Below are positions 1 to 64,000 of a stretch of 64,000 nt of DNA, piece after piece. Every line of letters starts with the position of its first letter. Within the stretch, counting starts at the first letter, position 1. Where the stretch lies: NCBI GenBank assembly GCA_009840735.1, contig VXNF01000038.1:1-64000 (forward strand). The letters are read 5' to 3'. The translations under genes were made by a program, and so were the position numbers. The notes under the pieces are model-generated. The model searched no databases. It was given only the letters and a program-made list of their open reading frames with translations, and was not told the DNA's origin. This stretch comes from Acidimicrobiia bacterium. Lineage in GTDB: Bacteria > Actinomycetota > Acidimicrobiia > Acidimicrobiales > CATQHL01.

Positions 1-464
1 TGACAAGCCACTCGCCCTCTTAATTACTTGCCGCTTGGATGGGGTGCGCGGAGATTTTTATATGTGGCCGGGGCAGAAGGCGGCAAGGGGTCGGGGGCCG
101 GAGGCGCTGCGAACGTGGTGGCCGGCGCCGCCTCGGAGGCCTCCACCGTGGTGTCGGTGCCCAGTTCGTCCTCGGTCGTCTCGTCGTCGCCGCCGCACTG
201 GCTCAAGATCAGCGCGCCGACCACCAGCATGGCCACGAGCCCGACTAGTCGGGCCGGCCGCGGGGGCGTCACCGCAGGCTTCCGCAGATCGGAGCATTCG
301 TGCAACAGGGCGCTGTCGGGAGCGAGTTTCCGCTTCGATTCCCAGATCACGGCCCGTACGCTATCCGGCCTCGGCTGCTCCCGTTGCGATACCTGCCGCC
401 TCCGAGCCGCTGACGCCCTCGGCCGGACCGCCGCTGCGACCCAATCAGAGGCTCAAGCAGCGAC

Positions 465-1433
465 TCAGGCAGATCGTCGCCGGCGAGTCCAGTTGTCCGC
501 CGCCACGGCCACGAGGATCACGCTGCCCTGGATGAGCCGCTGGACTATCGGGTCGATCTGGTGCAGGTTGAAGCCGTTCAGCATGAACGCCGTGAAGAAG
601 GCGCCGAACACGGTCCGCCACACGGCCCCCTCGCCTCCGGCAATGGACGTCCCGCCGACGATCACCGCCGTGAGCACAGCGAAGACGAAGCTGAAGTCGT
701 CACTCGGCTGCGCGGTGAGCGTCTTGGAGGCCGACAGAGCCCCGGAGAGGCCCGCCGCGGCACCGCTGAGCAGGAAGGTCGCCAGCACGATTCCCTGCAC
801 GCGCACGCCCGCGAGCCGCGCCGCCTCCGGGTTGCCGCCGGCGGCGAAGACGTGCCGGCCGAAACGCGTCCGCTCCAGCAGCACCCAGCACACCACGACG
901 ACGGCCACCGCAATCCAGGTGGCGTTCGTGACCCCGGCGGACCGTCCCCGCGCCACCTCGGAGAAGCCTCGGTCGGCGATCCTGATGATGCTGCGATCCG
1001 ACAGCAGAAAGCCGACTCCGTAGAACACGAAGGACGTGGCCAGCGTGGCGATGAACGAGTTGATTCGCACCCAGGCCACGACGACGCCGTTGAGCAGCCC
1101 GAACGCCGCGCCGATGGCGACCCCGCCGGCGATGGCGGCCACCGCCGAGCCCGACTCGTTGGCGATGAGGGCGGTGACGATGGCCGCGTTGATGTGGCTG
1201 GCCGAAACCGAGATGTCGAAGTGGCCGCTGATCAGCGTCAAGGTCAGGGCGGATCCGGCGATCAGCAACAGAGCCTGCTGGTCCAAGACGTTGCGGAGGT
1301 TCACGGCGGTGAGAAACACGTCGCTGGTCTGGCTCAGCAGCACGAACAGCGCCACTGTGACCCAGACGATGCCGAAGTCGGCGGGCCGCAGCCTCCGCAC
1401 CCGCCCCAGCACGGCCCCGCCGCTCGGACTCAT
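465..1433 (-). CDS. Sugar-type ABC transporter permease (RbsC-like)
   Basis: 322 aa, multiple hydrophobic helices, 'GLSGALSASKTLTAQPSDDFSFVFAVLTAVIVGGTSIAGGEGAVWRTVFGAFF' typical of BPD_transp_2 permeases; overlaps downstream end of the ATPase gene. Confidence 0.9.
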   Translation of the reverse strand: MSPSGGAVLGRVRRLRPADFGIVWVTVALFVLLSQTSDVFLTAVNLRNVLDQQALLLIAGSALTLTLISGHFDISVSASHINAAIVTALIANESGSAVAAIAGGVAIGAAFGLLNGVVVAWVRINSFIATLATSFVFYGVGFLLSDRSIIRIADRGFSEVARGRSAGVTNATWIAVAVVVVCWVLLERTRFGRHVFAAGGNPEAARLAGVRVQGIVLATFLLSGAAAGLSGALSASKTLTAQPSDDFSFVFAVLTAVIVGGTSIAGGEGAVWRTVFGAFFTAFMLNGFNLHQIDPIVQRLIQGSVILVAVAADNWTRRRRSA

Positions 1434-2944
1434 GCAGCCGCCCCAAAGGCCAGTTCCATCACTTCGGTGCGGGTGGCCTCCGCCCCGTCCAGCTCGCCGA
1501 CTAAGCGGCCGCCCCTCATTACGAGGATCCGGTGCGCCAGACCCAGCACCTCCTCCAGCTCCGAAGAGACCACGAGGACGGCCATGCCCTCGCCGGCCAG
1601 ACCCGCCAGCACGTCGTAGATGCCGCGCTTGGCACCGACGTCCACGCCCCTCGTCGGTTCGTCGGCCAAGAAGAGCCGCGGGCGACCCACCAGCCAGCGG
1701 GCGAACAGCGATTTCTGCTGGTTCCCGCCGGAGAGTTCCGCCATCGCCGAGGCGATGGTGGCGCCGGTGAGGCCGACGGCTTCGGTGACCCGCCCGGCCG
1801 CCGCCCTCTCCCCGCCGGTGCGGACGAACCCGCCGGGGGCGACGAATCGGCCCAAGTGCGGAAGCGTCACGTTCTCGCGCACCGAGCGGCGCGGCAGCAG
1901 CCCGTCGGCCTTGCGCGACTCCGGCACCATAGCCACGCCGTCGCGGATAGCCCGGCGCGGCGAGCGGGGCGCGTGCGGCTCGCCGGCCAGCGTCATCGAG
2001 CCAGCGGTGGCGCGGTCCCTCCCGAAGATGCAGCGCAGCACCTCGCTGCGCCCCGAGCCCACCAGCCCCGCGAGGGTGACGATCTCGCCGGCCCGCACGT
2101 CGAAGCCGACCTCCTCGAACGACCCCGCCCGACTGAGACCCTGCACCCGCAGCACGACCGGGGCGGGCAGCTCACGGGGCCGCCGCGGCGGGAATGCGGC
2201 CTCGATGGCCCGCCCGACGATCCCTTCGATCAGCGACCGCCTGGTCTCAGCGGCGGCCGGGCCGCTGCGGATGGCTCGCCCGTCACGCAGGATCGTGACG
2301 TCGTCGGCCACAGCCAGCACCTCGTCCAGGAAGTGCGACACGTAGACGACCGTGACGCCCCGCTCGGCCAGCGAGCGGACCGTGCGACGCAGCGCCACAG
2401 CCTGCTCACTAGTCAGCCGCGCCGTCGGCTCGTCCATGACGATGAGCTCGGCGCGGCGAGCCAGCGCCCGCAGAATCTCGACGTTCTGCTGCTCGGCCAC
2501 CGGCATCCGTCCCACGGTTGCGTCGGGATCGGCCTCGATGCCACACTCCGCCACCAGCTCGGCGAAGCGCTCGGCGCCGCCGCGCACGAACGGTCCCCGG
2601 CGCGACTCGATCCCCAAGAACACGTTCTCGAGGACCGAGCGCGACGGCACCAGGGAGAGCTCTTGGGCCACCATCGTGATCCCCCTGTCCAGCGCCGCCC
2701 GCGGCGAGCGGAAGACCGTCTCAGCGCCGTGCAGCACCACCTGGCCAGCGTCGGGGGTCAGGACGCCCGCGAGGATCTTGCCCGCGGTGGACTTGCCCGC
2801 GCCGTTCTCGCCCACGAGGGCGTGAACGGTGCCGGCGCGGACCGCTAGGTCGACGCGGTCGAGAGCGACGGTGCCACCGAAGCGCTTGGTGACACCGCGC
2901 AGCTCGACGTGGGTCTGGGGGGTGGCTGGAGCTATCCGGCCCAC
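1430..2944 (-). CDS. Sugar-type ABC transporter ATP-binding protein, duplicated ABC domains (RbsA/MglA-like)
   Basis: Walker A GENGAGKST, signature LSGGNQQKSLFARWL, two ABC halves. Confidence 0.93.
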   Translation of the reverse strand: MGRIAPATPQTHVELRGVTKRFGGTVALDRVDLAVRAGTVHALVGENGAGKSTAGKILAGVLTPDAGQVVLHGAETVFRSPRAALDRGITMVAQELSLVPSRSVLENVFLGIESRRGPFVRGGAERFAELVAECGIEADPDATVGRMPVAEQQNVEILRALARRAELIVMDEPTARLTSEQAVALRRTVRSLAERGVTVVYVSHFLDEVLAVADDVTILRDGRAIRSGPAAAETRRSLIEGIVGRAIEAAFPPRRPRELPAPVVLRVQGLSRAGSFEEVGFDVRAGEIVTLAGLVGSGRSEVLRCIFGRDRATAGSMTLAGEPHAPRSPRRAIRDGVAMVPESRKADGLLPRRSVRENVTLPHLGRFVAPGGFVRTGGERAAAGRVTEAVGLTGATIASAMAELSGGNQQKSLFARWLVGRPRLFLADEPTRGVDVGAKRGIYDVLAGLAGEGMAVLVVSSELEEVLGLAHRILVMRGGRLVGELDGAEATRTEVMELAFGAAA

Positions 2945-4149
2945 TCAGCCTCGAAGTCGTCGGCGTTGTACTGGAACATCAGGCCGCCGTTGGGCACCGA
3001 CAGCGCCGGATCGACACCGCCGGTGTCGGTTCCGGCCAGGGCGGCCACCATGGCCTCCATCGCCAGCCGGCCTTCGGTGTAGGGAGCGCCGAAAAGTCCG
3101 GCGTACCAGCGCCCGTCCTGCACAGCCTCCACGGCGTAGCTGCTGCCGCCGAAGCCGATGATGCGCACGTCGTCCATGCCGGCCTCGCTGAGCGCGATCT
3201 CCGCGCCCTGCATCGACTGATCGGCACCCACCACGACGTGGATGTCGGGGGTCGAGACGATGACGTCCTGCATCGCCGCGAGCCCCACGTCGGGGCCGAG
3301 GTACTGACCTTCGGCCTCGGCCACCACGTTGATGTTCGAGCCGGCGGTGACACTGTCCCAGCCTTGGCGGATGGCCTCGTCCAGGGGGATGCCGCGGATC
3401 CCGTAGAAGTACACCACGTTGCAGGGATCGAAGTCGGCGCAGGTCTCAAGGGTGATCTGACCGATTCGCTCGCCGCGCACCAGCGGCGGCTCGAAGACGG
3501 CGGCGGCCACGCCGGGCACTTGAGGCTCGACGTCGCTGAAGTCCTCACCCACGACCTGGTTCAAGAACACCATCTCGATCCCGGCGGCCAGGGCGTCCTC
3601 GACGTCGGGGATCGACCCGGCACCGACCAACGAGACGAGGATGATGCCGTCGTACTGGCCAGTGGCGATGACGTCCTGGAATTGCTGCTGCTGCAACGCG
3701 GCGTCGAACTGCGCGTCGAACTCGACCATCTCGATGTTGTTGGCGGCCGCCACCGTCTCCATCGCCTCCTTCGACGCGGCCAGCCAGGTGTTGGCGCTGC
3801 TGGCCGAGAGATAGGCCACCTCGACCGGCTCGGCGGGCTCAGCGGGCGGAGGCGGAGGCTCCGGCGCGGGAGGCGGAGGCTCCGGCGCGGGAGGCGGAGG
3901 CTCCGGCGCGGGCGCGGGCGGCTCGGGTGCGGGGGCAGGGGGTTCCGGCGCAGGCTCGGGCGCAGGCGGCGGTTCGGGCGCAGGCTCGGGAGTCGCTGCG
4001 GGCGCCGGAGCGGGCGCGGCGGGCTCAGAATCGGAGTCGCTGCCGCAGGCCGCCGCAACCAACACGGCGGCGAGTAGCGAGAGCGCAAAGGCCCGAGCCC
4101 GCGCACCTCCCCGATGTGCCTGGCGGCGTGTGATCTGGGTCTCAGTCAT
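2932..4149 (-). CDS. Periplasmic sugar-binding-type lipoprotein with Pro/Glu/Ala repeat linker
   Basis: Signal peptide with lipobox 'LVAAACGSD', PEPAPEPP repeat, then periplasmic-binding domain 'VEVAYLSASSANTWLAASKEAMETVAA'; start placed at ATG 4149 rather than the ORF-track start. Confidence 0.88.
   Translation of the reverse strand: MTETQITRRQAHRGGARARAFALSLLAAVLVAAACGSDSDSEPAAPAPAPAATPEPAPEPPPAPEPAPEPPAPAPEPPAPAPEPPPPAPEPPPPAPEPPPPPAEPAEPVEVAYLSASSANTWLAASKEAMETVAAANNIEMVEFDAQFDAALQQQQFQDVIATGQYDGIILVSLVGAGSIPDVEDALAAGIEMVFLNQVVGEDFSDVEPQVPGVAAAVFEPPLVRGERIGQITLETCADFDPCNVVYFYGIRGIPLDEAIRQGWDSVTAGSNINVVAEAEGQYLGPDVGLAAMQDVIVSTPDIHVVVGADQSMQGAEIALSEAGMDDVRIIGFGGSSYAVEAVQDGRWYAGLFGAPYTEGRLAMEAMVAALAGTDTGGVDPALSVPNGGLMFQYNADDFEAEWAG
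3838..4005. repeat. In-frame minisatellite encoding PEPAPEPP-type linker
   Basis: Repeated ggaggcggaggctccggcgcg units, then diverged ggctcgggcgcaggcgg units. Confidence 0.9.
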
Positions 4150-4216
4150 GGCTCTCTCCGGTCGGGTGGGTGGCGACAAACGTCGTTGCGATTGTAGGCG
4201 GTGTGCCCCACGGGTC

Positions 4217-5218
4217 TCACTCGGGTAGCTGCGTCCGGAAGAACCGCAGCACGTTCCCCCCGGCGAGGAGGGCGGCGCGCTCGGCGCCGAACCGTTCGAT
4301 AAGCCGCTCAGACAGCAATGCGAAGTCGGCGGACGCCTTCAGATCCTCGATGTGAACAAGGTCTCCGGGGCGCAGCAGCAGTTGGCGTCCGAGGATCGGG
4401 TCGACCTGATCCAGCAGGTCGAAGATGAAGTCGGCGCCGATCCCCACCGCGCCCTCGCCGACGACCGAGACGGCGTGTTCCAAATGGTCGACGTACTGCT
4501 CGATGGTGGGGCACCCCGAGGCGGCTACGAAGCGCCCGGTGGCGTTCATGGCCACGAACCCGCCGGCGTCGACCACGAGCCTCAGCTCGTCGTCGCTGAG
4601 GTTGCGAGGGTGGTCGCAGAGAGCGCGGCACGAGGAGTGCGACGCCACGAACGGCTCAGCGGTCACCTCGGCCAGGTGCGCCAACCCGTGCGACGAGAGG
4701 TGGCTCACGTCCAGGACCATCCCCAGCCGGTCCATCTCGGCCACGGCCTCGACGCCGAGGCTGGACAGCCGGCCGCCGGAGTCGGTCTCACCCACCCCGT
4801 CGGCCAGCATCGTTCGGCGGTTCCAAGTGAGAGACGCCATCCGCACGCCGAGACGCCACATGGTCTCGATCATCGCCAGCGACGAACCCACCGGCTCGGC
4901 CCCTTCCAGCGCCAGTAGCAGCCCGATCCGCCCGTCGCTCAGGATCCGGTCCAGATCGCCGGCCGTCTCGACGATCCCCACGTCGTGGGCGTGCAACGCG
5001 GCGATCTCGCGGGCCAGTTCGAGAATCTCCAAGGTGCGGCGCAGCGCCCCCTCGCCGATGAACTGCTCCTCGGTGAAGATCGGCAGCACCTGCAACGCAA
5101 CGCCGCCGGCCCTCAGCCCCGGCAGCCAGTCGTCGCCGAAGGGGTCCGCTGCCCCGCGTTCGCGCCGATGCTGGCAGGCCAACAGCAGGTCGTTGTGGCA
5201 GTCGGCGACCGCGAGCAC
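4217..5218 (-). CDS. Membrane dipeptidase family protein (peptidase M19)
   Basis: 'DCHNDLLLA', 'LLALEGAEPVG', 'LTWNRRTMLADGVGE', 'LDVSHLSSHGLAHLAEVTAEPFVASHSSCRALCDHPRNLSDDELRLV', 'GIGADFIF'. Confidence 0.88.
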   Translation of the reverse strand: MLAVADCHNDLLLACQHRRERGAADPFGDDWLPGLRAGGVALQVLPIFTEEQFIGEGALRRTLEILELAREIAALHAHDVGIVETAGDLDRILSDGRIGLLLALEGAEPVGSSLAMIETMWRLGVRMASLTWNRRTMLADGVGETDSGGRLSSLGVEAVAEMDRLGMVLDVSHLSSHGLAHLAEVTAEPFVASHSSCRALCDHPRNLSDDELRLVVDAGGFVAMNATGRFVAASGCPTIEQYVDHLEHAVSVVGEGAVGIGADFIFDLLDQVDPILGRQLLLRPGDLVHIEDLKASADFALLSERLIERFGAERAALLAGGNVLRFFRTQLPE

Positions 5219-5231
5219 AGCGAGCGGCGCC

Positions 5232-6803
5232 TCAGGCCAGCGGGCCCGCCGCCTTAACCATGACCCGACACCCTTGGCCCGGCACGTAGGTCATCGGAAC
5301 CTCGGTGACGCTGCTGACGCGGACCCGGTCGGCGTCGGCGCCGGCGCGCACCGCGGCTTCGACGGCCCGGGCGCGTGCGTCGTCCAGGCACTCGTCCCGG
5401 CTGGAGGACTCGTAGCTGTAGACGCGGTCCACCGAGCCGGACGCCTCGGCTATCCCGGCGCCGTAGGCGTTGGCCACCGACTGATGCCGGGGCCGGATCA
5501 CCTCTGACACTCCCGGAATCGCCTCGGAGACCAGGTGGGCGCCACCGCCGACGGCCAGCAGCGGGAGCGCCGCCCGGGTGGACTTCATCCGGTCGCTCAT
5601 GATCGAGATCTGCTCATCGACCCAGCTGAGGGCCGAGCCCACCAAACCGTCGTCGATGCCCTCAACCAGTGCTGGATCGCCGAAGCCGGTCAGCCGGCCT
5701 GCGGCCAGGGAGACGTCCGAGAGCGTGAGGGTGTCGCCATCGACGCAGATCGCCTCGGTGGCAACCGCGTAGCCCACCGAGTCCGGGCCGATGCGCAGGC
5801 CCTCCGAGCCTTCTCGCACCACGGTCCCCCCGCCGAGGCCCATGGAGATCAAGTCCGGCATGCGGAAGTTGGTCCGCACCCCGCCGACCTCCACGGCCGC
5901 CGAGGACTGCCGCGGGAAGCCGCCCACCAGGATTCCGGCGTCGGCGGAGGTGCCGCCCACGTCGATGACGACCGCGTCGTCCACGCCGGCGAGGGCACAG
6001 GCGCCGCGCATCGAGTTCGTCGGCCCCGACCCCAGGGTCAGGACCGGGTAGCGGCCCGCCTCGGCGGCCATCATCAGCGTGCCGTCGTTCTGGGTGAGGT
6101 AGGCGTCCACGTCGAGGCGGCGCTCGGCTAGGGCCTCCTGGAAGCCGCTGATCACACTCGTGGCGACGCTCAGCAGCGCCGCGTTCAGGATCGTGGCGTT
6201 CTCCCGTTCGAGCAGTCCCAGCGAGCCGATCTCATGGCTGAGCGAGACCGGGAAGTCGGCGCCCAGCTCCTCCAGCAGCACGTCCCGGGCGCGCAGTTCG
6301 TGCTCGCTGGCGGCGGGGCTGAACGCCCCCGACACCGCCACCGAGCGGCACTCGGTCTGCACCGCCTCGGCGGCCAGGCGGCGCACCGCCTCGGTGTCCA
6401 GCGCCGCGATCTCCCGCCCGTCGTACTCGTGGCCACCCTCGATGATGGCGATGGGTCCGACCACCTCGGCGTGGATGTCCTCCGGCCAGGCGGCGCCCGG
6501 GCGCAGACCCAGCGATGACGGCGCCGCGAGGCGCAGCACCGCCACCTTGTCGAGCCCGCGCCGCTGAATGATGGCGTTGGCCGAGTGCGTGGTGCCCAGC
6601 ATGGCCTTGGAGACGCGGGAGCTGTCGAGGCCTACCAGCACCTTGTCGAGGGCGGCCCTAATGCCGTCGATCGGTTCGGCGGTGGTCGCCACCTTGACCG
6701 CCGCCAACACCTCGCCGGCGGTGTCGATCGCCACGGCGTCGGTGTTGGTGCCGCCGACGTCGATGCCGACGCGCAGATCCGGGCGGTCCGCTGCGCTGCT
6801 CAT
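5232..6803 (-). CDS. Hydantoinase/oxoprolinase N-terminal family protein (HyuA-like)
   Basis: 'VGIDVGGTNTDAVAID', 'LGTTHSANAII', 'VIDVGGTSADAGIL'; start at ATG 6803 overlapping the DUF917 stop (ATGA). Confidence 0.88.
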   Translation of the reverse strand: MSSAADRPDLRVGIDVGGTNTDAVAIDTAGEVLAAVKVATTAEPIDGIRAALDKVLVGLDSSRVSKAMLGTTHSANAIIQRRGLDKVAVLRLAAPSSLGLRPGAAWPEDIHAEVVGPIAIIEGGHEYDGREIAALDTEAVRRLAAEAVQTECRSVAVSGAFSPAASEHELRARDVLLEELGADFPVSLSHEIGSLGLLERENATILNAALLSVATSVISGFQEALAERRLDVDAYLTQNDGTLMMAAEAGRYPVLTLGSGPTNSMRGACALAGVDDAVVIDVGGTSADAGILVGGFPRQSSAAVEVGGVRTNFRMPDLISMGLGGGTVVREGSEGLRIGPDSVGYAVATEAICVDGDTLTLSDVSLAAGRLTGFGDPALVEGIDDGLVGSALSWVDEQISIMSDRMKSTRAALPLLAVGGGAHLVSEAIPGVSEVIRPRHQSVANAYGAGIAEASGSVDRVYSYESSSRDECLDDARARAVEAAVRAGADADRVRVSSVTEVPMTYVPGQGCRVMVKAAGPLA

Positions 6804-7885
6804 CGGGGCCGGTTGGGGAGGTCCACGAAATCCACTTCGTAGCCGAAGGCCGCCGGACCCACGAGCTCGAGCATCCCCGGTCGGTGCCACTCCGGCGCGC
6901 AGGGCATGCCGATCAGCACGACCCGGTTCCCGTACGCCAGGTACTCGGTGGTGATCGGCTCGAACGTCTCGCAGTCCAGAAGGCAGATGAGGTTCGGGGT
7001 GGTGACGACCGGCTCGTCGTCCAGCACGGCGATGAGGTTCTCGTTCTGCACCTCGACGCGCATGGTGCTGTCGCCGCCGTCGAGATCTTCAAGGATCACC
7101 GTCGAGCGGGCGAACCCTCCGGTGGTGCGGCGATCCAGGTCCACGACCTTGCCCCGGAAGAACTCCGTCGAGCCGGACTCGGCCAAGAAACGCTCCCAGG
7201 CGCCCTCCTCGGCCCGCTGGACGGCCTCGAGGAGTCCGCCGACCAGGTTGCAGTAGTCGAGGGAGCCGTGGATTCCGTGCTCGTCAATCTGCGCGGCGGT
7301 CAGCGGGTAGCAGCTGATGGCGTTGGCCAGTCCCAGCTGGATGACAGCGGCTCGGGCCAGCGACTCGGCAACATGGTTGTCGGTGGTCTCGAAGACGCAC
7401 TGGTTGCCTTTCTCGTCGGCGATGGACAGCGGGCCGGCCGGGAGGCCCGCCAGCGTGAAGACCGTCATCTCGATCTGCGGGAACGCCCGCCGCATGGAGT
7501 CGGCGTTCACGATCGGCAGCCCCATCTCGGCGGCGGTGGCGATGGGCAGCAGCGTGTTGAGCCCCCCCACCTCGATGGACATGATCGCCGCCGGCGCCTT
7601 GCCGAGGTAGGAGGCGAGCGCCTTCACCGAGCCCACGTACTCGGTGCCGGCCGGGAGCTTCTCGAGGATCACCGTCGGCGCCCCGATCACCGCGGTGGTC
7701 AGGACGAGCGCGTCGGGCGGGAGGTCGCCGGGGGCCGCGACCGGCACAGGGCCGTAGGTCTCCAGGGCCTGCTGCGCCACCAGTTTCGCCACGTACGGGT
7801 CGCCGCCGCCGCCAGCGCCCAGCAGCGTCGCCCCGAGACAGAGCGTCTCGATGTCCGCGGGCGTGAGGAGGTTCATGGAATGCAC
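6800..7885 (-). CDS. DUF917 domain-containing protein
   Basis: 'LCLGATLLGAGGGGDPYVAKL', 'MSIEVGGLNTLLPIATAAEMGLPIVNADSMRRAFPQIEM'; coupled to HyuA-like gene. Confidence 0.85.
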   Translation of the reverse strand: MHSMNLLTPADIETLCLGATLLGAGGGGDPYVAKLVAQQALETYGPVPVAAPGDLPPDALVLTTAVIGAPTVILEKLPAGTEYVGSVKALASYLGKAPAAIMSIEVGGLNTLLPIATAAEMGLPIVNADSMRRAFPQIEMTVFTLAGLPAGPLSIADEKGNQCVFETTDNHVAESLARAAVIQLGLANAISCYPLTAAQIDEHGIHGSLDYCNLVGGLLEAVQRAEEGAWERFLAESGSTEFFRGKVVDLDRRTTGGFARSTVILEDLDGGDSTMRVEVQNENLIAVLDDEPVVTTPNLICLLDCETFEPITTEYLAYGNRVVLIGMPCAPEWHRPGMLELVGPAAFGYEVDFVDLPNRPR

Positions 7886-7898
7886 CGGCGGCAGGGGT

Positions 7899-8018
7899 TC
7901 AGCGCGGATCGACGTGCGGGATCGATTCGACGACCGGGATCCAAGAGAGTTCCCAGGCGCCGATGGGGGCGTCGTAGGAGTCTGTGCCCACGGGGTTGAT
8001 CCAGAGGATGCGCGTCAT
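7899..8018 (-). pseudogene. 39-aa ORF resembling the N-terminus of an Asp/Glu- or hydantoin-racemase-type protein; probable remnant
   Basis: My translation: MTRILWINPVGTDSYDAPIGAWELSWIPVVESIPHVDPR*; not in the supplied ORF track (too short). Confidence 0.4.
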
Positions 8019-8084
8019 TCCCGACCTCCGCCCAGCGGCGCTGCCGACCGGCTCTCCGTCAGCCCGACGCTCCACCGAGCCAAC

Positions 8085-9086
8085 TCACGGCCCAACTCTA
8101 CGGCAAGTCGTCCTCTGCGGGACCGACGCCCACACAAGCTGCGCCGCCGCCAAGTCGGCCAGGGCGAAGCCGGCGGACTTGAACAGCGTTATCTGCTCGG
8201 GTCCGCTGCGACCGCCGTGACGCCCCGAGGTCAGGTCGGCAAGGTCGGCGGCCACGGCGGCCTGCTCGATCACACCCGCTGCGAGCGGGCCGGCGAGGTC
8301 GCCCGCCAGCACGGCGCCGGGGCGCGTGTCCACGAACACCGCAGCTCGCCGCACCGCCTCGTCGTCGGCCTCGCGCATGTCAGCGCGGAAGCCGCCGATC
8401 AGGTCCAGATGGACGCCCGGCGACAGCAGGCGCCCGGCGATAAGCGGCTCGGTGGCGCCGGTCACGCAGGTGATGAGTTCGGCTGCGGCCACCGCGGCGT
8501 CAAGAGCCGCCACCGCCCGAGCGGGCAGACCCCCGGCGGCCAGGGTCTCCGCCACAGCCGCGGCGCGCCGGGCGTTGCGGCCCCAGACCTCCAGCGACGT
8601 GACCCGGCGCTCGTGGGCGTGCGCCTCGGCCACGGCGCTCGCCAGCCGGCCCGTGCCGACCACGAGAAGCCTGGCGGCGTCGGGGCGGGCCAGGTAGCGA
8701 GCCGCCAGCGCCGAGACCGCTGCGGTTCGCCGCACGGTCAGTTCGTCGCCGTCGAGCGACGCTCGCAGCCGACCCGATCGACCGTCGAACAGCAGGTAGC
8801 CGGCGCTGATGCTGGAGGCGCCGCCGGTGGCGTTCGCCGGGAAGTACGTGACCGCCTTCACGCCGATCACATCGCCGGACCGCCAAGCCGGCATCAGCAG
8901 CAACGACCCTTGGGCGCCGTCCGGATGCGCCACGGGGTGGACATGCCTTTCCGGTGCCACGGCGCCGGGGTCGCCCAGCGCGTCGGCGATGGCCTCCATC
9001 AGTTTCGGCCAGGGCGTGGCCGCCCGGACCGCGCCCGCATCGAGGATTTCCACGCCCGCAGCCTCGCACAGAGACGCTGGCGCCAC
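8085..9086 (-). CDS. Ornithine cyclodeaminase / mu-crystallin family protein
   Basis: 'LDGDELTVRRTAAVSALAARYLARPDAARLLVVGTGRLASAVAEAHA' and 'GVHLDLIGGFRADMREADDEAVRRAAVFVD'. Confidence 0.87.
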   Translation of the reverse strand: MAPASLCEAAGVEILDAGAVRAATPWPKLMEAIADALGDPGAVAPERHVHPVAHPDGAQGSLLLMPAWRSGDVIGVKAVTYFPANATGGASSISAGYLLFDGRSGRLRASLDGDELTVRRTAAVSALAARYLARPDAARLLVVGTGRLASAVAEAHAHERRVTSLEVWGRNARRAAAVAETLAAGGLPARAVAALDAAVAAAELITCVTGATEPLIAGRLLSPGVHLDLIGGFRADMREADDEAVRRAAVFVDTRPGAVLAGDLAGPLAAGVIEQAAVAADLADLTSGRHGGRSGPEQITLFKSAGFALADLAAAQLVWASVPQRTTCRRVGP

Positions 9087-9162
9087 TGACTGGACGAACC
9101 GACTGAACGCACTGACTGGCCGTCGAGGGCCGTGCTCGGTCCCTGGGTACCGCCGTGGCGAT

Positions 9163-9200
9163 ATCGTCGCAGGCGCTGGCGATCGTCGCAGGCGTTGGCG
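9163..9200. repeat. Two adjacent 19-bp direct repeats in the divergent intergenic region
   Basis: atcgtcgcaggcgctggcg followed directly by atcgtcgcaggcgttggcg (one mismatch). Confidence 0.85.
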
Positions 9201-9346
9201 GGTGCGATCTCAGCTCGCAGCGGTCCGCGCGCAACGAGCCGACCCGCCGGAAAATCACCTGCCGGCTACAGACACCTCGGTCAGGGCAATAGAGTCTGGG
9301 CTGCAGCCAGCCCGAAGGGAGAGCGTGACGTGGGAGAAGCCGCACC

Positions 9347-10213
9347 GTGAGATACGCCGCGCCGACCTCGGTCGCCGAAGCGGTGGCGTTGCTCGGCACC
9401 GAGCCCAACTCGCGGGTCTTCGCAGGTGCCACCGACCTCGTGCCGCAGCTGCGGGCCGGGCGACCCGAACCCGGCGTGGCCATCGACTTGAAGAAGATCC
9501 CACGGCTCACCAGCGTGGCCATCGACGACGGCACCTGGCGAATCGGCGCGGCAGCCCCCACATCGGACCTAACCGCCAACGAGGCGCTCACCGCGGATGT
9601 GCCCGGACTCGTCTACGCCAGCGGACTCATCGGATCTGATCAGATCCAGAACCGGGCCAGCCTCGGCGGCAACCTCTGCAACGCCTCGCCGGCCGCCGAC
9701 GCGGTCCCGCCGCTGCTCGTGAACACTGCGCAGGCCGTGGTGGCCGGACCGGACGGCGAGCGGACCGTGCCGGTCGCCGACATCCCGACCGGACCCGGGC
9801 GCACGTCGCTTCGGCCCGGCGAGTTCGTGGTGGAGTTCCTGATCGACCGCCCGCCGCCAGGGACCGCCGACGCCTACCTGCGGCTGATCCCCCGCACCGA
9901 GATGGACATCGCCATCGTCGGCGCCGCGGCGCGCATCACCCTCGACGCCGACGGCAGCTGCGTTGCGGCGGCGATCGCGCTCGGCGCCGTTGCGCCGACG
10001 GTCATCACTGTGCCCGCGGCCTCGGGAGGGCTCATTGGGCAACCCATCGACGCCCGAGCTCTGGCCGCGGTCGCCGCCGCAGCCAGCGCAGCGGCCAGCC
10101 CCATCGACGACAAGCGCGGCACCGTGACCTACCGGCGGCAGGTGGCGGGCGTGCTGGCGAAGCGGGCCGTGGCCGAAGCGGCCGGGCGGGCCAGGAACGG
10201 AGACGGGCCATGA
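9347..10213 (+). CDS. Molybdenum hydroxylase FAD-binding subunit (CoxM/XdhB-like)
   Basis: 'AGATDLVPQLRAG', 'ASLGGNLCNASPAADAVPPLL'; overlaps next gene by ATGA. Confidence 0.9.
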   Translation: MRYAAPTSVAEAVALLGTEPNSRVFAGATDLVPQLRAGRPEPGVAIDLKKIPRLTSVAIDDGTWRIGAAAPTSDLTANEALTADVPGLVYASGLIGSDQIQNRASLGGNLCNASPAADAVPPLLVNTAQAVVAGPDGERTVPVADIPTGPGRTSLRPGEFVVEFLIDRPPPGTADAYLRLIPRTEMDIAIVGAAARITLDADGSCVAAAIALGAVAPTVITVPAASGGLIGQPIDARALAAVAAAASAAASPIDDKRGTVTYRRQVAGVLAKRAVAEAAGRARNGDGP

Positions 10214-10704
10214 GCCGCACCCATGTGAGATGTCGGATCAACGGCGACGACGCCGAATTCCTGTGCGACGCGGGGGATGCGCTGCTGGACGCGCTGCGTG
10301 ACGAGATGGGCCTCATGGGCGCCAAGGAGGGCTGCGGCACCGGCGACTGCGGCGCCTGCTCGATCCTGATGGACGGGCGACTTCAGTGCTCCTGCCTCGT
10401 ATTCGCTCCCGAGGCGGAGGGTTCCAGCATCGTCACCGTGGAGGGCATCGCCGACGGCGACCGGCTGCACCCGCTGCAGCAGTGCTTCCTCGAGGGCGCC
10501 GCCCTGCAGTGCGGCGTCTGCACGCCGGGGTTCCTGGTGGCCGCCAAGGCGCTCTTGGACCGCAACCCCGACCCGACCGAGACCGAGGTGCGCTACGCGC
10601 TCGCCGGCAACCTCTGCCGCTGCACGGGCTACGACAAGATCGTCCGCTCGGTGCTGGCGGCGGCAGCCGTCATGCAGCAGGGGAAGGAGGAGGCAGCGAG
10701 ATGA
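10210..10704 (+). CDS. Molybdenum hydroxylase (2Fe-2S) subunit (CoxS/XdhC-like)
   Basis: 'GAKEGCGTGDCGACSILMDG' and 'QCGVCTPGF...GNLCRCTGYDKIV'. Confidence 0.95.
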   Translation: MSRTHVRCRINGDDAEFLCDAGDALLDALRDEMGLMGAKEGCGTGDCGACSILMDGRLQCSCLVFAPEAEGSSIVTVEGIADGDRLHPLQQCFLEGAALQCGVCTPGFLVAAKALLDRNPDPTETEVRYALAGNLCRCTGYDKIVRSVLAAAAVMQQGKEEAAR

Positions 10705-12953
10705 CCATCACCGACCAGCGGCCCGGCTACCGCTACGTGGGGACGCGCCCCGTACGCCACGACGGCCTCGACAAGGTCGTCGGCAAGGCCCGCTACGCAG
10801 CCGACCTGGTGCTGCCCGGCATGCTCTACGGCCACATCCTGCGCTCGCCGCACGCCCACGCCCGCATCGTCGCCATCGACACCGCAGCGGCGGAGGCGAT
10901 GCCGGGCGTGCGGGCAGTCATCACCGGCGCGGACTTTCCCGAACTGCCGGCCGACGACCCCGAGCGGAACACGACCCGCAACCTCATGGCTCGCGACAAG
11001 GTCCTGTACGAGGGCCACGCAATCGCCGCGGTGGCCGCCACCAGCCAGCGGGCGGCCAAGGCAGCAGCCAAGGCCATCGCAGTGACCTACGAGGTGCTCC
11101 CCCACACCCTCGACATCCGCGAGGCGATGGCGCCCGGGGCCCCGCTGCTACACGACGACGTCTTCACGACCGGCCTCGACTCCGAACCGAGCGAGCCCTC
11201 CAACGTCGCCAACCGCACCTGCTACGAGCGCGGCGACATCGAGCAGGGATTCGCCGACGCCGCCGTCGTCGTGGAAGGCGAGTTCGTCACCAAGGCCGTG
11301 CACCAGGGCTACATCGAGCCCCATGCCTGCGTGGCCGACACAGGCCAGGACGGCAAGACGGTGATCTGGTGCTCCTCCCAGGGACACTTCCGGGTGCGAT
11401 CGCAGACCGCCGCCATGCTGGGCTGGGACACAGCTCGCATCAAGGTGATCCCCGCTGAGATCGGCGGCGGATTCGGCGGCAAGACCACCATCTACCTGGA
11501 GCCCCTTGCCGTGGCCCTGTCGGCTCGGGCGGGCCGCCCGGTCAAGCTGGTCATGAGCCGTGAGGAGGTCTTCCGGGCGACCGGCCCCACCCCAGGCTCG
11601 GTGATCCGCCTCAAGCTGGGCGCCGCTGACGACGGCAAGATCACGGCCGCCAAGGCTTGGATGGCGTATGAGAGCGGTGCCTTCCCAGGTCCGTGGGCGA
11701 TGCTCGGCTGCATGTGCGTGATCTCCCCGTACAACGTGGAGAATTTCCTGATCGAGGGCTACGAAGTGGTCGTGAACAAGCCGGTGAACGTGGCCTACCG
11801 GGCACCCTCGGCGCCGATGGCCGCCTTCGCCGCCGACACCCTCGTGGATGAGATCGCCCGCCGTCTCGACATGGACCCAATCGAGCTGCGGCTGCTGAAC
11901 TGCCCGAGCGCCGGCGACCAGGCCCCCTACGGACCGAAGTGGCCTCGAATCGGTCTGCGGGAATGCTTGGAGGCCGTCCGCGACAGCGACCACTACCGCA
12001 GCGAGCCGGCGCCGGGACACGGCCGGGGCGTGGCCAGCGGGTTCTGGTTCAACATTGGCGAAGCCTCCAGCGCCACCGTGAACCTCAACGAGAACGGCAC
12101 CGCGACCGTGGTTACCGGCAGCCCCGACATCGGCGGCAGCCGGGCCTCCATGGCGCTCATGGCCGCCGAGGAGCTCGGCATCGACGTGTACGACATTCAG
12201 CCGGTCGTGGGCGACACCGAGGTCGTCGGCTTCACCGACGTCACCGAAGGCAGCCGTGCCACCTTCGCCACCGGGATGGCGGTCGTGGAGGCCTGCCGGG
12301 ACCTCAAGCGCCAGCTGTGCGGGCGCGCCGCGGTCATGTGGGACTGCGACAGCGACGAGGTTGCGTGGTCCGACGGCCAGGCCACCCACCGCGCCGGCGA
12401 GCACGAGCCGCTGGCGCTGGCCGCCATCACCGCCGAGGCCGGGCGCACCGGCGGGCCTTTGGGGGCCACCGCCTCGCTCAACGCCCGCGGCGCCGGGCCC
12501 GCCTTCTCGGTTCAGGTCACCGACGTGTCGGTGGACGAGGAGACCGGCCGGGTGACCGTGGAGCGCTACACCACCGCTCAGGACGCCGGCACCGCCATCC
12601 ACCCCGACTACGTCGAGGGCCAGATGCAGGGCGGCGTTGCGCAGGGCATCGGCTGGGCGCTCAACGAGGAGTACATCCACGACGCCGACGGCGTCATGGA
12701 GAACCCGGGGTTCCTGGACTACCGGATTCCGGTGGCTTCGGACCTGCCGATGATCGAGACCATCATCGTGGAGGTACCCAACCCCAACCACCCGTACGGG
12801 GTGCGCGGCGTGGGTGAGGTCGGCATCGTGCCGCCGATTCCGGCCCTGGCCAACGCGGTCTACGACGCCACTGGGGCGCGCATCCGCGAGCTGCCGCTGT
12901 CGCCGCCGCGGGTGCTGGCGGCGATCACGGCCCGCAACGGCGACGGGGGCTGA
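10701..12953 (+). CDS. Xanthine dehydrogenase family molybdopterin-binding subunit
   Basis: 'GGGFGGKTTIYLEPLAVALS', 'VAYRAPSAPMAAFAADTLVDEIARRLDMDPIELRLLN'; true start ATG 10701 overlapping CoxS-like stop, ORF-track start 10386 is over-extended. Confidence 0.93.
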   Translation: MTITDQRPGYRYVGTRPVRHDGLDKVVGKARYAADLVLPGMLYGHILRSPHAHARIVAIDTAAAEAMPGVRAVITGADFPELPADDPERNTTRNLMARDKVLYEGHAIAAVAATSQRAAKAAAKAIAVTYEVLPHTLDIREAMAPGAPLLHDDVFTTGLDSEPSEPSNVANRTCYERGDIEQGFADAAVVVEGEFVTKAVHQGYIEPHACVADTGQDGKTVIWCSSQGHFRVRSQTAAMLGWDTARIKVIPAEIGGGFGGKTTIYLEPLAVALSARAGRPVKLVMSREEVFRATGPTPGSVIRLKLGAADDGKITAAKAWMAYESGAFPGPWAMLGCMCVISPYNVENFLIEGYEVVVNKPVNVAYRAPSAPMAAFAADTLVDEIARRLDMDPIELRLLNCPSAGDQAPYGPKWPRIGLRECLEAVRDSDHYRSEPAPGHGRGVASGFWFNIGEASSATVNLNENGTATVVTGSPDIGGSRASMALMAAEELGIDVYDIQPVVGDTEVVGFTDVTEGSRATFATGMAVVEACRDLKRQLCGRAAVMWDCDSDEVAWSDGQATHRAGEHEPLALAAITAEAGRTGGPLGATASLNARGAGPAFSVQVTDVSVDEETGRVTVERYTTAQDAGTAIHPDYVEGQMQGGVAQGIGWALNEEYIHDADGVMENPGFLDYRIPVASDLPMIETIIVEVPNPNHPYGVRGVGEVGIVPPIPALANAVYDATGARIRELPLSPPRVLAAITARNGDGG

Positions 12954-13204
12954 TGGCGCAGGTGCATTTCAGCGCCGGCCAGCGTCGCCTCACCGGCGGC
13001 GTGGCGCATACGGACGTGGATGCCGCCACGGTGCGGGAGCTGCTGCGCAAGCTGGAGGAGATGTTCCCGGGCATCCGGGCGCACCTCGACCAGACCGCCT
13101 CCACGGCTATCGCCATCGACGGCGACATCATCCCCGACCCGCTGTATGAGCCGATCCCCGCCGACGCCGAGGTGCATTTCATCGCGCCCTTGGCCGGCGG
13201 CTGA
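12953..13204 (+). CDS. MoaD/ThiS-like small sulfur-carrier-type protein
   Basis: 83 aa, C-terminal Gly-Gly ('HFIAPLAGG*'), TGATG overlap with the Mo subunit gene. Confidence 0.78.
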   Translation: MAQVHFSAGQRRLTGGVAHTDVDAATVRELLRKLEEMFPGIRAHLDQTASTAIAIDGDIIPDPLYEPIPADAEVHFIAPLAGG

Positions 13205-13301
13205 GCGGCGCGTCCGTGAAGTTCGCGAGGCCCGGCGGGTCGCCTATCTCGGGGCGTCTCGCGAGACAGGCGTCGTGAGCTGCAGCGCCTCCCCCGCCAA
13301 C

Positions 13302-14102
13302 ATGATCGACCTGACCGGGCGGGTGGTCCTCGTGACCGGCGCCGGAAGCGGCGCCCGCGGCGGCGGCAGCGAGAGCGTCGGCGGGATCGTCGGCAGCGGC
13401 ATCGGCAGCGGGATCGTTCGGCGGTTCGTGGCGACCGGCGCCACCGTCGTGGCGCACACCCGCAACTCCCCAACCGATCACCTGCGCTATCCCGACGGCA
13501 CTCCGGTCGCCACCGTGCGGGCCGACCTGACGACACCTGACGGACCGCCCGGCGTGATCGAAGAGACGCTGGAACTGCACGGGCGCCTCGACGGTCTCGT
13601 GAACAACGCCGGCGCCCAGCCGATCGCCCGCTTCGACACCCTCACAGACCAGCAGTTCACCGACATGATGGACCTCAACGTCACCGCCACCCACCGGCTG
13701 ACGCAGCTGGCCGCCGCGGCGATGCGCGCCAACAGCAACCCCGCCGGCGGCTCGATCATCCACATCGCCTCCATCGAGGCCCGCCACCCGACGGTCATGC
13801 ACGGTCACTACGCCACCTCCAAAGCCGCCTTGGTGATGCACGCCCGGGCGGCGGCGCTGATGTACGGCCCCGACGGAATCCGCGTCAACACCGTCTCGCC
13901 GGGGCTCATCGACCGGCCCGGCCTCAGCGACGACTGGCCCGAGGGCGTCCACCGCTACCTGGCCGCCGCACCGCTGCAACGCCTCGGCACCCCCGAGGAC
14001 GTGGGCGACGCCTGCGTGTTCCTCTGCTCGGACCTGTCGCGCTGGATCACCGGCACCGACCTGCTCGTCGACGGCGGCGTCCTCACCAACACCACTTGGT
14101 GA
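13302..14102 (+). CDS. Short-chain dehydrogenase/reductase with expanded Gly-rich motif
   Basis: 'VVLVTGAGSG...', 'LVNNAG', 'HYATSKAAL', 'RVNTVSPGLIDRPG'; start taken at ATG 13302. Confidence 0.87.
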   Translation: MIDLTGRVVLVTGAGSGARGGGSESVGGIVGSGIGSGIVRRFVATGATVVAHTRNSPTDHLRYPDGTPVATVRADLTTPDGPPGVIEETLELHGRLDGLVNNAGAQPIARFDTLTDQQFTDMMDLNVTATHRLTQLAAAAMRANSNPAGGSIIHIASIEARHPTVMHGHYATSKAALVMHARAAALMYGPDGIRVNTVSPGLIDRPGLSDDWPEGVHRYLAAAPLQRLGTPEDVGDACVFLCSDLSRWITGTDLLVDGGVLTNTTW

Positions 14103-14106
14103 GCCG

Positions 14107-14880
14107 ATGAGCCTCGCTGATCGCGTCTACATCGTGACCGGCGCCGCCGGTGGCCTCGGCACCGGGATCGCCGAGGCGCTCCTGGACGCGGGCAGCTCGG
14201 TAGCCTTGGCCGACCTCGATCCGCAGGCCGTCACCGAGACGGCTCGCCGCCTCGACACCGCAGGCAGGCGCACCGTCGGAGTCGGATGCGACGTGGCTAC
14301 AGACGGCAGTGTCGCCGACGCAGTGGCCGCGACACTGGCGCGCTTCGGACGTCTCGACGGGGTCGTCAACAACGCCGGCGTGATCGAGATGGGCGAGGCC
14401 CGCCACGCCGCCAGCGCCGCCTGGGCGCGCCAACTCGACGTCAACGTGACCGGCGTGTTCCGAATGTGCCGGGCCGCCCTGGAGCATCTCGCCGCCTCCG
14501 ACGGGGCCGCCATCGTCAACGTCGCCTCCAACTGCGGCAAAGTCGGCTTCCCCAACATGGCCGGCTACAACGCCTCCAAGGCCGCCGTCATCAACCTGAC
14601 GCGGTCGCTGGCCGCCGAGTGGGCACCGCTCGGTATCAACGTCAACGCCGTCTGCCCGGGCGCGGTCGACACGCCGATGCTGGCCAGCGTGGCCGACTGG
14701 CTGGCCAACCAGCAGGGCGGCGACGCCGAGGTCATCCTGGCCGGCATGGCCCTTCCCCAGCTCGGCCGCAAGATCGCCCCCATCGAAGTCGGGCGCGTCG
14801 TCGCCTTCCTCCTCTCGCCTGAGGCCACCATCATCCGCGGCCAGGCCATCAACGTCGACGCCGGCGAGACCCCCTACTAG
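14107..14880 (+). CDS. Short-chain dehydrogenase/reductase
   Basis: 'YIVTGAAGGLGTGIAEAL', 'VVNNAGV', 'GYNASKAAVINLTRSLAAEWAPLGINVNAVCPGAVDTPML'. Confidence 0.93.
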   Translation: MSLADRVYIVTGAAGGLGTGIAEALLDAGSSVALADLDPQAVTETARRLDTAGRRTVGVGCDVATDGSVADAVAATLARFGRLDGVVNNAGVIEMGEARHAASAAWARQLDVNVTGVFRMCRAALEHLAASDGAAIVNVASNCGKVGFPNMAGYNASKAAVINLTRSLAAEWAPLGINVNAVCPGAVDTPMLASVADWLANQQGGDAEVILAGMALPQLGRKIAPIEVGRVVAFLLSPEATIIRGQAINVDAGETPY

Positions 14881-16060
14881 CGGGCGCCACCATGGCCAAC
14901 TTCGAGGACGTTCGTACGCTGGCAACGTCTGGGGCCCCCTGATCCGGCAGATCGCCTGCATCCGGCAGCGTGATGGCTTCGTTCAAGCCGATCCGACGTT
15001 GCATCCGCCGCGCCTCGCCCATCTGCTCGGGCTGGAGGAGCGACACGACGAGACCGCCCCGACCGGCCCGGGCTGTCCGACCCGAGCGGTGCAGGTACGT
15101 CTTGTGATCCTCCGGTGGGTCGAAGTGAACGACCGACGCCACGTCCTCCACATGGATTCCCCGAGCAGCCACGTCGGTGGCGACGAGCGCCTGCACGCGG
15201 CCGGCGGTGAACTGCCGGAGCGCGCGCGTCCGGCGGTCCTGGGCGTGACCACCGTGGATCACCGCGGCGCTGATGCCGCGCTGGGAGAGTTGGCGGGTCA
15301 GACGGTCCGAGCCGTGCCGGGTCCGGCAGAACACGATGGTCTGGCCCGCCGCCTTGATCACCCGCGCGCAGGCGGCCACCCGCTCGGCCTGGTTGACCTG
15401 CCAGAACCGGTGGTCGGCGGCGACCACGTCCGGCGTCTCGGCGTCAACGGTGTGTGTGACCGGCCTGTTCTGGTAGTCGCGGGTGAGCGTCTTCACGTCA
15501 CCGTCGAGGGTCGCCGAGAACAGGAAGGTCTGGCGGTCCGGTGCCGTCTGGTCGAGGAGGCGCCGCACCGCCGGGAGGAATCCCATGTCGGAGAGGCGGT
15601 CCGCCTCGTCGATGACCGCCAGCTGCACGTCCTGCAGGCGCACGGCGCCCTGTGCGAGCAGGTCTTCGAGCCGGCCGGGGCAGGCGACGAGGACCTCGAG
15701 GCCGTCACGCAGCTGCTTCCGCTGGCGGTCGTAGCCGACCCCCCCGTAGACGACTCCGACCCGGACCTCGCCGGCGAAGCTGCGAAGGTCGGTGGCGATC
15801 TGCTCGGCCAGCTCGCGGGTGGGTGACAGGACGAGCGCCGTCGGCCGCTTGGACCTCGCCTTGACCGCATTTGCGACGAGGGGAATGCCGAAAGCGAGCG
15901 TCTTGCCCGATCCGGTGGGTGCCCGTCCGCAGATGTCGCGCCCGGCGAGGGCGTCGGCCATGACGGCCGCTTGTATCTCGAACGGTTCGTGAATGCCGCC
16001 GCGCTGCAGGGCGCGGCTGATCGATGCGGGTACGCCCAGTCGGGCGAAGGTGGTGGACAT
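14849..16060 (-). CDS. DEAD/DEAH-box RNA helicase (RhlE-like)
   Basis: 'GRAPTGSGKTLAFGIP', 'VIDEADRL', 'FSATLDG', 'HRSGRTARAGRGG'; start ATG 16060. Confidence 0.93.
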   Translation of the reverse strand: MSTTFARLGVPASISRALQRGGIHEPFEIQAAVMADALAGRDICGRAPTGSGKTLAFGIPLVANAVKARSKRPTALVLSPTRELAEQIATDLRSFAGEVRVGVVYGGVGYDRQRKQLRDGLEVLVACPGRLEDLLAQGAVRLQDVQLAVIDEADRLSDMGFLPAVRRLLDQTAPDRQTFLFSATLDGDVKTLTRDYQNRPVTHTVDAETPDVVAADHRFWQVNQAERVAACARVIKAAGQTIVFCRTRHGSDRLTRQLSQRGISAAVIHGGHAQDRRTRALRQFTAGRVQALVATDVAARGIHVEDVASVVHFDPPEDHKTYLHRSGRTARAGRGGLVVSLLQPEQMGEARRMQRRIGLNEAITLPDAGDLPDQGAPDVASVRTSSKLAMVAPASRGSRRRRR

Positions 16061-16281
16061 GATGCTCCTTGCCCGCGCCACGCGGGCCGTCTGATGTACG
16101 CGAGTGCCTGAACTCGTTGATGTGGGGCACCGCGGTTGGGTGGCTCACACAGAATCAATCAAGGTAAGCGAACTGTGCGCCCAACGACCGGGAACTCCGG
16201 CCGGTCCCTGCAGGCTACCAGCGTCCGCCCCAAGACCTCCCCGTCTCCCGAGGACGCCTCCCGAGCTGTGCTGAGTCGTCC

Positions 16282-16515
16282 CTAGTAGGGCAGGCCAACG
16301 GCCTTCGTCAGGAACTCCAACCGCAATCCGCTGATCAGATGCCGGAACTCGAACGACCAGGCCGGGTTGCCGTGCACGAACACGATCGACTCCCCCGAAC
16401 CCTCGTCGACGTAGTGAATCGAGTGTCCCCGTGGAGTCGTGAAGAACCGGCTCTCGAAAGGAAACAAGTCATCCGAGACCCAAGCCGGCCGCACACCGGC
16501 CGGAGAACCACCCAC
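16282..16515 (-). pseudogene. Truncated alpha/beta-hydrolase (haloalkane dehalogenase-like N-terminus)
   Basis: 'FFTTPRGHSIHYVDEGSGESIVFVHGNPAWSFEFRHLISGL' then stop after 77 aa; no catalytic core or lid. Confidence 0.68.
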
Positions 16516-16644
16516 GACGCGAGCCTACTGCTGCCGCCGCGACGGTAGCTGCGGAGTTGGAGACGCTGGGCTAGCGGACCAAGCAGCGCGACACATCCTC
16601 GGCGCGACGAATACTTTGGGAACCTGATGTTATGATGTAGCGTC

Positions 16645-17022
16645 ATGCGCACACAAATCGCTCTCGACGCCGAACAACACGCGCTCGTCAAGCACAAAGC
16701 CGCCGACTTGGGCATCAGCATGGCTGAGTACATCCGCCGTCTCGTTGAGCGCGACCTGCAACAGGCAGGCCCGCGTGCCGACGTCTCCGACATCTTCGGC
16801 ATCGGAGACTCCGGGGGAAGCGACATCGCCGTCAACCGCAAACACGCCACCGCCGAGGCGATCACCGCTCGAGCCACCGGCCCCGGCGGCCGCGTGACCG
16901 AGGACGACGTCATTGCGGCGTCGCGATTGGAGCCGGTGTGGGCGTCGCGTTGGGTGCCGCGTTCAGCAGGCGTCGCGATGGCGGCGAGGGGTGAGTGCAA
17001 CCTCTTGGGTCGTCGCCGCTAG
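16645..17022 (+). CDS. Ribbon-helix-helix antitoxin-like protein (no adjacent toxin)
   Basis: 'MRTQIALDAEQHALVKHKAADLGISMAEYIRRLVERDL'; C-terminus may be frameshifted. Confidence 0.6.
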   Translation: MRTQIALDAEQHALVKHKAADLGISMAEYIRRLVERDLQQAGPRADVSDIFGIGDSGGSDIAVNRKHATAEAITARATGPGGRVTEDDVIAASRLEPVWASRWVPRSAGVAMAARGECNLLGRRR

Positions 17023-18671
17023 GGCGGATCGGTCGGGCGGGTGAGGGTGAATCCCTCATAGCCGTTGGCGGCCACCTCGTCGCAGGCGGCCCGGTAGTTG
17101 TGGGTTCCGCCCAGGTACATGGTGATGCCGCGGCGCTTGCCGGGGATGTTCGCCCCGGTCCACCACGAGTCGGTCTTGCCGACGAGGCTTTGGGCGGCGA
17201 GCTCGTCCACGTGCCGGGTCCAGCGAGCTTCCGCCTGGGCATCGGCGTCAATTCGCTCGAAGCCGCTCTCGGCCATGTGGGCCAGGCAATCGGCGATCCA
17301 GTCCACGTGCTGCTCGATCGACAGCATCATGTTGCTGAGAACCGCCGGGCTGCCGGGCCCGGTGATCATGAACAGGTTCGGGAACCCCGACGCCGCCAGG
17401 CCCAAGTACGTGGCTGCCCCGTCCGCCCACTTGTCCCGCAGCGCCAGCCCGCCGACGCCGCGGATGTCCATCGACAAGAGCGCGCCGGTCATCCCGTCGA
17501 AGCCGGTGGCGTAGACCAACACGTCGAGGTCGTAGTGACCCTCTGACGTGCGCACTCCCCGGGGCGTGATCTCGGTGATCGGCGCCGCCTTCACGTCCAC
17601 CAGCGTGACGTTGGGGCGGTTGTAGGTCTCGAAGTAGTCGATGTCCACGATCAACCGCCGAGCCCCGATCGGGAACTGGATCTCCGCGAGCTTCTCTGCG
17701 ACGCCGGGATCGTCGATCTTGGCCTTTATCTTGTCGCGCACGAACCGGGCGGCGCGTTCGTTCGATGCGGGCTCGGTCAGGATGTCGTCGAAGGTCAAGG
17801 CGAAGCCCGGCCCGCCATGTTGCCAAGCGGACTCAAGAATCTGAGCGCGGGCGGCTGCGTCGAGGTCCGAAGATGCCGGGGCGAGGGGACGGGACAGCCC
17901 AGCGGGGGTCGTCCGCTTGAATTCCTGCCGTGCCCGGAAGCTGTCGCGGCGTTCCCGGCGGGCCTCGTCGTCCAGCGGCCTGTTCCGTGCCGGAACGGCG
18001 TACTGGGCGGTGCGTTGGAAGACGAAGACGCGCTCAGCCGTCTTGGCGACCTGGGGGATCACCTGCACGCCGCTGGAGCCGGTGCCGATCACACCGACCC
18101 GCCTGCCGGCCACGTCGACGCCCTCGGCGGGCCAGCGGGCGGTGTGGTGCTGGATGCCAGCGAAGGTCTCAGCACCGGGGATCGACGGCTTGTGTACCTC
18201 CGACAGACAGCCGGCCGCCGACACCAGAAACCGGGCCAAGATCGTGGCACCGTCCGACGTGTCGATGACCCAGCGGTTCCGGCCCTCGTCGAAGCGGGCC
18301 CGCTCCACCCGTGTGCCGAACCGGATGTCACCCCGCAGGCCGAAGCGGTCGGCGACATAGTTGAAGTAGCGCTCCAGTTCGGCCTGGGTGGGATAGCGCT
18401 CGCTCCAGTCCCACTCCTGTTCGAGCTCCTCAGAGAACGAGTAGCAGTAGTCCCAGCTCTCCACGTCGCAGCGGGCGCCCGGATAGCGGTTCCAATACCA
18501 CGTCCCGCCGACGCCGCCGCCCTGCTCGAAGACCCGCGCCGAGAACCCCAGGCCACGCAGCCGGTGCAGCATGTAGAGCCCCGCCGCGCCCGCGCCGATC
18601 ACGACGGCATCGAAGTCGCTGAGTCGCCCTGCACCGACAGCTGCGGCCTCGAGGCGCCGGTCCGACATCAA
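17019..18671 (-). CDS. Baeyer-Villiger-type flavin monooxygenase
   Basis: 'GAGAAGLYMLHRLRGLG', BVMO fingerprint-like 'FAGIQHHTARWP', 'GVIGTGSSGVQVIP'. Confidence 0.92.
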   Translation of the reverse strand: MMSDRRLEAAAVGAGRLSDFDAVVIGAGAAGLYMLHRLRGLGFSARVFEQGGGVGGTWYWNRYPGARCDVESWDYCYSFSEELEQEWDWSERYPTQAELERYFNYVADRFGLRGDIRFGTRVERARFDEGRNRWVIDTSDGATILARFLVSAAGCLSEVHKPSIPGAETFAGIQHHTARWPAEGVDVAGRRVGVIGTGSSGVQVIPQVAKTAERVFVFQRTAQYAVPARNRPLDDEARRERRDSFRARQEFKRTTPAGLSRPLAPASSDLDAAARAQILESAWQHGGPGFALTFDDILTEPASNERAARFVRDKIKAKIDDPGVAEKLAEIQFPIGARRLIVDIDYFETYNRPNVTLVDVKAAPITEITPRGVRTSEGHYDLDVLVYATGFDGMTGALLSMDIRGVGGLALRDKWADGAATYLGLAASGFPNLFMITGPGSPAVLSNMMLSIEQHVDWIADCLAHMAESGFERIDADAQAEARWTRHVDELAAQSLVGKTDSWWTGANIPGKRRGITMYLGGTHNYRAACDEVAANGYEGFTLTRPTDPP

Positions 18672-18887
18672 GAATCCCGCCTCCGCGTCGCGCCGATCCC
18701 GACGAGCAAGCTAGCGGCGAGCCGCAGGCGACCCTCCGACCAGGCGACCCGGACCGCGCCCGAGTGGTAGCCCGCGCGAACCTGCACCGCGCCCTCCGCT
18801 TCGCCCTCGACATCGGCTCCTGACCGGCCGCGCGCCGCAGTTCAGGAATTTGCGATTCTGGCCACACCCGGCATCGTCAGCAGCCTG

Positions 18888-19847
18888 CTACAGATTGACG
18901 GGGTAGACCGGGTCCTGGCCGGACAGCACGAGGGCCACCTGCTGGGCGGCCTTGACCTGGAGGTCCAGCACCGACTCCTCGGAGTAGAACGCGGTGTGCG
19001 GCGTGAGAATCACGTTCGCTCGGCCGTACAGCGGCAGGTCCGCGGCGGGCGGCTCGTCGGGCAGCACGTCGAGGCCGGCCCCGGCAATGACGCCGCGGTC
19101 CAGCGCCTCGGCCAGAGCGGCGACGTCCACCAGCCCACCGCGGGCGGTGTTGACGACCACGGCCCCCGGCCGCATCATCGCCAGCGCCTCGGCGCCGATC
19201 ATGTGACGAGTCTCCGGGGTGAGCGGCGCATGCACCGACACGAAGTCTGCGCGCCCCAACAACTCCTCGAACGGCACCAGCTCGACGCTCAGCGCAGCGG
19301 CAGCGGCACGATCCACGTACGGATCGAACGCCAGCACACCCAGCCCGAAAGCCTGGGCCTTGGAGGCCACGAGCCGGGCGATCTTGCCGAAGCCCACCAA
19401 GCCGACCGTCCGCCCTCGCAGCCGGTAGATCGGCTTCACCGCGGCGAGGTCCCAGCTCCCGCCATGTACCAGCGCGTTGCCCCGCGTCACGTTGCGGGCC
19501 AGCGCCAGCATGAGCGCCACAGCGTGATCGGAGACCTCGTCCTCGCAGTACTCCGGGACGTTGGTCACCACGACCCCCTTGGCCGTCGCCGCCTCCAGAT
19601 CCACCGTGTCGATCCCGATGCCGGTGCGGGCGATGATCCGGCACCGCTCGAAGCGGTCGATCAGGTCCGCGGGCAGTTGGGCGTACGTGTTGATGACCGC
19701 GTCGGCCTCGGCCGCCACAGCCAAGACGTCGGCCGCACCGACCGAGGCGGACATCCGGATCTCCACGCCGAGCGGGGCGAGCACCTCTCGCGTCGGTTCG
19801 AGATCAGGGAAAGGGTGGTCGGTGACCGCTACGACAGGATTCGCCAT
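18888..19847 (-). CDS. D-isomer-specific 2-hydroxyacid dehydrogenase family (SerA/CtBP-like)
   Basis: 'LVGFGKIARLVASKAQAFG', 'MMRPGAVVVNTARGGLVDVAALAEAL', 'LTPHTAFYSEES'; start ATG 19847. Confidence 0.9.
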   Translation of the reverse strand: MANPVVAVTDHPFPDLEPTREVLAPLGVEIRMSASVGAADVLAVAAEADAVINTYAQLPADLIDRFERCRIIARTGIGIDTVDLEAATAKGVVVTNVPEYCEDEVSDHAVALMLALARNVTRGNALVHGGSWDLAAVKPIYRLRGRTVGLVGFGKIARLVASKAQAFGLGVLAFDPYVDRAAAAALSVELVPFEELLGRADFVSVHAPLTPETRHMIGAEALAMMRPGAVVVNTARGGLVDVAALAEALDRGVIAGAGLDVLPDEPPAADLPLYGRANVILTPHTAFYSEESVLDLQVKAAQQVALVLSGQDPVYPVNL

Positions 19848-19939
19848 CAGGGTCTCCTCAGTGCGATTCGAGCCGCCGGCACCGCAGTCAGCATCAGGTC
19901 GCAGTCTACGAACGGGATTTTCGCCTCGCCGGGCGGGAT

Positions 19940-20308
19940 CTAGCGGATCTGTTGCACGCGATCGGCTGTGCCCCACGCCTGATCGGCAGTCAATACATCG
20001 GTGTCGAGTCGCTCGGCGAGGGCCATGCACAGACGGTCACCGAGCGAAAGACCTTCGCCGCGACGCCATCGGCTGGCTGCCCACTCGGCGTCCTCGGTCA
20101 CCACGGGTTCGATCCGGACCGCGTAGCTCTCCAACAGGGCTCGGACCAGATGCCAGTCTCGTCCCGCGCCGATCACCTTTTGTGCAACCTCGGACCAGTT
20201 GGCCGCGCCGCAGCGAACATCGCCGGCGAGCGCCTCTTCAACGACGCTCGTTCCATCTTCGCCTTGAAGGAAGGCGAGCAGCGCCGAACTGTCGGCCACG
20301 ACGGTCAT
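19940..20308 (-). CDS. PIN-domain toxin (VapC-like)
   Basis: 'VVADSSALLAFLQGE', 'LSLGDRLCMALAERLDTDVLTADQAW'; overlaps antitoxin gene (ATGA). Confidence 0.87.
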   Translation of the reverse strand: MTVVADSSALLAFLQGEDGTSVVEEALAGDVRCGAANWSEVAQKVIGAGRDWHLVRALLESYAVRIEPVVTEDAEWAASRWRRGEGLSLGDRLCMALAERLDTDVLTADQAWGTADRVQQIR

Positions 20309-20550
20309 CGGGAATTCTCGTGCTGGGCGAGACTCCGGCGGTCCGCCAGCAGCTCCCCTACGAGATCCAGACCGCTCAGTTCAGCGCGGACCCGGGCGCG
20401 CAGCTGCTCTCGCGTCAGGAGGACGAGGCCGTCGCGCGATTCCAAGAGCACCAGTGGTGTCCCCTCGGCCAAGCCAGCGCGCTCGCGCACGGCGGCGGGC
20501 ACAACGATCCGACCCCTGTCTCCCACTACCAGCGCATATGTCCCACTCAT
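20305..20550 (-). CDS. AbrB/MazE-fold antitoxin
   Basis: 'MSGTYALVVGDRGRIVVPAAVRERAGLAEGTPLVLLE'. Confidence 0.87.
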   Translation of the reverse strand: MSGTYALVVGDRGRIVVPAAVRERAGLAEGTPLVLLESRDGLVLLTREQLRARVRAELSGLDLVGELLADRRSLAQHENSR

Positions 20551-20568
20551 AGAATCACTGTACCACCA

Positions 20569-20583
20569 CCCACGTCGCGTGGG
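20569..20583. promoter_or_regulatory. Perfect palindrome CCCACG-TCG-CGTGGG in the divergent TA intergenic region, candidate operator
   Basis: 6-3-6 inverted repeat 19 bp upstream of the vapB-like start. Confidence 0.5.
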
Positions 20584-20606
20584 CGCACCTCAGAGGGAGC
20601 AGGATC

Positions 20607-20638
20607 ATAAGCTCGTACTTCTACAATCTGTAGCTTAT
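20607..20638. promoter_or_regulatory. Nested inverted repeats ATAAGCT...AGCTTAT with inner CTACA-atc-TGTAG, candidate HigA operator/promoter
   Basis: Outer arms 20607-20613 and 20632-20638; inner arms 20621-20633; directly upstream of higB-like GTG 20649. Confidence 0.5.
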
Positions 20639-20648
20639 ACTGGCTGGC

Positions 20649-21020
20649 GTGTGGGAAGTCGAGTTCACCGACGAGTTTGGCGAATGGTGGGACGGCCTGA
20701 CCCCCGAGCAGCAGGAAGCACTCGATGACCGGGTGATGCTGCTCGCCGAGGTCGGACCGAGCCTGCGCCGCCCCGTCGTCGGGGAGATCACCTCGTCACG
20801 ACACGCCCACATGAAAGAGCTCCGCGTCTCCAAGGCCGGCGCACTGCGAGTGCTCTTCGCCTTCGACCCGCGGCGCCACGCCATCCTCCTGCTCGGGGGC
20901 GACAAGTCGGGTCGCTGGCAGGAGTGGCACAACTGGGCGATCCGCCGAGCCGACGACCTCTACGACACCCACCTCGAGGAACTACGAGCAGAAGGGCTCC
21001 GCGAGAACGAGCCCCAATAG
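20649..21020 (+). CDS. HigB/RelE-superfamily (Gp49-like) toxin
   Basis: 'WEVEFTDEFGEWWDGLTPEQQEALDDRVMLL...RVLFAFDPRRHAILLLGGDKSGRWQEWHNWAIRRADDLYDTHL'. Confidence 0.88.
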   Translation: MWEVEFTDEFGEWWDGLTPEQQEALDDRVMLLAEVGPSLRRPVVGEITSSRHAHMKELRVSKAGALRVLFAFDPRRHAILLLGGDKSGRWQEWHNWAIRRADDLYDTHLEELRAEGLRENEPQ

Positions 21021-21037
21021 CCAAGGAGACCACCCCC

Positions 21038-21370
21038 ATGCCACGCACCAAGTCCTACCGGGACCTTCACGACCGGGTTGCCGAGCGGCCCGGCGCCGCT
21101 GAGCGCCTCTCCGCCCTGCGGCTGGACACCCTCGCAGAGATCGGCTTGCACGAACTGCGCAGCTCCCTCGAACGCTCACAGGCCGACCTCGCCGCCGAAC
21201 TGGGCATCAGCCAACCGGCCGTCTCCCAACTCGAACGCGGCGAAGACGTGAAAGTGTCAACCCTGCGCGGCTACCTCGACAGCCTCGGCGCCCGACTCCA
21301 AATCCTCGCCATCTTCGACGACGGCGAAGCAGAAACCGCCATCCCGATCCGCATCGGAGTCAGCACCTAG
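21038..21370 (+). CDS. HigA-like XRE-family antitoxin
   Basis: 'LRSSLERSQADLAAELGISQPAVSQLERGEDVKVSTLRGYLDSLGARLQILA'; follows the toxin gene. Confidence 0.88.
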   Translation: MPRTKSYRDLHDRVAERPGAAERLSALRLDTLAEIGLHELRSSLERSQADLAAELGISQPAVSQLERGEDVKVSTLRGYLDSLGARLQILAIFDDGEAETAIPIRIGVST

Positions 21371-21699
21371 GTATACCCGGCCATGACGTTGGTGACAGCC
21401 TGGCGGGAGGCAAGTCCGTGACCTGGCCACAACCGGGCGGTTCTGGCGGCCACCAACGAGCAGAACTGCTGTCCGCCGCTGGGCAGATCCCACTGGCCCT
21501 TGACAACGCATCGCGGGACCTTGTAACTGCGGTGAGCTGAGGTCTGGGACGCCGAGGAGGGAACACGTCCACAGCGGCGCACCGGTACTTCGGACCGCCG
21601 CGGACGACCCTTGGAGCCGATCCGTGTGCGGCGTTACCACCGTCGCTGTGCGGTGGGTCCGCCACCGCCGAGCGATGCCGCCCTGCAAGCTCTACTTCA

Positions 21700-21856
21700 G
21701 TACCGCAACGAAGTCGCTTGCGCCGACATCACCTATCTGCCGATCTAGTCCGGTTTCGGATCCCTGACCATCGTGCTCGACGTGCTGTCGTGCCGACGTT
21801 GCGGCGATCGAGGCACGATCTGGAGCTTGTCCGGCACGGATTGGGGCGGCGGCTGA
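21700..21856 (+). mobile_element. Degenerate IS3-like transposase (rve) remnant
   Basis: My translation 'ADITYLPI*SGFGSLTIVLDVLSCRR' resembles the DITY...VLD.FSR segment of IS3-family integrase domains, with an in-frame stop. Confidence 0.42.
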
Positions 21857-21871
21857 CCCGACGATGAAGAT

Positions 21872-23428
21872 GTGGACTTGGAAGACGAAGAGGATCTTCT
21901 CTCCGAAGCGGAGCGTGACACGATCGACATGACACGAACTACAGAACTCCTTGCGGGGACGCTAGAAACACTGCGCAGTCTCGCTGACCGCCACCGCGAC
22001 GCGCTATACGCTGAACTCGAAGTCGGTGCGGACGAGGACAAGAGCGTGGCCGAGGAACTCTTCGAGGAGGAGCTAGACAACCTGTTGCGCGACGACGACG
22101 ACTTCCACCAGGTGACGGATGCTCTGATGGAGGAGATCGAGAAGCGCTTCGAGCTGCTGCCGCCAGGGCAAGTCAACAAGACACGACAGGGCTGGCCGCT
22201 CACCTGGAGTGGCCAGTGGCCGTTCGACGAGCGTGCCGAGTTCCTCTCGGCAATCTCCCGTTTCTCGAGCAACTACGCACCCCTATTTGGGCAGTTGCTG
22301 ACGCCGCTAGTGAACGGCATACGCGTCTCCGGTCCATTCTCTCCGGCGTGGGACGGAAACGAGGTGCCGAAACTCGTCCTTCTTGATGGCGAAGGGCTAG
22401 GCCATACGCCTAAGTCGACGTCGGCGGTGTCGACGGCAGTGAGTCGCCGCATTGAGGCGGCGGATGCGGTGCTCCTGGTAGACAACGCCACCCAGCCGAT
22501 GCAGGCGGCGACTCTCGCCGCCATGCACGAGGTCGTAGCGACCGGCAATGCCCGCAAACTCATCATAGCGTTCACACACTTCGATAAGGTCAAGGGCGAC
22601 AACCTGACAAGCCCGGATGCGACGGCGCGACACGTCTTGGACTCAGCCGACAACGTGCTCGAGGCCTTCGGAGAAGAACTGGGTCCGTACGCTGAACGCA
22701 CCCTGCGACAGCGTCTAGAAAACGCACGCTTCTTCCTGGGGGACATCCACGAGCCGCTGAGCGAAACCGCCGCCTCGGGAAGGCGCACCATGTCGCAACT
22801 CCGCAAGCTCCTCGACCGCATCGATGAAGTGATCGAGCAGCCGGAGCTTGCGGCGGCGCGGCCGGTCTATGACCGGATGAACCTCGTACTCGCAATCCGT
22901 AGCGCGGCCGACGCCTTCCATGAGAAGTGGCGACCGCGCCTCGGCCTCGAGTCCAAGCCCGGCTTCACGAAGGAACACTGGACGCGGGTCAGGGCCCTGA
23001 GCCGTCGACTCGGCACGGGAATGGCCGACGAATACGACACCCTTCGGCCGATCGCCGATCTCCGCAAGGAACTGGTGCAGCGCATCTACGTGTTTGTTCA
23101 GAATCCTCTGGGCTGGGAGGGGCCCGAGCCGACAGAGGCCGAGAAGCCGGACACCTTCGACGCCTTTGCGGACAACCTGGCCCGACGGCTGCTCGAAGTG
23201 TGCACCCGCCGCGTGCGGGACGAACGCGCAGAGCAGTGGCAGGACGCGTACTTCAAGCACGGAATCCGCTCGACTTTCGTACGCGCCCGAATCATCGGCG
23301 ACGAGATCTACAGGCTAGCGGCGCCTGTTCCGGACGCCACGCCATCTCCTGATCGCAACCAGTTCCTCCGTGACATTGTCGCGGAGGTCGAGCGGGCGGC
23401 CGAAGAGACCAACGCCCGGCTTGAGTAG
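21872..23428 (+). CDS. Large GTPase-like protein lacking an N-terminal P-loop; probably 5'-truncated
   Basis: G3-like 'LVLLDGEGLGHTPKS', G4-like 'KLIIAFTHFDKVKGDN', long helical C-terminus; no GxxxxGK[ST] in the ORF; GTG start lies inside an acidic stretch ('PDDEDVDLEDEEDLLSE'). Confidence 0.55.
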   Translation: MDLEDEEDLLSEAERDTIDMTRTTELLAGTLETLRSLADRHRDALYAELEVGADEDKSVAEELFEEELDNLLRDDDDFHQVTDALMEEIEKRFELLPPGQVNKTRQGWPLTWSGQWPFDERAEFLSAISRFSSNYAPLFGQLLTPLVNGIRVSGPFSPAWDGNEVPKLVLLDGEGLGHTPKSTSAVSTAVSRRIEAADAVLLVDNATQPMQAATLAAMHEVVATGNARKLIIAFTHFDKVKGDNLTSPDATARHVLDSADNVLEAFGEELGPYAERTLRQRLENARFFLGDIHEPLSETAASGRRTMSQLRKLLDRIDEVIEQPELAAARPVYDRMNLVLAIRSAADAFHEKWRPRLGLESKPGFTKEHWTRVRALSRRLGTGMADEYDTLRPIADLRKELVQRIYVFVQNPLGWEGPEPTEAEKPDTFDAFADNLARRLLEVCTRRVRDERAEQWQDAYFKHGIRSTFVRARIIGDEIYRLAAPVPDATPSPDRNQFLRDIVAEVERAAEETNARLE

Positions 23429-23529
23429 GGTAAAACGTCCGTGACCTGTGTCGCTGTCGGCACTACAGACCTGCCCGCCTCCTACGCGAATTCGATCTTG
23501 CCGCCCAGGAACTGCACGCCGTTAAGTTC

Positions 23530-23619
23530 TTAGGATCTCAAGCGCAGCGTGATGTCGCGGATGTCACCGATGTACAAGCGGAGCGCATCGGCATCCAGGT
23601 CGGCCGGCTCATCATCTGG
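23530..23619 (-). pseudogene. Short coding-like fragment ('PDDEPADLDADALRLYIGDIRDITLRLRS*')
   Basis: My translation between the tRNA-Leu gene and the GTPase-like ORF; no start codon recognised. Confidence 0.25.
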
Positions 23620-23626
23620 TCTGGGG

Positions 23627-23712
23627 TGTCGGAGGGGGGACTTGAACCCCCACGCCCTTAGCGGGCACATGGCCCTCAACCATGCGCGTCTACCAAATTC
23701 CGCCACTCCGAC
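23627..23712 (-). tRNA. tRNA-Leu (anticodon GAG)
   Basis: Reverse complement GTCGGAGTGGCGGAATTTGGTAGACGCGCATGGTTGAGGGCCATGTGCCCGCTAAGGGCGTGGGGGTTCAAGTCCCCCTCCGACA; 7-bp acceptor stem, long variable arm, TTCAAGT T-loop. Confidence 0.93.
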
Positions 23713-23734
23713 GGGGGTGCCGGCCTGCGCCGGC

Positions 23735-23965
23735 TCAGGTGTCCATCATGAGGGCGAGCGCCAGAGTGACGAAGCCGAAGATCAGCGCCGCCACGATGGT
23801 GATGCGGTCCAGGTTCTTCTCGATGACCGTGGAGCCGGCCGCCGAGGCACCCAGGCCGCCGCCGAACATGTCCGACAGGCCACCGCCGCGCCCGCTGTGC
23901 AGCAGCACCAGCAGGACTACACCGACGGTGGTCACGACGTGCAGGACGATCGCCAGGATGAACAT
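23735..23965 (-). CDS. secG: Preprotein translocase subunit SecG
   Basis: 'VLHVVTTVGVVLLVLLHSGRGGGLSDMFGGGLGASAAGSTVIEKNLDRITIV'; start ATG 23965 rather than the longer ORF. Confidence 0.92.
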   Translation of the reverse strand: MFILAIVLHVVTTVGVVLLVLLHSGRGGGLSDMFGGGLGASAAGSTVIEKNLDRITIVAALIFGFVTLALALMMDT

Positions 23966-24077
23966 CGTCGGCAGGATACCAGCGCCGGGCGGCCGTACGG
24001 TCGGCAGTCCTGAGGCCGTCTGGATCGCCTCCACCCGGATCCTGGCCTTCGCCGGGATGACGTGACGACGCTTGTTG

Positions 24078-24860
24078 TCAGCTCGCCAGGCGGTACTGAA
24101 CGATGCGGGCGAAGTCGTCGGCGTCGAGGCTCGCCCCGCCGACCAGGGCACCGTCGATGTCGGGCTCAGCCATGAGGGCTGCCGCGTTGACGGGTTTGAC
24201 CGAGCCGCCGTATTGGATGCGTACCGCTTCCGCCGCGGCCGCGCCGAAGGACTCACCGATCCGGCGACGAATCTCGGCGCAGACCTCCTGGGCGTCGCCG
24301 GGGCTCGCCACCCGGCCCGTGCCGATCGCCCACACGGGCTCATACGCCACCACGAGGCCAGCCGCCTGCTCCCGCTTCAGACCGGCCATGCCGGCGGTGA
24401 GCTGGCCCAGCACCACCTCAGCGGTGGCGTCGGCTTCGCGCTGCTCGAGGGTCTCCCCCACTGCCAGGATCGGGGTCATGCCGTGGCGCAACACGGCGCG
24501 GACCTTGCGGTTGACGCCCTCGTCGGTCTCGCCGAACAGCGCCCGCCGCTCGGAGTGCCCCACGATCACGTAACGCACTTGCAGCTTGGCCAGCATCGCC
24601 GGGGACACCTCGCCGGTGAAGGCTCCAGAGTCCTCGTCGTGGCAGTGCTGGGCGCCCAGCAGGATGGGGATGTCGTCGATATCCAGCACCGTCTGCACCG
24701 AGCGCAGGTCCGTGAACGGCGGGTGGACGCACACGTCGAGGGCCGCGTGGTCGGCGTCGGTCAGGGCGTAGGACAGCTTCTGCACCAGGCTGATCGCCTC
24801 GAAGTGGTTGAGGTGCATCTTCCAGTTGCCGCAGATGAGCGGCCGGCGAGCGCTGGTCAC
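24078..24860 (-). CDS. tpiA: Triose-phosphate isomerase
   Basis: 'RRPLICGNWKMHLN', 'YVIVGHSERRALFGETDE', 'VVAYEPVWAIGTG', 'RIQYGGSVKPVN'. Confidence 0.97.
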   Translation of the reverse strand: MTSARRPLICGNWKMHLNHFEAISLVQKLSYALTDADHAALDVCVHPPFTDLRSVQTVLDIDDIPILLGAQHCHDEDSGAFTGEVSPAMLAKLQVRYVIVGHSERRALFGETDEGVNRKVRAVLRHGMTPILAVGETLEQREADATAEVVLGQLTAGMAGLKREQAAGLVVAYEPVWAIGTGRVASPGDAQEVCAEIRRRIGESFGAAAAEAVRIQYGGSVKPVNAAALMAEPDIDGALVGGASLDADDFARIVQYRLAS

Positions 24861-24944
24861 GGCTGCATCTCCTGATCCGACCGACGGGTTCCGCTCCCGA
24901 TGTCTACAACCCGGAGCGCCAGGTCCGTTGCTGGGGACCCTCGA

Positions 24945-26105
24945 CTAGTCACGGTCTTCCACCTCGTGGGTCGGCAGCGACAGACGCTCCGCGGACTCTC
25001 GTAGCGCGGCCAGGCCGGGCAGGTCGCCGTGCTCCAGCAGCGCCAGCGACGCCCCGCCGCCGGTGGAGAGATGGCTCACCGAACCGGCGAGGCCCATGGA
25101 CGCCAGCGCGGCCCCACTGTCGCCGCCTCCGACGACGCTGTGGGCGCGGGTCTCGGCCAAGGCCTCGGCGACTGTGAAGGTGCCCGCGGCGAAGCGGGGA
25201 TCCTCGAAGGCACCCAGCGGGCCGTTCCAGAAGACCGTGCCGGCGTCGGCGATCGTGTCGGCGAAGAGCGCGGCGGTGCCCGGCCCGATGTCGGCGCCGA
25301 GCCAGCCCTCGGGCAGGTCGCGACCGAACTGCCGCACCGCTCCGCCGGCCACCGGGCCGCCGATCCGCCCGCCGGGGCCGAGACCCACCAGGTCTTCGGG
25401 CAGGTGCAGCGGGAAGCCGCCGTCGAGGAGCGCCCGGCAGTCCTCAAGGCGGCTCGGGTCGCACAGGGAGGCCCCGATGCCATGACCGGCGGCCTCCAGG
25501 AAGGTGAAGCACATCGCCCCGCCGATGAGCACCGAGTCGGCCAGATCGCATACGGCTCGCACCACCCCGAGTTTGTCGGCCACCTTGGCGCCACCGAGCA
25601 TCACCACGAACGGCCGCCGCGGCGCACGGCGCAGGCTCAGAATCTCCGCCACCTCCACCAACATCAGCAGCCCGGCGGCGCTCGGCCGCAGCCGCGGCGG
25701 TCCCACGACGGAGGCGTGGGACCGATGGGCGACAGCGAAGGCGTCGTTGACGAAGACATCGTGGCGGGCGACGAGACGCTCGGCCAGCGCCGGGTCTCCC
25801 GCCTCCTCGCCCGGGTCGAACCGGAGGTTCTCCAGCAGCGCGACACCGGGCACTGACTCGGCGAGGCACCGGCGGACGGGTGCCATGTCGCATGCCGGAT
25901 CGGGCCGGCCCCCGGGGCGGCCCAGGTGGCTGCACAGCGTCACCTCGGCGCCGGCCTCGCGTAGCGCCTGGATCGTCGGGACGATCTCGGCGATGCGGGT
26001 GTCGTCGGCCACCTCGCCGCCGCGCAACGGAACGTTCAGATCGGCCCGAAGTAGCACACGGCACCCGCCGAGGTCACCCAGGTCGGGGATCGTCGGCAGC
26101 CGCAT
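24945..26105 (-). CDS. pgk: Phosphoglycerate kinase
   Basis: 'VLLRADLNVPLRGGEVADDTRI', 'LCSHLGRPGG', 'VFWNGPLGAFE', 'VVGGGDSGAAL'; start ATG 26105. Confidence 0.96.
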   Translation of the reverse strand: MRLPTIPDLGDLGGCRVLLRADLNVPLRGGEVADDTRIAEIVPTIQALREAGAEVTLCSHLGRPGGRPDPACDMAPVRRCLAESVPGVALLENLRFDPGEEAGDPALAERLVARHDVFVNDAFAVAHRSHASVVGPPRLRPSAAGLLMLVEVAEILSLRRAPRRPFVVMLGGAKVADKLGVVRAVCDLADSVLIGGAMCFTFLEAAGHGIGASLCDPSRLEDCRALLDGGFPLHLPEDLVGLGPGGRIGGPVAGGAVRQFGRDLPEGWLGADIGPGTAALFADTIADAGTVFWNGPLGAFEDPRFAAGTFTVAEALAETRAHSVVGGGDSGAALASMGLAGSVSHLSTGGGASLALLEHGDLPGLAALRESAERLSLPTHEVEDRD

Positions 26106-26125
26106 GGCGCGGGATGAAGCGGCCG

Positions 26126-27127
<1,002 letters not shown>

Positions 27128-27195
27128 GTGTTCCCTCCGTCGTGTCTCGTCCTCGCCGCTGGCGGCTGGGTCTCAGCGCCGCCGGGCCGCAGTCC

Positions 27196-28047
27196 TCAGC
27201 GTTGCAGATCCCGATGCTGGACTTGCGGATCGAATCCGATCCGCCGCAGCGTGGCCGCGGCGTGCTCGGCCAGACACACCGAGCGGTGCCTTCCCCCCGT
27301 GCAGCCGAACGCCAGCGTGAGGTACGTCTTGCCTTCCGCCTCGAAGGCGGGCAGCAGCATTTCGCAGAGCTCGTCGAGGTGCCCGGTGAACCGCTCCCCC
27401 AGCGGGCTGCCCGCCACGAACGCTCGCACACGCTCGTCGCTGCCGTCCAGGGGCCGCAGGTCGGCCTCCCAGTGCGGGTTCGGCAGGAATCGGCAGTCGA
27501 AGACCATGTCCACGTCGGCGGGCAGGCCGTGGCGGAAGCTGAACGAGAGCACCCGCGTCGTGAGGCGCCGAGTGCCGGCGTCGTCGATCAAGCGCACGAG
27601 GCGGTCGCGCAGTTCGTGTACGTTGCTGTCGGAGGTGTCGATCACCACGTCGGCTTCGGCACGCAGTCCGCACAGGGCGTGCCGCTCGGCCTCCACGGCC
27701 TCCTCCACCGAGCCCCGCTGCGCGAACGGGTGGCGTCGGCGCGAGCCTTCGTAGCGCTGCACCAGCACTTGCGTGCGAGCCTCCAGGAACCACAGCCGCA
27801 CGTGGCTGTAGTGCGGGGCGCCTTTCGCCGCGGCTCGCAGATCGGCCACCGCCGGGCCGATCTCTTCGGAATAGCGTTCGCTGCCCATCGTCAGGCAGAG
27901 CCGCTCGGTGCTGGGCCCGGCCAACTCGATCACCTTCGGGATCAGCGACGGCGGCAAATTGTCGATGACGAAGAACCCCAGGTCCTCAAGGCAGTTGGCC
28001 GCCTCCGAGCGCCCCGACCCGGACAGCCCGCAGATGACGACGAGCAC
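27196..28047 (-). CDS. rapZ: RNase adapter RapZ / nucleotide-binding protein (YvcJ family)
   Basis: 'ICGLSGSGRSEAANCLEDLGFFVIDNLPPSLI', 'SFSFRHGLPADVDMVFDCRFLPNPHW', 'AFGCTGGRHRSVCLAE'. Confidence 0.95.
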   Translation of the reverse strand: MLVVICGLSGSGRSEAANCLEDLGFFVIDNLPPSLIPKVIELAGPSTERLCLTMGSERYSEEIGPAVADLRAAAKGAPHYSHVRLWFLEARTQVLVQRYEGSRRRHPFAQRGSVEEAVEAERHALCGLRAEADVVIDTSDSNVHELRDRLVRLIDDAGTRRLTTRVLSFSFRHGLPADVDMVFDCRFLPNPHWEADLRPLDGSDERVRAFVAGSPLGERFTGHLDELCEMLLPAFEAEGKTYLTLAFGCTGGRHRSVCLAEHAAATLRRIGFDPQVQHRDLQR

Positions 28048-28132
28048 GCCCCGAGCCTACCGAACGCACCCCACGCCAGACGGCCCCCGAGAATTGGGGA
28101 CGCCCGGCAGACTCAGTCGATCTGCGCCAGAC

Positions 28133-31042
28133 TTAGTAGTACCTGGCGATGTAGGCGTACGCCCTGTCGAAGAGGTCTTGATCGGTGTGGAGCTTGTACT
28201 TGAGCAGGCTCCTGCGAAGCGCCTTCTTCACCTCGCGCTCGCCAGCCTCGGTCCGCTGCCATCCCGGGAATCGAACCTGGCGCACGATGCTGTCGATTTC
28301 GGCAACGATCCGGTCGACGATCACCGGGGTGTTGGTGTTCTTGACCTCTTCGAACAGCTCCGTGAGAGCGGCCTTGCCCACATCCTCTTGGAGTTCCTCT
28401 GGTTCTTCGCGCTCTGCTTGGACCACGTCCTTGGCGAGGTCGATCAGCTGCTTGAGGAATTCGACGGAGGCAAGCAGTCCCTGCTCGTGTTTCAGCCGGA
28501 GGCTCTCTAGCCGCTCCGATAGTGCCACGAACTTGGGATTGTCGCTATGGCGCCGAAGGCGGGTGGCAATCTTGATCTCGATTTCGACGGTGTTGCGCTC
28601 CGGGTCCTCGAGCAGCCCTTCGAGAACTTCGGCGTCCATCACCAGCGTGTCGAGATCGTCCCGCACGGTCTGCACTGAGATGTTCCGGTGGATCAGCTCG
28701 ATTGTCTTCGCTCCAAGTGCGTGCCAGAGCAGTTTGCCGTTACCCGACGGAGGCTTGAGGGAGTCGTAGACCTGGGCCAACCAGCGGTAGTCGTTCTCGA
28801 TCGGCACCAGCAGCGGATCGGGCGACAGCGCTTCCCAGAGTCGGGACAACGCGCTGAAGTCCGCGGCGAACTCGTCCCGTCGGTTCGTGTCGGGCAAGCA
28901 CTCTTGTGCAGCCAGCAAACCCTCCCAGCTGCAGTCACCGCGATCAACGCCTTCGAACCACTGCAAGCACCTCGCCATCGCGGGTCCGAGTTCCTCCTTG
29001 AGATCATCGATGTTTGAGATGACCTTGTCGATCGAGGCCTCGTCGAAGGCGAGCGCCTGCGCAACATCATCGAACAGTCCGAGGTAGTCGACGATCAGCC
29101 CGTGGGACTTGCCTGGAGCGACTCGATTCGTTCGGCAGATCGCCTGCAGAAGGTTGTGATCCCGCAGCGAGCGGTCGAGGTACATGCACTGCAGGTTGGG
29201 GGCGTCGAAACCGGTCAGCAGCTTGGCGGTGACGATCAGGATCTTCAGGGGATCGGCCGGATCACGGAATCGGTCGAGCAGCGCGGCCTCCTCGTCCTTT
29301 GACCACCCGAAGCGGTTTCGCCAGGTTTGCGGCGCTCCGTGTCCCAGGTTCATGACCACCTCGCTGGCCTCAGCAGGCAGTTGGTCATCGGCGAGTGCAT
29401 CGAGTGCGTCCTTGTAGAGGACGCACGCTTCCTGATCCACGGTGACGATCATCGCTCCGAACCCTTCGGGGGCGACTCGCGCAAGGAAGTGCGCTCGAAT
29501 GTCGGAGATCACCGCCTCGACCCGAGCCGGGGCCTTGACCAGGAGAGCGAAGCGGCCCGCTCGCCTCGAGACCTCGGCCCGGTCCTCGTCGCTCAGGTTG
29601 CGAGTCAGTTCCTCGAACTCCTTGTCGAGTGCGGCGCGGTCGATCCGGAGATCGACCGATCGCGTTTCGAAGCGAAGCGGAAGGGTTGCATCGTCACGAA
29701 TCGACTCTTCGAAGCTGTAGCGATCGAGATACCCGCCTGGATCCTCGATGGCCCCGAATGCGTAGAAGGTGTTCCGGTCTCGGGTATTGATCGGGGTGCC
29801 GGTCAGGCCGAAGAGGAAGGCGTTCGGCAACGCGTTCCTCATCTGCCGGCCGAGGTCGCCTTCCTGCGTTCGATGCGCCTCGTCCACGAGAACGACGATG
29901 TTGTCTCGGTCGTTCAGCACGCCACCGGCCTCGGCGAACTTGTGGACGGTGGTGATGATGACCTTGCGAGCATCACGGGCGAGCAGGTTGTGAAGCTCCC
30001 GCCTGCTGTCGGCCGTGACCATGTTGGAGACATCGGCGGCGTTGAACGTGGCGGTGATCTGCGTGTCGAGATCGATCCTGTCGACGACGATCACCACCGT
30101 CGGGTTGCCCAGCTCCTCGTGCTGTCGGAGCTTGTTGGCTGCGAAGACCATGAGCAAGCTCTTGCCCGAGCCCTGGAAATGCCAGATCAGCCCCTTGCGG
30201 ATCCGGCCCCCAACGACACGCCGCACAATCTTGTTGGCTGCCTCGTACTGCTGGAACCGGCAGATGACCTTGATCTTGCGGTGGTTTCGATCCGTGGCGA
30301 ACACCGAGAAGTTCTGGGCGATGTCAAGCACCACGGCGGGGCGCAGCATCGACGAGACGGCGCGGTCGACCTCGTGAAGGCCATACTCGCCTTCTTCTTC
30401 AAGCCGCCACGGTGACCAGTGGTACACGGGGAGTCGGATCGAGCCGAACCGGAACTCCGTGCCGTCGGTAGCGAACGAGAACGCATTCGGGACAAAGAAG
30501 GCGGGGGCGTTGACCTCGTAGTCGTCGTGAACCTGGGCCGCGCCGTCGAGCCAGGTCACCGCCTTGCGCACCGGCGACTTGGCCTCCCCAAGGACCAGTG
30601 GCAGTCCGTTGACGAAGCCGACAACGTCGAACCGTTTCTCGGGCCCGGCTGCGAACGTGACCTGGTTGGACACGATGAAGCTGTTCATCTCAAGCTCGGC
30701 GAGGTCGAAGTCGATCAGCTTGATCGTGACGTGCTCGTTGTTCGGTCCGAACGGCATGCTGCGCTCGCCCTGAACCCAGGACATGAACTCCTCGTTTGCT
30801 CCGACGAGGCCGCCACCGAGGACGCCGTTGACCACCGCCCGGAGCTTGTAAATGACCTCGTCAGCACGTTGGGGCTGGGCGGCGATGGCGGGATTCAGTC
30901 GGATGAGCGCCCCCATCAAAACGGACTCGAGCAGGACGTCGGATACTAAACGCTCAAGGGCTGAACTCTGGACGTATGTCCAACCCAGTTCGGTCATCCG
31001 GTCGAGGACCATCGCCTCCACCGTGTTCGCTTCATCGAACAC
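28133..31042 (-). CDS. hsdR: Type I restriction endonuclease subunit R
   Basis: 'LVLGEAKSPV', 'GLIWHFQGSGKSLLMVFAA', 'DEAHRTQEGDLG', 'FGLTGTPI', 'VTAKLLTGFDAP', 'ICRTNR'. Confidence 0.95.
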   Translation of the reverse strand: MFDEANTVEAMVLDRMTELGWTYVQSSALERLVSDVLLESVLMGALIRLNPAIAAQPQRADEVIYKLRAVVNGVLGGGLVGANEEFMSWVQGERSMPFGPNNEHVTIKLIDFDLAELEMNSFIVSNQVTFAAGPEKRFDVVGFVNGLPLVLGEAKSPVRKAVTWLDGAAQVHDDYEVNAPAFFVPNAFSFATDGTEFRFGSIRLPVYHWSPWRLEEEGEYGLHEVDRAVSSMLRPAVVLDIAQNFSVFATDRNHRKIKVICRFQQYEAANKIVRRVVGGRIRKGLIWHFQGSGKSLLMVFAANKLRQHEELGNPTVVIVVDRIDLDTQITATFNAADVSNMVTADSRRELHNLLARDARKVIITTVHKFAEAGGVLNDRDNIVVLVDEAHRTQEGDLGRQMRNALPNAFLFGLTGTPINTRDRNTFYAFGAIEDPGGYLDRYSFEESIRDDATLPLRFETRSVDLRIDRAALDKEFEELTRNLSDEDRAEVSRRAGRFALLVKAPARVEAVISDIRAHFLARVAPEGFGAMIVTVDQEACVLYKDALDALADDQLPAEASEVVMNLGHGAPQTWRNRFGWSKDEEAALLDRFRDPADPLKILIVTAKLLTGFDAPNLQCMYLDRSLRDHNLLQAICRTNRVAPGKSHGLIVDYLGLFDDVAQALAFDEASIDKVISNIDDLKEELGPAMARCLQWFEGVDRGDCSWEGLLAAQECLPDTNRRDEFAADFSALSRLWEALSPDPLLVPIENDYRWLAQVYDSLKPPSGNGKLLWHALGAKTIELIHRNISVQTVRDDLDTLVMDAEVLEGLLEDPERNTVEIEIKIATRLRRHSDNPKFVALSERLESLRLKHEQGLLASVEFLKQLIDLAKDVVQAEREEPEELQEDVGKAALTELFEEVKNTNTPVIVDRIVAEIDSIVRQVRFPGWQRTEAGEREVKKALRRSLLKYKLHTDQDLFDRAYAYIARYY

Positions 31043-32207
31043 GGTTGTCTCCCGCTAGCAGGTCCTCTCGCACGGCAGCAAGAACCGAACGGGCCTCGCG
31101 GCAATGTCTCTCGATCGCGCGCTGGAGGTCTCGCACTCCTTGCCAGCAGTCGACAATCGAGCGCTGTTCATCGAGATCCAGGTTTGGAATACGGACCTTC
31201 TTTAGATTCGTTGCGTTGACGTTGGCTTGACTGACACCCTGAGTAATGAACGAGCGAATCCGTCGTTGACCGCTGGCAGACTGGAGATACGCGGCGACAA
31301 ACTCGGGGAGCATCGACTCCTTGTCGACGCGCAAGCGGAGCAAATACGAAGCGAAAGTTGCTGGATTGTCTAGCACGCCGACTAGGGCCACCTTGCCTAC
31401 GTGTTCGAGGCTATTCGTACGGTTGAACAAGATGTCACCGGTCTGAAGCAAGTCAGATTCGCTGACCTGATCATCAAGTACCCATTTCAGGTCGTCAAGT
31501 CTCAGTTCCTCGTTGTCGAGATTGTTCATCCTAAGAATTGGCAGTTCGCCGGCGTCCTGCGGCGCTATCGAAATCCCATAGTCACATGAGGAGAGAACGG
31601 TCCCGAGGGGCACGTGATCGACTGCATCAGAGCTACTGAGGACGATTGCGTCTCTGAGACATCGTGCAGCTCTGATAGCGTCTTCCAGAGTGTCAATTTG
31701 GTGCTGCCCGGCTGACAGCACCTCGCAGATCTCATGCTGCAGCGAAGGTGGCGGTAGCGTGAACTCGTACCATGTGAGATCCCTGAAATTGATGTAGGGG
31801 TTAACCGAACCCTTGCTCTGTTGCACTGAGTGTTCATGAAACCTCTCGGTCGACATGACTTGCGGAAGGAACTCGGGCAGCAGGTCAGCGCTGCTCGGCT
31901 CCAACACGAATGTGGTGTTCGCGCAAATCCCCTCGAAGTCCGCCACGGCGACCTTGCGCAGGTAGGTGCGCCGACTTCCGTAGAGCACCTGTCCGGGCCT
32001 GAACCGCATGTGGAAGGCAGGTCCGAGGTAGCCGTCATCGACGTCGCCCCACCGCTGCAGCCTCAGATCATCTGTGTCCATGTGCCCCCCAGCGACATAG
32101 CGCGTGAGATCCGCGGTCTGGGGATCGACCTTGTCCTTGACTTGTTGGACGACGTCTCCAAAGCGAGCCCATCGCCAGCCATCGGGTAGCGATCGATCCG
32201 AGGTCAC
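31032..32207 (-). CDS. hsdS: Type I restriction specificity subunit S
   Basis: 'LPDGWRWARFGDVVQ...', two target-recognition-like halves, 'GDILFNRTNSLEHVGKVALV', 'IRIPNL'-type end; GTG start 32207 overlaps hsdM stop. Confidence 0.87.
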   Translation of the reverse strand: MTSDRSLPDGWRWARFGDVVQQVKDKVDPQTADLTRYVAGGHMDTDDLRLQRWGDVDDGYLGPAFHMRFRPGQVLYGSRRTYLRKVAVADFEGICANTTFVLEPSSADLLPEFLPQVMSTERFHEHSVQQSKGSVNPYINFRDLTWYEFTLPPPSLQHEICEVLSAGQHQIDTLEDAIRAARCLRDAIVLSSSDAVDHVPLGTVLSSCDYGISIAPQDAGELPILRMNNLDNEELRLDDLKWVLDDQVSESDLLQTGDILFNRTNSLEHVGKVALVGVLDNPATFASYLLRLRVDKESMLPEFVAAYLQSASGQRRIRSFITQGVSQANVNATNLKKVRIPNLDLDEQRSIVDCWQGVRDLQRAIERHCREARSVLAAVREDLLAGDNRVR

Positions 32208-33685
32208 AACGTGGCCTCCGAATCGAGACGTGCAAACAGCGCGTGAGTCGCGGAGCGAAGTTCGGACGCGCTCTGTCGCCACTCAACTAGGGCGGCGCCG
32301 AGGTCATGATCAGGGCGAGCCCCCACGCGGTCGACGTGCAGCGGAATCGAGAGGTTGTTGTCAACGTCGGCGATCGCGTCGACCCGCGTGACTGCGGCGA
32401 ACCCGTCCTCCGATTCGAACGATCGGAATGTCTGCACGATCCGGTCGATGTGATCGTCGGTCAGGAAGCTCTGCGCCCGCTCACGCGTGACCTCATTGAC
32501 CGCATCGATAAAGAGCACCTTGCCCGCTCGTTCAGCAAGCCTCTTCGAGCGACACACCACAATGCACGCCTCCATTGGGGAGTTGTAGAAGAGGTTTGGC
32601 CCAAGCCCGATCACGGCTTCGATGAGATCGGCGGCGACGATGCGTCGGCGCATCTCGAACTCCTCGTCTCGGAACAGCACGCCATGAGGGAACAGGACAG
32701 CGCAGCGTCCTGTCGCCGGGTCCATCGAGGCGAGGATGTGCTGCCAGAACGCGTAGTCAGCTCGCCCCTGCGGCGGCGTGCCGTACTTGTTCCGACCCCA
32801 CAGATCGGCTGACCACGCATCTCGATCCCAGGCCTTGATCGAGTACGGGGGGTTGGCCAGGACCACGTCGAAGCGCCTGAGTTGGTCGCCGTCAGTGAAC
32901 GCTGGATTGGCGAGCGTGTCGCCACGCACGACGTTGAAGTCTTCGATGCCATGGAGGAACAGGTTCATGCGGGCGATCGCGGACGTCGTGAGGTTCCGCT
33001 CCTGCCCGAACAGTCGCAGCGTCCGGTGCTCCTTGCCCTGGCGCCGGAGTTCCTCTGCTGCTGAGAGCAGCATGCCGCCCGAGCCGCACGTCGGGTCGTA
33101 GACACTGTCGCCCGGCTCGATCTCGAGGAGCTGCGTCATGAGGTGGACCAAAGTTCGATTCGTGTAGAACTCCGCGGCGGTGTGGCCAGAGTCGTCGGCG
33201 AACTTCTTGATCAGGTATTCGTAGGCGACACCGAGCTCGTCCTCGGGGACGTTGCGCAGGCTCAGCGTGACCTGGGAGTAGTGCTCGATCAGCTCCTTGA
33301 GCGTTGTGTCGGGCAGCCGTTCCTTGTTGGTCCAGGGGGCGTCGCCAAAGACGCCGCCGAGTCGCGGATTCGCCCGTTCGATCTCGCGCATTGCCCCAGA
33401 GATCGTTCGGCCGACGTCATTGGCCGACTGTCGGAGGTCCGACCAGTGTGCCCCGTCGGGGATCTGGAAGCGGTGCTGTTCGGGCAGGGCCGCGTAGTCC
33501 TCGTCACCCTGGGACACCTCCAGCGCGGCCTGCCACTCCTCGTCGAACACGTCACTGAGACGCTTCAGGAACAGCAGCGGGAAAATAAACGACTTGTACT
33601 CACCCGCATCGATGGTCCCGCGGAGGAGCGTTGCTGCACCCCAGAGGTAGGACTCGAGCTGCGACTGGCTGATGCGGGTGGTCAC
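32204..33685 (-). CDS. hsdM: Type I DNA methyltransferase subunit M (first paralog)
   Basis: 'FYTNRTLVHLMTQLLEIEPGDSVYDPTCGSGGMLLSAAEEL', 'NPPYSIKAWDRD'. Confidence 0.95.
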   Translation of the reverse strand: MTTRISQSQLESYLWGAATLLRGTIDAGEYKSFIFPLLFLKRLSDVFDEEWQAALEVSQGDEDYAALPEQHRFQIPDGAHWSDLRQSANDVGRTISGAMREIERANPRLGGVFGDAPWTNKERLPDTTLKELIEHYSQVTLSLRNVPEDELGVAYEYLIKKFADDSGHTAAEFYTNRTLVHLMTQLLEIEPGDSVYDPTCGSGGMLLSAAEELRRQGKEHRTLRLFGQERNLTTSAIARMNLFLHGIEDFNVVRGDTLANPAFTDGDQLRRFDVVLANPPYSIKAWDRDAWSADLWGRNKYGTPPQGRADYAFWQHILASMDPATGRCAVLFPHGVLFRDEEFEMRRRIVAADLIEAVIGLGPNLFYNSPMEACIVVCRSKRLAERAGKVLFIDAVNEVTRERAQSFLTDDHIDRIVQTFRSFESEDGFAAVTRVDAIADVDNNLSIPLHVDRVGARPDHDLGAALVEWRQSASELRSATHALFARLDSEATL

Positions 33686-35178
33686 GCGATTCCCCGTTCG
33701 GCGAGGAGCTGGTTCAGGCGGTCCTCGGCGGTCCAGGCCGCGTCCAGGGCTTCCTGAAGCGCCTTCGTTGCTTCTTCGACCGACGGGATGTCCTCGTCGT
33801 CGGGCTTCGATATGTAGCCGGCGAGGTTGAGGTTGCCGCCCTGCTCGCGGACCTCGTCAAGCGTTGCGACGTGGCAGCGGCCTTCCTCGGCTGCGAACTG
33901 CTCGTAGGCCTCGAGAATCGACTCGACGTGCTCCTGTTCGAGTGTGTTCTGGGTGCGGCCCTTGCGGACGAGGTCGGAGGCATCGACGAGCAACACCTTG
34001 GACCGGCGTGCTTCGGGCTTTCGGCGACGGGCGACGAGGATGCAGGCTGCGAGGCCGGTGCCGTAGAACAGGTTCGGGCCTAGGCCGATGACGGCTTCGA
34101 TGAGGTCAAGGTCGAGGACCTTCGAGCGGATCCTGCCCTCGGCGCCCATTCGGAACAACGCTCCGTGGGGCAGCACGACCGCCATCCTGCCCGTCGCCGG
34201 CGCCATCGAGGTGATCATGTGCTGCACCCAGGCCCAGTCGCCGTACTTCTTCGGTGGGGTGCCCGCCAGGTTGCGGCCCCACGGGTCGTTCGGCCACGTG
34301 TCTTCACCCCACGAGCTGAGTGAGAAGGGGGGATTAGCAATAACGCAGTCAAAGGTGGCCAACTTGTCGCCAGTGAGGAACGCCGGTTGTCTCAGCGTGT
34401 CGCCGCGGACGATCCGGAAGTCCTCGGCGCCGTGGAGAAAGAGGTTCATGCGGGCGATGGCGGCGGTGGTGAGGTTGCGCTCCTGGCCAAAGACGTGGCC
34501 GAGCATGAGCCGCTCGTCACCGCCTGATTCCTTGACTTGTTGGAGAGTCTCGAGGAGCATGCCGCCGGTTCCGCAGGCCGGGTCGTAGACGGTGTCGCCG
34601 GCCTGCGGGGCGAGCATCCTCACCATGAGTTCGACGATGGTGCGCGGGGTGTAGAACTCGCCGGCCTTCCGGTTGGTGAGATCAGCGAACTTCTTGATGA
34701 GGTATTCGTAAGCATCGCCGAGCACGTCGTTGGGCACCGCGGAGTTGCGCAAGTCGAGCTGGCTGAAGTGGTCGATCAGGTCGACTAGGAGCTCGTCGGA
34801 CAGGCGATCCTTGTTGGTCCACTGCACGTCACCGAAGATGCCGTAGAGGGTGTTCGGGTTCGCCTTCTCGATCTCGCGCATCGCACGCTGGATGGCCTGT
34901 CCGACGTTGGTGGCGCGCTCTCGGAGGTCCGTCCAGTGACTCCCGTTCGGGATCTGGAAGCGATGCTGCTCTGGTAGGTCGGCGTATTCCTCGTCACCAC
35001 CCGACTCTGCGAGAGCCTCGGCGCGCTCCTCGTCGTAGACGTCGCAGATCCGCTTGAGGAACAGCAGCGGGAACACGTAGGCCTTGAAGTCCGATGCGTC
35101 GACGGGACCGCGGAGTATGTTCGCGGCTTCCCAGAGCATCGATTCCAGGTTCGTTTGGCTATTCGCCACTACGCCCAT
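33682..35178 (-). CDS. hsdM: Type I DNA methyltransferase subunit M (second paralog)
   Basis: 'FYTPRTIVELMVRMLAPQAGDTVYDPACGTGGMLLETLQQV', 'NPPFSLSSWGEDTW'; start ATG 35178 preferred. Confidence 0.95.
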   Translation of the reverse strand: MGVVANSQTNLESMLWEAANILRGPVDASDFKAYVFPLLFLKRICDVYDEERAEALAESGGDEEYADLPEQHRFQIPNGSHWTDLRERATNVGQAIQRAMREIEKANPNTLYGIFGDVQWTNKDRLSDELLVDLIDHFSQLDLRNSAVPNDVLGDAYEYLIKKFADLTNRKAGEFYTPRTIVELMVRMLAPQAGDTVYDPACGTGGMLLETLQQVKESGGDERLMLGHVFGQERNLTTAAIARMNLFLHGAEDFRIVRGDTLRQPAFLTGDKLATFDCVIANPPFSLSSWGEDTWPNDPWGRNLAGTPPKKYGDWAWVQHMITSMAPATGRMAVVLPHGALFRMGAEGRIRSKVLDLDLIEAVIGLGPNLFYGTGLAACILVARRRKPEARRSKVLLVDASDLVRKGRTQNTLEQEHVESILEAYEQFAAEEGRCHVATLDEVREQGGNLNLAGYISKPDDEDIPSVEEATKALQEALDAAWTAEDRLNQLLAERGIA

Positions 35179-35231
35179 TCTGCTTCTCCATGATCCTTCA
35201 ACCGGTCGAAGGATCGTTGGGGCACAACGCG

Positions 35232-37151
35232 TCAACCACTCCCAGCAGCCTCTTGACGCTTGCGCTTCGTGAAGCTCTCTCGGACCAGGTCCTGCGCCTG
35301 CCGTGCCCCCAGGTCCAGGAAGCCAGCCGGCCAGTCGTCGCCGATGCCGCCGTACCGGTTGATCTCCGGCTCCCGGTAGGACGTGACGCCGTCGCGGTTC
35401 TCGGCGAAGACGAGCCTGATCAGGTCATGGGTAGCATCTGTCGGGTCGCTGGCGATCCGGTGCCGCAGACGATTCACGAGATGCTCGCTGTGCGACTCGA
35501 CGACCAGCTGTCGACCCGATCGTGCGCATGCAAGCAAGAAGTCTGCAAGCTTCTGCTCGAGCCGGGGATGCAGGTGGAGTTCCGGCTGCTCGAGAACCAC
35601 CAGCGTGCCCGGCGCGGCAAGCAGACAGAGCAGGATCACCGGGAGGATCTGGCTGACACCGACACCGACCGCCGTGAGATCCACCTCGCGTTCAAGCCCC
35701 GGCGGGGTCACGCTCAGGCCGATGCCCATCCGGCCGCGATCCTCAGACCGCGCGTTGTCGGCAAGCTCGAACTCCCTGAGCCAGTGGTTGAGCGCGTCGC
35801 TGAGTCGACGCCGTTCGCCGTGACCATCGGTGGGCATAACGACCCGGGTGCGCGCTTGGGCGTGGAGGACCGCCGCCGAGTACTCACCGCGCACGCCTAG
35901 ATCAAGCTTCGACGGGCCGGGATCGTAGAGGACATGCGGAGCTTCGCGAAGGGGGCCCAGATAGCGGACCCCTTCGCTGAAGAAACGCTGCGTGACACCG
36001 CCAACACGCCAGAGCGCCTCCCCAGCCGAACCGGAGTGTTCGACCAGAATCGCTTCATCAATCCACTCCTCGGCCGCGAGCGTCTTGCGAAGGTCCTTGC
36101 GGAACCGGGCTTCACCGAGCTGCACCATGCTCTTGGCGAGGGAGACTCGTCGCCTGTTGGTCAGCTGACCCAGCTCGCGATACCACCGCCGTTCGAGCAC
36201 ATCGCCGGGACCCCCCAGACCACCTCCGATTGGCGGACTCATCGACGCGTCGCTGTTTGCCGACAGTGTCAGCGCTTCGATATCGGCGTGGGCGCGCTTC
36301 ACGGCCGTTCGGCTGACGCGCGGTCTCTTGTCCGCATCGAGCGCCTCCGCAGCGGCGCGCCTCTCGTTCTCGATCTCCTCTTCGAGCAGCGTCGCCGCGG
36401 TGTTCCACCAGACCTCAGCGATTCGGTCCAGCTTCTTGACGGAGCGCATGAGGGCTTGCGGCACTCCCCCTGCCAACACCACCGCGTCCACCGGCCCCGA
36501 CAGGCCGGAAGCCCAGTCTTGGACGCGGCCACTCGCTGCGATCGCCGCTCGCCGGCGCATTGGGAACCGTCCCCTTCGGCCGGAGTAGTCGATCGCATCT
36601 ACGACGTCAGCATCCGCGGCCACGTCGCTCACGTCGCAAGTGAGTACCGCCGTCCGCTCCCCCGACTCGGGCTCGACCGTCTCGACTTCGATCTGCAACG
36701 AGTCGATCCGAGCGAAGCCTCCGCGGGCCCCACCTTCCTCGGGCGAGTCGCCAAGGTACGCACGCCAGCCGACTTCGACTACCCCGAGCGGCGACCCGTC
36801 CCCTCCTCGCACCACGCCATCAACGAACCGGTCGCGGTGGCTGCGCCGGTCGGCGAGGCGGAATGCCACCTCCATCTGCCCGTCTGGCTGTGCGGCGAGG
36901 AAGTTCCGTGTCTCGTCGAACGTGCCGAGCCGCACGAACTCACCGTTCAAGGGAAACTCCGCACCGGCGGTTCGCGAACGGACCGCTTGCGTCACAGCCA
37001 GAATCGACTGCAGCAGCGTGCTCTTGCCCGAGCTGTTCGCCCCGACGACCACGGTCAAGGGCCGAAAGTCCACAGCTGCCTGGGCGACCGACTTGAAGTC
37101 TTGGAGCTCGATTCGTCTCAGCTGATAGGGGTGTCCGAGCGTGTCAGTCAT
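35232..37151 (-). CDS. AAA/RecF/OLD-like ATPase with DUF3696-like C-terminus
   Basis: Walker A 'VVVGANSSGKSTLLQSIL', Walker B 'LVVLEQPELHLHPRLEQKLADFL', 'VESHSEHLVNRLRHRI', C-terminal 'EINRYGGIGDDWPAGFLDLG'; start ATG 37151 overlaps upstream stop. Confidence 0.85.
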   Translation of the reverse strand: MTDTLGHPYQLRRIELQDFKSVAQAAVDFRPLTVVVGANSSGKSTLLQSILAVTQAVRSRTAGAEFPLNGEFVRLGTFDETRNFLAAQPDGQMEVAFRLADRRSHRDRFVDGVVRGGDGSPLGVVEVGWRAYLGDSPEEGGARGGFARIDSLQIEVETVEPESGERTAVLTCDVSDVAADADVVDAIDYSGRRGRFPMRRRAAIAASGRVQDWASGLSGPVDAVVLAGGVPQALMRSVKKLDRIAEVWWNTAATLLEEEIENERRAAAEALDADKRPRVSRTAVKRAHADIEALTLSANSDASMSPPIGGGLGGPGDVLERRWYRELGQLTNRRRVSLAKSMVQLGEARFRKDLRKTLAAEEWIDEAILVEHSGSAGEALWRVGGVTQRFFSEGVRYLGPLREAPHVLYDPGPSKLDLGVRGEYSAAVLHAQARTRVVMPTDGHGERRRLSDALNHWLREFELADNARSEDRGRMGIGLSVTPPGLEREVDLTAVGVGVSQILPVILLCLLAAPGTLVVLEQPELHLHPRLEQKLADFLLACARSGRQLVVESHSEHLVNRLRHRIASDPTDATHDLIRLVFAENRDGVTSYREPEINRYGGIGDDWPAGFLDLGARQAQDLVRESFTKRKRQEAAGSG

Positions 37152-38080
37152 GGCGCCACGGGCTCCTTCGCCGCGAGGTAGTGGACTCGATCGTGCGGTA
37201 CCTCTCGGTCGGTGGCACCCAGATGAGCGGCCGTGAGCATGCACCGAACATCGGTCCGGGCCTCAGAGCTGACACCGGTCGCGCCCCGAAGCAGAACTTC
37301 CTGAAGGCCCATCAGCAGGTCGGCCCCGAGATCGCTGAATTCCAACCATGTGTCGAGGTCGAGCGCGCCAGCTGCGAGCAACCGCTCCAAGTCGTCGTGT
37401 GCAAGAGACAGGCGGCGGGTCTGCGCCCAGTGCAGCAGCTCGATCAGAAGCAGCTCCGGATCGTCCGCGAGGTCGAGCAACTCAGGCTGCAGAAGACCAG
37501 GGTTCACTTCCCAGTCAAGCTCCTGATCGAGCTGAGCCTCCGTGCAATCGGCGGCCAACGCTCGCAACGCGGCCCCCTCCGATTCCTTGAACGACCATCG
37601 TCGATCGAGTGGTCCCGCGAGCGGGATGCCCGTGTGGAGTTCAGCCGGTCGAGCGGCTGGAGCCATGGGCAGCTCGCCCGCCTCGGTGATGTCGTCGGCG
37701 GCCATTACGGCCGCAAGCGCCGGCGCCGCCAAGCGCCCAAATCGCTTGCCGAGCTGAAGAATCCAGACAGCCCCACGGAGGTCAGTCTGCACGACCGCGT
37801 CGTAGGGCGCGGACGTCACGTCAGAAGGAAGAACGACGTCGCGATCTGTCGCTAGCTCCGGGGCGGCGTGGACGAGCAGGACCTCCGCGAACTCACCGAC
37901 CGGATCGACCCGTCGGACCAAGCCAATCCGGCGGTCAGCCGGCCTGTGGGCGAGCGACTCGATAACCCGCAGATCGCCCTCGGACACCCGAGTCAGCGGC
38001 ACAGACCCATGTGCGTCCGGGGTTCGAGCCGTGGCACGCTGAGACAGTGCCGATGTCACTATCGCCGGTACGTCAGCCAT
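37148..38080 (-). CDS. Hypothetical protein of the ATPase/RM operon
   Basis: Start ATG 38080 ('MADVPAIVTSALSQRATARTPDAHGS'), overlaps both neighbours; no family recognised. Confidence 0.75.
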   Translation of the reverse strand: MADVPAIVTSALSQRATARTPDAHGSVPLTRVSEGDLRVIESLAHRPADRRIGLVRRVDPVGEFAEVLLVHAAPELATDRDVVLPSDVTSAPYDAVVQTDLRGAVWILQLGKRFGRLAAPALAAVMAADDITEAGELPMAPAARPAELHTGIPLAGPLDRRWSFKESEGAALRALAADCTEAQLDQELDWEVNPGLLQPELLDLADDPELLLIELLHWAQTRRLSLAHDDLERLLAAGALDLDTWLEFSDLGADLLMGLQEVLLRGATGVSSEARTDVRCMLTAAHLGATDREVPHDRVHYLAAKEPVAP

Positions 38081-39032
38081 CCCCGGACTCCAAGGTCGCC
38101 GCCTCCTCAAGGAGGCGTCGCGCTGCCTCATCGTGCAGGACCGACGGCACGTCTGCGATGACATCGCGCTCGACCATCTCGAGTACCTCATGCTTGCGAT
38201 CAGCCAGCCAGGGCCGCGAGCGATTCAGGCGGCTCGCCAACTCGCTGTCGGACAGCCCCTGAGCCTTGCCGAGCAGCACGACGCGATGGACCGAGCTGAG
38301 CCCGGTCACGAAGCCGCTGATCGCCGTCCTCATCTCCGAGCGCTGCGCTTCGAGCTCGGGGGTTGACTGTTCGACATGATCCTCCTCATGGTCGCGAAGG
38401 ATCGTTGGGAGCCATACTGTCAACGTGGTCTCAAGAATTCTCCGCACGTCGCCAAGCGAGATCCCGTTGAACTCCTCGACGAGCACCCGCACGAGCTCCA
38501 TCAGGTCGCTCCGGCTGTAGACGCGCGACTCGCGTTCTGCGGTGGGGTTCGACACGAGCCGAGGAATCGGGTTGATCAGCGTCGAACCGCGGCGGATCTC
38601 GGCGTCTGAGAGCCTTGCCGGTTCACGACCACTGCCCGACGGCGAGAGGAACTGATCTGAGCCAAAGGCGGTTAGCTGGAATTCTGCCGCGAGATCGAAC
38701 TGGCGGATGCGAGTCAACAGCCTGTCGACGACGGTTCTCGATCGCCTGTGGTTGAGGACCCGCCGAACCTGGAAGGCCAGGAGGCGGCTGAGCGAGTCCT
38801 CATCGGTCGCCAAGCTGAGGACGTACTCGAGCTGGTTCTCGTGGAGCAGTCGATACAGGGCAACGTCCTGTGCAAGGTCTTGGATTGCTTCCACAGACCA
38901 TTGCTCAGCGTCGTTGTAGACCTCGGGCGGATAGCGACGGGCGACGCGACCGGCAACCGCGAGGAGCAGGTTCCAAAACCGCGAGCCGATGCCGTCTCGC
39001 TCGCACTCGTCGAGCAGGTCCTGGTAGCTCAT
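38073..39032 (-). CDS. Divergent sigma-70-like / HTH regulatory protein
   Basis: N-terminal helical segment 'EAIQDLAQDVALYRLL...LLAFQVRRVLNHRRSRTVVDRLLTRI', C-terminal region-4-like HTH 'LSSVHRVVLLGKAQGLSDSELASRLNRSRPWLADRKHEVLEMV'. Confidence 0.6.
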   Translation of the reverse strand: MSYQDLLDECERDGIGSRFWNLLLAVAGRVARRYPPEVYNDAEQWSVEAIQDLAQDVALYRLLHENQLEYVLSLATDEDSLSRLLAFQVRRVLNHRRSRTVVDRLLTRIRQFDLAAEFQLTAFGSDQFLSPSGSGREPARLSDAEIRRGSTLINPIPRLVSNPTAERESRVYSRSDLMELVRVLVEEFNGISLGDVRRILETTLTVWLPTILRDHEEDHVEQSTPELEAQRSEMRTAISGFVTGLSSVHRVVLLGKAQGLSDSELASRLNRSRPWLADRKHEVLEMVERDVIADVPSVLHDEAARRLLEEAATLESGDG

Positions 39033-39421
39033 AGCGCCCCAAACCGCTTCAGCTCAGACAGGAGCCAATCCTCATCCGGTTCAAGGCAGGAGTACGTCTC
39101 CTCGCACAGCGCAGAGGCCGGTACGCTCACCGGCGCCCTGTAGACAATCCAGCCGTCCCTGTCCAGCGCACATGTGCCGAGTCCGCCATCGTGAACGTGC
39201 GCTGGATGGCTCAGAGCCGTCTTACGAGAGGCCGACCTGGCGAACACCGTCGAGTTCGGACCGTGACTGCTTGCCAGAACGACAGGTCGCCCGAGCCCTC
39301 CAACGCGCTCGGAGAATCGTCGCCCACTGGGCGTACGGACTGCGTCGTGCGGCACGCAGAACCAGCACGCGGGACCGTATTCGAATCCGGCCCCCAGTTC
39401 CCGCCGCAACTCATCCCACAC
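39029..39421 (-). CDS. Small protein, possible PemK/MazF-like or uncharacterised; first gene of operon
   Basis: GTG start 39421; 'GRPVVLASSHGPNSTVFARSA...CALDRDGWIVYRAPVSVPASAL' weakly MazF-like; ATGA overlap with next gene. Confidence 0.5.
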   Translation of the reverse strand: MWDELRRELGAGFEYGPACWFCVPHDAVRTPSGRRFSERVGGLGRPVVLASSHGPNSTVFARSASRKTALSHPAHVHDGGLGTCALDRDGWIVYRAPVSVPASALCEETYSCLEPDEDWLLSELKRFGAL

Positions 39422-39607
39422 CCCCGGTCACGTCCATTCCCCAGCCCGACACACAATTGCAGACTATGTGGTGCCGCGCGAATTCGTGGGATGTGGGTTG
39501 CCAGAGCCGGTCGAGACCGCGCCGGGGGTCGGGGGGCCGATTTGCGGTGCCTTGCGCCCGCGCGACGGAACATACGGCGCCCCGCCCCCCGACCGGGCCG
39601 CTGCGCC

Positions 39608-41458
39608 TCAGGCGTGGAACTTGGCGTGGACGGCTTCGGCGACGCGCTCGGGCAGCCAGCTGAGCGAGCGCAGGTCCTCCAGCGAGCTGCGCCGCACGGC
39701 CCCCACGCCGCCCAGTTCGGCCACGAGGCGCTTGCGGCGGGCCGGTCCCAGTCCGGCGATCCCGTCCAAGGCCGAGGCGGTCATCCGCTTGCCGCGCAGC
39801 TGCCGGTGGTACGCCAGAGCGAAGCGGTGGCTCTCGTCGCGGATGCGCTGCAGCAGGTAGAGGGCCTCAGACTGCCGAGGGATACGCACCGCCTCGGGCT
39901 GGTCGGGGACGAACACCTCCTCGAACTGCTTGGCCAGGGCCGCGGCGGGAATCTCCCCCGCCAAGCCCAGGCGCGCGAGCACCCGCTTCGCCACGCCCAG
40001 CTGGCCGGCGCCGCCGTCCACCAGCAGCAGCTGGGGCGGGTAGGCGAAGCGGCCCCGCTCGCCCGGCGGCAGGCCGCGGCTGTCGAGGTAGTTGCGGAGC
40101 CGCCGCTCCAGCACCTCCTCCATGGCCGCCAGGTCGTTGTTTGAGGCCACCTTGCGCAGGCGGAACCGCCGGTACTCCGACTTGCGGGGCAGGGCGTCCT
40201 CCATCACGACCATCGAGCCCACGTAGTCCTGTCCGCCGAGGTGGCTCATGTCGTAGCACTCGATGCGCAGCGGGGCCTCGGGCAGGCCCAGGTACTGCTG
40301 CAGCTCGTTGAGGGCGCGGGCCCGGCTGTTGTGGTCGCTGGCCCGCTTGAGACGGTGCCGATGCAAGGAGTCGGCGGCGTTGCGGTGAGCGGTCTCCGCC
40401 AGGCGTCGCTTGGCGCCCCGCTGCGGAACCCTGATCTGCACCTTCGAGCCTCGCAGGCCCCCCAGCCAGTCGGCGTACATCTCCTCGGCGGCCGGCGGTT
40501 CGGGCACCAGCACCGCCTTCGGGTAGCCGAGGGGGTTCTCGTCAAAGTAGATCCGCTCTAGGACGCGGCCCATCAGCTCCGATCCCGACAGGTCCTCGGC
40601 CCGGTCCACGATGAAGCCGCGCTGGCCCATGACACGGCCTTTGCGCACAAAGAACACCGAGACCGCCGCCTCTAACTCGTCGGAGGCCACGCCGAAGACG
40701 TCGAGGTCCTCGGCCCGCGAGCCCACCATCTCTTGGCGCTCGACGGCCTTGCGCACGCTCGCTAAGCGGTCCCGCAGCTGGGCCGCCCGCTCGAAGTCCA
40801 GCGCCTCGGCGGCGGCGGCCATGTCCGCCTCCAGGCGCCGGAGGATCTCGCCGGTGTCGCCAGCTAGGAAGTCCAGTAGCTCGCCGACCAGCCCCCGGTA
40901 GGCCTCCCGGTCGATCTCCCCGACGCACGGCCCGGCGCAACGCTCGATGTGGTACAGCAGGCAGGGCCTACCGAGGCGCTGATGGTCGGCGAACTTGTTG
41001 TCCGAGCAGGTGCGGATCGGGAACGTGCGCAGCAGCAGGTCGAGGGTCTCGCGGATGGCGTAGGCGTGTCCGTACGGGCCGAAATAGCGGTTCCCCTTGC
41101 GCTTGCTGCCCCGCACGACCATCGCCCGGGGCCACTCGTCCACCAGCGTGACGCACAGGAACGGGTAGCTCTTGTCGTCTCGGTAGCGCACGTTGAAGCG
41201 CGGCTGGTGGCGCTGGATGAGGCTGTACTCCAACATCAGCGCGTCCACTTCGGTGGCGACGGTGATCCACTCCAGCGACGCCGCGGCGGACATCAGCTGG
41301 GCGGTGCGGGGGTTCAGCTGCGCCGGCGCGCCGAAGTAGCTGACGATGCGACTGCGCAGCGACTTGGCCTTGCCGACGTAGACGACACGCCCGTCGGCGT
41401 CGAGGAACTGGTACGACCCGGGGACTTCGGGGATGGTCGCAGCAGGCGGGCGCTCCAT
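39608..41458 (-). CDS. uvrC: Excinuclease ABC subunit C
   Basis: GIY-YIG domain 'PGSYQFLDADGRVVYVGKAKSLRSRIVSYF', 'PCLLYHIERCAGPC', 'IECYDMSHLGGQDYVGSMVV', 'LLVDGGAGQL'. Confidence 0.97.
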   Translation of the reverse strand: MERPPAATIPEVPGSYQFLDADGRVVYVGKAKSLRSRIVSYFGAPAQLNPRTAQLMSAAASLEWITVATEVDALMLEYSLIQRHQPRFNVRYRDDKSYPFLCVTLVDEWPRAMVVRGSKRKGNRYFGPYGHAYAIRETLDLLLRTFPIRTCSDNKFADHQRLGRPCLLYHIERCAGPCVGEIDREAYRGLVGELLDFLAGDTGEILRRLEADMAAAAEALDFERAAQLRDRLASVRKAVERQEMVGSRAEDLDVFGVASDELEAAVSVFFVRKGRVMGQRGFIVDRAEDLSGSELMGRVLERIYFDENPLGYPKAVLVPEPPAAEEMYADWLGGLRGSKVQIRVPQRGAKRRLAETAHRNAADSLHRHRLKRASDHNSRARALNELQQYLGLPEAPLRIECYDMSHLGGQDYVGSMVVMEDALPRKSEYRRFRLRKVASNNDLAAMEEVLERRLRNYLDSRGLPPGERGRFAYPPQLLLVDGGAGQLGVAKRVLARLGLAGEIPAAALAKQFEEVFVPDQPEAVRIPRQSEALYLLQRIRDESHRFALAYHRQLRGKRMTASALDGIAGLGPARRKRLVAELGGVGAVRRSSLEDLRSLSWLPERVAEAVHAKFHA

Positions 41459-41610
41459 CACGCCCTCAATCGTACGGCTGCCCACACGACGGCTCGGACC
41501 GCCGCACCGGGCACCGACCCCGCCAGCTTTCGTTTATCCCATTTGTTTTGCGAGATTCGATTATTTTCGGCCTGATGGGCATTCACCCCTCCGGGGCGCT
41601 GCCCGCCGCG

Positions 41611-43179
41611 CTAGCCGCCGGATTCGAGGCGGACTCTGTCGGCGGCGAAGGACTCGACGTCGTCGTAGTCCGAGAGCGTCAGTTCGCCCGAGATGCGACC
41701 GTGGGCGATGACGTAGACCCGGTCGGCCACCTCGAAAATCTCGGCGTCCTCGGTGCAGTAGAGCACGACCGCCTCGCCTTGGCCTTCCATGTCGGGGAGC
41801 CCCAGTTGGCTCTCGGGGTCGGCGTACTGGCGCAGCAGCCGGTAGATCTCCGACTTGCTGCCCACGTCGACGCCGCGGGTGGGCTCTTCGAGCACCAACA
41901 CCCGCGGGCGAGTCGCCGTGGCCGCGCCGATCGCCACCTTCTGCTGGTTGCCGCCGCTGAGCGACCCGATTGGATCGTCAAGCGAGCCGGCCTTCACCCT
42001 GAACTGCTCAGCGAGGTGCCCCGCCGCTGCCCGCAGCGTCCGGGGGTGCAGCAACCCCAGCCGGTCACTGATGTCCACGCTGAGGCGCGACAGCAGGTTC
42101 TCGCCCACCGACAGGTTGAAGAACAGGTTCTCGGCGCGGTTCGCCCCCACGAACCCCACCTCGGCCATGGCGGCCTTGGCGCTCCTGCCGTCGCCGGTCG
42201 CCTCAGCGGCGCGGTCCGCGCCGACCCGAAGTGAACCGGTCGCCGGCGAGAAGCCGGCCAGCGAGTGAACCAGAGCGCGAGCCCCAGAGCCCTCGACCCC
42301 GGAGACGGCGACGATCTCGCCGCGCCCCACCGACATGTCGATGTCGGAGAAGCCGCCGTCGCGGTGCGTCCAGCCAGCCAGCGCCAAGGCGACCGCACCG
42401 TCCTCGCTGCCGGCTCGCGGCACGTCGTCGGCGAGCGCCTCACCGTCACCCGCAGCGTCCCGCGCCACACCGACGACGAGCTCGCGGGCCACCCTGTCCT
42501 CGGTCAGGTCCTCGCCGCTCAGGATCACCCGGCACTGCCCGTCGATGATCATCCCCACGCGGTCGGCGTGCGCCACTAGTTCGTGCAGGCGGTGCGACAC
42601 CAGAATCACCAGGCGCCCCGAGTCGGCCAAGTCGTGCATCCGGCGGAAGAGATCCTCGGACTCCTCCTCGGTGAGCGCCGAGTTGGGCTCGTCGAACAGG
42701 AAGATGCGGGCGTCTTGGGCCAAGGCGCGGGCGATCTCGGTGCGCTGCTGCGCGGCGAGGGGGAGATGCTCGAGGGCCGTGTCGGCGTGGTCGCGCAGGC
42801 CCATCTCCACTAGCAGTTCCGACTCGGCTGCGTCGATGCGCCGGTTCAGGATCTTTCTGCGCTCCCTGCCGACGAGCAGGTTCTCCGCGACCGTCAGGTT
42901 CAAGAAAACCTGCGGCTCCTGGTGCACAATCGTCACCTCGGCGGCCAGAGACGCGGCGTCGCGCTCAACGCCGTCCACCAGGATGCGTCCGCCGTCGGCG
43001 ATCACCTCTCCCGCCAGCGTCTTGACCATCGTGCTCTTGCCCGAACCGTTCGGCCCGGCGATGCCCAGAATCTCGCCGGGCGCCACGGTGATGTCCAACC
43101 CGTCGAGCGCTACCGTGTCGCCGTAGCGCTTGTGCAGCCCCTCAATGGCGATGCTCTCGCCGGACACCGCGGCCGTCAT
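41611..43179 (-). CDS. Sugar-type ABC transporter ATP-binding protein, duplicated domains
   Basis: Walker A 'GIAGPNGSGKSTMVK', 'LSGGNQQKVAIGAATATRPRVLVLEEPTRGVDVGSKSEIY'. Confidence 0.93.
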   Translation of the reverse strand: MTAAVSGESIAIEGLHKRYGDTVALDGLDITVAPGEILGIAGPNGSGKSTMVKTLAGEVIADGGRILVDGVERDAASLAAEVTIVHQEPQVFLNLTVAENLLVGRERRKILNRRIDAAESELLVEMGLRDHADTALEHLPLAAQQRTEIARALAQDARIFLFDEPNSALTEEESEDLFRRMHDLADSGRLVILVSHRLHELVAHADRVGMIIDGQCRVILSGEDLTEDRVARELVVGVARDAAGDGEALADDVPRAGSEDGAVALALAGWTHRDGGFSDIDMSVGRGEIVAVSGVEGSGARALVHSLAGFSPATGSLRVGADRAAEATGDGRSAKAAMAEVGFVGANRAENLFFNLSVGENLLSRLSVDISDRLGLLHPRTLRAAAGHLAEQFRVKAGSLDDPIGSLSGGNQQKVAIGAATATRPRVLVLEEPTRGVDVGSKSEIYRLLRQYADPESQLGLPDMEGQGEAVVLYCTEDAEIFEVADRVYVIAHGRISGELTLSDYDDVESFAADRVRLESGG

Positions 43180-43189
43180 CGCCTGCCAC

Positions 43190-44326
43190 TCACCTCAGGA
43201 CACCGAGCCGCCTGGCGAGATCCCGCAGCCCGGCGCCCAGCGACTCGCTCCGCTGGCGACTGCGCGTCCACTGATCCAGCACCACCGCGCCGATCGTGAC
43301 GGTGCCCAGCCACATCTGCTGCACGAACGCGCCGGTGGCGTTGAGGGCCAGGCCGTTGGAGATGACTGCCAGCAGGAGGGCGCCCAGGAGCGTGCCCGAG
43401 ACGGTGCCGCGGCCGCCCGAGAGGCTCGCCCCGCCGACGATGACCGCCGTGAACACCGGGAACAGGTAGACGCCTCCCTGGTTGGGCTGGACCTGCGAGA
43501 TGAAGGAGAAGTCCAGCAGGCCCCCCACGGCCGCCATGACGGCGCAGATCACGAAGGCCAGCGTCTTGTAGCGGCGCACGGGCAGTTTGGCCAGCACGGC
43601 CGCCTGCTCGTTGCCGCCGATCGCCTTCATCCGGAAGCCGAACACGCCGCGCGACAGCAGAATGCCGAACACGATGGCGAAGCCTGCCAACCACACCACC
43701 TGCAGCGGGAAGCGGCCCGGCAGGGCGTAGTTGCTGGCCAGAGCCCGGAAGAAGGTGTACTCGGCGGCATCGACATAATCGCCGCCGCGTACCTGCCACT
43801 CCTCCGGATCCGGCGGCAGCTTCTGCGCCAGGATCGGCGTGTTCCTGCTTATGAGCAGGGTGAAGCCGAAAACGAGCGTGTTGGATCCCAAGGTCACGAT
43901 GAAGGACGGAACTTTGACCACGTTCACGAAGAAGGCGTTGAACAGACCCACCCCGATGGCGACGGCGAACGCCACCAGGATCCCGACAGCGATGTGGTAG
44001 CCGAGCTCGACCCACATCTTCCCCATGACGATGGCGGACAGCACCGCCAGGGCGGAGAACGACAGGTCGATCTCGCCCACGAGCAGAACGACCAGCAGCC
44101 CGAGACCGATGATGCCGAGAACGCCCATCAGCCTGATCATCACGACCAGGTTCCCGGTCTTGAGGAACAGCCAGTCCGACCAGACGGCGAAGATGAACCC
44201 GGCGATGAGGACCGCCGCCAGCAGTCCGCCGACGCGCTGCAGGCCGAGCCCACCGAGCCGCGAGAGAAGCCCGGCGCGAGGCTCCTCAGGCACCATGGTC
44301 GCTGCGTCGTCGCTGTCTTCGCTCAC
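43190..44326 (-). CDS. Sugar-type ABC transporter permease
   Basis: Multiple TM helices, 'VGEIDLSFSALAVLSAIVMGKMW', 'PVFTAVIVGGASLSGGRGTVSGTLLGALLL'. Confidence 0.92.
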   Translation of the reverse strand: MSEDSDDAATMVPEEPRAGLLSRLGGLGLQRVGGLLAAVLIAGFIFAVWSDWLFLKTGNLVVMIRLMGVLGIIGLGLLVVLLVGEIDLSFSALAVLSAIVMGKMWVELGYHIAVGILVAFAVAIGVGLFNAFFVNVVKVPSFIVTLGSNTLVFGFTLLISRNTPILAQKLPPDPEEWQVRGGDYVDAAEYTFFRALASNYALPGRFPLQVVWLAGFAIVFGILLSRGVFGFRMKAIGGNEQAAVLAKLPVRRYKTLAFVICAVMAAVGGLLDFSFISQVQPNQGGVYLFPVFTAVIVGGASLSGGRGTVSGTLLGALLLAVISNGLALNATGAFVQQMWLGTVTIGAVVLDQWTRSRQRSESLGAGLRDLARRLGVLR

Positions 44327-44411
44327 ACCACCGTCCCCTCGGTGATCAGCCTCGGTGCGTCGTGGCGGGAGGAGGGATCAGACCCCCCTCCCGTCACGGC
44401 CCCTCAGAGCG

Positions 44412-45965
44412 TCAGCCGCCGAGGATCAGATCCAGGTCGCGGCGGGCCGCCTCGACCTGGTCCACCTGAATCGGCAGCAGCGTCTGGGTGTTCGGCAAGA
44501 TCCGGCCGTTGGCCAAGAACTCGGCGCAGGCGATGGCGCCGAAGCCGGCCTGCTCCGACCAGCGCTGGTCGAGGGCCGCCACCTGGATGCCCTGCTCGAT
44601 GCCGTCGAGCTGGCCGTAGCTCACGTTCCAGCCGATCGTGAACACCTCGCCCTCGCGGCCACCGTCGATGATCGCCCGGTTGGCGTGCTCGGCGCCGATG
44701 TCCACGTTCTCGATGAAGTCCAGATCAGGGTTGCCGACCAGCATGGCCGAGTAGTCGTCGTAGGTGATCCCCGGGTCGTAACCGCCGCCGCCGACCTGGA
44801 TCCCGTTCTCGGGAGTGGTGAGGAAGTTGGCGTCGGGCAGTTCCTCGAGGATCTTGTCGTAGAAGCCCGTCATCCGGCCCTGTGCCCAGAACTGCGTCGG
44901 GTCACCGCCGGACACAGCGAAGGTGTCCCACTCGTAGCCGTTCTCGCGCATGAATTCCAGAGCGAGATCCGCGGCTTGGCGCCCCTCGTTGTACGGAACC
45001 TGGGTGAAGTTGGTGAACTCGTTGCCGTTCGTCGTGAGGCCCACGGTGAAGACGGGGATGCCGTCCGCGAGGAGCCGATTCGTGAGCTCCGTGAAGGAGT
45101 TCGAGTCCGCCGGCTCGATCGACAGGCAGTCGACCTGATCCACGGCGACGAGGGCCTCGATCTGGGCGATCTGCTCGGGAATGTCCGACGGAGACGTCAC
45201 TGGCGCCACGATCGTGAAGTCCATGGGGTAGATGCGGTAGGCGTCGTCCTGGGTGGCCCGGAAGCCCGCCTCGTACTGGTCGGAGAACAGCGCGATGCCC
45301 GAGGACTGGTAGGAGAACAGGTAGTTGATTAGCTCTCCGGTGCGGACCTTGCGAGCGATGCGCTCGTTCAGCACGAAGTCGCTGCCGTCCCTGAGGACGT
45401 GCGTGAACGGCAGGTCGCCACCGGCCTCGGTGGCGGCGGCCTGGGCGGCTGCCAGCTGGTCGGTGGCGAACTCGAGCGCCTCCTGGGCAGCGGCGGCCTC
45501 CTCGCCCGCGGCGGCCGCCTCGGCCTGGGCAGCGGCGGCCTCCTGCTGCGCGGCGGCTGCCTCGGCTTGGGCTGCAGCGGCCTCCTCCTGTGCCTGCGCG
45601 GCGAAGGCCTGTGCCTCCTCGGCGGTCGCCGACGCCTCAGCGAGGGCAGCCTCAGCGGCGGCCACGGCCGCCTCGTTACCCTCGGCGGTGGCTTGCGCCA
45701 GGCTCGCCGCGGCGATGGCCTCGTCAGCAGCGGCCTGAGCGGCTGCGGCAGCGGCGTTCGCCGCGGCGGTCTCCGCCTCGAGGGCGTCCGCTCTGCTGTT
45801 GGCTGCCGCTGCGTCGGCTGCCGCGGCCGCAGCGTCAGAGCGGGCGGCCGAAGCTTCGGCCATGGCGTCGTCGGCGGCGCCGGTGTCGGCGCACGACGCC
45901 GCCACGACGGCCAGCACGGCCAGCAGCGGAATCACAAGCCAACGGCTCTTGCGTCTAGGTGTCAT
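44412..45965 (-). CDS. Sugar-type ABC substrate-binding lipoprotein with long Ala-rich spacer
   Basis: Signal peptide with lipobox 'VVAASCADTG', ~150-aa Ala/Glu-rich segment, then periplasmic-binding domain. Confidence 0.88.
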   Translation of the reverse strand: MTPRRKSRWLVIPLLAVLAVVAASCADTGAADDAMAEASAARSDAAAAAADAAAANSRADALEAETAAANAAAAAAQAAADEAIAAASLAQATAEGNEAAVAAAEAALAEASATAEEAQAFAAQAQEEAAAAQAEAAAAQQEAAAAQAEAAAAGEEAAAAQEALEFATDQLAAAQAAATEAGGDLPFTHVLRDGSDFVLNERIARKVRTGELINYLFSYQSSGIALFSDQYEAGFRATQDDAYRIYPMDFTIVAPVTSPSDIPEQIAQIEALVAVDQVDCLSIEPADSNSFTELTNRLLADGIPVFTVGLTTNGNEFTNFTQVPYNEGRQAADLALEFMRENGYEWDTFAVSGGDPTQFWAQGRMTGFYDKILEELPDANFLTTPENGIQVGGGGYDPGITYDDYSAMLVGNPDLDFIENVDIGAEHANRAIIDGGREGEVFTIGWNVSYGQLDGIEQGIQVAALDQRWSEQAGFGAIACAEFLANGRILPNTQTLLPIQVDQVEAARRDLDLILGG

Positions 45966-46163
45966 GTGGTCTCTCTCCCGTGTCGGTTGGGTCCCGGTTC
46001 GGCACCGTGCGGTTCGTCGCGATCCCCTCCAGCGCCCGGGCTGCTCGAAGCGGCGCGCAAGGCTTGCCGAGGCGCCACAGCGAGGCCATTCAAGTACACC
46101 AATGGCCGGCGAGCAAACGAGGCCCGGCCCACCGCGGGCGGGCCGGGCCGAGCGGCGGGGCCG

Positions 46164-49052
<2,889 letters not shown>

Positions 49053-49128
49053 AGGTCAAGCGTAGGTGGCCGAACGCTGCCGCCGTTCCGTCTCCGCCTG
49101 TGGAATACCTGGAGAAAACCGGCGGGGT

Positions 49129-51222
<2,094 letters not shown>

Positions 51223-51263
51223 GAGACGAACCTACCGGGTGGCGCGGGTCCCGGAGCGGGCGT

Positions 51264-51878
51264 CTACCCGGCGGCGGCCCGCAGAGAGCTGATCCACGCC
51301 CAGCAGCGCTCCACTTGCCCCTCCAGTCCGTCGAGCGGGCCGTTGTTGTCGATCACGAAGTCCGCCAACGCCAGCCGCTCGGCGCGGGAAGCCTGGTTGG
51401 CCAGCCGCGCCCGCGCCTCGTCGGCGGTCAGGTCGCGGCCAGCCACGAGGCGCTGCACGGCGACCTCGTGGGCGACGTCCACCACGATGATCCCCGCCAG
51501 ACCCTGCCGCCGTTCGGGTCCCCCCTCGGTCAGCAGCGGGATGTCGGACACGACGACGGCGTCGCTGCCTGCCAGTTCCCGGCGACGGGCAACCATCTCG
51601 GCGCGCACCGCCGGATGCACGATGGCGTTCAGCTCCGCCAGTTTCTGCGGGTCGTTGAAGACGAAGGCGGCGGTGGCGGCGCGGTCCAAGGTTCCGTCGG
51701 GCCGCAGGATGGAGGGCCCGAAGCGGGCCACCATCGCCTCCAGGACCGGACGACCGGGCTGCTGCAGCTCGGCCACGATGGCGTCGGCGTCCAGCAGGAC
51801 GGCGCCGCGCGCCACCAGCGCGGCCGCGACCGTGGACTTGCCGGCGCCGATGCAGCCGGTGAGACCGACCTCGATCAT
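51264..51878 (-). CDS. coaE: Dephospho-CoA kinase
   Basis: 'MIEVGLTGCIGAGKSTVAAALVARGAVLLDADAIV', 'VVVSDIPLLTE'. Confidence 0.95.
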   Translation of the reverse strand: MIEVGLTGCIGAGKSTVAAALVARGAVLLDADAIVAELQQPGRPVLEAMVARFGPSILRPDGTLDRAATAAFVFNDPQKLAELNAIVHPAVRAEMVARRRELAGSDAVVVSDIPLLTEGGPERRQGLAGIIVVDVAHEVAVQRLVAGRDLTADEARARLANQASRAERLALADFVIDNNGPLDGLEGQVERCWAWISSLRAAAG

Positions 51879-51899
51879 CGGGCGCCGACGGGAGCGCCC

Positions 51900-53390
51900 T
51901 CAGGCGCTGGCGACTGCCTCGAGGCTCTCGGCGTCGGCGGGGAGGTCGTCGCCAGAGAGATCGTCGCCGGAGTTGCCGTCGCCGGAGAGGTCGTCGAACT
52001 CCTCGCCGGCCTCGCCTGGCTCGTCGTCGCTCACGGCGCCCAGGTAGTTGCCCTCTTCGTCGAAGGCGTGCTCGCCGAAGGCCTCCTGGAACTCAGCGGA
52101 GACCACGCCGCCCTCGGCGGCCTGCTTGATGGAGAGGCTGATGCGCCGGCGCTGCAGGTCGATGTCGATGATCTTCACCCACAGCTCCTCGCCGGGGGTG
52201 ACGACCTGCTCGGGCACCTCGACGTGGTGCGCCGACATCTCCGAGATGTGGGTAAGCCCTTCGATGCTCTCGCCCACCTGCACGAAGGCGCCGAACGGAA
52301 CCAGCTTGGTGACCCGTCCGTATACCAGCTCGCCCACCCGGTGCGTGGCGGCGAACTCCTGCCAGGGATCCTGCTGGGTGGCCTTGAGGGACAGGCTGAT
52401 GCGCTCGCGGCTCGGGTCCACTTCAAGCACCTGCACATCCACCTCGTCGCCCACCGACACCACCGAGCTGGGATGGTCCACGTGGCGCCACGACAGTTCG
52501 GAGACGTGTACGAGCCCGTCCATGCCGCCGAGATCGATGAAGGCACCGAACGGCACGACCGAGGACACGACGCCCCGGCGGACCTCGCCCGGCTTCAGGT
52601 TCTCCAGGAACTCCTCGCGCTGCTCCTTCTGGGTCTCCTCCAGCCAAGCCCGGCGCGACAGCACCACGTTGTTGCGGTTCTTGTCCAGCTCGATGATCTT
52701 GGCCTCCACCTTGCTGCCCACGAAGGGCTGCAGGTCGCGCACCCGGCGCAGGTCCACCAGCGAGGCGGGCAGGAAGCCGCGCAGGCCGATGTCCACGATG
52801 AGGCCGCCCTTGACCACCTCGATGACTAGGCCCGAGACGACCCCGCCCGAGGCTTTGATCTCCTCGACGTTGCCCCAGGCGCGCTCGTACTGGGCGCGCT
52901 TCTTGGAGAGGATGAGGCGGCCTTCCTTGTCCTCTTTCTGCAGGACGAGGGCTTCGATCTCTTCGTCGATGCCCACCACGTCGCCAGGGTGAGCGTCGTT
53001 GCGGATTGAGAGCTCCCGCGACGGGATGACCCCTTCGGACTTGAAGCCGATGTCGATGAGGACCTCGTCGTTGTCGATCCGCACCACGCGGCCGACCACC
53101 ATCGTGCCCTCCTCGACCGTGACGACGCTGGAGCTGTAGGCGGCCGCCAACGCATCGTCGTCGAGGTCGTTGAGGGCGATCTCCCGCGGCTCGTACGCCT
53201 CGGCCATCTCGTCGCCGGCGGGTTCGGGGTCTGTGGCTTCTGGTGTCTCGGCGGTCGCCTCGGCGGCGTCTGCGGCTTCGGGCTCTGCGGGGGTCTCTGC
53301 GGAAGCTGACGGCTCGGGTGTCTCTTCTGCTTGAGTCGGTTCGAGTGTGGAGTCGGCGGGTATGGACAGGTCGGGATCGAGGTCGGGCAC
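51900..53390 (-). CDS. rpsA: 30S ribosomal protein S1
   Basis: Four S1 domains ('GTMVVGRVVRIDNDEVLIDIGFKSEGVIPSRELS', 'FGAFIDLGGMDGLVHVSELSWRHVDHPSSVV'); start probably GTG 53390. Confidence 0.95.
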   Translation of the reverse strand: MPDLDPDLSIPADSTLEPTQAEETPEPSASAETPAEPEAADAAEATAETPEATDPEPAGDEMAEAYEPREIALNDLDDDALAAAYSSSVVTVEEGTMVVGRVVRIDNDEVLIDIGFKSEGVIPSRELSIRNDAHPGDVVGIDEEIEALVLQKEDKEGRLILSKKRAQYERAWGNVEEIKASGGVVSGLVIEVVKGGLIVDIGLRGFLPASLVDLRRVRDLQPFVGSKVEAKIIELDKNRNNVVLSRRAWLEETQKEQREEFLENLKPGEVRRGVVSSVVPFGAFIDLGGMDGLVHVSELSWRHVDHPSSVVSVGDEVDVQVLEVDPSRERISLSLKATQQDPWQEFAATHRVGELVYGRVTKLVPFGAFVQVGESIEGLTHISEMSAHHVEVPEQVVTPGEELWVKIIDIDLQRRRISLSIKQAAEGGVVSAEFQEAFGEHAFDEEGNYLGAVSDDEPGEAGEEFDDLSGDGNSGDDLSGDDLPADAESLEAVASA

Positions 53391-53539
53391 GGATTCTCTC
53401 TTGGTCGATGGTCGGGACTGGACGACGCGAGCCGTCGAACGGGGCCGATCGGCCCCACATAGCACCGGCAAGGCTAACAGCGCCACCACCAACTGCAATC
53501 AGTCCCCAGCGATCCGTCCCCCGACCCCGTGCCGGCGCA

Positions 53540-56269
53540 TCACGCCTTGGCGGCTGCCCAGGTTTTGCCGAAGGCTAGGTCTACTACTAGAGGCACCCGC
53601 AGCTCGCAGGCGACGGCCATCTCGTGGCGCACTAGGTCGGCGGACGCTGCCCGCTCTGCTTCGGGCACTTCCAGGATGACCTCGTCGTGGACCTGGAGGA
53701 TGAGGCGGCTGGCCATTCGCTCGCGTTCTAAGGCGGCGTCGATGTGTACGAGGGCCGCCTTGAAGATGTCGGCTGCTAGGCCCTGGATGCCGGCGTTCTT
53801 GGCTTGGCGCTCGCCGGCTTGGCGCACCCGGAAGTTGTCCGAGCGCAGTTCGGGAATGGGGCGGCGGCGCCCGAACAGCGTCTCGGTGTATCCCGACTCG
53901 CGGGCCCGCGCCACCGCCTCGTCCATGTAGGCCTGCACCGCCGGGAACGCCCCGAAATAGGCGTCCAAGATGACCTGCGCCTCTTCTGTCTCAATCGACA
54001 GGCGCTGGGCGAGCCCGTAGGCCTCCATGCCGTAGGCCAAGCCGTAGGACACCATCTTGGCCTTCGAGCGCAGCTCGACAGTCACGTCCGCGGGAGCGAC
54101 GTTGAACACCCTCGCCGCGGTGGCGGTGTGGATGTCCTCGCCCGCCTCGAACGCAGCGATGAGGCCCGGGTCGTCAGCCAGATGCGCAATGCAGCGCAGT
54201 TCGATCTGGTTGTAGTCGGCGATCAGCAGCGCCGTGCCCGCCGCGGGCACGAACACTTTGCGGAAGGCCCGGCCGGTCTCGGTGCGCACCGGGATGTTGT
54301 GCAGGTTGGGCGCGTCGGAGGAGAGCCGGCCGGTTCGGGCCACCGTCTGGTTGAAGGAAGCGTGGATGCGACCGCTGCGCGAGTGTACTTCAGCCGCCAA
54401 GCCGTGCCCGTAGGTGGAGCGCAGCTTCTCCACCTCCCGGTAGGCCAGCAGGTTTTCCACGATGTCGTGCTCGCCGCGTAGACCTTCCAGCGTTGCCGCG
54501 TCGGTGGAGTAGCCGGTCTTGGTCCGCTTCCGGGGCGGCAAGCCGAGGCGCTCGAAGAGCACTCTGGCGAGCTGCTGGGGCGAGTTGACGTTGAACTCCT
54601 CCCCGGCGTCGGCCACAACCGCGGCGCGCAGCCGCGTGGCCTCCGCCTCGAGCTCGCGGGTGAGCGCCTCGAGGCCGGCCCGATCCACACCCACGCCGCA
54701 GTGCTCCATCCGGGCCAGCACCCGCACCAGCGGCACCTCGATCGTGTCGTGCAGCGTCTCGGCGCCGCCGTCGCGCAGCTCGGCCCGCAGGGGTTCCGCC
54801 AGGCGGGCCGCGGCCAGGGCCTCCAGCGCCGTGCGGTCGCGCAGCGGCTCGCCGGAGCCGGGGAATGCCAGCCGCCCCTGCGTCTCCCCCTCCCCGCCGT
54901 CGTCGGCCAGGGCGCAGCCGGCGTAGCGCGCCAGCAGGTCCCCGACGGGGTAGTCGGACTGCGAGGGATCCAGCAGGTAGGCGGCGATGGCGGTGTCCAT
55001 GCTCAGCGAGCGGATGTCGATGTCGATGCCCAGGAGGCTGCGCATCAGGTCCCTGGCGTCATGGGCCACCAATCCGGGCGCGGCCTCGCCGAACAGGCCG
55101 CCGAGTGCCCCCCGCAGTGCCCTGTCCTCCAGGAACTCTCCCGGAAGCCAGACCGCGCAGGGCACGGCGGCGGCGCTGTCTGTGGGCTGCGGCGTCCGGG
55201 CGGAATGGCTCTCCTCGACGCCGATCAGGGCCAGCCCCTCGAGCGCCGACCGGCCGCGCCGGCCGCGCCACGCCCCCGCCACCGCCAGCCGACCGCCTTG
55301 CGCCAACCCGGCGATGCGGGCCACCGCGGCAGCCACATCGCCGGGCTTCTCCACGGTGATCTCCAGCACCTCGGCGTCCGCCTCGGGCGCGAAGTCCAGG
55401 CCCAAAGCCTCGCCGAGGCGCCCCAGCAGCGAGCCGAACTCCAAGAACTCGAACAGCCGCCGAATCTCGTCGGCAGCCGCCGGGGCCACGGTCAGGTCGT
55501 CGACGCGGAGGGGCAGGTCCAGGTCGCGCCGCAGCGCCATGAGCTCGCAGTTGAGGCGGACTGCCTCCTCCGCGTCCTGCAGTGACGCCCGCAGCTTCGG
55601 GGTCTGGTCGTCGAGGGCGTCGTAGATGCCGTCGATGCCGCCATGGGCGTTGATGAGCCGGGCGGCCGTCTTCTCCCCCACTCCCGGCACGCCCGGCAGG
55701 TTGTCCGAGGCGTCGCCGCGCAGGGCGGCGTAGGCCACATAGTCCGCAGGCGACACGCCGGTGCGCTCCTCGATGCCCGCCTCGTCGTAGCGCGCATGGT
55801 CGGACATGCCTCGGCGGGGATACAGCACCGTGACGTGCGGGTCGGCCACGAGCTGGAAGGCGTCGCGGTCCCCCGTCACCACGGCGGTGTCCAACTTCGA
55901 GGCGGCGGCCTCGGCTGCAAGGGTGGCCAGGATGTCGTCGGCTTCGAACCCGGGCGCATCCACGGCCCGCACCCCCAGCATCGCCAGCACCTCGCGCAGC
56001 AGGCCCAGCTGCTCCCGGAAGATCTGCGGGGGTTTCGACCGGTTGGCCTTGTAGCTCTCGAGGCGCTCGTGGCGGAACGTCCCGCCGGGCAGGTCGAACG
56101 CCACCGCCGCCCGCTGCGGCTGATGGTCGCGCAGCAAGTTGACCAGCATGGAGGTGAACCCGAACACGGCGTTGGTGGCCTGCCCCGAGGCGGTGCTCAT
56201 GTCCTCGGGGAGCGCGTGGAAGGCACGGTAGGCCATTGAGTGCCCGTCGATGAGGAGCAGGTCGGTCAC
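53540..56269 (-). CDS. polA: DNA polymerase I
   Basis: 'LLLIDGHSMAYRAFHALP', 'GDRDAFQLV', 'IADYNQIELRCIAHLADDPGLIAAFEAGEDIHT', 'QVHDEVILEVPE'. Confidence 0.97.
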   Translation of the reverse strand: MTDLLLIDGHSMAYRAFHALPEDMSTASGQATNAVFGFTSMLVNLLRDHQPQRAAVAFDLPGGTFRHERLESYKANRSKPPQIFREQLGLLREVLAMLGVRAVDAPGFEADDILATLAAEAAASKLDTAVVTGDRDAFQLVADPHVTVLYPRRGMSDHARYDEAGIEERTGVSPADYVAYAALRGDASDNLPGVPGVGEKTAARLINAHGGIDGIYDALDDQTPKLRASLQDAEEAVRLNCELMALRRDLDLPLRVDDLTVAPAAADEIRRLFEFLEFGSLLGRLGEALGLDFAPEADAEVLEITVEKPGDVAAAVARIAGLAQGGRLAVAGAWRGRRGRSALEGLALIGVEESHSARTPQPTDSAAAVPCAVWLPGEFLEDRALRGALGGLFGEAAPGLVAHDARDLMRSLLGIDIDIRSLSMDTAIAAYLLDPSQSDYPVGDLLARYAGCALADDGGEGETQGRLAFPGSGEPLRDRTALEALAAARLAEPLRAELRDGGAETLHDTIEVPLVRVLARMEHCGVGVDRAGLEALTRELEAEATRLRAAVVADAGEEFNVNSPQQLARVLFERLGLPPRKRTKTGYSTDAATLEGLRGEHDIVENLLAYREVEKLRSTYGHGLAAEVHSRSGRIHASFNQTVARTGRLSSDAPNLHNIPVRTETGRAFRKVFVPAAGTALLIADYNQIELRCIAHLADDPGLIAAFEAGEDIHTATAARVFNVAPADVTVELRSKAKMVSYGLAYGMEAYGLAQRLSIETEEAQVILDAYFGAFPAVQAYMDEAVARARESGYTETLFGRRRPIPELRSDNFRVRQAGERQAKNAGIQGLAADIFKAALVHIDAALERERMASRLILQVHDEVILEVPEAERAASADLVRHEMAVACELRVPLVVDLAFGKTWAAAKA

Positions 56270-56327
56270 GGGCGCAGGCGGGACGGTGCAGCGGCGGCGG
56301 TCAGCGTGGCGGCTGCGCCGCGCCGTC

Positions 56328-56954
56328 TCACGGGCGTCCGTCGGCAGGCTTGGACGCCACCGACAGGGTCCCCGCCAGGAGATCCTCGGCCACGGCGCGC
56401 ATCGGGCGCCGCTGGTTCATGGCGGTCCTGCGCATGAAGGCGAAGGCGTCGCCCTCGCGGAAGCCGTAGTTGTCGGTCAGCAGGCCCTTAGCGCGTTCGA
56501 CGATCTTGCGGGTCTCGAGCTGCTCGGCGAAGTCGGCCGCCTCGGCCGCTAGGGCCTGCGCCTCGCCGAAGCGGGCCAGGGCGATCTCGATGGCTGCCAC
56601 CAACTCGCCCGCCGCGAACGGCTTCACCAGGTAGGCCAGGACTCCCGCCTGGGCGGCTTGGGCGACCAGTTCCCGCTGGCTGAAGGCGGTCAGCACGAGC
56701 ACCGCGCAGAGGCGCTCGTCGGTGATGGCCCGTGCCACGGCCAGGCCGTCGTTGCCCGGCATCTTGATGTCGAGGATGGCCACATCGGGTCGCAGCTCCT
56801 GCACCAGCGCCAGTGCCTGGTCGCCCCGCCCCGTGTCGGCCACCACCTCGTAGCCCTCGGTGGTGAGGGTCTCCTTCAGGTCCAAGCGGATGATGGCCTC
56901 GTCCTCGGCGACCACGACGCGGGTCCGCGCCCCGACGGGCCTCTCCGCGCTCAC
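56328..56954 (-). CDS. ANTAR-domain response regulator (PdtaR-like)
   Basis: Receiver domain 'VVVAEDEAIIRLDLKETLTTEGYEVV...VAILDIKMPGNDGL', C-terminal ANTAR 'RKIVERAKGLLTDNYGFREGDAFAFMRRTAM'. Confidence 0.92.
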   Translation of the reverse strand: MSAERPVGARTRVVVAEDEAIIRLDLKETLTTEGYEVVADTGRGDQALALVQELRPDVAILDIKMPGNDGLAVARAITDERLCAVLVLTAFSQRELVAQAAQAGVLAYLVKPFAAGELVAAIEIALARFGEAQALAAEAADFAEQLETRKIVERAKGLLTDNYGFREGDAFAFMRRTAMNQRRPMRAVAEDLLAGTLSVASKPADGRP

Positions 56955-57292
56955 GGGTCTCTCCGGGCCGAGAGGCGGTCGAGGAGGGCGTCGAGGCGGT
57001 CCTCCAGTTCGGCCACCTCGGCCTGCAGGCGATCACGGTGACCGGTCATGGCGGCGGCGTGGCGGGCCGCGTCGCGCAGGTCGCGGTCAGCCATCGGGGT
57101 CTCGGAGACGAGCGCCCGCAGCTGGGCCTCAGACTCGGAATCGCTGAAGTACACGAGCTGCTCCTCGGCCACCTGCAGCTCTGCCCGGCAACGCGCCAAG
57201 CGGCGGGACACTTCGGTGATCCGCAGCCGGATCACCGCACCGGGCAGGGCGGCGAGGGGCACGGCGGCATTGTAGGAGCGAGCCGCATCCAC
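56951..57292 (-). CDS. Small coiled-coil hypothetical protein coupled to the ANTAR regulator
   Basis: 113 aa, 'RDRLQAEVAELEDRLDALLDRLSARRDP', GTGA overlap with the regulator gene. Confidence 0.65.
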   Translation of the reverse strand: MDAARSYNAAVPLAALPGAVIRLRITEVSRRLARCRAELQVAEEQLVYFSDSESEAQLRALVSETPMADRDLRDAARHAAAMTGHRDRLQAEVAELEDRLDALLDRLSARRDP

Positions 57293-57380
57293 GGCAGTCC
57301 CCGGCGGGCCGGCCCGGTGCCGGGCCAGGGTCCGGATCGAGTCCGGCGCAGCTCGACGCTGGCACGGCGCGCCCCGGGAC

Positions 57381-58847
57381 TCAGAATGTCTGCTCCACGA
57401 ACCGCTCGAGGTGGCGCAGCGTGCGCACCTCGAAGGTGCCGTCGCAGTGGGCGCTGTAGGTGCTCATGATGGAGTCGCCAGTGTCCCAGTAGGAGCGCGG
57501 CTCGGGGTTCAGCCAGAAGATCCGCCGGGCTTTGCGCTGCAGTTCGGCCATCACCCACGTCTCGGAGGCGTGATAGTTGTTGCGAGCGTCGCCCAGGATC
57601 ATGATCGTGGTCTTGGCGGTGATCGAGGGCCCGTAGCGCTCCCAGAACACCCCCAGGGCGTGGCCGTAATCGGAATGCCCGTCCACCCACACCACGTCCG
57701 CGGAGGTGTTCACCCGATGGACCGCCTCGGCGATGTCCTCGCTCGCCTCGAACAGGTCGGTCACCTCGTCCAGCCCGTCGATGAACACGAACGAGCGCAC
57801 CTTGGCGAAGTGGCTGCTGATGGCGTAGACCAGATGCAGCGTGAAGCGGGCGAACGCCGCCACCGAGCCGCTGATGTCGGCGATGACCATGATCTCGGGC
57901 TTGGCCGGGCGCTTGTAGCGGAACTGCGGCTCGGCCGGGACGCCGCCGTAGCTCAGCGACCGCCGGATGGTACGGCGGAAGTCCAGCACGCCGCGGCTGC
58001 GGTGGTGCCGCCTGCTGGCCAGCCGCGCCGCCAGTTTGCGGGTCAGCGGCCCGATGACCTTGCGCAGAGCCTCCATGTCCTCTCGCGTGGCGTGCATAAA
58101 CTCCACGTCGGTGGGCAGCGGCTTGCGCAGGGTCCTAGCCATCGCCTCGACGCCGCGGTCGGCCACGAGCCGGCGGCGGATCTCCGCCTCGATCTCTTTG
58201 CGCAGCTGATCGATGCGCGCCTCCATCTCGTCGCGCGCCAGACGCTCCTCCAGCGGCGTGAGAGGTCGTTCCGCCTCGTCCTGCACGGTCTCCAGCAGCC
58301 GCTCCAGCAGGGCCTCCAGGCCCAGGTTGCGCAGCGTTCGATAGAGGTAGTAGGCGCCGCCGACAGGCCGGCCTGGCTCCATGCCGGCGTAGCGCTGCAC
58401 CGCCCGCCTGGCCCCGGCGCGCAGTCGCTCCTGATCGCCCCCCAGCAGCGCCGCGAACAGCATCCGGGCAAGATCCTCGTCGCCGAGCGGCTCGCCGCCG
58501 GGGCCTTCCAGGCGGGGATCCCGCGCCCCAGCGAGGTCAGCGTCTGCCCAAGCACCGTCGGAGGGCACGAACTGGGGGCCGCGCAGCGAGAAGTACACCT
58601 CAAAGGCGGTCTCGAACGCCTGCCGGTGGGCATGGTGCTTGACCAGCGTGGCGGCCAAGGCGCACTTGAGAGCGGCGCGGTCCTCCAGGGGGACGTGGCG
58701 CACCGCCTCGGCGGCGTCGAGATGCTCAGTGAGGCTGACCGGCAGCCCGGCGCGGCGCAGCTCGGCGATGAACCCGCCGAGCAGACCCAGCAGCGCGGCG
58801 CCGGCCGCCCCCGGTGGTGCTGGCCCCCGAGCCGCCTGCACCGTCAC
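57381..58847 (-). CDS. VWA domain-containing protein (CoxE-like)
   Basis: 'FRRTIRRSLSYGGVPAEPQFRYKRPAKPEIMVIADISGSVAAFARFTLHLVYAI' (MIDAS-like DISGS). Confidence 0.87.
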   Translation of the reverse strand: MTVQAARGPAPPGAAGAALLGLLGGFIAELRRAGLPVSLTEHLDAAEAVRHVPLEDRAALKCALAATLVKHHAHRQAFETAFEVYFSLRGPQFVPSDGAWADADLAGARDPRLEGPGGEPLGDEDLARMLFAALLGGDQERLRAGARRAVQRYAGMEPGRPVGGAYYLYRTLRNLGLEALLERLLETVQDEAERPLTPLEERLARDEMEARIDQLRKEIEAEIRRRLVADRGVEAMARTLRKPLPTDVEFMHATREDMEALRKVIGPLTRKLAARLASRRHHRSRGVLDFRRTIRRSLSYGGVPAEPQFRYKRPAKPEIMVIADISGSVAAFARFTLHLVYAISSHFAKVRSFVFIDGLDEVTDLFEASEDIAEAVHRVNTSADVVWVDGHSDYGHALGVFWERYGPSITAKTTIMILGDARNNYHASETWVMAELQRKARRIFWLNPEPRSYWDTGDSIMSTYSAHCDGTFEVRTLRHLERFVEQTF

Positions 58848-58859
58848 GGCTGCCGCCGC

Positions 58860-59744
58860 TCAGCGGGGCAGGCCGGAACCTGGGGCGTCGCCCGCGGAGA
58901 GTTCCTTCAGGGCCTTGTCGATGTCGCTGCGGTACTTCAGCAGCACATGAACGGTCTCGGCGGCCGTCTCGGCGTCGACGTGCTCGACGCCAAGCAGCAC
59001 CAGCGTGCGCGCCCAGTCCAGCGTCTCGGACACCGACGGGGACTTTTTCAATTCCAGTTGCCGCACCGAGCGGACGATGCGGGCCACCTCGTCGGCCAAG
59101 CTCTGGCTGATGTCGGGCACCTTGGTGAGCACGATCTCCCGCTCCCGGTCTAAGTCGGGATAGTCGATGTAGAGATACAGGCAGCGCCGCTTCAGGGACT
59201 CCGAGAGCTCTCGGGTGTTGTTGGAGGTGAGGAACACCAAGGGGATCTGGGTGGCCTCGACGGTGCCCAGCTCGGGTATGGACACCTGGTAGTCGCTGAG
59301 GACCTCCAGCAGCAGGGCCTCGGCCTCGACCTCGACGCGGTCCACCTCGTCGATCAGCAGCACGACCGGCTCGGTGGCCCGGATGGCTTCCAGCAGCGGC
59401 CGGGTGAGCAGAAACTCCTCGGAGAAGATGTCCTCGGACACTTCATCCCAGGTCTGCGACTCGGCCTGGATGCGCATCAGCTGTTTCTTGTAGTTCCACT
59501 CGTAGAGCGCCTTGGACTCGTCGATGCCCTCGTAGCACTGCAAGCGGATGAGGCGCGCCCCGCACATCTCGGCGGTGCTCTTGGCCAGCTGGGTCTTGCC
59601 GGTGCCCGCCGGCCCCTCCACCAGCACGGGCTTGACGAGCCGGTCGGCCAGGTAGACCACCCCGGCGATGCCCTCGTCGGCGAGGTACTGCACGCCGTTC
59701 AGCCCGTCCCGGACCGCGCTGACGCCAGCGAAGCGATGAGCCAT
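58860..59744 (-). CDS. MoxR-type AAA+ ATPase (CoxD-like)
   Basis: 'PVLVEGPAGTGKTQLAKSTAEMCGARLIRLQCYEGIDESKALYEW', 'LLIDEVDRVE', 'VFLTSNNTRELSESLKRRCLYLYIDYPD'. Confidence 0.92.
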   Translation of the reverse strand: MAHRFAGVSAVRDGLNGVQYLADEGIAGVVYLADRLVKPVLVEGPAGTGKTQLAKSTAEMCGARLIRLQCYEGIDESKALYEWNYKKQLMRIQAESQTWDEVSEDIFSEEFLLTRPLLEAIRATEPVVLLIDEVDRVEVEAEALLLEVLSDYQVSIPELGTVEATQIPLVFLTSNNTRELSESLKRRCLYLYIDYPDLDREREIVLTKVPDISQSLADEVARIVRSVRQLELKKSPSVSETLDWARTLVLLGVEHVDAETAAETVHVLLKYRSDIDKALKELSAGDAPGSGLPR

Positions 59745-59790
59745 GGGACCTCAGGCTACGGGAGCGGGCGGGCACCCGGCACGGGAGGGA

Positions 59791-61521
59791 TCAGCTGCGG
59801 CGGGCGGACCAGAAGCGGTGCCGCAACGGGAGCAGCAGATGGCGGGCGGCCGGCTGGCCGCAGAGGTTGGCCACCAGCAGGTAGACCGTGCCGGCGGCGG
59901 CGAGGCAGACGGGCGCGGTCAGCAGGTGGGGGGCGCCGGACAGGAGTCGCGTCAGCAGGTAGCCGACCAGCCCCGCTGTCACGGCGGCAGGCAGGAGCCG
60001 CCCCGCCAGGCGACCGAACGGCGGGCTCAGCCCCAGAGTGCGGCGAATCCGCCTGCGCAGCAGCCCCAGCTCCAGCCAGGCGGCGACGGCCGCCGCCAGC
60101 GCCAGGCCGACGGCCCCGAGCCGCCTGATGTCGCCGGTCTGGCGAACCTCGCTGCCGAGCAGCCAGAAGGCCGGGAGGTCGCCCAGGCGGCGGATCTCGC
60201 CGTCGATCACCCCCACCCGGTCCAGCTGGATCATCAGCACCAGCCCGCCGAGGGCGGCGAAGACCAGCCGACCGGCGGCGATGCGAGCCGGGCCTTTGGT
60301 GTCGCCGGCGGCGTAGCAGGTGTTCTGCAACAGACGGGAGAGCCCCGCGGCCACGATGCCCAGGCTGTAGGCCGCCAGCACCAGCCAGACCACGTAGGTG
60401 TCGTCGGCCGTGAAGTTCACCCGCTGGTAGAGGGCGCCCACGATGGGGCGTCCGAAGATCACGAACGCCACGAGGGCGAAGACCAGGAACAGCAGCACGC
60501 GGGCGGCGCCGACGGTGAGGCGCTCGTGCAGACGCTGGCGGCTGTCCTGCTCGCGCGCCAGCTCGGGAAGGTCCGCGGCGGCCACCGACACGGCGAACAC
60601 GCTGATGGGCATGAGATACAGCACCTGGGCGCGGTCCAGGTAGGCGATGGCGCCGGTGGCCAGCAGCGACGCCAGAATCACGTCCACGTAGCTCGAGATC
60701 GTGACGACGCCGCGGCCCGCCGCAGCCGGCCCGAACCGGCGCGCCACCTCGCGCACGCCCCGAAGCCGCAACCCCAGACTGACGCGCAGGCGCGGGACGA
60801 GGGACACCACGGCGGGCACCTGCACGACGAACTGCAGGGCGCCGCCCACCAGGACTCCCCACGCCGCCGCCTCGGCGATCCCCGTCTCGGCCAGCCCCGC
60901 CACGCCGGCGGCTGCCACGGCGGCGAGGATCGCTGTGTTCCACAGCACCGGTGCCACATAGGAGATGAAGAAGCGCCGGTGGGCGTTCAGCACGCCGAGG
61001 CACCAGGCCGCCATCACGATCAGGCCGATCCCGCCAGCCATGATGCGGATCAGCACCACGGTGAGCTCGCGTCGGGCGCCGGCGAACCCCGGCGCCACGA
61101 TCCAGGTGAGCGGCTCGGCCAGGAAGATCGCCAGCAGCACCAGCCCTCCGGTGAGCACCGCCAGTAATCCGGCCACGGCGCCCGCCAGACGGCCCGCCTG
61201 CTCCTCGTCGCCCTCGTCGATCACTTGGGCGTAGACCGGGATGAACGCCGCCGAGAGCGCCCCCTCGCCCAGCAGGTTCTGGAGCAGCTTGGGAATGCGC
61301 AGGGCGGCCCCGAAGGCGTCGGCGGAGCCGCGGGTGCCCAGGAACGCTCCGAGGACGGCCTCGCGCGCCACCCCCGAGAGGCGCGACAGGACGACTCCGG
61401 CCCCGACGAGGACGGCACTGCGCCCGCTGCTGCGGCGACGGGCACCGAAACCCGCGGCACCTCCCTGGCCAGCGCCCGGCTGGCCGTCCCCCGGCGACGG
61501 CGACCGATAGTATCCGCTCAC
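59791..61521 (-). CDS. murJ: Lipid II flippase MurJ/MviN family
   Basis: 'LSRLSGVAREAVLGAFLGTRGSADAFGAALRIPKLLQNLLGEGALSAAFIPVYAQ', many TM helices; start GTG 61521 preferred. Confidence 0.9.
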   Translation of the reverse strand: MSGYYRSPSPGDGQPGAGQGGAAGFGARRRSSGRSAVLVGAGVVLSRLSGVAREAVLGAFLGTRGSADAFGAALRIPKLLQNLLGEGALSAAFIPVYAQVIDEGDEEQAGRLAGAVAGLLAVLTGGLVLLAIFLAEPLTWIVAPGFAGARRELTVVLIRIMAGGIGLIVMAAWCLGVLNAHRRFFISYVAPVLWNTAILAAVAAAGVAGLAETGIAEAAAWGVLVGGALQFVVQVPAVVSLVPRLRVSLGLRLRGVREVARRFGPAAAGRGVVTISSYVDVILASLLATGAIAYLDRAQVLYLMPISVFAVSVAAADLPELAREQDSRQRLHERLTVGAARVLLFLVFALVAFVIFGRPIVGALYQRVNFTADDTYVVWLVLAAYSLGIVAAGLSRLLQNTCYAAGDTKGPARIAAGRLVFAALGGLVLMIQLDRVGVIDGEIRRLGDLPAFWLLGSEVRQTGDIRRLGAVGLALAAAVAAWLELGLLRRRIRRTLGLSPPFGRLAGRLLPAAVTAGLVGYLLTRLLSGAPHLLTAPVCLAAAGTVYLLVANLCGQPAARHLLLPLRHRFWSARRS

Positions 61522-61567
61522 GGCACGAGCGTAATCAGCGCCGCTCCGAGCACTCGGGAGGCAAACC

Positions 61568-62878
61568 GTGGCCGCATCCGCAGTGATGACGACCGAACAC
61601 GTCGAACACGTCGGCGACATCGACGCAACTACCAAGCGGCAGGCGATGGAGGCCCTCGGTCGGCGCGCCAAGGCGGTGGCGCCGCTGCTGTCCGCAACCC
61701 CCACCGACGTCAAGAACCAGGCGCTACGGGCCGCGGCGGAGGGCTTGCAGTCACACGCCGAGGAGTTGCTGGAGGCCAACGAGGGCGACCTGACCGCCGC
61801 TGCGGAGGCCGGCATTTCGCCGACGCTGCTGGACCGGCTGCGCCTCAGCGAGGCCCGCATCGACGGTATGGCGGGCGGCCTGCGCCAGGTGGCCGACCTG
61901 CCCGACCCGGTCGGGGTCGTCGTGGCCCGCGACGTGCGCCCCAACGGCCTGCGCATCGAGCAGGTGCGGGTGCCGCTCGGGGTGGTGGCGATCGTCTATG
62001 AGAGCCGGCCCAACGTCACCAGCGACGCCGCCGGGTTGTGCCTCAAGTCCGGCAACGTGGCCTTCCTGCGGGGCTCCTCGATGGCCATCCGCTCGAACTT
62101 GGCCGTCGCCGGGATCCTGCGCCAGGCCTACGCCGCCTGCGGCTTGCCCGCCGACGCCCTCGTCCTGGTGGATGACACCAGCCGCGAGGCGGCGGTGGAG
62201 TTCATGCGCCTCAGCGGTTACGTGGACTGTCTCATCCCCCGCGGCGGGCCCGCGCTGATCCGCTCCATCATGGAGAACGCCACCGTGCCGTTCATCCTCG
62301 ACGGGGACGGCAACTGCCACGTCTACGTGGACCGGGGCGCCGACCTGGGGATGGCCACCGACATCATCGTGAACGGCAAGACCCAGCGCCCGTCGGTGTG
62401 CAACGCCACCGAGTCCCTGGTGCTGCACAGCGACGTGGCCGCCGCGCTGCTGCCCCGGCTGGTGCAGGCCATGCCGACGGTGGAGATGTTGGGCGACGAG
62501 GCCTCTCGGGCGGTGGCGCCGAGCATCGGGGCGGCCGAGGAGGCCGACTACGGCACCGAGTTCCTGGACTACAAGCTGTCGGTGCGAGTCGTGGACTCAC
62601 TCGATGAGGCCATCGACCACGTCAACCGCTACGGCACCGGGCACTCGGAGGTGATCGTCACCGCCGACGAGGCGGCCGCCGGGCGGTTCTGCGCCGAGGT
62701 TGACGCCGCCTGCGTCCTGCACAACGCCTCCAGCCGCTTCGTGGACGGCGAGGAGATGGGCTACGGCGCCGAGATCGGCATCAGCACCCAGAAACTCCAC
62801 GTGCGCGGCCCGATGGGTCTCGTCCATCTCACCGCCATCAAGAACATCATCAGCGGCGACGGCCAAATCCGCAGCTAA
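61568..62878 (+). CDS. proA: Gamma-glutamyl phosphate reductase
   Basis: 'VGVVVARDVRPNGLRIEQVRVPLGVVAIVYESRPNVTSDAAGLCLKSGNVAFLRG', 'IDCLIPRGG'-like segment, 'GYGAEIGISTQKLHVRGPMGL'. Confidence 0.97.
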   Translation: MAASAVMTTEHVEHVGDIDATTKRQAMEALGRRAKAVAPLLSATPTDVKNQALRAAAEGLQSHAEELLEANEGDLTAAAEAGISPTLLDRLRLSEARIDGMAGGLRQVADLPDPVGVVVARDVRPNGLRIEQVRVPLGVVAIVYESRPNVTSDAAGLCLKSGNVAFLRGSSMAIRSNLAVAGILRQAYAACGLPADALVLVDDTSREAAVEFMRLSGYVDCLIPRGGPALIRSIMENATVPFILDGDGNCHVYVDRGADLGMATDIIVNGKTQRPSVCNATESLVLHSDVAAALLPRLVQAMPTVEMLGDEASRAVAPSIGAAEEADYGTEFLDYKLSVRVVDSLDEAIDHVNRYGTGHSEVIVTADEAAAGRFCAEVDAACVLHNASSRFVDGEEMGYGAEIGISTQKLHVRGPMGLVHLTAIKNIISGDGQIRS

Positions 62879-62938
62879 GCCAAGCCGGCCGCGTGGCGTG
62901 ACCGCCTCGGCTGACGGTCGCCAGAGCGAACCGGCGGA

Positions 62939-63685
62939 CTAGTCGTGGACCGCGTCGCCCTCCTGGAAGGGCGGCGGAATCAGATCCTCGTACATGGCAG
63001 GGTCGGGCGGCACCACAACAGCCTTGCCGTCGCGCCAAGTCACCACGCCCGTGCCGGTCTGGTACGCCAGCAGGTGCGCATCCTTGGCCGCCAGCCGGAG
63101 TGAACGCAGCACCGCCTCGTCAAACTCGCGCCCGAGGACGACGTCGATCTGCCCTCGGTCGGTCGAGACTCCCCCCTCATCCAGCAGTGCCGGCGCTGGG
63201 CCGGAGTTGTCATACAGCCGCCATGCATCTACTCTGGCGGCGTAGTGGTCGCGCAGGTTTTGCAGGCCCGACTCGAATCGGCGTCGGATCACGCTCTCTG
63301 GCACCCAGTGGCCCCCGTTCCCGACACGTTGCTCGACTCGACGGACTGCCTCGTCGGCGCAGCCCAAGGAGAGGAACAGCAGCGAGACGCGGTAACCGTC
63401 GAGCCGCCAGCGGTCGATCCGCCTGAGGTAGCCGCGACCCGCCAGAGTGGTCTCGAAGGCGAAGCTGTGGTCCTCAGCGGCCAAGCGGTCGATCTCAGCG
63501 AGCATCATGCGACCCGCCGCGACCGCCACGCCGGCACCGGCATCCAAGGGTGACAGGCCCGCCGCAATGAGGTCGGCGTTCACAAAGTGGACCCCCGGCG
63601 CCTCGCCGCGCAGATGCCGCAGCGCGAACGTGGTCTTGCCGGCGCCGTTCGGCCCAGCGATCACAATGATCTGCCTCTCGGTCAT
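62939..63685 (-). CDS. Zeta-toxin-like P-loop kinase
   Basis: 'MTERQIIVIAGPNGAGKTTFALRHLRGEAPGVHFVNADLIAAGLSP', 'FAFETTLAGRGYLRRIDRWRLDGYRVSLLFLSL', 'RRVEQRVGNGGHWVPESVIRRRFESGLQNL'. Confidence 0.8.
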   Translation of the reverse strand: MTERQIIVIAGPNGAGKTTFALRHLRGEAPGVHFVNADLIAAGLSPLDAGAGVAVAAGRMMLAEIDRLAAEDHSFAFETTLAGRGYLRRIDRWRLDGYRVSLLFLSLGCADEAVRRVEQRVGNGGHWVPESVIRRRFESGLQNLRDHYAARVDAWRLYDNSGPAPALLDEGGVSTDRGQIDVVLGREFDEAVLRSLRLAAKDAHLLAYQTGTGVVTWRDGKAVVVPPDPAMYEDLIPPPFQEGDAVHD

Positions 63686-63819
63686 GCGACACCCCGCTCC
63701 AAACGCCATCTGGCAACCATCACGACTCCATTGATCGCCGGGCGGCAGGTTCGTCCCCGGCTGCTGCGCCTCCTCCCTACAACCGCCGACAAGCTCCGCG
63801 ATCTCCAGTCGGCGCGTTG

Positions 63820-64000
63820 CTAGGGCTGGGCGTCTCGTCGGGCGCGTAGGGCGACCAACTCGGCCTCGGCGGCGGCAGCGCGGGCTTCGGCGGCAGTGGC
63901 GCGAACCTCGGCGGCGTCTCTTTGGCGGAGCGCCTCGTCGGGGTCGGGAAGCCAGAGTCCGCTGAGGGGGTCCCGGAAGCGCAGGCGGCTCGGCTCGGCG
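63820..64000 (-). CDS. C-terminal part of an Uma2-family (DUF820) protein, cut by window end
   Basis: My translation of the minus strand: AEPSRLRFRDPLSGLWLPDPDEALRQRDAAEVRATAAEARAAAAEAELVALRARRDAQP*; 'DPLSG' plus Ala/Glu-rich helix typical of Uma2 C-termini. Confidence 0.6.
   Translation of the reverse strand, partial: AEPSRLRFRDPLSGLWLPDPDEALRQRDAAEVRATAAEARAAAAEAELVALRARRDAQP

What the first reader, a model, noticed from the sequence alone, without database searches (positions are those of the whole stretch)
28133..39421. Eight-gene coupled operon: small ORF, sigma-like protein, unknown, DUF3696-like ATPase, HsdM, HsdM, HsdS, HsdR
Seen: all genes are on the minus strand and most junctions overlap. 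These are ATGA at 39029-39032, ATGGCTGA at 38073-38080, ATGA at 37148-37151, GTGA at 33682-33685, GTGA at 32204-32207, and an 11-bp overlap at 31032-31042. hsdM paralog 2 follows the ATPase by about 50 bp, or overlaps if an alternative TTG start is used. Known: type I RM needs only hsdR, hsdM and hsdS. Inference: the four upstream genes are part of the same functional unit, a composite RM plus ATPase defence system with its own regulator or sensor. I do not recognise this gene order as a named system.
Basis: partly seen in the sequence, partly recalled or inferred. Interest (0 to 1): 0.78.

Follow-up and report, generated by a model that had tools for sequence, protein, structure and literature searches.

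The report
Toxin-fold ATPase cassette guarding restriction systems
An eight-gene island in an uncultured actinobacterium pairs a normal DNA-cutting immune system with a separate, previously unnamed four-gene cassette (two RNA-cutting-toxin-like proteins, a sigma-factor-like protein and an ATPase) that recurs in other actinobacteria next to different phage-defence systems, so it probably acts as a portable back-up defence.

Summary
In detail: eight minus-strand genes, with coupled junctions at every stated coordinate. They fill exactly one ~11.5-kb insertion between uvrC and rapZ, which lie 22-25 bp apart in four congeners. The island holds two separable modules. Genes 5-8 are an intact type I RM with tandem hsdM; a ~60%-identical hsdMMSR occurs elsewhere without the upstream genes. 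Genes 1-4 form a discrete cassette, conserved in order in 14 loci from 13 actinobacterial genomes (two more partial). Genes 1 and 3, unrecognised by Pfam, NCBIfam or PADLOC, adopt the MazF/PemK RNase-toxin fold. Gene 2 has a sigma-region-4-like HTH; gene 4 is an OLD/AriA/NsnB-type ABC ATPase without a nuclease domain. Downstream partners differ: type I RM (two independent recruitments, including Cellulomonas composti), BREX, a PDC-S11 candidate, or none. Best explanation: a portable OLD-ABC-anchored back-up (abortive) module with MazF-fold effectors, analogous to PARIS/PrrC guarding RM/BREX. The cassette is well supported; its mechanism is inferred. New variant of a known kind.

The parts
39029..39421 (-). 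P1: MazF/PemK-fold protein (130 aa), probable RNase effector; Arg/His45 and Ser/Thr63 at the MazF catalytic positions, plus invariant W20, R62, H75, C84, C112, E114
   Evidence: AF2 pLDDT 84; Foldseek best 39 PDB hits all MazF/Kid, prob 1.00 for the best, best E 4.9e-3; profile search of PDB top hits MazF, E 0.33; residue table
38073..39032 (-). P2: sigma-factor-like DNA-binding protein (319 aa), C-terminal region-4-type HTH, N-terminal DLAQDV motif resembling sigma region 2
   Evidence: Profile hits to ECF sigma/LuxR HTH; TIGR02937 E 0.0075; hhalign
37148..38080 (-). P3: MazF-fold N-terminal domain plus helical C-terminal domain (310 aa); MazF catalytic Thr position not conserved
   Evidence: Foldseek: 41 PDB hits at E<1e-3, all MazF; hhalign vs canonical MazF of related genomes 94% prob
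35232..37151 (-). P4: OLD/AriA/NsnB-type ABC ATPase (639 aa) with DUF3696-like C-terminus and no nuclease domain; Walker A GANSSGKS, VGVGVSQ, LEQPELHLHP, SHSEH
33682..35178 (-). HsdM paralogue 2 (motifs DPACGTGG, NPPF)
32204..33685 (-). HsdM paralogue 1 (motifs DPTCGSGG, NPPY)
31032..32207 (-). HsdS specificity subunit (start probably at 32207; longest ORF from 32282)
28133..31042 (-). HsdR motor/nuclease subunit (969 aa; EAK, GSGKS, DEAH)
28064..39607 (.). Inserted island between rapZ (27196-28047) and uvrC (39608-41485); the site is empty in four congeners (UvrC ~90% identical)
35192..35215 (.). Inverted repeat GATCCTTC-N8-GAAGGATC in the only gap of the operon, between the cassette and the RM block

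Best explanation
The locus is a single mobile insert made of two modules: (i) a four-gene cassette P1-P4 (MazF-fold, sigma-like, MazF-fold + helical domain, OLD-type ABC ATPase) and (ii) an ordinary type I RM system with two HsdM paralogues. The cassette most likely works as a portable back-up (guardian, abortive) defence: the P4 ATPase senses infection or interference with the neighbouring modification-based system and controls a MazF-fold RNase (P1, with degenerate P3 as partner or scaffold); the sigma-like P2 binds DNA to regulate the cassette or position the complex. Shown here: the module, its conservation, predicted folds, residues, island boundaries and changing defence partners. Inferred: defence activity, sensing by P4, RNase activity of P1, and the roles of P2 and P3.
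For: P1-P2-P3-P4 keep order and strand in 14 loci of 13 genomes; P2, P3 and P4 mark the same genomes in a 395-genome class sample. P1 and P3 match only MazF/Kid folds at the top of the PDB. P4's best relatives are defence ATPases: NsnB 2.6e-64, HEC-03B, AriA. Directly downstream, same strand, within ~10-95 nt: type I RM (window; L026/L027/L030), BrxA + BrxC/PglY (L031), PDC-S11 (L017/L018). Type I partners were gained twice on the cassette tree. In G359 the hsd genes are reduced to a relic while P4 is intact and P3 is open to the contig edge. Precedent: OLD-ABC modules as back-up effectors of BREX (PMC12839542); PARIS and PrrC as RM guardians (PMC12707154).
Against: P1's MazF assignment rests mainly on fold; its sequence similarity is weak (hhalign 6%) and the P1 model superposes at TM ~0.5-0.6. 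No antitoxin is identified. P2 could make the cassette a regulator rather than an effector. About half of the loci have no RM/BREX partner, so a guard function specific to RM/BREX is not required. No experiment exists.
Confidence: 0.5

Rival explanations
1. The cassette is a regulatory switch: P2 is a true (ECF-like) sigma factor held in check by P1/P3 or P4, and on infection it directs RNA polymerase to the cassette and the downstream RM/BREX operon.
For: Region-4-type HTH and a DLAQDV motif aligned by hhalign to the DLVQE of region 2; partner operons lie downstream on the same strand. Type I RM islands are known to carry dedicated regulators such as RptR (PMC12255303).
Against: Region 2 is not recognised by Pfam in any of 12 members. 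Half of the loci have no co-directional partner. No conserved motif was seen by eye upstream of P1 (no motif finder run). Two MazF-fold proteins and an OLD-type ATPase are not expected in a simple regulator.
Confidence: 0.2
2. The cassette is an independent stand-alone defence or toxin-antitoxin system that merely shares islands with RM/BREX, without functional coupling.
For: Found without RM/BREX in L016, L019-L021, L025; in G359 the cassette outlives the hsd genes; hsdMMSR exists without it (L046).
Against: Repeated placement 10-95 nt upstream of a co-directional defence operon in four lineages, with two independent type I recruitments; joint insertion with the RM in the window.
Confidence: 0.27
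3. Obligatory eight-gene composite RM + ATPase system.
For: One insertion, coupled genes.
Against: Both halves occur separately (L046; L016, L025 and others), and partners are exchanged.
Confidence: 0.03

Closest known systems
PARIS (AriA OLD-ABC ATPase + AriB TOPRIM nuclease)
   Same: OLD-type ABC ATPase (P4 matches AriA models, 1e-23) encoded with a nucleic-acid-targeting effector; PARIS is an RM guardian in the literature
   Different: No TOPRIM AriB; two MazF-fold proteins and a sigma-like protein instead; four genes
Menshen (NsnABC)
   Same: P4's best PADLOC match is NsnB (2.6e-64)
   Different: No DUF262 NsnA and no OLD-nuclease NsnC; P1-P3 match no Menshen model
OLD-ABC back-up effector modules of BREX and BR systems (Nucleic Acids Res 2026, PMC12839542)
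   Same: OLD-ABC ATPase plus nuclease recruited beside BREX and RM-like systems
   Different: The effectors listed there are TOPRIM, HNH, PD-(D/E)XK, PIN, HEPN and Schlafen; the text does not mention MazF/PemK
EcoprrI/PrrC and DarTG-in-type-I-RM islands
   Same: Translation-blocking or toxin module inside or beside a type I RM locus
   Different: Unrelated proteins; here the module precedes the hsd genes and changes partner
MazEF / PemIK toxin-antitoxin
   Same: MazF fold of P1 and P3; catalytic-like R and S/T in P1
   Different: No MazE; larger operon with a sigma-like protein and an ATPase; P1 has extra invariant H and C residues
MADS (mad1-8)
   Same: ATPase plus N6-methylase plus HsdS in one operon
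   Different: P4 far below the MAD3 cut-off (40.8 vs 420 bits), M below MAD2, S below MAD5; the RM here is a canonical type I

Membership tests
Type I restriction-modification (genes 5-8) | HsdM with HsdM_N, N6_Mtase and NPP(F/Y) | tested here: met
   (two paralogues, both intact)
Type I restriction-modification (genes 5-8) | HsdS with Methylase_S | tested here: met
Type I restriction-modification (genes 5-8) | HsdR with nuclease and SF2 motor motifs | tested here: met
PARIS | AriA-type OLD-ABC ATPase | tested here: met
   AriA models 1e-23
PARIS | AriB TOPRIM effector | tested here: not met
   no TOPRIM match in P1-P4
Menshen | NsnA (DUF262) and NsnC present with NsnB | tested here: not met
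   P1-P3 match no PADLOC model at E<0.1
MazF/PemK fold | MazF beta-barrel fold | tested here: met
   predicted models: P1; P3
MazEF toxin-antitoxin | Catalytic Arg and Ser/Thr | tested here: inconclusive
   P1: R/H at 45 and S/T at 63 in 14 of 14; P3: Thr position variable
MazEF toxin-antitoxin | Adjacent MazE-type antitoxin | tested here: not met
   P2 does not match MazE/AbrB models
MazEF toxin-antitoxin | RNase toxicity | not testable with these tools
   needs experiment
Sigma-70 (ECF) factor | Region 4 HTH | tested here: met
   weakly: Sigma70_r4 best 8.8e-5 in family members; ECF sigma PDB hits E 0.002-0.005
Sigma-70 (ECF) factor | Region 2 (core binding, -10 recognition) | tested here: inconclusive
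   no Pfam Sigma70_r2 match; hhalign score 23.4 vs 20.5, the best of 30 column shuffles
MADS | MAD1-MAD8 above NCBIfam cut-offs | tested here: not met
OLD-ABC-anchored back-up module of BREX/RM | OLD-ABC ATPase plus effector directly adjacent to BREX/RM core genes | tested here: met
   but not in every locus

The most novel reading that the evidence does not exclude
A previously undescribed defence module in which an OLD-type ATPase, two MazF-fold proteins and a sigma-factor-like protein form one sensor-effector machine, moved as a cassette upstream of unrelated modification-based immune systems (type I RM, BREX); the sigma-like subunit may link infection sensing to RNA polymerase, either to direct the RNase to nascent transcripts or to reprogramme transcription of the partner system.
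Probability: 0.3. Interest if true: 0.85.

Novelty: new variant of a known kind. Interest (0 to 1): 0.62.

Why it matters
It defines a recurrent cassette made of three families that none of the annotation libraries searched recognises (P1-P3) plus one defence-type ATPase. Its repeated capture upstream of type I RM and BREX makes the RM/BREX-guardian idea testable outside Proteobacteria, with MazF-fold effectors and a sigma-like protein not reported for such modules in the papers I could search. A cultured carrier, Cellulomonas composti NBRC 100758 (L030), makes it accessible.

Tried and rejected
Viral contigs (IMG/VR): no relatives of P2, P3 or the P2 alignment. Plasmids: none for P2; one partial P3 match on a Euzebya plasmid with no cassette around it. 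Pfam, NCBIfam and PHROGs gave no significant match to the window's P1 or P3. Menshen, PARIS and MADS were considered and rejected as membership. A shared operator or promoter upstream of P1 was looked for by eye: none obvious. The GATCCTTC-N8-GAAGGATC repeat does not recur in other loci, and hairpin strength in the gap is not conserved, so no regulatory claim is made. The 15-nt repeat shared by that gap and the P2 gene is compatible with chance by my rough estimate. Literature searches found no description of a MazF/sigma/ATPase cassette, but the 2020 ABC-ATPase classification paper cited there (10.1093/nar/gkaa726) is not held, so prior mention cannot be excluded.

Full report
OBSERVATION. 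All eight ORFs and every stated junction are in the sequence. All seven junctions are tight: six overlap, and the only gap is 53 nt, between the ATPase and hsdM-2. Pfam confirms genes 5-8 as a canonical type I system: two HsdM (HsdM_N + N6_Mtase, both with intact SAM and NPPF/NPPY motifs), HsdS, and HsdR with nuclease (EAK), Walker A and DEAH motifs. Gene 4 is an AAA_21/AAA_15 ATPase with a sub-threshold DUF3696 match.

ONE ISLAND. The flanking genes are uvrC (39608-41485) and rapZ (27196-28047), followed by gap and pgk (identified by me from the translations). In four congeners with ~90% identical UvrC, uvrC and rapZ are only 22-25 bp apart. The eight genes therefore are the whole content of a single ~11.5-kb insertion (28064-39607), with GC of roughly 0.60-0.67 against ~0.70 around it.

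TWO MODULES. P3 searched in 395 genomes of the class matched 8. Around those hits, and around further loci from a scan of 84,980 species genomes with the P2 alignment, P1-P2-P3-P4 occur in the same order and strand: window, L015-L021, L025-L027, L030, L031, L033 (P4 cut by the contig end in L033), with partial loci L013 and L014 at contig ends. That is 14 loci in 13 genomes, all Actinomycetota or unclassified bacterial MAGs grouped with them, plus the cultured Cellulomonas composti NBRC 100758. In the class sample P2, P3 and P4 mark the same genomes; the exceptions are G359, where P2 lies beyond a contig end, and a partial P2-like match in G213. The P1/P2, P2/P3 and P3/P4 overlaps recur, for example all three are 4-nt in C. 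composti.

PARTNERS. What follows P4 changes. Window: hsdMMSR. L014 (P4 63% identical): a relic in which 20 codons of hsdM run into hsdR fragments while P4 is intact. L026/L027: hsdM, hsdS, a Ymh-family gene, hsdR. L030: hsdM, hsdS, hsdR, with HsdM ~34% and HsdR ~30% identical to the window's, i.e. a different RM lineage. L031: BrxA then BrxC/PglY, a BREX system cut by the contig end. L017/L018: PDC-S11 (DUF4268) 10 nt downstream. L015: Vsr and a type II-like methylase nearby. L019: a convergent HEC-05 (GmrSD_N) gene. L020: integrase. L016, L021, L025: no adjacent partner recognised. On the P2+P4 tree, type I partners need two independent gains. Conversely, the closest hsdMMSR relative found (L046, ~60% identical for M2, M1 and R) has no cassette in 20 kb. 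The two halves are separable, but have joined repeatedly.

WHAT THE FOUR PROTEINS ARE. P4 belongs with OLD/AriA/NsnB ATPases (PADLOC NsnB 2.6e-64, HEC-03B 4.9e-50, AriA ~1e-23) and keeps GxNSSGKS, VGVGVSQ, LEQPELHLHP and the SHSE region; no nuclease domain is found. P1 and P3 have no significant Pfam, NCBIfam, PADLOC or PHROGs match. Profile searches of PDB nevertheless put MazF/PemK first for both, at weak E-values (0.33 and 0.18). AlphaFold2 models (P1 pLDDT 84; P3 barrel residues 31-130 mostly ~75-92) searched with Foldseek give only MazF/Kid at the top: the best 39 hits for P1 (best E 4.9e-3) and all 41 hits at E<1e-3 for P3. hhalign of P3 against canonical MazF of related genomes gives 94%; P1 is not detectable that way (6%). 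P1 keeps Arg/His and Ser/Thr at the MazF catalytic positions in all 14 members; P3 does not keep the Thr position. P2 has a C-terminal HTH like sigma region 4/LuxR; region 2 is only suggested.

HOW IT PROBABLY WORKS. Precedents put OLD-type ABC ATPases in control of nuclease effectors: in PARIS, AriA holds AriB until an anti-restriction protein is sensed (PMC12409363, PMC12707154), and a 2026 BREX survey describes OLD-ABC modules as back-up effectors recruited beside BREX (PMC12839542). I infer that P4 senses infection or interference with the partner, and that P1 (with P3 as a degenerate partner) is the RNase effector; P2 is a DNA-binding regulator or targeting subunit. None of these activities has been shown. 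The regulator and stand-alone rivals remain open.

NOVELTY. The principle (OLD-ABC-anchored back-up module attached to RM/BREX) is known. This composition is not named in PADLOC, Pfam or NCBIfam, nor in the papers I could search; one likely relevant catalogue (Krishnan et al. 2020) was not available. I therefore call it a new variant of a known kind.

Noticed in passing
window 32204-35178; L046:10132-13118: Tandem hsdM paralogues (M2-M1) are conserved as orthologous pairs (~60% orthologue vs ~50% paralogue identity) with S and R in another genome, both with intact catalytic motifs, suggesting a heterodimeric type I methyltransferase.
   Followed up: partly
L014:2409-2668 (G359:C98): Relic type I RM: hsdM N-terminus joined to hsdR fragments by deletions, next to an intact P4 gene.
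   Followed up: partly
window 35192-35215 and 38378-38403: Two GATCCT...AGGATC inverted repeats (0.02 expected by chance, pattern chosen after seeing it), one perfect in the P4-hsdM gap, one inside the P2 gene; not found in the other cassette loci.
   Followed up: partly
L020 and L021 (G425): One MAG (APA_bin_98; 8% contamination) carries two divergent copies of the four-gene cassette on different contigs.
   Followed up: no
L015:8476-9525: The P2 gene is interrupted by an in-frame stop or frameshift in this MAG; pseudogene or assembly error not resolved.
   Followed up: no
L019:5423-7168: HEC-05 (GmrSD_N/DUF262) gene convergent with the cassette on a 3-Mb chromosome contig.
   Followed up: no
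G000 and congeners: The window's genome has 6 canonical MazF/PemK genes and same-order genomes have up to 22.
   Followed up: no
L003:15001-15339: Partial P3 homologue on Euzebya pacifica plasmid pEDY32-46I without the rest of the cassette.
   Followed up: no
L026:7333-8046: A Ymh-family gene (PADLOC Aga_HEPN / PD-Lambda-3_B C-terminal similarity) sits between hsdS and hsdR.
   Followed up: no
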